Assembly: GCF_001270745.1 (NCBI RefSeq)
Contig: NZ_KQ434761.1
Span: 1-33,082 of the forward strand
Direction: 5' to 3'
From: Jiangella muralis
Lineage (GTDB): Bacteria; Actinomycetota; Actinomycetes; Jiangellales; Jiangellaceae
DNA length: 33,082 bases
In this document: positions 1-33,082 of the stretch, piece after piece
How the letters are laid out: the number at the start of each line of letters is the position of its first letter
Position numbering within the stretch: position 1 is the stretch's first letter
Translations under genes and position numbers: made by a program
The notes under the pieces: generated by a model
The model's database searches: none
Told to the model about the DNA's origin: nothing
What the model saw: only the letters and a program-made list of their open reading frames with translations

Positions 1-190
1 CATGCCAGGAGGACCAGCGCGCCAACGCCAGACACTCAGACGGAATCCAACGGATCCCTTCTGACACCTCCGGAGATGTCTTGTGAAGGACTACCGACCT
101 ATATCAGCTCCGCTTGGTCTCCGAAACTCCGACACTCGAACCGGATTTGAGCGGGCGTCGGGTGGCTGGTCTCGCCGGCCCGGCGCAACG

Positions 191-384
191 GTGTGGGATC
201 GCTGCGTGATCGAGGTGAGAACGCTGTCGTGTCGGCGACAGTGATGGCGCGTCGTTTCCGCAGCGATCTCACATCGATCCCCGCATCGTTGGGCGGCGGC
301 GACTGTGCGCCCGCCCCGGGTGCGCCATTGGGTGGGATCGCTGTGTGTGCTGGGTGGCGTTGCTGTTGTCAGGGGAACAGTGAT
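191..384. repeat. Degenerate direct repeat, two copies 139 bp apart
   Basis: Copy A (191-245) and copy B (330-384) align without gaps. Shared blocks are GTGGGATCGCTG (193-204 and 332-343), GCTGT-GT (223-230 and 362-369) and ACAGTGAT (238-245 and 377-384). A partial third copy seems to start near 473. The function is unknown. Confidence 0.5.
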
Positions 385-623
385 CTGCCCCACCCGGCGC
401 AGTGAACCCACACAGTGAGGTGGGGATCGTGTAACGGTTCGCCGTCGTCCCGCAGTTCGCCGCTTTGCGGCGGTGGGCCGTCCCCCTGCTGCCCATGTTC
501 TTGGCCGCAGCTATCAGGGGGACGGGGGAAGTGCGGGCAGAGCCCGCCCGGTGCGCCGTTCGCCTGGCTGGCTGGCGTTCGTCGTTCGTGCCGGTGCACC
601 GTTGGTTGTCCTCGATTCCCGGA

Positions 624-689
624 GCCGTCTTCGATGGCGAGGGTCGTGTTCGAGGGGCCTTTCGGACGGTTCTCACCATCGAGGACGGC
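624..689. repeat. Long imperfect inverted repeat (hairpin)
   Basis: Positions 624-637 and 676-689 are inverted with 13 of 14 matches. Inward, most further mismatches are transitions that would form G-U pairs in a plus-strand RNA, around a GGCC-centred core. The whole 66 nt could fold as one stem. No neighbouring gene explains it. Confidence 0.5.
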
Positions 690-757
690 GGTGGGCATCG
701 AGGTGTGCCCAGACTGCCCCCGTCCCCTGATAGGGCCCGGGGCCGCGGGGCCGCGGG

Positions 758-803
758 TCAAGCGGACCCCCAACGCGCGAAGCGCCTATCCGGGTCCGCT
801 TGA
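758..803. terminator. Perfect 12-bp stem-loop, terminator-like
   Basis: TCAAGCGGACCC at 758-769 is perfectly inverted at 792-803, with a 22-nt loop. It lies about 110 bp beyond the MaoC stop on the minus strand. No T-tract follows, which is common for actinobacterial terminators. It could end the MaoC operon or belong to the repeat region. Confidence 0.4.
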
Positions 804-914
804 GGCGCGGTCACGCGGCTGAGAAAATGGGCGCCAGGGGACGGCCAACGTGCGGACCACGGCGAACGGCCGACCACATAGGCTGCATCGCCAAGATCAA
901 TCGGACTCACTCAG

Positions 915-1346
915 CTAGTCCGGCAGCGGCTGGACGATCACCCGGCCCCGACCCACGGTGCCGGTGCCCTCGACCGACGCGACCACTGTCACGGCGACCC
1001 GGCCGTCCGGATGAGGCTCCGAGACCCGGGCCTGCAGCGCGAGTGCGACGCCGCCGTCGTCCGGCACGACCACGGGCCGGATGAAGCGGAAGTTGAGCTC
1101 GTCGAGCCGCGCCGGGTCACCCAGCCAGCCGGTCAGCAACCGAGTGACCAGGCCGAGGATGAGAGTGCCGTGCGCGATCACGCCGGGCAGCCCGGCCGCG
1201 GCGGCGATCCGCGGGCTCCAGTGCAGTGGATTGAAGTCGCGGGACGCGCCGGCGTAGCGGACCAGGTCGGCGCGGCTGATCCGGTACTCGTCGCTGGCCA
1301 CGACGGCCCCGGCCGCCAGGCTCGCCTCCGTCACGGACGAGATCAT
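915..1346 (-). CDS. MaoC-like (R)-hydratase/dehydratase, HadB-type
   Basis: This 143-aa single hot-dog-fold protein belongs to the MaoC dehydratase family. Members hydrate or dehydrate acyl-CoA or acyl-ACP thioesters; HadB of mycobacterial FAS-II is one. It carries the hydratase-2 signature RDFNPLHW with the catalytic-type Asp and His, followed by GVIAHG and a hydrophobic helix. The usual SGD is replaced by SRD. The chosen ATG at 1346 overlaps the TGA of the upstream small gene (ATGA), implying translational coupling; the open frame upstream of this ATG looks non-coding. In many actinobacteria a HadA-like MaoC partner sits immediately upstream. Here that place is taken by an unrelated 61-aa frame, so the enzyme may act as a homodimer or pair with a protein encoded elsewhere. 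The family call is firm; the substrate is unknown. Confidence 0.85.
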   Translation of the reverse strand: MISSVTEASLAAGAVVASDEYRISRADLVRYAGASRDFNPLHWSPRIAAAAGLPGVIAHGTLILGLVTRLLTGWLGDPARLDELNFRFIRPVVVPDDGGVALALQARVSEPHPDGRVAVTVVASVEGTGTVGRGRVIVQPLPD

Positions 1347-1528
1347 CGATGGGCTCCCGCCCCACCGCGCCGGGTGACCACGGCGACATCGAGCATCTGG
1401 ATGCCTTCGAGGTCCGCCGCCATCGCGACGACCCGACCGAAGCGGTCGCGCCGGACCCACCACCGCCCGGCGACCCGCTCGATCGTCACCGGGCGTCGCC
1501 CTGCCTGCGCGCGCGGTCGTGGTGTCAC
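1343..1528 (-). CDS. Small unknown protein coupled to the MaoC gene
   Basis: This encodes 61 residues that I do not recognise. The GTG start at 1528 is preceded by a strong ribosome binding site, GGGAGG, six bases upstream. The stop codon overlaps the start of the MaoC gene (ATGA). A good promoter lies just upstream (1564-1592). The protein has an Arg-rich N-terminus and then a section of alternating hydrophobic residues (around GRVVAMAADLEG and MLDVAVV) that could form beta strands. It does not resemble the C-terminus of HadA-type dehydratases as I know them, so I do not call it a HadA remnant, although its position would suit one. The evidence for a real gene is the binding site, promoter and coupling. 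Confidence 0.55.
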   Translation of the reverse strand: MTPRPRAQAGRRPVTIERVAGRWWVRRDRFGRVVAMAADLEGIQMLDVAVVTRRGGAGAHR

Positions 1529-1563
1529 GGGATGCCTCCCTGGATCGACGACTTCCTAAAACG

Positions 1564-1592
1564 AATATCCCTTCTTTTATGCACGCTGGCAA
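1564..1592 (-). promoter_or_regulatory. Promoter of the small-ORF/MaoC operon
   Basis: Read on the minus strand, TTGCCA (1587-1592) and GATATT (1564-1569) are separated by exactly 17 bases, giving 5 of 6 and 4 of 6 matches to the housekeeping consensus. The surrounding DNA is unusually AT-rich for this window. The predicted transcript would start about 30 bases before the GTG at 1528. Confidence 0.55.
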
Positions 1593-1643
1593 GATCTCCC
1601 GGGTGCGGCGAGGATCACTCGGCCCGGGTGCAGACTGACGACT

Positions 1644-2072
1644 GTGGAGGCCGATTCCGATCTCGTCGCAGCGATCAAGGCGGCGTCGTCGCCGAACTGG
1701 GCCACCCGTGCGGGTGCTGGCCGGCAGCTGGCTGCCCGAGCGGAGCGCCCCGACATCGCAGAGGCGCTGCGCGCCCTACTCCTGGACGCCCACGATACGG
1801 CGGTGACTGATGCCACCAGCCAAGCGCTGTTGCAACGCGACGACGTCCACGGCGTTCGGCCAATTGCGCAGGCTGTCGCGAGTGCCGACGCCGAGCAGCA
1901 CGACCACCTCTACGGCACCATTGCCGACGCCAGTAGACGCGGAGCTCGCTTCGTAGACCTGTGCTTGGAGCTGACCCACGACGACGACCCAGCAACGAGA
2001 GCAGGGGCCGAATTGCTCGTCACCTGGATCGCGCCGGATGCACAGCACGGATCGCCACCGCAAGTCCCCTAG
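1644..2072 (+). CDS. HEAT-repeat-like protein
   Basis: This 142-aa, mostly helical protein has pairs of amphipathic helices with HEAT/ARM character (NWATRAGAGRQLAAR, then DPATRAGAELLVTW). Such short proteins usually bind other proteins and have no enzymatic residues. The GTG at 1644 begins the homologous-looking part; I see no strong binding site before it. It is divergent from the MaoC operon, with 115 bp between the starts, and convergent with the TPR-like gene. Its partner and role are unknown. Confidence 0.65.
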   Translation: MEADSDLVAAIKAASSPNWATRAGAGRQLAARAERPDIAEALRALLLDAHDTAVTDATSQALLQRDDVHGVRPIAQAVASADAEQHDHLYGTIADASRRGARFVDLCLELTHDDDPATRAGAELLVTWIAPDAQHGSPPQVP

Positions 2073-2083
2073 GGTGACGGGTC

Positions 2084-2109
2084 CGCCGGGAGGGGTTCCT
2101 TGCCCGGCG
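2084..2109 (+). terminator. Stem-loop after the HEAT-like gene
   Basis: CGCCGGG at 2084-2090 is inverted at 2103-2109 with a 12-nt loop, beginning 11 bases after the stop codon. It is GC-rich with no T-tract. It is a plausible terminator between convergent genes. Confidence 0.4.
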
Positions 2110-2241
2110 CGAACACACCTCACTCGCGGCGGGACACCTTGTGGGCGCCGGTTCGGTCGCTACCGGTGCGCACGCCTCACGAGCCAACTTGACCAACCGC
2201 CGAGGATCACTCGTTGTCGGCGCCCACTCCAGGGCGAGGTC

Positions 2242-2739
2242 TCAGCTCCGGGGTTGGACCAGCACCTGGGCGTAGGCGGCCATCGAGCGCTGGTAGCGCG
2301 GCAGGTGCCGGGCCAGGGCGCCGACGGCGACGGACACGGCCTCGCGCTCGCGCCCGGCGTCGGTGAGCGCCAGCGCGAGGACGCAGCTGACCGCCTCGTC
2401 CAGGTGGTCCGAGCCGCGGGCCTGCTCCGCGGTGAGCAGGTCGACGCTCTCCCCCGGACGGCCGAGGTTGCGGACGGTGCTGGCCAGCTGGATCACCGCC
2501 CGGCGACGACGCTCGCCGGGCAACTCGCCGGCCAGTGCCTCGCGGTAGAGCGGTTCGGCGAGGTCGGGGCGGCCGGTGGAGTCGAAGGCGCAGGCCCGCT
2601 CGAACGCCGCGACGGGGCTACCCTGGGGCAGCTCAGCGGCGAGACCGTCGATCAGCGTGACGAACTGCGCCTCGTCGTGGTCGTCGATCAGCGCCCAGGC
2701 CGCGGCGACCCGTCCTTCCCAGTCTTCGTCGGTGCTCAT
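2242..2739 (-). CDS. Tetratricopeptide-repeat-like protein
   Basis: This encodes 165 aa. The protein is a chain of short helix pairs with TPR features: AFERACAFDSTGRPDLAEPLYREALA, then a segment ending in LASTVRNLGRPGESVDLL, then VSCVLALALTDAGREREAVSVAV. This pattern matches the small actinobacterial 'tetratrico peptide repeat' family. The ATG at 2739 is chosen because the sequence upstream in frame is low-quality and overlaps the lipoprotein gene. It starts 23 bp after the lipoprotein stop in the same direction, so the two may be co-transcribed. It is probably a protein-interaction module; no partner is evident. Confidence 0.75.
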   Translation of the reverse strand: MSTDEDWEGRVAAAWALIDDHDEAQFVTLIDGLAAELPQGSPVAAFERACAFDSTGRPDLAEPLYREALAGELPGERRRRAVIQLASTVRNLGRPGESVDLLTAEQARGSDHLDEAVSCVLALALTDAGREREAVSVAVGALARHLPRYQRSMAAYAQVLVQPRS

Positions 2740-2762
2740 CGCGCCAGCCTCGCACAGTGCCG

Positions 2763-3770
2763 TCAGCGCAACGTCACCGAGCCGGAGTCGGGGACCAGCT
2801 CGATCCACACCCGCCCCGGCGGCACGTGCAGCGGCGCACCGGCCGCGTCGGCGAGCGTCAGCGGCGCCGCCAGCGATTCCTTGGACCACGTGCCCTCGAC
2901 GGCCGTGCCGCCGGTGAGCAGCGTCGCGGCGCCGGAGCCGACGAGGACGGTCTCGGGGACCGGGTTGCCGGCCGGGTCCTCGTAGCCGGCGTCGCGCAGC
3001 GTGACCCGCAGGACCAGCACCGTCGCCGGAGCGAACCGGTCGCCGTCGGCCGCGTGGTCGCCGTCGAGCACCCAGACGCCGTCGGACCAGGTCCAGGTCG
3101 ACGTGCGCGCAGCGGAGAACGTCACGACGGCGCCGCCGACCGGCCGGCCCGCGGGCGCCGTCCCCCAGGGCAGGTACGGGCCGGTGGGGACGCCGGCGCC
3201 GCCGGGCAGGCTCGCCACCGCCGCGGCCGGATCGAGCATGACGTTGTACGGCGCCGGCCGGCTGTGATCGCGGGACAGGCCGTTGCCGCCGCCGGTCAGC
3301 ACGGTGACGCCGGCGTCGTCCAGCGCCTTCAGCACTCGCTCCGCCCCGCCGGACGCGACCAGCACGCCGCCGGCCGGCAGCGCGAGGCCGGCGTCGGTGG
3401 TGCGCACCGACCGGACCGGCCCGGCGACCGGCGGCAACGTCGACTGGAAGAGCGCGGCCAGCCGGGTCAGCCCGCCCTCGACCAGTTCCTCGACCACGAG
3501 GTCGGCCTTCGACAGGCCCAGCTGCGGCGCCGACGACGCCGTGTTGTCGATCTTCACGACCAGCGCCGGCGTCGCGAGGTCGGCGGCCGACGGCGCGGGC
3601 AGGCCGGTCAGCGGCCAGGCCGGCGCAGGTGTGGGCGTCGCCGTCGCGGTGGCAGTCGGCGTCGGGGCGGACGGCGACGGCGTCGACGCCGCGGAGCCCT
3701 CGCCGCAGCCGGCCAGCAGCACCCCCGCCAGGAGCAGGGCTGCCGCCGCCGGGACCCGCTGCGGGCTCAC
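2763..3770 (-). CDS. DUF3048 (YerB-like) lipoprotein
   Basis: This encodes 335 aa. The N-terminus is a lipoprotein signal with lipobox LLAGC (Cys at about residue 21), followed by a Ser/Thr/Pro/Ala-rich linker to about residue 50. The rest matches the DUF3048 family (Bacillus YerB type): PALVVKIDNTASSAPQLG, DLVVEELVEGG, GPVRSVRTTD and a C-terminal beta-rich part ending VTLR. It should be anchored on the outer face of the membrane. The biochemical function of the family is not settled. The GTG start at 3770 lies 7 bp beyond the smpB stop, so it is almost certainly co-transcribed with smpB. Confidence 0.85.
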   Translation of the reverse strand: MSPQRVPAAAALLLAGVLLAGCGEGSAASTPSPSAPTPTATATATPTPAPAWPLTGLPAPSAADLATPALVVKIDNTASSAPQLGLSKADLVVEELVEGGLTRLAALFQSTLPPVAGPVRSVRTTDAGLALPAGGVLVASGGAERVLKALDDAGVTVLTGGGNGLSRDHSRPAPYNVMLDPAAAVASLPGGAGVPTGPYLPWGTAPAGRPVGGAVVTFSAARTSTWTWSDGVWVLDGDHAADGDRFAPATVLVLRVTLRDAGYEDPAGNPVPETVLVGSGAATLLTGGTAVEGTWSKESLAAPLTLADAAGAPLHVPPGRVWIELVPDSGSVTLR

Positions 3771-3777
3771 CGCGGGC

Positions 3778-4251
3778 TCAGCGCTTGCGCCGAGCGTTGG
3801 CCATGGCGCGCTCGGCCTCGCGCTTCGCCTCGCGCTCGGCCAGCGTGTGCCGCTTGTCGTAGGCCTTCTTGCCGCGGGCCAGCGCCAACTCGATCTTGGC
3901 GTAGCCGTCCTTGAAGTACAGCGACAGCGGCACCAGCGTGTAGCCGGTCTCGCGGGTCTTGCCGATCAGCTTGCTGATCTCGTCCTTGCGCAACAGCAGC
4001 TTGCGCGAGCGGCGCGGCGCGTGGTTGTTCCAGGTGCCGAGGTCGTACTCGGGGATGTGCACGTTGCGCAGCCACACCTCGCCGTCGCGGACCTCGGCGA
4101 AACCGTCGACCAGCGACGCCTTGCCGGCCCGCAGCGCCTTCACCTCGGTGCCGGTCAGGACGATGCCGGCCTCGTAGGTGTCGTCGATGTGGTAGTCGTG
4201 GCGGGCTTTGCGGTTCTGGGCCACCACGGTGTGTCCGCGTTCTCGTGCCAT
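3778..4251 (-). CDS. smpB: SsrA-binding protein SmpB
   Basis: This 157-aa protein has the usual length. SmpB binds tmRNA and delivers it to stalled ribosomes for trans-translation. The sequence shows the OB-fold core ([14 protein letters not shown], then [19 protein letters not shown]), the conserved [10 protein letters not shown] and [11 protein letters not shown] segments, and the basic C-terminal tail ([14 protein letters not shown]) that enters the mRNA channel. The ATG at 4251 has only a weak upstream GGGG. It follows the M23 peptidase gene by 42 bp on the same strand and precedes the lipoprotein gene. No tmRNA gene is visible nearby. Confidence 0.97.
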
Positions 4252-4293
4252 GCCCCAAGGATCGCACTTCGAGGGCCGTGCCGACGACTGCGT

Positions 4294-5745
4294 TTAGCTG
4301 CCGAGGTAGTTCATCGGGTTCACACGCTCGCCGCCGACGTAGAGCATGAAGTGCAGGTGGCAGGCGGTCGAGCTGCCTGTCGTGCCGGAGTAGCCGATGA
4401 CCTCGCCCTGCGAGACGCTCTCGCCGTCGCTGACGGCGAATCGGGACAGGTGGCTGTACGTCGACACCATGCGCCGGTGGCTGACCGCGACCTGGTTGCC
4501 GTACGCGCCGCGGTAGTAGGCCCACTCGACGGTGCCGGCGGCGGCCGCGCGGATCGGCGTGCCGCAGTAGGCCCGGAAGTCGGTGCCGTCGTGCAGCTTG
4601 TAGACACCGGTCACCGGGTGGACGCGCATGCCGTAGGGCGAGGTGACGTACGGGTTCGCGGTCGGGAAGGCCAGCGTGACGGAGCTGCTGCCGCCACCAC
4701 CACCGCCGCCACCGCCACCGCCGCCACCACCGCCGCCACCGCCGCCTCCGCCACCGCCACCGCCGCCGCCGCCGTTGTCCTCTTCGGCCTCCTGCTCGGC
4801 CTGCTCCTGCTCGGCTTGTTCCTGCTCCCGGCGCTGGATCTCGGCGATCTCGGCCTCGATCTGGTCCCGCTCGGCCGACCAGGCCGCCGTCTGGGCCTGG
4901 TCGCCGGCCTGGGCCGCCTGCGCCGCCGTCCTCGCGCCGTCGCGGGCGGAGATGAGCTGGTCGACCTCGGCCTTCGCCGCGGCCGCTGCGTCGCTGGCCG
5001 CCTGCGCGGTGGCGCGGGCCGCCTCGGCGGCCTGCTCGCGCTGCTCCGTCGCCTGCAGCGTGGCGGCCGCCAGCTGACGGGCCTCCTCGGCGGCCGCTTC
5101 CAGGTCTTCGAGGACGACGCGCTCGTTGGCCAACTCGGCCCGGTCGTCCTTGAGCTCACCGAGGATGGTGTTCTCGGCCGTCAGCACCGACGTCGACGCG
5201 GCGGCGCGCGCGGCGAGCGCGTCCATGCTGTCGGCCTGCATCAGGATGGTGAGGCTGGCGAGGTCGGCGCCGACGCCGCGGGTGTACGCCTCGACGGCGA
5301 CCTGGCTGATCGACGCCCGCTTGCCGTCGATCCGCTCCGTCACGTCGTCGATCTTGACGATCTGGTCCTTGACCTTCTTCTCCGCCTCGACCAGCTTCTG
5401 CGCCGCCGCCTCGTCCGCCGCCCGCGCCGCGGCGACCTCGCCGCGCGCGACCTCGAGCTCGTGCTCGGCGGTGGACAGGCCCTGCTGCGCGGTGGCCAGC
5501 GTCGCCTCCGCTGTCGGCAGCTGCGCCGTCGCCGCCTGGAACGCGGCCGTCGCGTCGGCGAGCGCCTGCGTGGAGTGGGCCAGCTGGTCCTGGGCATGCT
5601 CCAGGCTGTTCTGCGCGTCCTTCAGCCGGCGCTCGGCGTCGGACGTGGCCCCCGCCTGGCTCAGCCCGGTGCAGAGAAGGCCGACGGTGACGACGATCAC
5701 GGTCACCCGCCGTGCCCACGACGTCTCACTTGTCACAGCCTTCAC
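4294..5745 (-). CDS. Coiled-coil M23 (LytM) peptidoglycan peptidase
   Basis: This encodes 483 aa. The GTG at 5745 is chosen because GAGGGAGG sits five bases upstream; an ATG at 5787 lacks a binding site. Parts in order: signal peptide (about 1-35, ending QAGA), a long Ala/Glu/Gln-rich coiled coil (about 36-320), 28 consecutive Gly (325-352), then a LytM domain with the zinc ligands and catalytic residues H385, D389, H432, H463 and H465 all present (HDGTD, YSHL, HLHF). It should be a secreted D,D-endopeptidase cutting peptidoglycan cross-links. Location directly after ftsE-ftsX, and the coiled coil plus LytM layout, suggest a role like EnvC, PcsB or RipC, which FtsEX controls. Unlike EnvC, its active site looks intact. 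The partnership is inference. Confidence 0.93.
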   Translation of the reverse strand: MKAVTSETSWARRVTVIVVTVGLLCTGLSQAGATSDAERRLKDAQNSLEHAQDQLAHSTQALADATAAFQAATAQLPTAEATLATAQQGLSTAEHELEVARGEVAAARAADEAAAQKLVEAEKKVKDQIVKIDDVTERIDGKRASISQVAVEAYTRGVGADLASLTILMQADSMDALAARAAASTSVLTAENTILGELKDDRAELANERVVLEDLEAAAEEARQLAAATLQATEQREQAAEAARATAQAASDAAAAAKAEVDQLISARDGARTAAQAAQAGDQAQTAAWSAERDQIEAEIAEIQRREQEQAEQEQAEQEAEEDNGGGGGGGGGGGGGGGGGGGGGGGGGGGGSSSVTLAFPTANPYVTSPYGMRVHPVTGVYKLHDGTDFRAYCGTPIRAAAAGTVEWAYYRGAYGNQVAVSHRRMVSTYSHLSRFAVSDGESVSQGEVIGYSGTTGSSTACHLHFMLYVGGERVNPMNYLGS

Positions 5746-5774
5746 AGCGGCCTCCCTCGCACCACTCGTGCATG

Positions 5775-5780
5775 ACCGTA
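5775..5780 (-). promoter_or_regulatory. Possible -10 element for the M23 peptidase gene
   Basis: On the minus strand TACGGT (5775-5780) fits the TAnnnT pattern and would place transcription about 22 bases before the GTG at 5745. No good -35 hexamer is visible. It lies in the most AT-rich part of the ftsX-M23 gap. Confidence 0.3.
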
Positions 5781-6063
5781 ACACCATTCACTCTGGCCGC
5801 GAAGCAGCCCGCGATAACTACATCGCTGTCATTTCCGCAGGCGAGCGCACAAGGTGGGCAAGTGGCGCGAATCGACGGAGACGCCGGATGTCGGCGTGTC
5901 GGCGTGTCGGGAGGTGACGATGTGGGACGCGCCGCGGCCGGGGCGGTGCCTGCGCGGGGCCGGGCCGAGCCCCGGTCGGGGTCGTGCCTGCGTGGGCCCT
6001 GGCCGTGTCCCGGACGAGACCGGCGCGGTGAACTGTCGCGGTCGGCCGACTCGACGTACGGTC

Positions 6064-6100
6064 CCCGCCCGGCTGGGAGGGCTCCCACCCTACGGGCGGG
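6064..6100 (-). terminator. Nested hairpin downstream of ftsX
   Basis: The outer stem is CCCGCCC (6064-6070) with GGGCGGG (6094-6100). The inner stem is TGGGAG (6074-6079) with CTCCCA (6082-6087). It lies about 100 bases beyond the ftsX stop and may end the ftsEX transcript. There is no T-tract. Confidence 0.4.
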
Positions 6101-6199
6101 CACCGACAACGTCCGCGCTGACGGACCCGTGCGCCGAATCCGTACCCTCGCCGCAGTCTGGGCGCGCCTCGCCGTCGCCGCGGCCCCGCCCGTCCGCTG

Positions 6200-7105
6200 T
6201 TAAACGCGCAGGTAGCGGCGGAGCGTGACGAACGACGCCAGCATCGAGAACAGCACGCCGGCCACCAGGAGCCACGGCGTCGCCGCCCAGACGTCGGCGC
6301 TGTCGACCCAGGACGTGAACTGGAGGTTCGGCGCGATGAACCGGCCGACGATCAGTTCGACGCCGCCGAAGAGGGCGATGACGCCGAGCACCGAGCCGAG
6401 CAGGCCTGCGATGGCCGCTTCCAGGATGAACGGGAGCTGGATGTAGAAGTTCGACGCACCGACCAGCCGCATGATGCCGGTCTCCCGGCGGCGGTTGAAC
6501 GCGGCCAGCCGGATGGTGTTACCGATCAGCAGGACCGCCGCGACGATCTGGATGACGGTGATGGCGAACGCGACCAGCTGGAAGCCGTCGAGCGTCCGGA
6601 ACAGTGGTTCGAGCAGCTGCCGTTGGTCGGTGACCTCCTGCACACCGGGCAGGCCGGCCACCGCCGAGACGACGCCGTCGTACTGCTCGGGGTCCTGCAG
6701 GGCGACGCGGAAGGACTCGGGGAGCTGGTCGGGCGTGATGATGCCGCCGATGTCGGAGTCGTCGAACTGCTCGCTGAACCGCGCGAACGCCTGCTCCTGG
6801 TTCTCGTAGAACACCTCGTCGACCTCGGGGTGCGACTCCAGCGTCTGCCGGATGGTGTCGCGCTGCGCGTCGGTGACGGCGCCGTCGGCACAACCTGCCC
6901 CGGTCGAGTACTCGTTGCACATGAACACCGAGATCTCGATGCGGTCGTACCAGTAGCCCTTGGTGGTCTCGGCCTGGGACCGGATCAGCAGGCCGGCGCC
7001 CAGCATCGCGATGGAGATGGCCACCACGATGACGAGCGCGATGGTCATCGTCAGGTTGCGGCGCAGGCCGGTCGTGATCTCGGACAGGACGTACTGGAAG
7101 CGCAT
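6200..7105 (-). CDS. ftsX: Cell division protein FtsX
   Basis: This 301-aa membrane protein is the partner of FtsE. It has a short cytoplasmic N-terminus, TM1 at about 20-42, an extracytoplasmic domain (about 45-180) containing C63 and C72 that could form a disulfide, then three further membrane segments, the first at about VAFAITVIQIVAAVLLI. The RRRETGIMRLVGAS motif after TM2 is a hallmark of FtsX/ABC3 permeases. FtsEX uses ATP hydrolysis inside to switch on peptidoglycan hydrolases outside rather than to transport. The ATG at 7105 has GGAAGAA upstream and starts 40 bp after the ftsE stop. The following gene encodes a likely target hydrolase. Confidence 0.95.
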   Translation of the reverse strand: MRFQYVLSEITTGLRRNLTMTIALVIVVAISIAMLGAGLLIRSQAETTKGYWYDRIEISVFMCNEYSTGAGCADGAVTDAQRDTIRQTLESHPEVDEVFYENQEQAFARFSEQFDDSDIGGIITPDQLPESFRVALQDPEQYDGVVSAVAGLPGVQEVTDQRQLLEPLFRTLDGFQLVAFAITVIQIVAAVLLIGNTIRLAAFNRRRETGIMRLVGASNFYIQLPFILEAAIAGLLGSVLGVIALFGGVELIVGRFIAPNLQFTSWVDSADVWAATPWLLVAGVLFSMLASFVTLRRYLRV

Positions 7106-7145
7106 GGTTTCTTCCGGGTCGGCGGGTTCGGGACGAAGGGCGGTG

Positions 7146-7835
7146 TCAGCGGGTGTAGCCGTAGACGCCGCGCGACTGGTCGCGGACCAGCTTGCCGTGC
7201 TCGAGCTCGATGACGCGCTTGCGCATCTGGTCGACGATGGACTGGTCATGGGTGGCCATGACCACGGTGGTGCCCGTGCGGTTGATGCGGTCGAGCAGCT
7301 TCATGATGCCGACACTGGTGCCCGGGTCGAGGTTTCCGGTGGGCTCGTCGGCCAGCAGGATCAGCGGCCGGTTGACGAACGCGCGGGCGACGGCGACACG
7401 CTGCTGCTCACCACCGGACAGCTGGTCGGGCAGCCGGTCCTCCTTGCCGTCGAGCCCGACGAGCTCGAGGACGGCGGGGACGTCGCGGTTGATCTGGCGG
7501 CGCGGCTTGCCGATGACCTGCAGCGCGAAGGCGATGTTCTCGAACACCGTCTTGTTCGGCAGCAGCCGGAAGTCCTGGAAGACGGTGCCGATGCGGCGAC
7601 GCAGGTGCGGGACCTTCCAGTTCGACAGCCGGTGGAGGTCCTTGCCGGCGACGCGGATACGGCCCGAGGTCGGCTTGTCCTCGCGCAGCGTCAGGCGCAG
7701 GAACGTCGACTTGCCGGACCCGGACGGCCCGACGAGGAAGACGAACTCGCCCTTCTCGATCTCCAGGGACAGGCTCTCGAGCGCTGCCTGGTTCTGCGTC
7801 GGGTACAACTTGCTGACGTTGTCGAAAAGGATCAC
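7146..7835 (-). CDS. ftsE: Cell division ATP-binding protein FtsE
   Basis: This 229-aa ABC ATPase has Walker [10 protein letters not shown] (36-44), a Q-loop in VFQDFRLL, signature [14 protein letters not shown], Walker [15 protein letters not shown] and the switch His in ATHDQ. It drives conformational change in FtsX at the septum. The GTG at 7835 is chosen because GGCGAGG precedes it by four bases and the family N-terminus ([11 protein letters not shown]) begins there. It is the first gene of the ftsEX pair, 148 bp after prfB in the same orientation. Confidence 0.96.
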
Positions 7836-7901
7836 GATGCCTCGCCGATGTGGATGTGAGACGCTCCCGCGATGGCCCTGACCGCCTGAAGCTCGTCTGT
7901 G

Positions 7902-7907
7902 AGTGTA
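7902..7907 (-). promoter_or_regulatory. Possible -10 element upstream of ftsE
   Basis: TACACT (minus strand, 7902-7907) fits TAnnnT well and would give a 5' leader of about 60 bases for ftsE. No clear -35 is visible. ftsE may also be read from the prfB transcript. Confidence 0.35.
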
Positions 7908-7983
7908 CGTCCGGATGTGACCGCACGCTGGGAGAACCAACGCGGCGTGGCGCCCCGAAGGTTCCCGTACGACAGCAGCGACC

Positions 7984-9102
7984 TCACTGTGCCTCGGCCT
8001 GCTCCTGCTGTTTGCGCCAGCGGATGCCGGCCTCCAGGAAGTCGTCGATCTGCCCGTCGAACACCGCCTGCGGGTTGCCGACCTCGTGCTCGGTGCGCAG
8101 GTCCTTCACCATCTGGTACGGGTGGACGACGTACGAGCGCATCTGGTCGCCCCACGACGCCTTCACGTCGCCGGCCATCTCCTTCTTCTGCGCCTGCTCC
8201 TGTTCGCGCTGCAGGAGGAGCAGGCGCGACTGCAGCACGCGCATGGCGGCGGCGCGGTTCTGGATCTGCGACTTCTCGTTCTGCATCGACACCACCAGGC
8301 CGGTCGGGAGGTGGGTGATGCGGACGGCGGAGTCGGTGGTGTTGACGCTCTGCCCGCCGGGACCGGACGACCGGAACACGTCGATGCGGATGTCCGCCTC
8401 GGGGATGTCGACGTGGTCGGTGGTCTCGATCAGCGGGATCACCTCGACCGCCGCGAACGACGTCTGCCGGCGGCCCTGGTTGTCGAACGGCGAGATGCGG
8501 ACGAGTCGGTGCGTGCCCGCCTCGACGGACAGCGTCCCGTACGCGAACGGCGCCTTGACCTCGAACGTCGCCGACTTCAGGCCGGCCTCTTCGGCGTAGG
8601 AGGTGTCAAGCACCTCGGTCTTGTAGCCGTGCCGCTCGGCCCAGCGCAGGTACATGCGCAGCAGCATCTCGGCGAAGTCGGCGGCATCGACGCCGCCGGC
8701 GCCGGAGCGGATCGTGACGACGGCCTCGCGCTCGTCGTACTCGCCGGACAGCAGCGTGCGGATCTCGAGGTCGGAGATCACCCTCCGGAGGTCGTCGATC
8801 TCCCGCTCGACCTCGGCCATCGCGTCGGCGTCGCCCTCGTCGCGGCCCAGCTCGACCATGACCGGGAGGTCCTCGATGCGCTGGCGCAGCTCGGTGAGCT
8901 TGCGCAACTCCGCCTGCAGGTACGACAACTGGCTCGTGACCTGCTGCGCCTGCTCGACGTCATCCCACAGGTCCGGCGCGGCCGCATGCGCTTCGAGGTC
9001 GGTGATGCGCTCTCGCATCTTCTCCGGCTCGAGAACGTTCTCGATGCTGGCCAGGGTCTGCGAGAGGTCCGCGATCTCGGCGTCTACGTCACGTGCTGCC
9101 AC
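7984..9102 (-). CDS. prfB: Peptide chain release factor 2
   Basis: This encodes 372 aa. RF2 recognises UGA and UAA stops and triggers peptide release. The codon-reading tripeptide SPF lies at 204-206 and the catalytic GGQ at 249-251 ([11 protein letters not shown]), close to the E. coli numbering. The N-terminal helical domain and a Gln-rich C-terminal tail are intact. The GTG at 9102 is chosen because the family N-terminus ([16 protein letters not shown]) starts there. No Shine-Dalgarno site precedes it, but a -10 like TACCCT ends seven bases upstream, suggesting a leaderless mRNA. There is no in-frame UGA near residue 25, so the programmed frameshift of enterobacterial and many firmicute prfB genes is absent. 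Confidence 0.96.
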
Positions 9103-9109
9103 GTCGCAC

Positions 9110-9115
9110 AGGGTA
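9110..9115 (-). promoter_or_regulatory. Leaderless-type -10 element of prfB
   Basis: TACCCT (minus strand, 9110-9115) is followed by seven bases and then the GTG at 9102. This is the spacing expected when transcription starts on the start codon. The -35 region is not recognisable. Confidence 0.4.
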
Positions 9116-9230
9116 CGCGCTTCGGCGGCGGTCGCCCGCATGCCCGCGCCCGACGAGGCCGAGGTCACGCCGTCACGGGGCTGCTCGGCGGGCGTTTCGG
9201 CGGGCGTTTCGGCGGCGCCCAGTCGCCTGC

Positions 9231-10016
9231 TCAGTCGTCGCCGGGAAGGGTCAGCAGGCCGGGCTCGGGCAGGCCGGCGACCTTCGCGATCAGCCGGATG
9301 CTGGACTCGAAGATGGCGTCGCGCAGCTCCCCGGGCATCCAGTCGAGGTGGCCGTACGACTCAAGGCAGGTGAAGCCGTGCAGGCTCGCCCAGCAGTGCA
9401 GCATCGCCTGGAACGTCTCCGGCGCGACCGGCGGGCCGTCGATCGGCAGATCCTTCGCCTCGTGGTGCTCCGCGAGCATGCGGGCGATGCTGGCGTCGTC
9501 GTCCGCGAGCATGGGACGACGCAGGAGGCCGGCCTGGGTGGCCTCGTAGAACAGCGACTTGAGCTGCGCCATCGCGCGCCGCGCCGCTTCCGTCGTCGGA
9601 CCTTCCTCGGGGGCGTGGTAGCCGGGCACCGGCATGCCGAGGATCAGCGCGAACCGCTGCGGCTCCTCACGCGCCCAGCGCCGGTATGAATGCGCGACCG
9701 CGGCGAACCGGCCGCCCGGATCGTCGACGGGGATCTGGTCGCGCGCCTCCGCGACGGCCTCGCCCAGATCGTTGTACGCGTCGACGATGAGCTCCGTGAG
9801 CAGCTCGTCGCGGTCGGCGAAGTAGCGGTACAGGGCGGGCGCCGTCATACCCATGAGGCGGGCGATGTCGGAGAACCGGAAATCGGTGGTGCCCTGCTCG
9901 CGCATCAGACGCAGCGCGGTCTGCTTGATCTCCTCGATGGTCGCCGCACGAGCCCGCTCTCGCCGGGACGGCGGCCGCTCCGGCTCGTGGCCAGGCTGGG
10001 GGATCTCGTCTGCCAT
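9231..10016 (-). CDS. TetR-family regulator with WHG-type C-terminal domain
   Basis: This encodes 261 aa. After a Pro/Arg-rich N-terminal arm (1-24), the DNA-binding domain spans about 25-72: [17 protein letters not shown], then [24 protein letters not shown], the typical TetR helix-turn-helix. The C-terminal ligand domain contains [18 protein letters not shown], as in TetR regulators with the WHG domain. The ATG at 10016 has GGAGGTGG six bases upstream. It is divergent from the MMPL transporter gene with 162 bp between starts. That gap contains palindromes, so it most likely represses the transporter and itself in response to an unknown small molecule. Confidence 0.92.
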
Positions 10017-10077
10017 CTGCGCCCACCTCCTTGTGTCGCACCGAGTCATCGCACCGACGGCAATGCGTGAAGCACTG

Positions 10078-10089
10078 TCACAGATGTGA
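10078..10089. promoter_or_regulatory. Inverted repeat TCACA-GA-TGTGA
   Basis: The arms 10078-10082 and 10085-10089 are perfectly inverted around two bases. It lies upstream of the mmpL promoter and about 60 bases in front of the tetR start, so it could be an operator for tetR or an activator site. It is short, so chance is possible. Confidence 0.3.
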
Positions 10090-10095
10090 AGCCTC

Positions 10096-10126
10096 TTGAC
10101 AAGTTTAGCCGCGTCGTGTTTGTTAT
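10096..10126 (+). promoter_or_regulatory. Candidate promoter of the MMPL gene
   Basis: A perfect -35 TTGACA (10096-10101) is followed by an AT-rich stretch. The best -10 candidates are TTTGTT at 17 bases or TGTTAT (10121-10126) at 19 bases. The predicted -10 overlaps the first arm of the inverted repeat at 10121-10137, a typical arrangement for TetR repression. Confidence 0.5.
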
Positions 10127-10163
10127 GTCGAGTAACAGTTCTAACGCTACGTCACGTAACGCT
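10121..10163. promoter_or_regulatory. Probable TetR operator region
   Basis: Three overlapping symmetric elements occur here: TGTTA-N7-TAACA (10121-10137), the perfect palindrome TACGT-C-ACGTA (10148-10158), and a direct repeat TAACGCT at 10142-10148 and 10157-10163 (15-bp period). They fill the space between the predicted promoter and the start codon of mmpL, where a repressor from the divergent tetR gene would act. Confidence 0.5.
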
Positions 10164-10178
10164 TCGAGGGGCAGGACG

Positions 10179-13013
10179 ATGAACGAGCCCACCACTGACG
10201 ACGGAGACCGGCCGACGACGCCACCGGGCGCCGACGCCGCGAACCGGACCAGCCAGGCCGGCGCGGCGGACCAGCCCGGCGGCCGGACCGGCCGCAACGG
10301 CGAGGCCGCAGCGAGCAACCAGCCCGGCAGCGGCAACGGCCGCAACGGCGACCACGGCCAGACCGGCGCGAGCAACCAGCCCGGCAGCGGCAACGGCCGC
10401 AACGGCGACCACGGCCAGACCGGCGCGAGCAACCAGCCCGGCAGCGGCAACGGCCGCAACGGCGAGGCCGCAACGAGCAACCAGCCCAGCGGCGGCAACG
10501 GCCGCAACGGCGACCACGGCCAGACCGGCGCGAGCAACCAGCCCAGCGGCGGGACCGGCAGCATCGGTGGCCACGGCGACCACGGCCAGACCGGCGCGGG
10601 CGACCAGTCCCACCCGGGCAGCCAGTCCAGCGCCGGCCATCAGCCCGGCGGGAACGGCAGCAGCGGTGGCCACGGCGACCACGGCCAAAACCGCGGCAAC
10701 GGCGACCACCGTCGCAGCGGCGGCAACGGTCGCCCCGGCGGCAACGGCGGCAACGGCGCACCGGCCGAAACGCCCGCCGCTCCCCCGCGTCCCGGAGTGC
10801 TCGGCCGGTTGGCCGGGGTCTCCTATCGGCGCCGGGGCCGGGTGGTCGTGGCGTGGGTGGTGGCGATCGCCGCGGCGTTCGGGCTGTCCGCCGCGTTCGC
10901 CGGCGACTTCACCGCCGACTACTCGGCGCCCGGCTCGGACTCCCGCCAGGCCCAGGACCTGCTGGAGCAGCGCTTCCCGGCGCAGTCCGGCGACACCATC
11001 GACGTCGTCGTGCGGACGGATGGGGCGGCGGTCACCGACCCCGACGTGCAGGCCGACGTCGCTGCGCTGCTCGACGAGCTGCGTGGCCAGCCGCACGTGG
11101 TCGCCGTCGACGACCCGTACACGACACCGGGCGGCCTCAGCCAGAACGGGGACATCCTCGTCGCGACGGTGAACCTGGACGTCGTGCTGCCGGACGACAT
11201 GCCGGTCGAGGAGACCGAAGAGCTCCTGGCGATGGCCGACGCGGCCGAGCGGCCGGGGTTGGAGATCGCGCTCGGCGGGCAGACCATCGCGCTGGCCGAG
11301 CAGGGCGAGATCGGCTCCGAGGCCATCGGCATGGCTGCCGCCGCGGTGATCCTGCTCATCACGTTCGGCACGGTCGTCGCCGCGGGGCTGCCGCTGATCG
11401 TCGCGATTGCCGGGCTGGCGCTGAGTGGCATGCTCACCGGGCTGGTCGCGGCCGTCGCCGACGTGCCGGACTGGTCGACGGCGCTGGCGACGATGATGGG
11501 CATCGCGCTCGGCATCGACTACGTCCTGCTCATGGTGACGCGGTTCCGCGAGTGGCGCGCCGCCGGCCTCGACCCGGAGCGGGCGACCATCGCGACGCTG
11601 GACACCGCCGGCCGCGCGGTCATGGTCGCCGGCAGCACCGTCATGATCAGCATGCTCGGCCTGTTCGCGATGGGCCTGACGTTCATGCAGGGCGCCGCGC
11701 TCGTGACGATCGTCGCCGTCCTCGTCGTCATGGCCGCCGCCGCGACGCTGTTCCCGGCGCTGCTCGGCTTCTTCGGCAGCTGGGTCGACCGCCTCCGCCT
11801 CCCGCTGGGCCGCCGGCAACGGCCGACGGCGCAACTGGCCGCGGGCGGGCACGTCGAGCCGTCGCGGACGTGGCTGCGCTGGGGCCGGTTGGTCGACCGG
11901 CACAGCATCATCGCGACGGTGGTCGGCGTCGGTCTGCTGCTGGCGCTCGCGGCGCCGTTCCTCGGCGTCCGCTTCGGCTTCCCCGACGCCGGCAACAACG
12001 AGGAGGACCGCTCGTCGCGGCAGGCGTACGACCTGCTGTCCGAGGGCTTCGGCCCGGGTGCCAACGGCCCGCTGCTGCTGGTCGCGGACCTGGACGACCC
12101 CGGCGACGAGGCCGCGCTACCGGCGCTGGCCGAGGCCGTCGCCGCGACCCCGGGCGTCGCCGCCGTCCTGCCGCCCGCCGTCACCGAGGCCGGTGACGCC
12201 GCGCTGCTCACCGTTCTCCCGGCGACCGGTCCACAGGACGCGGCGACGGAGGACGTTGTCCACACCCTGCGCGACGACGTGTTGCCGGGCGCCGGCGTCG
12301 AGGTACACGTCGGCGGTGTCACGGCGACGTCGATCGACTCGACCGAGAACACGGCCGAGCGGCTGCCGCTGCTGATCGGCGGCGTCGTGATCCTGTCGAT
12401 GATCCTGCTGCTGGTGTCGTTCCGCAGCATCGTCATCCCGATCACCGCGGCGCTGATGAACCTGCTCTCCGTCGCCGCCGCGTACGGCGTGGTCGCGCTG
12501 GTGCTGGAGGGCGGCTGGGCCGGCCAGCTGATCGGCATCGACACCGAGACGCCGATGCCGGCGTTCATCCCGGTGCTGGTGTTCGCCGTGCTGTTCGGGC
12601 TGTCGATGGACTATGAGGTGTTCCTGATCAGCCGCATGCGCGAAGCGTGGACGCGGACCGGCGACAACGGCCGGGCGATCGTCGAAGGGCTGGCCGGCAC
12701 GGGGCGGGTCATCACGGCCGCGGCGGCGATCATGGTCGCGGTGTTCGCGGCGTTCATCCCGAGCCCCGAGGTGTTCCTCAAGGTCATCGGCGTCGGCATG
12801 GCCGCGGCGATCCTCGTCGACGCCACCGTCGTGCGGATGCTGCTGGTCCCCGCCGTCATGCACCTGCTCGGACGGGCCAACTGGTGGCTGCCGTCCTGGC
12901 TGGAGCGCCGGCTGCCCCAGCTGCACGTCGAGGGCCGGCCGGAGCTCTACCTCCCCGACGGGGACGGCCGCAGCCGCGACGCGGACGAGCCGGAGCTGGT
13001 CCCCGTCCGCTGA
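10179..13013 (+). CDS. MMPL/RND-family membrane transporter
   Basis: This encodes 944 aa. Residues 1-200 are hydrophilic and low in complexity, rich in Asn, Gly, Gln and His, with a tandem 19-residue repeat (about 46-140). Then come two MMPL halves, each with one membrane segment, an extracellular loop and five further segments. The proton-relay Asp-Tyr pairs of the family are present: D447/Y448 (LGIDYVLLMVTRFREW) and D811/Y812 (LSMDYEVFLISRMREAW). Members export lipids, siderophores or drugs using the proton gradient. The ATG at 10179 is preceded by GAGGGG and matches the end of the operator region. The divergent tetR is the likely regulator. The substrate is unknown. The long N-terminal extension is odd for the family and should lie in the cytoplasm. 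Confidence 0.92.
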   Translation: MNEPTTDDGDRPTTPPGADAANRTSQAGAADQPGGRTGRNGEAAASNQPGSGNGRNGDHGQTGASNQPGSGNGRNGDHGQTGASNQPGSGNGRNGEAATSNQPSGGNGRNGDHGQTGASNQPSGGTGSIGGHGDHGQTGAGDQSHPGSQSSAGHQPGGNGSSGGHGDHGQNRGNGDHRRSGGNGRPGGNGGNGAPAETPAAPPRPGVLGRLAGVSYRRRGRVVVAWVVAIAAAFGLSAAFAGDFTADYSAPGSDSRQAQDLLEQRFPAQSGDTIDVVVRTDGAAVTDPDVQADVAALLDELRGQPHVVAVDDPYTTPGGLSQNGDILVATVNLDVVLPDDMPVEETEELLAMADAAERPGLEIALGGQTIALAEQGEIGSEAIGMAAAAVILLITFGTVVAAGLPLIVAIAGLALSGMLTGLVAAVADVPDWSTALATMMGIALGIDYVLLMVTRFREWRAAGLDPERATIATLDTAGRAVMVAGSTVMISMLGLFAMGLTFMQGAALVTIVAVLVVMAAAATLFPALLGFFGSWVDRLRLPLGRRQRPTAQLAAGGHVEPSRTWLRWGRLVDRHSIIATVVGVGLLLALAAPFLGVRFGFPDAGNNEEDRSSRQAYDLLSEGFGPGANGPLLLVADLDDPGDEAALPALAEAVAATPGVAAVLPPAVTEAGDAALLTVLPATGPQDAATEDVVHTLRDDVLPGAGVEVHVGGVTATSIDSTENTAERLPLLIGGVVILSMILLLVSFRSIVIPITAALMNLLSVAAAYGVVALVLEGGWAGQLIGIDTETPMPAFIPVLVFAVLFGLSMDYEVFLISRMREAWTRTGDNGRAIVEGLAGTGRVITAAAAIMVAVFAAFIPSPEVFLKVIGVGMAAAILVDATVVRMLLVPAVMHLLGRANWWLPSWLERRLPQLHVEGRPELYLPDGDGRSRDADEPELVPVR
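10314..10598 (+). repeat. In-frame tandem repeat of 57 bp in the MMPL gene
   Basis: Five units follow each other: 57, 57, 48, 57 and about 66 bp. The first two encode SNQPGSGNGRNGDHGQTGA identically. The third lacks three residues and ends EAAT, the fourth has PSGG for PGSG, and the fifth carries extra residues. The DNA copies are nearly identical, which suggests recent slippage or unequal recombination. Confidence 0.85.
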
Positions 13014-13027
13014 TCCGGCGCGACACC

Positions 13028-13180
13028 GAAACGATCAGGTGACCAACCGGGCACTACAACGCCGGTTTGGTCACCTGATCGTTTCATGTCCACATCGTGG
13101 AGATGATCAGGTGACGAAGGGCGCCGTCCTGCGGGCGGTTCGTCACCTGATCGTCTTCGCGAAAACGATCAGGTGACGAA
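13028..13180. repeat. Composite palindromic element, copy 1
   Basis: Five alternating half-sites with core GATCAGGTGA or its reverse complement start at 13033(+), 13071(-), 13105(+), 13143(-) and 13167(+). The first pair forms a perfect 19-bp stem (13028-13046 with 13067-13085). The second pair forms a 17-bp stem with one mismatch (13102-13118 with 13139-13155). The linker 13086-13104 contains GTCCACAT and GTGGAGA. The element fills the gap between the convergent MMPL and glutamate dehydrogenase genes, so it can act as a two-way terminator, but a matching copy at 19563 shows it is a repeat family. Confidence 0.85.
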
Positions 13181-13190
13181 GCCGGGCGGG

Positions 13191-16100
13191 CTACGTCGCG
13201 TCGGGACGGAGCAGGCCGCGGACGGCGCGCAGGCCGACCGAGAGGCGGGCGAGGTCGAAGCTGTCGCCCTCGACGATCTCGCGCAGCATGCCCTGGGTCC
13301 GGGCGACGACGACGTCGTCCTGGGCGGCCCACGCCTCGACCCGGTCCTGCGGCGCCGCCTCCTCGTGCGTGTGCTGGATGACCTGCGCCGTCAGCGCCGC
13401 CTGGACGCCGTGGAGGTCGTCGCGCAGGGCGGCCCGGGCCATCGTCTGCCAGCGGTCGCGCCGCGGCAGCGAGATGATCCGCTCCAGCAGCCGGCCCAGT
13501 TCGAGGAAGGCGCCGAGGGTGAAGTGCACCCGCGCCACCTCGAGCAGGTCGGTGCCGGTGGCCAGCGAGTTCTCCACCATCCCGAGCCCGGCGTAGGCCG
13601 GCGGCAGCACCGCGACCCGGTTGGCCAGCGGCTCCGGCACGCCGTCGGCGGCCAGCGCCTCCAGCCGCTCGTGGTAGAGGTCCAGCTCGCGGCCGGACAG
13701 CACCTCGGGCAGCGCCACCAGCAGGCGGGCGATCGGCTCTTCGAAGAACCCGATCTGCCAGGCGATGTCGATCGGTGGCCGGCGGTTGACGGTGAGCCAG
13801 CGGGTGGCCCGCTCGGTGATCGTCCGCGCCTCCAGCCGCATGCGGGTCTGGACGTCGAACGCGACGACGTTGTCGAGCTCCTTGATCGCGACCATGAGGT
13901 CGGGGATCTGGAAGACGACGCCGCCGACGGTGTGCGCGCGGGCGAGGTCCTCGACGGTGCCGCCGGTCTCCATGCCCAGCCGGTACGCGAACGTCGTGCC
14001 GGCGGTGTTCACCAGCTCGTTGACCACGACGTTCGAGATGATCTCGCGGCGCAGCGGATGGTTGTCGATGACCTCGCCGTAGGTGTCGCGCAGCGCGCTC
14101 GGGAAGTACGCGTGCAGCGCGGCGCCGAGGTACGGGTCGTCGGGCATGCCGCCGGCCAGCAGCTCCTCGTACATGAGGTTCTTCGTGTACGCGAGGACGA
14201 CGGACAGCTCCGGGCTGGTCAGGCCCTTGCCGGCGGCCATGCGCTCAGCCAGCTGGCGGTCCGTCGGCAGCGCCTCGATGGCGCGGTCGAGCTTGCCCTG
14301 GCTCTCCAGCTTGGCGAGGTAGGAGCGGTGGACGTGGGCCAGGTTCGGCGCCTGGAACACGCCGTTGGCCAGCGCGATGTTCTGGCCGTAGTTGTTCGTC
14401 AGCACGAGGCCGGCGATCTCGTCGGTCATCTCGGCCAGCAGCTCGTTGCGCTGCTTCTCGGTGAGGTCGCCGGCCCGGACGACGCCGTCGAGCAGGATCT
14501 TGATGTTCACCTCGTGGTCGGAGGTGTCGACGCCGGCGGAGTTGTCGATGGCGTCGGTGTTGACCCGGCCGCCGGCCAGCGCGAACTCGATGCGGCCGCG
14601 CTGGGTCAGGCCCAGGTTGCCGCCCTCGCCGACGACCTGGGCACGCAGGTCACTGGCGTCGATGCGGATGGCGTCGTTGGCCTTGTCGCCCACCTCGGCG
14701 TTGGACTCCGTGGACGCCTTCACGTAGGTGCCGATGCCGCCGTTCCAGAGCAGGTCGACGGGGGCGCCGAGGATGGCGTGCATCAGCTCGGGCGGCGACA
14801 TCGTCTCGACCGACGCGTCGATGCCCAGCGCCTGCTTGACCTCGGCGGACAGCTTGATCGTCTTCGCCGTGCGCGGGTAGACGCCGCCGCCCTCGCTGAT
14901 CAGCTTGGGCTCGTAGTCGTTCCAGCTGGACCGCGGCAGCTCGAAGAGGCGACGGCGCTCGGCGTAGGACTCCGCCGCGTCGGGGTCGGGATCGAGGAAG
15001 ATGTGCCGGTGGTCGAACGCGGCCACCAGCCGGATGTGCTCGGACAGCAGCATGCCGTTGCCGAACACGTCGCCGGACATGTCGCCGACGCCGACGACGG
15101 TGAAGTCCTCGGCCTGCACGTCGCGGCCGAGCTGGCGGAAGTGCCGCCGCACCGACTCCCAGGCGCCGCGGGCGGTGATGCCCATGGCCTTGTGGTCGTA
15201 GCCGGCCGACCCGCCGGACGCGAACGCGTCGCCGAGCCAGAAGCCGTACTCCTGGGAGACGTCGTTGGCGATGTCGGAGAACGACGCGGTGCCCTTGTCG
15301 GCCGCGACCACGAGGTACGGGTCGTCGCCGTCGTGGCGGACGACCATCGGCGGCGGGACGACGCTGCGGTCGGCGGCGCGGTTGTCGGTGATGTCGAGCA
15401 TGGCCCGGATGAACGTCTTGTAGCACTCGACGCCCTCGGCCAGCCACGCCTCGCGGTCGACGGCGGGGTCGGGCAGCCGCTTGCCGACGAAGCCGCCCTT
15501 CGCGCCGACCGGGACGATGACGGAGTTCTTCACCGCCTGCGCCTTGACCAGGCCGAGGATCTCCGTCCGGAAGTCCTCGCGCCGGTCGGACCAGCGCAGC
15601 CCGCCGCGCGCGACGGCGCCGTAGCGCAGGTGCACGCCCTCGACCCGGGGCGAGTACACCCAGATCTCGTACTTCGGCTTGGGGTCGGGGAGGTCGGGCA
15701 GCGACCGGGAGTCGAGCTTGAAGCTGGTGACGGTCTGCGGCCCGCCGACGGTGGTGCGGTAGTAGCTGGTCCGCAGCGTCGCCTTCACCAGCCGCAGGAA
15801 CGAGCGCAGGATGCGGTCCTGGTCGAGGCTGGCGACCTGGTCGAGGGCCTCGTCGATGCGCCCGTTCAGCTGGTCGGCGGCCGTCTGCCTGGCGGCGCGG
15901 CCGGTGTCGTCGGCGCCGTAGCGCTCGGGGTCGAACCGGATCTCGAACAGGTCGACGAGCATGCGCGCCACCTCGACGTGGCCCGAGAGCGCCTCCTCGA
16001 GGTAGTTCTGGCTGAACGTCGTGCCGGTCTGGCGCAGGTACTTGGCGTACGCGCGCAGGATCGACGCCTGCCGCCACGACAGCCCCGCCTGCGGCACCAG

Positions 16101-18068
16101 CGCGTTGAACCCGTCGCTCTCGGCGTCGCCCCGCCACACCGCGGCGAACGCGTCCTGGAACAGCACCTTGAGGCGGTCGGCCTCGGTGGCGCGCAGCCCG
16201 CGGTAGCGCAGCCCGAAGTCGTAGATGTACGCCGTCGACTCGGTGTCGTGGCCGCGCCGGACGATCTCGTACGGCCGCTCGTCGACCACCTCGACGCCCA
16301 TGCGCGACAGGATGGGCAGCACCTGGGTGAGCGAGATGGGCGTGCCGGTGCGGTAGATCTTGAACCGGCGGTCGGTGGCCAGCCCACCGACCGGCTGGTA
16401 GAGGTTCATGCCCAGGCCGTCCTCGGCCGGCAGCTCCTCGAGGCGGCGGACGTCGGCCACCGCCGTCCGCGCCGGGAAGTCGGCCTTGTAGCCCTCCGGG
16501 AACGCCTGCCGGTACCGGCGCAGCAGCTTCGCCGCGCCCTCCTCGCCGACCTGCTCGGCCAGCGCGTCGGACAGCTCGTCGATCCACGAACGGGTGGCGC
16601 CGACCAGGTTCTTCTCCAGCGACGGGACGTCGATGGCGGGCAGCTCCTGGTCGCGCCGCATGCGCACGACGAAATGCAGCCGGGCCAGCGCCGCCTCGCC
16701 GACCCGCGCGGTGAAGTCGATGGAGTCGCCGTCGGTGGCGGCCAGCAGCAGCCGCTGGATGCGCTCGCGGACATCGGTGTTGTACCGGTCGCGCGGCAGG
16801 TAGACGAGGAACGACAGGTAGCGGCCGTAGTCGTCGCGGCGGACGAACATGCGCAGGTGACGGCGCTCCTGCAGGTGGACGACGGCGAGCGCGGTGGGCA
16901 GCAGCTCCTCGGGCGGGATCTGGAACAGCTCGTCGCGCGGGTACGTCTCGAGCACTTGCAACAGGTCCTTGCCGGAGTGCCCGGAGGGCGCGAATCCGGC
17001 CTGCTCGATGACCTCCTGGACCTTGCGCCGCAGCACCGGGATGCGCAGGACGCTCTCGGTGTAGGCGGCGGACGTGAACAGCCCGAGGAAGCGCCGCTCG
17101 CCGACCACCTCGCCGGACTCGTCGAACGTCTTGACCCCGACGTAGTCGAGGTAGGCCGGGCGGTGCACCGTCGCCTTCGAGTTGGCCTTGGTGAGCACCA
17201 GCAGCTGTTTCTCGCGCGCCTTGGCCCGCACCTCGCGTGGCAGCTTGCCGAACGAGCCGGAGAGGTCCTGGTCGGAGCGCAGGATGCCCAGGCCGGTGCC
17301 GGTGACCGCGCGCAGCACGTCCTCGCCGTCGACCTCGTCGAGCTGGTACTCGCGGTAGCCGAGGAAGGTGAAGTGGTCGTCGGCCAGCCAGCGCAGCAGC
17401 TCGCGCGCCTCGTCGGCCTCGGGCGACCTGATCGACGACGGCGGGTGCTCCAACTCGTCGGCGATGTCGATGGCGCGCTGGTGCATGCGCGGCCAGTCCT
17501 CGACCGCCTCGCGGACGTCGCGGAGGACGTCGCGCAGCAGCTGCTCGATGGCGGCTTGGTCGTCGGGGTCGTCGGTGCGGTCGATCTCGACGTGCATCCA
17601 CGACTCGACGACGGTGCCGGCGTCGCGCCGCCGGTCGTTCTCGTTGAGGTCGAGCACCTCGAGCAGCTGGCCGGTGATGTCGCGGCGGACCACCAGCTGC
17701 GGGTGCACGACGAGGCGGAGGGTGTGCTCGTGCTCGGACAGCGCCATGGTGACGGAGTCGACCAGGAACGGCATGTCGTCGATGACGACCTCGACGATGG
17801 TGTGCCCGGACGCCCAGCCGTGGTCGTCGACCGTCGGCGTGTAGACATTGACGACGGCGGTTCCCTGCGGCCGCAACTGGGCCGAGCGCCGGTGCGACGC
17901 GGCCACCCCGTAGACGTCGACGACGTCGCGGTCGACGAGGTCCTCGGCGGCGACGTGCCGGTAGTACCGGCGGAGGAAGGCTTCGTCCTCGTCGCGGCTC
18001 CCGCGGTCGCCGACCAGGGCAGCCTTGGCGAGGAGCTCGGATTTGGCTTCGTCGAGCCGATTACGCAT
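13191..18068 (-). CDS. NAD-specific glutamate dehydrogenase, large (180-kDa) type
   Basis: This encodes 1625 aa, the usual size for the large bacterial NAD-GDH (GDH-180, Bac_GDH family). It oxidatively deaminates glutamate to 2-oxoglutarate with NAD, feeding carbon into the TCA cycle. The N-terminal half carries ACT-like regulatory segments (for example VVNVYTPTVDDHGW and VEVVIDDMPFLVDSV). The catalytic core lies at about 750-1200 and includes RYGAVARGGLRWSDR, VPVGAKGGFVGK (Lys near 855), VVGVGDMSGDVFGNG and DLLWNGGIGTYVK, all highly conserved in the family. The ATG at 18068 has GGTGG five bases upstream; an upstream start at 18101 lacks one. In mycobacteria this enzyme is inhibited by GarA; no garA is in view. 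The downstream stop is 10 bp from the palindromic element. Confidence 0.96.
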   Translation of the reverse strand: MRNRLDEAKSELLAKAALVGDRGSRDEDEAFLRRYYRHVAAEDLVDRDVVDVYGVAASHRRSAQLRPQGTAVVNVYTPTVDDHGWASGHTIVEVVIDDMPFLVDSVTMALSEHEHTLRLVVHPQLVVRRDITGQLLEVLDLNENDRRRDAGTVVESWMHVEIDRTDDPDDQAAIEQLLRDVLRDVREAVEDWPRMHQRAIDIADELEHPPSSIRSPEADEARELLRWLADDHFTFLGYREYQLDEVDGEDVLRAVTGTGLGILRSDQDLSGSFGKLPREVRAKAREKQLLVLTKANSKATVHRPAYLDYVGVKTFDESGEVVGERRFLGLFTSAAYTESVLRIPVLRRKVQEVIEQAGFAPSGHSGKDLLQVLETYPRDELFQIPPEELLPTALAVVHLQERRHLRMFVRRDDYGRYLSFLVYLPRDRYNTDVRERIQRLLLAATDGDSIDFTARVGEAALARLHFVVRMRRDQELPAIDVPSLEKNLVGATRSWIDELSDALAEQVGEEGAAKLLRRYRQAFPEGYKADFPARTAVADVRRLEELPAEDGLGMNLYQPVGGLATDRRFKIYRTGTPISLTQVLPILSRMGVEVVDERPYEIVRRGHDTESTAYIYDFGLRYRGLRATEADRLKVLFQDAFAAVWRGDAESDGFNALVPQAGLSWRQASILRAYAKYLRQTGTTFSQNYLEEALSGHVEVARMLVDLFEIRFDPERYGADDTGRAARQTAADQLNGRIDEALDQVASLDQDRILRSFLRLVKATLRTSYYRTTVGGPQTVTSFKLDSRSLPDLPDPKPKYEIWVYSPRVEGVHLRYGAVARGGLRWSDRREDFRTEILGLVKAQAVKNSVIVPVGAKGGFVGKRLPDPAVDREAWLAEGVECYKTFIRAMLDITDNRAADRSVVPPPMVVRHDGDDPYLVVAADKGTASFSDIANDVSQEYGFWLGDAFASGGSAGYDHKAMGITARGAWESVRRHFRQLGRDVQAEDFTVVGVGDMSGDVFGNGMLLSEHIRLVAAFDHRHIFLDPDPDAAESYAERRRLFELPRSSWNDYEPKLISEGGGVYPRTAKTIKLSAEVKQALGIDASVETMSPPELMHAILGAPVDLLWNGGIGTYVKASTESNAEVGDKANDAIRIDASDLRAQVVGEGGNLGLTQRGRIEFALAGGRVNTDAIDNSAGVDTSDHEVNIKILLDGVVRAGDLTEKQRNELLAEMTDEIAGLVLTNNYGQNIALANGVFQAPNLAHVHRSYLAKLESQGKLDRAIEALPTDRQLAERMAAGKGLTSPELSVVLAYTKNLMYEELLAGGMPDDPYLGAALHAYFPSALRDTYGEVIDNHPLRREIISNVVVNELVNTAGTTFAYRLGMETGGTVEDLARAHTVGGVVFQIPDLMVAIKELDNVVAFDVQTRMRLEARTITERATRWLTVNRRPPIDIAWQIGFFEEPIARLLVALPEVLSGRELDLYHERLEALAADGVPEPLANRVAVLPPAYAGLGMVENSLATGTDLLEVARVHFTLGAFLELGRLLERIISLPRRDRWQTMARAALRDDLHGVQAALTAQVIQHTHEEAAPQDRVEAWAAQDDVVVARTQGMLREIVEGDSFDLARLSVGLRAVRGLLRPDAT

Positions 18069-18177
18069 GGATCCACCAACCCCCGGAACTAGACCCCGCA
18101 CGTCGTTGTACGGGACCTCTCAGAACCTTAGTAGCTCCCCGCGCGGTCCGCTGCCCGACCCCCGTTTCATGATCATC

Positions 18178-18981
18178 TCAAAGCCAGGAACGCAGCTCCC
18201 AGAGCAGCGGGTAGTAGCGGAAATCGAGGCGACTGCGCAGATAGGAGGCGCCGGACGAGCCGCCGGTGCCGGTTTTCGTCCCGATCATCCGTTCCACCAT
18301 CGTGACGTGCCGGGCCCGCCAGCCGGCGGCGAGCTCGTCATGTGACATCAGTCCCTCGGCCAGCTCCCAGACGTCGCCGAAGCCGCCCCGGTCATGCGCC
18401 GCCGTGCGCAGCGACGCGCTGATCTCGTCGTCCGTGCCGGTAGGGAGGTCGTGGGCCCGCATCGCCGCCAGGAACGCGTCCCACAGCGTCGGCTCGTCCA
18501 GCCGGCGCCGCAGCCGGGCCGCCTCGTCCTCCGTCAGGCCGCGGAACCGGCGCAGGAACGCCGCGTCCTTCGCGCCGGAGATGAACTCCAGCTCGCGGAA
18601 TTGCACCGACTGGAAACCGCTGGCCGGCGCCAGCTGGGCCCGGAACTGCAGGAAGTCCTGCGGCGTCATGGTCTCCAGGACGCCGACCTGCTCGATCAGG
18701 ATCCGCTCGATCTCGTGCACCCGGTTCAGCAGGTGCCGAGCCCACCACAGCCGGTCGTCGAACATCGCCTGCCGGGCCGCCTCCAGCTCGTGCAGCAGCT
18801 GTTTGAACCACAGCTCGTAGACCTGGTGGATGGTGATGAACAGCAGCTCGTCGTGAGCATCGGTCTCGAGACGCTGCTGGTCGAGCAGCTGCGCGAGACG
18901 CAGGTACGTGCCGTAACTGAGCCTGGCACCGTCCTCGCCGAACTGTGCGGACGGAGGGCTGATCTCCTTGTCGGTGGTCAC
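18178..18981 (-). CDS. Tryptophan 2,3-dioxygenase
   Basis: This encodes 267 aa, the normal size. The heme enzyme opens the indole ring of L-tryptophan with O2 to give N-formylkynurenine. Seen are LSYGTYLRL (Y23, Y26), the substrate-side His in FITIHQVYELWFKQLLHEL (H52), the proximal heme His in RHVTMVERMIG (H225), and the GTKTGTGGSSGASYL loop that closes over the substrate. The GTG at 18981 is chosen from the family N-terminus and because a TACGCT -10 ends six bases upstream, suggesting a leaderless transcript. It lies upstream of the glutamate dehydrogenase gene on the same strand, separated by about 110 bp. No kynureninase or formamidase gene is visible in the window. Confidence 0.95.
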   Translation of the reverse strand: MTTDKEISPPSAQFGEDGARLSYGTYLRLAQLLDQQRLETDAHDELLFITIHQVYELWFKQLLHELEAARQAMFDDRLWWARHLLNRVHEIERILIEQVGVLETMTPQDFLQFRAQLAPASGFQSVQFRELEFISGAKDAAFLRRFRGLTEDEAARLRRRLDEPTLWDAFLAAMRAHDLPTGTDDEISASLRTAAHDRGGFGDVWELAEGLMSHDELAAGWRARHVTMVERMIGTKTGTGGSSGASYLRSRLDFRYYPLLWELRSWL

Positions 18982-18987
18982 CTTGCC

Positions 18988-18993
18988 AGCGTA
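18988..18993 (-). promoter_or_regulatory. Leaderless-type -10 of the tryptophan dioxygenase gene
   Basis: TACGCT (minus strand, 18988-18993) stands six bases from the GTG at 18981. The divergent DUF2505 gene starts at 19013, so both promoters must share or overlap in this 31-bp gap or lie within the neighbouring genes. Confidence 0.4.
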
Positions 18994-19012
18994 TGGGTCA
19001 GGATGTGGAGCC

Positions 19013-19507
19013 ATGGACCTGTACAGCGAGCTGCGTTTCGACGCCGATCCGGTAGCGGTCTTCGCGATGCTGACCGACGAGGCATACATCGCGAAGAAGA
19101 CCATGGCCGCCAACGCGATCCGGCACCAGGCCTCCGTCCGCCGCGACGGCGACCGCGTCACCATCGACCTCCTGCGCGTCATGCCCCCGGACGTCCCCGA
19201 CTTCGTCCGCCGCTTCGTCGGCGAGACGATCGACATCAAGCAGCGGGACACCTGGGGTCCGGCCGCGGCGGACGGGTCGCGTGAGGGCAGCATCGAGCTC
19301 GAGATGTCCGGCGCGCCGGTCCGCGCCACCGGCACGATGACGCTGGCCGGCAACGGGGCCTCGACCGCGCTGACGATCAAGGGCCTGCTGAAGGCGTCGG
19401 TGCCGCTGGTCGGCGGGAAGATCGAGCAGGCGGTGCACCAGGGGTTGACGGAAGCGGCCCGCATCGAGGAGCGGGTCGGCCGGGACTGGCTCGCCGGACG
19501 GCGCTGA
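19013..19507 (+). CDS. DUF2505 (START-like/SRPBCC) protein
   Basis: This encodes 164 aa. It matches the actinobacterial DUF2505 family, thought to share the START-like helix-grip fold: an N-terminal strand and helix (LYSELRFDADPVAVFAMLTDEAYIAKK), a strand-rich middle and a long C-terminal helix (KASVPLVGGKIEQAVHQGLTEAARIEERVGRDWL). Such folds hold hydrophobic ligands; no ligand is known here. The ATG at 19013 has GTGGAG two bases upstream. It is divergent from the tryptophan dioxygenase gene with only 31 bp between starts. Confidence 0.85.
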   Translation: MDLYSELRFDADPVAVFAMLTDEAYIAKKTMAANAIRHQASVRRDGDRVTIDLLRVMPPDVPDFVRRFVGETIDIKQRDTWGPAAADGSREGSIELEMSGAPVRATGTMTLAGNGASTALTIKGLLKASVPLVGGKIEQAVHQGLTEAARIEERVGRDWLAGRR

Positions 19508-19902
19508 GCCGGACGGCGGGCGGCCAGGGCCGGACGGCGGACGGCCGGGCCCGGGTGGCGCAGAACGATCAGGTGACGAACCGTGCCGTTTCGACGTGCC
19601 GATGTCACCTGATCGTTTCGCGTCCACATGGTGGAGACGATCAGGTGACGAAGCGGCCGCCGTCGCCGGTGGGCTAGGTCACCTGATCGTTTCGGTACGG
19701 ATGATCAGGTGAGCCATCGGCGAACGTGCGCCCGCCGGGTTGCTGCGCGGAACCGAGTCCACCTCGGCTCCGCCGGCGAACGGCCCGGGCGGACATGCGT
19801 GTCCGACGGACGGTCGCCCGGCTGCCGTCCGAGCACCCCAGCGGAGCTGACACCGATTCCGTCAATCCAGAGAGCAGTTCATCGGAGCGAGGGAGCGCCC
19901 CC
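19508..19902. other. 395-bp convergent gap
   Basis: The first half holds GGCCGGACGGCGG-like short repeats (19510-19550) and copy 2 of the composite palindromic element. From 19720 to 19902 I see no gene, hairpin or promoter. Confidence 0.6.
19563..19714. repeat. Composite palindromic element, copy 2
   Basis: The five half-sites start at 19567(+), 19605(-), 19639(+), 19679(-) and 19703(+): intervals of 38, 34, 40 and 24 bp against 38, 34, 38 and 24 in copy 1. The linker between the second and third half-sites, GTCCACAT-GTGGAGA, is conserved, whereas the loops inside the stems differ. It lies between the convergent DUF2505 and Ala-rich protein genes. Confidence 0.85.
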
Positions 19903-20481
19903 TCAACGGCCCGGAACGCCGCCGTCCAGTGCGCGCAGCGCCACGTTGCGCTCGGCGGCACCGGCCCGGCGCCCCGGCTGCCGCGGCGCGGGGGCCTCGG
20001 CGGCCGCCGCGGGCGCGGCGTCGGCCGACTCGCGCTCCAGCAGCGCCTCGGCCAGCTCGGCCGGGCCCGTGACCGCCATGGCCAGCGCGCGACCGAGGTC
20101 GTCGCGGTCGATGGGCTCCTCGGCGGTGCGGCGCAGCCGGTCGGACAGGTCGATGACCTTGTCGGCCGTGCCGAGCGTCGCCCGAGCGGCCATGAGGTGA
20201 CCGCGCTGCAGCGGCCGGCCGGCGATCATCAGCGCCAGCGCCTCGGCGGTGTCGCTCCAGTCCGACGCCGGCGCCTGCTCCCCGATGAGGCCGGCGACCC
20301 CGGCCATCACCCGGTCGGACGCGGCGACGAGGCGCTCAGCCGTCTCGCTGTCGCTGTCGAGGGAGGCCAGCCGCAGTGCTACCGCGGTGACCAGTGCGCC
20401 GTCGGCGGGACTCCGACGGGGCTGGGACAGCAGCCGCACCGCTCGTGCGACGTACGGCCTGGTCGACAGCCGGTCATCCAT
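19903..20481 (-). CDS. Unrecognised Ala-rich helical protein
   Basis: This encodes 192 aa in a family I do not recognise. It is Ala/Leu/Arg-rich and predicted all-helical (about 1-145): ARAVRLLSQPRRSPADGALVTAVALRLASL, then RVMAGVAGLIGEQA, RGHLMAARATLGTADKVIDLSDRLRR and GRALAMAVTGPAELAEALLERE. A low-complexity Ala/Pro tail (about 148-172) and a short conserved-looking end follow. No signal peptide or catalytic motif is visible. GAGGTG lies upstream; the start could be the ATG at 20481 or the adjacent GTG at 20484. It stands alone, 305 bp after the patatin gene on the same strand. Codon use is like its neighbours, supporting a real gene. Confidence 0.6.
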   Translation of the reverse strand: MDDRLSTRPYVARAVRLLSQPRRSPADGALVTAVALRLASLDSDSETAERLVAASDRVMAGVAGLIGEQAPASDWSDTAEALALMIAGRPLQRGHLMAARATLGTADKVIDLSDRLRRTAEEPIDRDDLGRALAMAVTGPAELAEALLERESADAAPAAAAEAPAPRQPGRRAGAAERNVALRALDGGVPGR

Positions 20482-20786
20482 CACGCTTGACACCTCGTGT
20501 TCTCATCTCTCGGCTCACCCATGTGCGGGTACTCGTGCGCATGCAGCGGGGCGAACGTCTCCGTCACGGCCCGAGTGCTCGTCCACCGTAGAAGATTCTG
20601 CACCGAACCCGCCTTGTCATTCGTCCCACTGGCCCGACTTCCCCCGAATGGCTGCCGCCCGGCGACCGCTCCGGTGGGATTGTCATCGACCTCAACGCTA
20701 CCGGCTGCGAAGCGTATCGCCTCCGTGGTATGAACGACAGCCGTACGGCCCCGGGCGCTGACGTCAGCCGGGGTGTCGGCGGGTCG
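20482..20786. other. 305-bp gap between the patatin and Ala-rich protein genes
   Basis: I see no gene. On the minus strand there are possible promoter fragments (for example TACGGT near 20585-20590) but no convincing pair of hexamers. The composition is less GC-rich than in the coding neighbours. Confidence 0.5.
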
Positions 20787-21770
20787 TCAGCCGGCGTCGG
20801 CCCAGGAGCGGCCCTGGGTGAGCGCCTCCTCCGACGTCCGCAGCGAGGTCTCGAGGACGGCCATGCGCCGGCCGGTGTCCATGACGTTCGCGCCGATCGC
20901 GTCGAGGTCCTCCGGGCCGGGGCCGAGGATCGTGACGTCGGTGCCCGCGGCCTGCAGCTTCGCCGCCTCGCGCAGGCAGCGACGGGTGCAGCGCCGCCGC
21001 CACCGCCGCTCCAGCCGCGGCAGCAGCGCCCGCGGATGGTCCAGCTCGAACGACACCATCGGCGCGACGACGTAGACCTCGTCCAGGCCGAGGCCACTGA
21101 ACAGGTCGACCGACGTGGCCGAGCAGGTGCCGCCGTCGACGTAGCGGTGGCCGCCGATCAGCACCGGCGCGAACCAGCCCGGGATGGCGCACGAGGCCAT
21201 GACGGCCTGCGGGAGCGACGCCCGCGGCTCGCCGGCCCGGCCGAACGGGACCCGGCGGCCGGTCTCGTAGTCCATCGCGACGATCCAGACGCCCGAATGC
21301 GGCGACCACCCGGCGTCCGGTCCCGTGACCGCGTCGACGAGGTCGCCGACGCCGTCCAGCGAGCCGCGGCCGACCGGCATCAGCGCCGACAGGACGGCGG
21401 TCGGCGGCATGCGCCGCAGCCGGCGGACGTTGCGCCGGACCAGCGCCGGCGAGCCGACCCCGAACCGGGGCAGCTGCGGGCGCGAGCCGCCGGTCGCGGT
21501 CTCGTAGTCCCAGGTGTGGTCGGACAGCGGGCCGTCGATCGGGTTGCCCAGCTGGTGATCGCGCAACTGCTCGGCGTCGACCCCGGCGCCGAGCAGCGCG
21601 GCGAGCACCGAGCCCGCGGACGTGCCCAGGATGTAGTCGAACGACCGGAGGTCGGCGCCGGTCGACTCCTCGATGGCGCTCAGCGCGCCGACCATCCACG
21701 CCGCGCCCAGAACCCCGCCGCCGCCGAGCACCAGGCCCCGCCGCGGTCCGTTGTGACGAATGGCCTCCAT
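20787..21770 (-). CDS. Patatin-like phospholipase family protein
   Basis: This encodes 327 aa. It has the catalytic features of patatin lipases: oxyanion-hole loop GGGGVLG (16-22), nucleophile elbow GTSAG (S51) and the Asp of the catalytic dyad in YVDGG (D212). Such enzymes release fatty acids from phospholipids or other lipids. No signal peptide is visible, so it is probably cytoplasmic or membrane-associated through its Arg-rich helix (LPRLERRWRRRCTRRC). The ATG at 21770 is preceded by GCAGGAG nine bases upstream; a TTG at 21791 is less likely. It is divergent from the Rv3235-family gene. Confidence 0.9.
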   Translation of the reverse strand: MEAIRHNGPRRGLVLGGGGVLGAAWMVGALSAIEESTGADLRSFDYILGTSAGSVLAALLGAGVDAEQLRDHQLGNPIDGPLSDHTWDYETATGGSRPQLPRFGVGSPALVRRNVRRLRRMPPTAVLSALMPVGRGSLDGVGDLVDAVTGPDAGWSPHSGVWIVAMDYETGRRVPFGRAGEPRASLPQAVMASCAIPGWFAPVLIGGHRYVDGGTCSATSVDLFSGLGLDEVYVVAPMVSFELDHPRALLPRLERRWRRRCTRRCLREAAKLQAAGTDVTILGPGPEDLDAIGANVMDTGRRMAVLETSLRTSEEALTQGRSWADAG

Positions 21771-21858
21771 TTGTTGATTCTCCTGCAACAAACTGATTCA
21801 TGCCACGCATCAATGGTCGGAATGTGACAGAGCCCTGATTGCCCGCTGCCGTTCACCG

Positions 21859-21909
21859 GTTGCCCGTTCGCCGTTTCGGAGGCCGCCGGAGGTTGCCCGT
21901 TTGCCCGTT
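21859..21909. repeat. TTGCCCGTT direct repeats
   Basis: GTTGCCCGTT occurs at 21859-21868 and 21892-21901, and a third TTGCCCGTT follows directly at 21901-21909. They lie between the divergent patatin and Rv3235-family genes. They may be regulator half-sites or simple slippage. Confidence 0.4.
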
Positions 21910-22009
21910 CCCGCCTCGGGTCTGCCCGGCCGCGCGATCCCGTTGACTCGTCTGCTCCTGGTGGTTTCGATGCTCATGACGCCGATGTCCGCCCAGTCAG
22001 GAGGCCACG

Positions 22010-23113
22010 ATGACCGCCACGTCCGCACCACCGGAGCCGTACGTGAGCCGGGTGCGCCTGCTGCCGGTCCCGGTCACCGAGCCGCCCTTCGACGACGAGT
22101 TGGGCATCGTCGTGCCACGGGGCGAACGGCGGCCGCTGGGCGCGGCGACGGCGGTCCAGGGGACACTTCCGCTCGAACTGGACGCCGACGTCTTCGAGGA
22201 CCAGCTGCGGCCGATCGGAGTCGGCGCGGCGGTGGTCGCGGACAGCCTGTGGCTGCGCAACCCCGGTCCCGAGCCGACCCGAGGTCCCCGAGACGTGGGC
22301 TCGGACGGCGCCACCAGCCGGGTCCGCGAGGGCGGGCGGGCCGGCGAGGCCGATGCGGGCGAGCGGGCGGCCCCAGCGGCGCGCCGACGGCCGGCACGGC
22401 CAGACGCCGGGGCCGGCAGCGGGATCGGAACCGCAGCCCGTGCCGGAACCGGCACCGGGACCGCAGCCAGGTCCACCACCCGAGCCGCCACCGCAGTCAC
22501 AACCGGGCCAGCAACCGCCACCCGAGCCACGGGCACCGCCGGAACCGGCACCGCAGTCAGATCCGCCACCCGAGCCGGAACCAGAGCCGCCGCCGGGCCA
22601 GCAACTGCGGCAGCGGCCGCAGCCGGATCAGGAGCCGCCGCGTGGGCCGAGACCGCAACCGCGGCCGGGGCGGACGAGCTGCCGGACCCGCGCCGGTGGA
22701 CCGCCCGGCTGGCCCAATCGGCGCTCGAGTGCCTGCACGGCCGCCGCCCACTGCAGCAGCTGGTCCGGTGGACCGCCGAGCCCGTCTACCGCGACCTCAG
22801 CCGCCGGGCGGTCGCCCAGGACGAGGCGCCCGCCGTGCGGCCGCGGATCCGGGCGCTGCGGGTCTGCCGCGTCACACCTGGAGTGGCCGAGGCGAGCGTC
22901 GTCGTGCAGATCGGGGCGGTGGCGCGGGCCGTCGCGGTGCGCCTCGAAGCCGACGACGGCAGGTGGTTGTGCACCGCCTTCGACATCGCCGAGCCGCGCC
23001 CGGCCCGCCGCGGCACGCGCCGCGGAGCCACTCCTGGCGCCGCATCCAACGGCGCCAGGAGCAGCGCACGGGGTCAACGGGCGGCCCAGGCCTCCTCGAA
23101 CGCGTCCGCGTAG
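22010..23113 (+). CDS. Rv3235-family (DUF6459) protein
   Basis: This encodes 367 aa. The C-terminal domain (about 228-335: WTARLAQSALECLHGRRPLQQLVRWTAEPVY, then RVCRVTPGVAEASVVVQIG, then VRLEADDGRWLCTAFDI) matches the actinobacterial Rv3235 family, whose function is unknown and which typically lies near secA, as here. The N-terminal 85 residues contain the short VSRVRLLPVPVTEPPFDDE motif. The middle (about 110-220) is Ala/Thr/Gly/Arg-rich; the same DNA read in another frame gives a Pro/Glu/Gln linker, discussed in the findings. The ATG at 22010 has GGAGG five bases upstream. The 3' end overlaps the convergent SGNH gene by 40 bp. Confidence 0.85.
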   Translation: MTATSAPPEPYVSRVRLLPVPVTEPPFDDELGIVVPRGERRPLGAATAVQGTLPLELDADVFEDQLRPIGVGAAVVADSLWLRNPGPEPTRGPRDVGSDGATSRVREGGRAGEADAGERAAPAARRRPARPDAGAGSGIGTAARAGTGTGTAARSTTRAATAVTTGPATATRATGTAGTGTAVRSATRAGTRAAAGPATAAAAAAGSGAAAWAETATAAGADELPDPRRWTARLAQSALECLHGRRPLQQLVRWTAEPVYRDLSRRAVAQDEAPAVRPRIRALRVCRVTPGVAEASVVVQIGAVARAVAVRLEADDGRWLCTAFDIAEPRPARRGTRRGATPGAASNGARSSARGQRAAQASSNASA

Positions 23114-24042
23114 CCCGCCTGGCCGTTCACCGTCGGATGGAAGGAGTCACGCACGAATGACGACGCGACGTCCCACTGCGGCTGGTACGGCGAGGCGCTC
23201 GCCGTCGTCGGCTCGTCCGCCGCCGACCACGAGATCTTCAGGCCGTAGAGCCAGTCACCGGGCCCGTTGGCGCACGCCTCGTGTCCGTCGAATCCCGCTG
23301 CCACTTCGTCCGACGCCGACTCGACGCCGGCTTCAGCGGCCGCGGCGTCGATGACGTCGTTGAGCAGGACGCCGAGGCGGCGGATCATCTGTCGCTCGGA
23401 GTCGGACAACAGGCCGGTCAGCGCCGGGCAGTCGCTGCGCACGGCCGGGTCGGGGACGAGCATCGGGTACCCGCCGACGATCACGTCGTCGCCGGGCGCG
23501 GCCGCCTGCACGGCGTCGTAGAGCTGCACGAGCGGCTGGTGCAGGCCGTTGATCAACGTGGTCAGCTCGGCCTCGCGCCGGGTGCAGGACAGGAACGAGA
23601 CCAGGCAGTTGACCAGCTCGTCGGCGAAGCCCGCGTCGTTGCCGCCGACCGTGACGGTGATCAGCCGGTCGCCGGCGCCGGGGATCGCCTCCAGCTGCCG
23701 CACCTGCTGCGTCACCTCGGCGATCCGGGCGCCGGAGCAAGCGAGCAGGGTCCGGTCGGACACGGCGTCGCCGAAGATCAGGTTGTTCCACGCCTGCGGT
23801 GTTCGATCGCAGTCGTCGAGATAGCCGCCGGCGCCGAGGCCCGACGAGTACGAGTCGCCCAGCGTGATGACGGCCGACGGTGCATCGCCCGCCGCTTCCG
23901 TCGTCTCCGCCGCCGACGCGTCCGCCGCCGCGCCGAGGGCCGCCCCCACCAGCACGACGGCCGCCACGCAGAGCGTGACGGCCGTTCTGGCGAAGGATCG
24001 TGGGGATCGCTGCTGGTGGTGGGTGGTCGAGGTGTGGGTCAT
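23074..24042 (-). CDS. Secreted SGNH/GDSL-type lipase or esterase
   Basis: This encodes 322 aa. A signal peptide of about 45 residues (twin Arg absent, hydrophobic core CVAAVVLVGAALGAAA, cleavage near ASA-AE) precedes a single SGNH hydrolase domain. Block I is GDSYSSG (S64), block III GGND (N135), block V DSFHP (D299, H302). Six Cys in the mature part (near 79, 102, 148, 154 and two later) fit the three-disulfide Streptomyces secreted lipase group. It should cleave esters outside the cell. The ATG at 24042 is chosen because the signal peptide starts there; its binding site is weak and an upstream start is possible. Confidence 0.9.
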   Translation of the reverse strand: MTHTSTTHHQQRSPRSFARTAVTLCVAAVVLVGAALGAAADASAAETTEAAGDAPSAVITLGDSYSSGLGAGGYLDDCDRTPQAWNNLIFGDAVSDRTLLACSGARIAEVTQQVRQLEAIPGAGDRLITVTVGGNDAGFADELVNCLVSFLSCTRREAELTTLINGLHQPLVQLYDAVQAAAPGDDVIVGGYPMLVPDPAVRSDCPALTGLLSDSERQMIRRLGVLLNDVIDAAAAEAGVESASDEVAAGFDGHEACANGPGDWLYGLKISWSAADEPTTASASPYQPQWDVASSFVRDSFHPTVNGQAGYADAFEEAWAAR

Positions 24043-24093
24043 GAGCACTACGCGGCCGGTCGCGGCCGCTCCTCCCATCCGCCGTCCGGGGAT

Positions 24094-24122
24094 TGTGACA
24101 CCCGATATCACCGAGCGTCACA
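24094..24122 (-). promoter_or_regulatory. Candidate promoter or operator of the SGNH gene
   Basis: On the minus strand GTGACG and CACAAT are 18 bases apart and would start transcription about 45 bases before the ATG at 24042. The same segment is flanked by the inverted hexamers TGTGAC and GTCACA. Confidence 0.35.
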
Positions 24123-24241
24123 GTGGACGATAGCGGACGGATGCCGTATGCGGGACACCTTTCTGCCAACAACGGCCGACGAATACGCAGCGGCGTGACA
24201 ACGCGCCAGAACCGCGCGTGACCCGGCCGGCGAAGGGACCT

Positions 24242-24268
24242 GCCGGACGGCGTCCCGGCCCGTCCGGC
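24242..24268 (-). terminator. Perfect 9-bp stem-loop downstream of secA
   Basis: GCCGGACGG (24242-24250) pairs with CCGTCCGGC (24260-24268), with a 9-nt loop. It lies about 115 bases after the secA stop, with another GC stem between. There is no T-tract. Confidence 0.4.
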
Positions 24269-24384
24269 GCGACGGGCCGGCCGCCAACGGCCGCCGGCCG
24301 GCGCTATGCGGGCGGCAGACGGTGTGCGGCCAACGGCAAACGGCCGCCGGCAGGTCGCCGACGGCCGCTTGACCGGGGATCAGC

Positions 24385-27315
<2,931 letters not shown>

Positions 27316-27395
27316 GCGGGTCAACTCCTATGCAGCGGGCTTGGGCGTTGGTCGCGCCCGGTGGCTCCGGGGAGGTACAGAGGCTCGTCGACCCA

Positions 27396-27401
27396 TGGTA
27401 C
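27396..27401 (-). promoter_or_regulatory. Possible -10 element of secA
   Basis: TACCAT (minus strand) fits TAnnnT, about 80 bases before the secA start. The -35 is not clear. It is divergent from the GNAT gene. Confidence 0.25.
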
Positions 27402-27454
27402 GTCGGGTCACGGAAAAGATAACGACTCGACCTCGAAGCGCGGCAGCGGGCAGG

Positions 27455-28609
27455 ATGCAGGACGTGCAACCGTTCGAGCTCCGCGCAGAGCGCCTCCTGC
27501 TCGCGGTACCGGTGGCCGCCGACATCGACCGCATCACCGAGCTGTGCCAGGACCCCGAGATCCAGCGCTGGACCACGCTGCCCTCCCCCTACACGCACGA
27601 GCACGCCAAGAGCTTCGTCGAGGACGCCGTCCGCCGCGGCTGGGAGACAGAGCAGGACCTCGTCTGGGCGATCCGCTCGCCGGAGGACCGGCAGGTCCAC
27701 GGGGTGATCGGGCTGCGCTCGCACGGCGACGGCGCCGCCGAGGTGGGCTTCTGGGTGGCGCCCGAGGCCCGCGGCGACCGGCTGGTGTCGCGGGCGGTCC
27801 GGCTGGTCGCCGAATACGCGTTCGCCGACGTCGGGCTGGGGCTGACGCACCTGCGCTGGCGGGCCATCGTCGGCAACTGGGCGTCGCGGCGGGTCGCGTG
27901 GGCGTGCGGGTTCCGGATCGAGGGCATGATCCGCGGCGGCAACGCGCAGCGCGGCGTCCGTCGCGACACCTGGGTCGGGACGCTGATGACCGGCGAGCCG
28001 ATGCGGCCCGTGTCGCCGTGGCTGGACGTCCCGACGCTGCGCGGCTCGCGGGTGGCGCTGCGCCGGTTCGCCGACTCCGACGCCGCCGCCGTCGTCGAGG
28101 CCTGCAACGACCCCGTCACGCAGCACTGGCTGGGCGGGCTGCCGTCGCCGTACACACGCGACATCGCACGTGCCTACATCCGCGACCGCGAGGAGGAGGC
28201 GGCCGCGGGGCGGGGTGTGCACTGGGCCGCGGCGCTACCGGAGGGCGGGCCGGCGATCGGGGCGTTCTCGCTGATGGGCCTGCTGACGCACGACGGCGGC
28301 GCGGAGATCGGGTACTGGATGCACCCGGCGGCGCGGGGTCGTGGCGTGGCGACGGAGGCGGTCGGGCTGATGGCGCGGCACGCGTTCGCGCCGGTTCCGT
28401 CCGGCGGGCTGGGCCTGCGCCGCCTGGTGATCGCGCACGTGACCGGCAACGATGCCTCGCGCAAGGTGATCGAGCGGGCCGGCTTCCGGCCCTACGGCGT
28501 CGAGCGGGCCGGCGATCGGATCCGCGGCGGGACCGTCGTCGACCTGCACTGGTACGACCTGCTCTCGGACGACCCGCTGCCGCCGCCCTCGGACGATCCA
28601 CTGCTCTGA
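27455..28609 (+). CDS. Tandem-GNAT acetyltransferase (RimJ/RimL type)
   Basis: This encodes 384 aa in two homologous GNAT domains of the RimJ/RimL type (about 8-185 and 193-370). Matching segments are RWTTLPSPYTHEHAKSFV and HWLGGLPSPYTRDIARAYI, and EVGFWVAPEARG and EIGYWMHPAARG. The second domain has the acetyl-CoA pyrophosphate loop ARGRGVATEA intact; the first has ARGDRLVSRA, lacking the second Gly. Members acetylate N-terminal amines of proteins or small amines; the substrate here is unknown. The ATG at 27455 is chosen; a GTG at 27464 is also possible, and neither has a strong binding site. It is divergent from secA and convergent with the glycosylase gene. Confidence 0.88.
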   Translation: MQDVQPFELRAERLLLAVPVAADIDRITELCQDPEIQRWTTLPSPYTHEHAKSFVEDAVRRGWETEQDLVWAIRSPEDRQVHGVIGLRSHGDGAAEVGFWVAPEARGDRLVSRAVRLVAEYAFADVGLGLTHLRWRAIVGNWASRRVAWACGFRIEGMIRGGNAQRGVRRDTWVGTLMTGEPMRPVSPWLDVPTLRGSRVALRRFADSDAAAVVEACNDPVTQHWLGGLPSPYTRDIARAYIRDREEEAAAGRGVHWAAALPEGGPAIGAFSLMGLLTHDGGAEIGYWMHPAARGRGVATEAVGLMARHAFAPVPSGGLGLRRLVIAHVTGNDASRKVIERAGFRPYGVERAGDRIRGGTVVDLHWYDLLSDDPLPPPSDDPLL

Positions 28610-28638
28610 CGCCGGTGCGGACGCCGCCCAGTCGACCA

Positions 28639-28687
28639 TGATCATGTTCCCTCGCGGTCGCTGGGACGCCGCCGTTGAACATGATCA
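28639..28687. terminator. Hairpin with TGATCATGTTC arms
   Basis: TGATCATGTTC (28639-28649) is perfectly inverted at 28677-28687 with a 27-nt loop. It lies between the convergent GNAT and glycosylase genes, 30 bases after the GNAT stop, and could terminate both. Its TGATCA core is related in kind, not in sequence, to the two composite elements. Confidence 0.5.
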
Positions 28688-28710
28688 CGAGAGCGCGGGA
28701 CTGAGGCCCG

Positions 28711-29928
28711 TCAGCCGGCGGAGCGGTCGAGGGCCTCCTGAAGTGGGGTGGCGATGTCGCCGCGGCCGGTGGTCGTCACGCCGGAGAGGCCGAGCCAGCC
28801 GGCCAGCGACACCAGCTCGTCGGCCAGTTCGTCGGGGGTGTCGGCCGGTGAGCCGGGCTCGCCCCACGCCGACTGCACCCGCAGCACGCCGGCCTGGCGG
28901 TCGGCCTTGAGGTCGACCCGGGCCACCAGCTCGTCGCCGAGCAGGAACGGCAGCACGTAGTAGCCGTGCACGCGTTTGTCCGGCGGGACGTAGATCTCCA
29001 GCCGGTACCGGAAACCGAACAGCGCCTCGGTGCGGGCGCGTTCCCAGATCAGCGAGTCGAACGGGCTCAGCAGCGCCCGGGCGTCGACCCGGCGCGGCAC
29101 GCGAGCGTCGCGGTGCAGGTAGGCCGGCCGCTTCCAGCCGTCGACGGTGACCGGCAGCAGCTCACCGGCGTCGACCAGCTCGGCGATAGCGGTCTTGGCG
29201 CCGGCGACGGGGAGACGGAAGTAGTCGCGCAGGCACTGCTCGGACCCGACGCCGTGGGCGCGGGCGGCGACGCGGACCAGCTCGCGGTGCGACTCCTCAG
29301 GCGTGGGTGTCGGCACCGAGAGGACGTCACGATGCAGGACCCGCTCGGGGATGTCGTACAACCGGGCGAACGCGCCGTTGCGACCGGCCGCCGTGACCTC
29401 GCCGGCCCAGAACAGGTACTCGAGCGCCGTCTTGACGTCGGACCAGTTCCAGCCCCAGTCGGTCTTCTCGCGAGGGGCGTCGTGCTCGATCTCGCCCGAC
29501 GTGACCGGGCCGAGCCGCTTCACCTCGTCGAGCACCCAGGCAACGAACTCGGGCTTCTCCTGCGCCAGCCGCCGGATGCCGCCCCAGGCGAGCTCGTCGG
29601 CCCGGGCCATGCGCGAGCGCAGGTACGGCTGGGTACGGACCGGGAGCAGCGACGCCTCGTGCGCCCAGTACTCGAACAGCATGCGCGGCGACTTGTTGGC
29701 CGCGCGATCGACCTCGGCGCGCGGATAGGGGCCGAGGCGGCTGAAGAACGGCAGGTAGTGCGAACGCGAGAGCACGTTGACGGAGTCGATCTGCACCACG
29801 CCGACGCGGTCGACCACGCGGCGGACGGCGCGCCGGTCGGGACTCGGCGGCCGTGGGTCGGCGAACCCCTGGGCCGCGAGCGCCACCCGCCGGGCGGCCG
29901 CGTTCGTCAACCTCTCTCGTCTGGCCAT
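28711..29928 (-). CDS. YcaQ/AlkX-like winged-helix DNA glycosylase
   Basis: This encodes 405 aa, a member of the HTH_42 superfamily (YcaQ/AlkZ). It consists of winged-helix segments and a C-terminal barrel-like region ([39 protein letters not shown]). Proteins of the family excise alkylated bases and, in E. coli YcaQ (AlkX) and Streptomyces AlkZ, unhook interstrand crosslinks. The catalytic motif is Q-I-D (46-48, [23 protein letters not shown]), which is the Q-phi-D form of AlkX rather than Q-phi-Q of AlkZ. The ATG at 29928 starts the family N-terminus. It lies between hpf and the GNAT gene, with no antibiotic cluster around, so a housekeeping repair role is more likely than self-resistance. 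Confidence 0.88.
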
Positions 29929-29976
29929 GTCGCGAAGCTATCAGCGGGCACCGACAAGGTCGGGGCGCTGCAGACG

Positions 29977-30014
29977 CGCATCGGCGCGCCCTCGACGGAG
30001 GACGCGCCGATGCG
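29977..30014 (-). terminator. Perfect 12-bp stem-loop after hpf
   Basis: CGCATCGGCGCG (29977-29988) is inverted at 30003-30014 with a 14-nt loop, starting 11 bases beyond the hpf stop on the minus strand. It is very stable and probably terminates hpf. No T-tract follows. Confidence 0.65.
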
Positions 30015-30025
30015 GTGGGACGACG

Positions 30026-30658
30026 TCAGACGTCGAGGCGGATGACGCCGTAGTCGTAGCCACGGCGCCGGTAGACGACGCTCGGCATCTTGGACTCGGC
30101 GTCGACGTACAGGTAGAAGTCGTGGCCGACCAGTTCCATCTCGTAGAGCGCTTGGTCGAGCGTCATCGGCTCGGCGCGGTGAGTCTTCTCGCGGACCACC
30201 ATGGGGCCGGAGTCGGGGACGGCGTAGGCGTCAGGCGGCTCCTCGACCGCGGTGGCCGCCTTCGCGGCGGGAGCGGGTGTCGGCTGCGCGGGGATGGCCG
30301 CGCCGTCGAGCCCGGCGGTGGCCGCGGCGACGGAGATCGGCGTGCGGCTGCCGCGGTGGACGCGGCGACGGTCGGCCGCCTTACGCAGTCGCGCCACGAG
30401 CCTGTCGGTGGCGAGATCGAGCGCGGCGTACCGGTCGGCGGCCGCCGCCTCGGCCCGGATGACGGGGCCCTTGGAGTGCAGGGTCAGCTCAACCCGTTCG
30501 GACTGGTCGGCCTGTCGAGGGTTGGCCTCGGCCGTGACCTCGACGTCCACTCGGATGACCTTGTGAGCGATCTTGTCGAGTTTGGAGAGCTTCTCCGCGA
30601 CGTGGCTACGGAACCGCTCCGGCACGGTCGTGTGACGGCCCTTGATGACGATATCCAC
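30026..30658 (-). CDS. hpf: Ribosome hibernation promoting factor, long form
   Basis: This encodes 210 aa. The N-terminal S30AE domain (1-100: DIVIKGRHTTVPERFRSHVAEKLSKLDK) binds the ribosome decoding region. A variable Ala/Pro linker (about 110-140) leads to the C-terminal dimerisation domain (about 150-210: REKTHRAEPMTLDQALYEMELVGHDFYLYVDAES, ending in RRRGYDYGVIRL), which joins two ribosomes into an inactive 100S particle in stationary phase. The GTG at 30658 has GGGAGG six bases upstream. It lies between comF and the glycosylase gene, in the order found in many actinobacteria (lpqB-comF-hpf-secA). Confidence 0.96.
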   Translation of the reverse strand: MDIVIKGRHTTVPERFRSHVAEKLSKLDKIAHKVIRVDVEVTAEANPRQADQSERVELTLHSKGPVIRAEAAAADRYAALDLATDRLVARLRKAADRRRVHRGSRTPISVAAATAGLDGAAIPAQPTPAPAAKAATAVEEPPDAYAVPDSGPMVVREKTHRAEPMTLDQALYEMELVGHDFYLYVDAESKMPSVVYRRRGYDYGVIRLDV

Positions 30659-30674
30659 TCGAAACCTCCCGGTC

Positions 30675-30707
30675 GTGTGGGGTCTGACGGTCGAGCGGCA
30701 CCCACAC
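30675..30707 (-). promoter_or_regulatory. Hairpin in the hpf leader
   Basis: GTGTGGG (30675-30681) is inverted at 30701-30707 with a 19-nt loop, a few bases before the hpf ribosome binding site. It could tune translation or mRNA stability, or be fortuitous. Confidence 0.35.
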
Positions 30708-30843
30708 GCTCAAGTCACCGGGGTTCGCACCCGGCCTTCCTCGTGGGGTCGAGGATCGACAATGGGTGCCATGCACAAACGTTAGCCGTTCGTCGCCTTT
30801 CGTACACGTGGAACCCCCCGATTTCTGCTCGCCGAGGGCGACA

Positions 30844-31797
30844 TCACACCACCGCGATCACCGCCGCCGCGCATGGACGCACGCCGGCGGCCTCGAGCGC
30901 GCGGGCGCTCTCGCGCAGCGTGGCCCCGGTGGTCATGACGTCGTCGACGATGACGACGCAGCAGCCGGTGGTGCGTCGGGTCGCGGCGGCCGTGGCGACG
31001 AGGGAGCCGTGCAGGTTGTGCTCGCGTTCGTGCCGGTCGAGGCCGGCCTGATCGGCGACGCGGCGGCCGTGGCGGAGGCAGCGGACGACGGTGGCGCGCT
31101 GGCCGGATCGCTGGAGGGTGGCGGCGGCCCGGCGGGCGGACCGGAGGACGGGATCGTGGCCACGGTGGCGCACCGCCGCGGGCGCGGACGGCACCGGGAC
31201 CAGGGCTATCGGGCGGTCCACGTGCGCGGCGAGGAGATCGGGGGCAGCGCGGCCGTTGGCGGCGTCGTGGACGGCGGGGGTAGCGGGGTGGGCGATGGTC
31301 GCGGGGTGGGCGATGGTCGCGGTGATGGCGACCGCGAGGGCGTCGCCGAGGGGTGCGGCCAGGGGCAGGCGGCCGCGTTCCTTGTGCTCGATGATCGCGG
31401 CGCGCACGGCACCGGCGTAGGCGGCGGCTCCGGCCAGTGGGAGGTCGGGGCGGCCGGGGACCGTCCGGAGCCGCGCCGCCGGGCCGAGCAACGCCGCGCG
31501 GCAGGGTGGGCAGAGCAGCCCGGCGTGCTCGCCGCACCCGGCGCAGGTGCTGCCGAGGGCGAGGTCGGCCGCCGCGTACCCGAGGCGGGCCACGGTGCGA
31601 CAGAGGCGCACGACGGGCCGCGCGACGGCAGGACGCGGACCGGCGGGACGAGAGGGACCGGCCCGGGCGGCGCCCTCGGCATGGCTCGGTCGAGCGGCGG
31701 CGGGCGCCGTGCTCTCGGGGCGGCTCGCCCGGGTCGCGGGACGAGCGGTGCTCTCGGGCTGGTCGGATGTGGTGGCGAGGCTGCTGGAAATGATCAT
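30844..31797 (-). CDS. ComF-family phosphoribosyltransferase
   Basis: This encodes 317 aa from the ATG at 31797. The N-terminal 75 residues are Ala/Pro/Arg-rich and unlike the family, so the true start may be downstream, for example a GTG near VVRLCRTVARLGY. Then comes the Cys4 zinc motif CAGCGEHAGLLCPPC and the phosphoribosyltransferase core: PLAGAAAYAGAVRAAIIEHKERGR, LVPVPSAP and the PRPP loop VVIVDDVMTTGATL. ComF is linked to DNA uptake in competent bacteria; in actinobacteria its role is unclear. An insertion (about 160-200) contains a perfect 18-bp tandem repeat. It is followed by hpf and preceded by lpqB. Confidence 0.9.
   Translation of the reverse strand: MIISSSLATTSDQPESTARPATRASRPESTAPAAARPSHAEGAARAGPSRPAGPRPAVARPVVRLCRTVARLGYAAADLALGSTCAGCGEHAGLLCPPCRAALLGPAARLRTVPGRPDLPLAGAAAYAGAVRAAIIEHKERGRLPLAAPLGDALAVAITATIAHPATIAHPATPAVHDAANGRAAPDLLAAHVDRPIALVPVPSAPAAVRHRGHDPVLRSARRAAATLQRSGQRATVVRCLRHGRRVADQAGLDRHEREHNLHGSLVATAAATRRTTGCCVVIVDDVMTTGATLRESARALEAAGVRPCAAAVIAVV
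31283..31318. repeat. Tandem 18-bp repeat inside comF
   Basis: GCGGGGTGGGCGATGGTC occurs twice in direct succession (31283-31300 and 31301-31318). It stays in frame and encodes a repeated ATIAHP-type hexapeptide in an insertion of the ComF protein. It is probably a slippage product. Confidence 0.85.
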
Positions 31798-31992
31798 GGA
31801 ACCAGCATGCACCATGGGTCCGACAGAGTCGGCCGGGCAGTGGCCCGGCCCAGGTGAGGGGCGTACCGGACGGTGGCCACCGCCCCACCGCGTGACGCCG
31901 TCACCGCGCGCCGCCGCGCGTGGCGCCGCCACCGCTGCCACCGCCGCCATCGAGTGCCGCCGCCGCGGCCGGCTGCCGGTGGAGCGGGCGGG

Positions 31993-33082
31993 TCAGCCGG
32001 GGTAGGCGGGGCCGCGGGCGGGCCCGATCTCCGTCCACGCGTTGCTGGACCGCTGCACGTACAGCACGCCGTCACCCGACTCCAGGACGACGGGCAGCCC
32101 GGCCGCCGCGCCGACGTGGACGGCGTCGCCGGCGGGGAGGCCGCCGCGGGGAAGGGTTTCCTGGCCGGAGAGGGCGGCGTAGTAGGGCTCGATCGTGGTC
32201 TCGCCGGCGTTGGACTCGGTCTCCAGCAGGATGACGACGGTGTCGGCGGCGCTCCAGGTGGGGCTGGTGGAACTCCAGGCGACGTCGATGGCGACGCCGG
32301 AGGGGCCGATGGGCTGGGGCTGGTCGATGCGGATCGACGCGTCGCTGTCGGCGTCGCGGATGACGTTGGCGACCATGGCCTGGCCACCGGCGACGATGGC
32401 GACGCGGGTGCCGTCGGGTGAGACGGCGAGGTGGTCGACGTCCTTGTCGGTGAGGTCGGGGGCGGTGACGGCGACCGGCTGGCCGTCGGGGCGGAGGACG
32501 ACGATGCCGGGGCCTTCGACGCCGCGGTCGACGGCCCAGATGAGGCCGGTGCGGTCCCAGGCGGGCGAGGCGAGGTCGGTACCGGTGAAGAGGGTCTCCA
32601 GCGGCTCGTCCTCACCGAACGAGGCGGCCAGGATGGCGGTGCGGTCGGCGCTGATCACGACGCCGCGGTTGGCCGCGAGGTTCACCGCCACCTCGTGGGC
32701 TTCGGCCTGCTCGCCCAGCGGCCCGGGGACCGGCGTCAGCTCGCCGTCGGACACCGACACGACGCCGGTCTCGCCGATGGCGTAGAGCGGCGTGCCGGAC
32801 GGCAGCACCGACGGGTCGTACGTGCTCAGCGGCGGCTCCTGCGGCGACAGCGGGTCGCCGGAGATCAGCGGCAGCTTGTCGGCCAGCACCTCGACCTTCT
32901 CGACCTCGGGCAGCACGCCGAGCGTCCACGCCAGCTGCGCGACCATGCGCTCGCGTTCCTCCGGCCCGGCCAGCGCGGCCCCGGCCCCCAGGTCGATGGT
33001 GGCGACGCCGTCGCGGACGGGGACGGCGTCGATGGCGAGCTCGGTGTCGGGCCGGAACGCGGTGGCGACGGCGGGGGGCAGC
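31993..33082 (-). CDS. lpqB: Lipoprotein LpqB, 3' part (truncated by window edge)
   Basis: This encodes the C-terminal 362 residues or so; the 5' end lies beyond 33082. The visible part starts within the GerMN domain (IDLGAGAALAGPEERERMVAQLAWTLG), followed by the beta-propeller-like C-terminal domain (SPQEPPLSTYDPSVLPSGTPLYAIG, then VSPDGTRVAIVAGG and ending GPAYPG). LpqB is a surface lipoprotein that in mycobacteria modulates the MtrAB two-component system; mtrA and mtrB are expected just upstream, outside the window. comF follows about 195 bp downstream. Confidence 0.92.
   Translation of the reverse strand, partial: LPPAVATAFRPDTELAIDAVPVRDGVATIDLGAGAALAGPEERERMVAQLAWTLGVLPEVEKVEVLADKLPLISGDPLSPQEPPLSTYDPSVLPSGTPLYAIGETGVVSVSDGELTPVPGPLGEQAEAHEVAVNLAANRGVVISADRTAILAASFGEDEPLETLFTGTDLASPAWDRTGLIWAVDRGVEGPGIVVLRPDGQPVAVTAPDLTDKDVDHLAVSPDGTRVAIVAGGQAMVANVIRDADSDASIRIDQPQPIGPSGVAIDVAWSSTSPTWSAADTVVILLETESNAGETTIEPYYAALSGQETLPRGGLPAGDAVHVGAAAGLPVVLESGDGVLYVQRSSNAWTEIGPARGPAYPG

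Follow-up and report, generated by a model that had tools for sequence, protein, structure and literature searches.

We propose that the array at 19563..19714 is a member of a BIME-like repeat that is dispersed in the genomes of the soil-dwelling Jiangellaceae. The repeat is probably non-autonomous and moved in trans, with a few of its copies kept for a putative role at 3' ends. It is present in high copy number and has a characteristic architecture, its spacing recurs across genera, it lies behind genes, and it is absent from most of the orthologous places that we tested.

Two arrays of alternating sites

The window (the whole stretch of 33,082 nt from Jiangella muralis that was analyzed) contains 10 exact matches to GATCAGGTGA, in two groups of five, which we call copy 1 and copy 2. 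If one mismatch is allowed, then none of 100 shuffles of the window reach 10 matches (mean 1.54, maximum 5). The features are:

13028..13183, + strand: copy 1, five sites in the order + - + - +
13033 (+), 13071 (-), 13105 (+), 13143 (-), 13167 (+): starts of the GATCAGGTGA sites of copy 1, all exact matches
Neighbors of copy 1: MMPL gene on the + strand, with its stop at 13013; NAD-glutamate dehydrogenase (GDH) gene on the - strand, ending at 13191
19563..19714, + strand: copy 2, five sites in the order + - + - +
19567..19576, + strand: site 1 of copy 2, exact GATCAGGTGA match
19605..19614, - strand: site 2, exact GATCAGGTGA match
19615..19638, + strand: conserved linker GTTTCGCGTCCACATGGTGGAGAC between sites 2 and 3
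19639..19648, + strand: site 3, exact GATCAGGTGA match
19679..19688, - strand: site 4, exact GATCAGGTGA match
19703..19712, + strand: site 5, the tail site at the spacing of 26, an exact GATCAGGTGA match that has the 10-mer ATCAGGTGAC with its last base changed
Neighbors of copy 2: DUF2505 gene on the + strand, with its stop at 19507; an open reading frame on the - strand that ends at 19903 and has no hit in Pfam

The first-pass annotation described an order of + - + - + in both copies, with intervals of 38, 34, 38, and 24 bp in copy 1 and 38, 34, 40, and 24 bp in copy 2, and this is exactly what we found. (The interval of 40 bp is 2 bp off the norm for the family.) It also described a shared linker and diverged loops: in our alignment, GTCCACAT-GTGGAGA is the same in both copies, and the stretches between sites 1 and 2 and between sites 3 and 4 differ. 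Which parts are called stems and which loops is relative, as every inner site can pair with either of its neighbors. So, the observation is confirmed, and its interpretation (selection on structure or on protein binding, or recent copying of a mobile repeat) is partly supported, as described below.

A repeat family with regular spacing

In the 7.27 Mb genome of J. muralis, ATCAGGTGAC has 81 exact matches on the forward strand and 85 on the reverse strand, whereas the reversed pattern, used as a control, has one on each strand. We examined 164 of these 166 sites (in 60 stretches plus the window), and 158 of the 164 are in 43 clusters of at least two sites. The commonest layouts are + - + - + (13 clusters) and + - + - (12 clusters), and the typical spacing between 10-mers is 36, 36, 36, and then 26 to the tail site. 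Among pairs of neighboring 10-mers, the distance from + to - is 36 in 60 pairs and 37 in 11, and the distance from - to + is 36 in 36 pairs and 26 in 17; a few pairs have other distances. The site unit is 10-16 bp, in alternating orientation, with one conserved linker and free spacers of 26 bp. One contig (C6, 381,785 bases) has no exact core sites in our list of sites, which is complete up to C9:71040; about two clusters would be expected, and this may be due to chance.

A pattern search of our collection of species returned 62 stretches, 61 of them from four relatives (Jiangella anatolica, J. asiatica, Haloactinopolyspora alba, and Phytoactinopolyspora alkaliphila). The remaining stretch is a single pair of sites in Gordonia. 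The pattern restricted the + to - distance to 33-43 and left the - to + distance free, so independent evidence for a shared layout comes only from the - to + distances and from the sharpness of the + to - peak inside the range. The same layout is found in 47 clusters from H. alba, 11 from J. anatolica, and 4 from P. alkaliphila, and the number of exact sites per genome is 166 in J. muralis, 110 in G003, 261 in H. alba (G018), and 5 in G011. H. alba often has an extra direct site 19 bp further on (35 such steps in 47 clusters; the mean match at offset 19 is 5.5 of 10 positions, versus 2.5 over all offsets), as P. alkaliphila does twice in four loci. A sixth site at this offset was not above background in the copies from J. 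muralis. Searches of viral contigs (by pattern), plasmids (with copy 2), and phages (with copy 1) gave no match.

We also note a separate repeat of 160-161 bp in the J. muralis genome, with inverted ends of 18 bp (GGGTGTGTCTCCCGGGTC; L280, L283, L291, L302, L306, and L299). With up to 3 mismatches allowed, these ends have 35 forward and 33 reverse matches, versus 2 forward and 0 reverse matches for the control. One homogeneous subfamily of the array (including L115, L121, L125, L126, L128, L132, and L139) lies inside copies of this repeat, mostly with changed ends, so this subfamily appears to hitch-hike on a MITE-like element.

Placement behind genes

Genes were called with a home-made codon-based caller, and the genes that flank both window copies were checked against Pfam. 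All 43 of the 43 clusters in J. muralis are intergenic and overlap predicted genes by 9 bp at most. The gaps that contain them are convergent in 18 cases, tandem in 23, and divergent in 2, as compared to 46, 160, and 113 among the remaining gaps that are 100 bp or longer. Convergent gaps are in excess (Fisher p = 6e-5) and divergent gaps are scarce (p = 8e-6). The clusters in H. alba are in 20 convergent, 20 tandem, and 4 divergent gaps, with 3 unplaced (other gaps: 9, 49, and 43). Among clusters of at least three sites from J. muralis, H. alba, J. anatolica, and P. alkaliphila, 39 of the 43 in tandem gaps are nearer to the upstream stop codon than to the downstream start codon (20 of 21 in J. 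muralis). The recurrent neighbors of the arrays, as identified by Pfam, are tig with clpP and MMPL with GDH; in the window, copy 1 takes up almost all of the 177 bp gap between MMPL and GDH.

Both window copies are strong hairpins behind a stop codon (folding z = -10.5 for copy 1 and -5.6 for copy 2), and together with the position of the tandem clusters, this agrees with what is expected of terminators. No terminator with a U-tract was predicted at 13028-13183 or 19563-19714, and Rfam gave no match above the gathering score within 12900-20000 (three matches to microRNAs were far below it; the best of these, over copy 1, had E = 0.028). Two-way intrinsic terminators that lack a U-tract are strong hairpins between convergent genes. 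The arrays, as putative terminators, resemble them in this respect, but form a repeat family with unrelated flanks.

Two observations bear on how this placement should be read. First, among the same clusters of at least three sites, the orientation relative to the upstream gene is the same in 5 cases and opposite in 16 in J. muralis (p = 0.027), and the same in 10 cases and opposite in 8 in H. alba (p = 0.81). The orientation is not constant, and it does not fit a role for an RNA from one strand. Second, convergent gaps without the element are likewise rich in hairpins (median z = -2.7), so the placement of the arrays may reflect tolerance only.

Absence from orthologous places

If the repeat is mobile, as had been suggested, then related species might have unoccupied sites. 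The element is absent from the copy 1 gap in all 8 of the sister species for which both anchors were found (G006 lacked both anchors, and G005 and G002 are outside the set), and it is absent from the copy 2 gap in 9 of 9 (G001 lacked both anchors, and G002 is outside the set). We compared 16 further loci with the close relatives G010 and G004; one of these (L101) has no orthologue, which leaves 15. At 13 of the 15, G010 or G004 can be aligned on both sides of the locus and lacks the element. At L127, the left flank alone aligns with the close relatives; at L131, G010 has a related array, and the left flank alone aligns in G004. The absences at the window gaps and at most of the further loci imply that the repeat spreads or turns over, and with the 43 clusters across the genome, they bear out the suggestion of copying. 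At three junctions that we read closely, the overlaps were 11, 24 (diverged), and 0 bp, which means that no target-site duplication of constant length is present.

The copy 1 gap of the sister species folds at z ≤ -4.8 in 7 of 8 cases (the exception is G007, at -2.3). These other strong hairpins suggest that a hairpin is wanted there. The copy 2 gap of the sister species has modest hairpins, with z below -3 in 3 of 9. We also note that the convergent gap between MMPL and NAD-GDH contains different long palindromes in different species of Jiangella (L162-L166, L168, L169, and L170). By eye, the palindrome of G003 resembles the GTTGATCTTGGAG repeat of J. muralis (L113:14178 and L120:7265), and the palindrome of G009 resembles its CCATGATCATGTTCCC palindrome (L140:2221).

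Conservation and covariation in scattered copies

In subfamily B (14 copies), which is the one subfamily that can be aligned throughout, divergence from the consensus is 2.0% in the cores, 1.1% in the linker, 8.7% in the spacers, and 30-35% outside. The cores and the linker are thus 4-8 times less diverged than the spacers, although the comparison for the cores is somewhat biased because the copies were located via their cores. Within this subfamily, then, the earlier claim that stems and linker are conserved and loops are free holds.

Compensatory changes in the scattered copies are not convincing. In 59 hairpins with spacers of 26 bases, we counted 318 pairs, which is fewer than the 372 in shuffled data, and in 31 non-redundant spacers there were 181 pairs versus 194 expected (p = 0.92). 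None of the 35 changed core positions in the scattered copies of J. muralis are compensated. In a wider scan, we found three matched variant pairs in H. alba and two in one tig array (L264 in G017), and none in the copies from J. muralis, J. anatolica, or P. alkaliphila. A set of 39 non-redundant spacers fold better than their own shuffles (mean z = -1.04), but spacer halves from different copies fold equally well as true pairs, so the folding of the spacers reflects a shared bias and not pairwise matching. Among 66 distinct linkers, two pairs at the tip exceed shuffles (p = 0.022 and p below 0.001) and the remaining pairs do not; as a rule of thumb was used to orient the linkers, we do not count this excess as support.

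A hairpin between tig and clpP1

One array locus is common to four species of three genera. It lies between the genes for trigger factor (tig) and ClpP1 (L155:2146-2183, L055:5535, L029:3967, and L067:3226). A hairpin with the same core is found there in 14 species: all 12 species of Jiangella, H. alba (G018), and G021. The core has one base changed in G009 and two in G005. (The pattern for this hairpin, which permits two variable positions per arm, was drawn up once G005 and G009 had been inspected.) We inspected 20 tig loci and aligned 14 of them. The six that were left out after inspection have decayed arrays (G015 and G017) or no visible hairpin (G012, G013, G016, and G019; these four genomes of the family have no site between tig and clpP1). 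G014 and G020 are outside the locus set, and where G018 has two hairpins, the first alone was aligned.

In the alignment of 14 rows, 89.9% of the cells pair. The covariation score is 0.152, versus 0.075 for shuffled alignments (0 of 500 reach the actual score), and structures that were slid along the alignment scored at most 0.042. Five pairs are changed on both sides, versus 3.1 in shuffled alignments (12 of 500 reach five); because the rows are related, these numbers of shuffles should not be read as probabilities. At the outer end of the stem, four pairs are broken in 5-7 of the 14 rows. So, the suggestion of selection on structure, which was to be checked by looking for compensatory changes, stands for the inherited copy at tig-clpP1 and not for the scattered copies.

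The spacing at this locus is 23-24 in 10 of the 12 species of Jiangella and 36-39 in G003, G006, G018, and G021, so it seems to have shrunk. The family appears to have become established here, behind a single chaperone gene, as an RNA hairpin that is conserved, and this is probably the clearest case of a copy that was kept for a role at a 3' end. The hairpin could also lie in the leader of clpP1 and affect the Clp operon. In G017, the cores of the tig-clpP1 array (L264:930-1230) have drifted to ATCAGATGCA and ATCAGGCGCA, each of which is matched within its own hairpin.

Proposed explanation and alternatives

We propose that a candidate enzyme, which would act in trans and would not belong to the PF01797 family of Y1/HUH transposases, recognizes the spaced sites and makes or moves copies. 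Insertions would survive mainly behind stop codons, and adjacent inverted sites would form strong hairpins in the 3' RNA. These hairpins might serve as two-way terminators without U-tracts or as stabilizers of 3' ends, and a few copies would then be retained for this role, most clearly the hairpin at tig-clpP1.

The array might instead be a cluster of protein-binding sites (a transposase end, or a site for a nucleoid protein or of the gyrase type), in which case a nucleoprotein complex would use the inverted order and the fixed phase of 36 bp, and the RNA hairpin would be a by-product. This is a tentative alternative that we take seriously. BIMEs are described as binding IHF and gyrase in passages of PMC2817692, and a binding site could explain why the spacing recurs across genera while the spacer sequence is free, why the linker, in addition to the pairing core, is strongly conserved, why H. 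alba has a direct sixth site 19 bp on, and why the scattered copies lack convincing compensation. However, the inherited copy at tig-clpP1 covaries; its change in spacing would hardly be tolerable for a protein site of fixed phase; and placement behind stop codons fits a role in RNA.

It is somewhat unlikely that the array is only a selfish, MITE-like repeat that persists in harmless spots, with hairpins that have no role. The absence of copies from close relatives at most of the loci tested fits this explanation, as do the lack of a constant preference in orientation and the subfamily that rides within the 160 bp repeat with inverted ends. Against it speak the conservation of cores and linker above spacers in subfamily B, the retention of the tig-clpP1 hairpin in 12 of 12 species of Jiangella with compensatory changes, and the other strong hairpins that sister species have in the gap of copy 1.

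Alternatively, the copies could have been inherited vertically from an ancestor that had them everywhere and then lost independently in the sister species. Indeed, several genera or species have an array in certain gaps: MMPL-GDH, where H. alba carries an element of the family in the same gap (L014); L116/L028/L063; L130/L065; and tig-clpP1. Nevertheless, this is improbable, as it requires losses in 8 of 8 sister species for copy 1 and 9 of 9 for copy 2 and at 13 of the 15 further loci. It is very improbable that the array is a REP or BIME proper that is mobilized by a RAYT (Y1/HUH) transposase: the alternating and regularly spaced sites, in intergenic regions behind genes, are as in BIMEs (passages of PMC2817692 and PMC3733652), but one site alone is not palindromic, and the PF01797 profile (the Y1 family of RAYTs), which matches 5 of 14 control genomes, matches none of 22 genomes of Jiangellaceae.

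Relation to known repeats

As for other signs of a mobilizing enzyme, a search of the J. muralis genome for RAYTs found none, so the suggested link to a RAYT-like transposase is not borne out. We did not recognize a transposase among the neighbors of the arrays, a minority of which were compared with a family library; in L032 and L053, the genes that separate the paired arrays were judged by the start of their translations only.

RAYTs are the proposed movers of BIMEs (passages of PMC2817692 and PMC3733652). According to the same passages, BIMEs and REP dimers are short inverted units, alternating and regularly spaced, in intergenic regions behind coding regions and between convergent or unidirectional genes, with spacers that are conserved in one type of dimer and variable in the other. 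All of this resembles the repeat in Jiangella, whose units are extragenic (43 of 43 clusters), numerous, inverted, and regularly alternating. In contrast to BIMEs, we found no RAYT/Y1 gene in 22 genomes of Jiangellaceae, and a layout of four to six sites recurs across genera. Also, a unit of REPs or BIMEs is an imperfect palindrome of 20-40 bp, whereas ATCAGGTGAC cannot pair with itself, and it takes two sites to make a self-complementary stretch. By eye, there is no constant unpaired tag (GTAG or CGTC). Base counts show that CGTC is frequent at the sites because C often precedes GTCACC, but it is inside the pairing stretch.

CGTC REPs are a closer parallel in one respect: passages of PMC3733652 describe them as lacking a dedicated transposase. 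They are also palindromic, intergenic, and often dimeric, like the repeat in Jiangella. As described there, they have stems of 8-9 bp, loops of 4-5 bp, and an unpaired CGTC tag, while the paired stretches in Jiangella are longer, with loops of 26 or 16 bases and no constant unpaired tag. The passage on their distribution gives five phyla, and Actinomycetota is not among them. MITEs are similar to our repeat in being short, non-autonomous, and dispersed, with inverted sites and with unoccupied places in relatives. The repeat in Jiangella differs from MITEs in that neither its end sequence nor a target duplication is constant (at the three junctions) and in that we could find no autonomous partner.

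A literature search for GATCAGGTGAC gave papers that are unrelated, judged by their titles and the openings of their abstracts, and we found no report of the repeat in Jiangellaceae in a search that mostly covered papers outside of subscription. The main text of PMC12306157 does not contain the word Jiangella, and the passages of the J. gansuensis genome paper that use "palindromic" or "repeat" concern CRISPR only (PMC5292007). From the sequences, we read the family as interspersed repeats of a BIME-like type without RAYTs, some of whose hairpins are retained as putative 3'-end (terminator-type) structures.

Implications

A bolder version of our explanation is that the array is a mobile terminator: a candidate non-HUH enzyme would read the fixed layout of multiple sites and insert the array behind genes, where it would supply two-way terminators. 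We consider this to be unlikely. If it were true, then different species would have different families of hairpins in the same convergent gap, which would need a hairpin throughout, and the copy at tig-clpP1 would be a domesticated case.

More broadly, the repeat in Jiangella is a BIME-like system in actinobacteria, and the transposase family that is held responsible elsewhere was not found with it. Its copies form a natural series, which runs from scattered ones, where compensation is not convincing, to an inherited one that shows it. This series makes it testable whether mobile palindromes yield new 3'-end signals.
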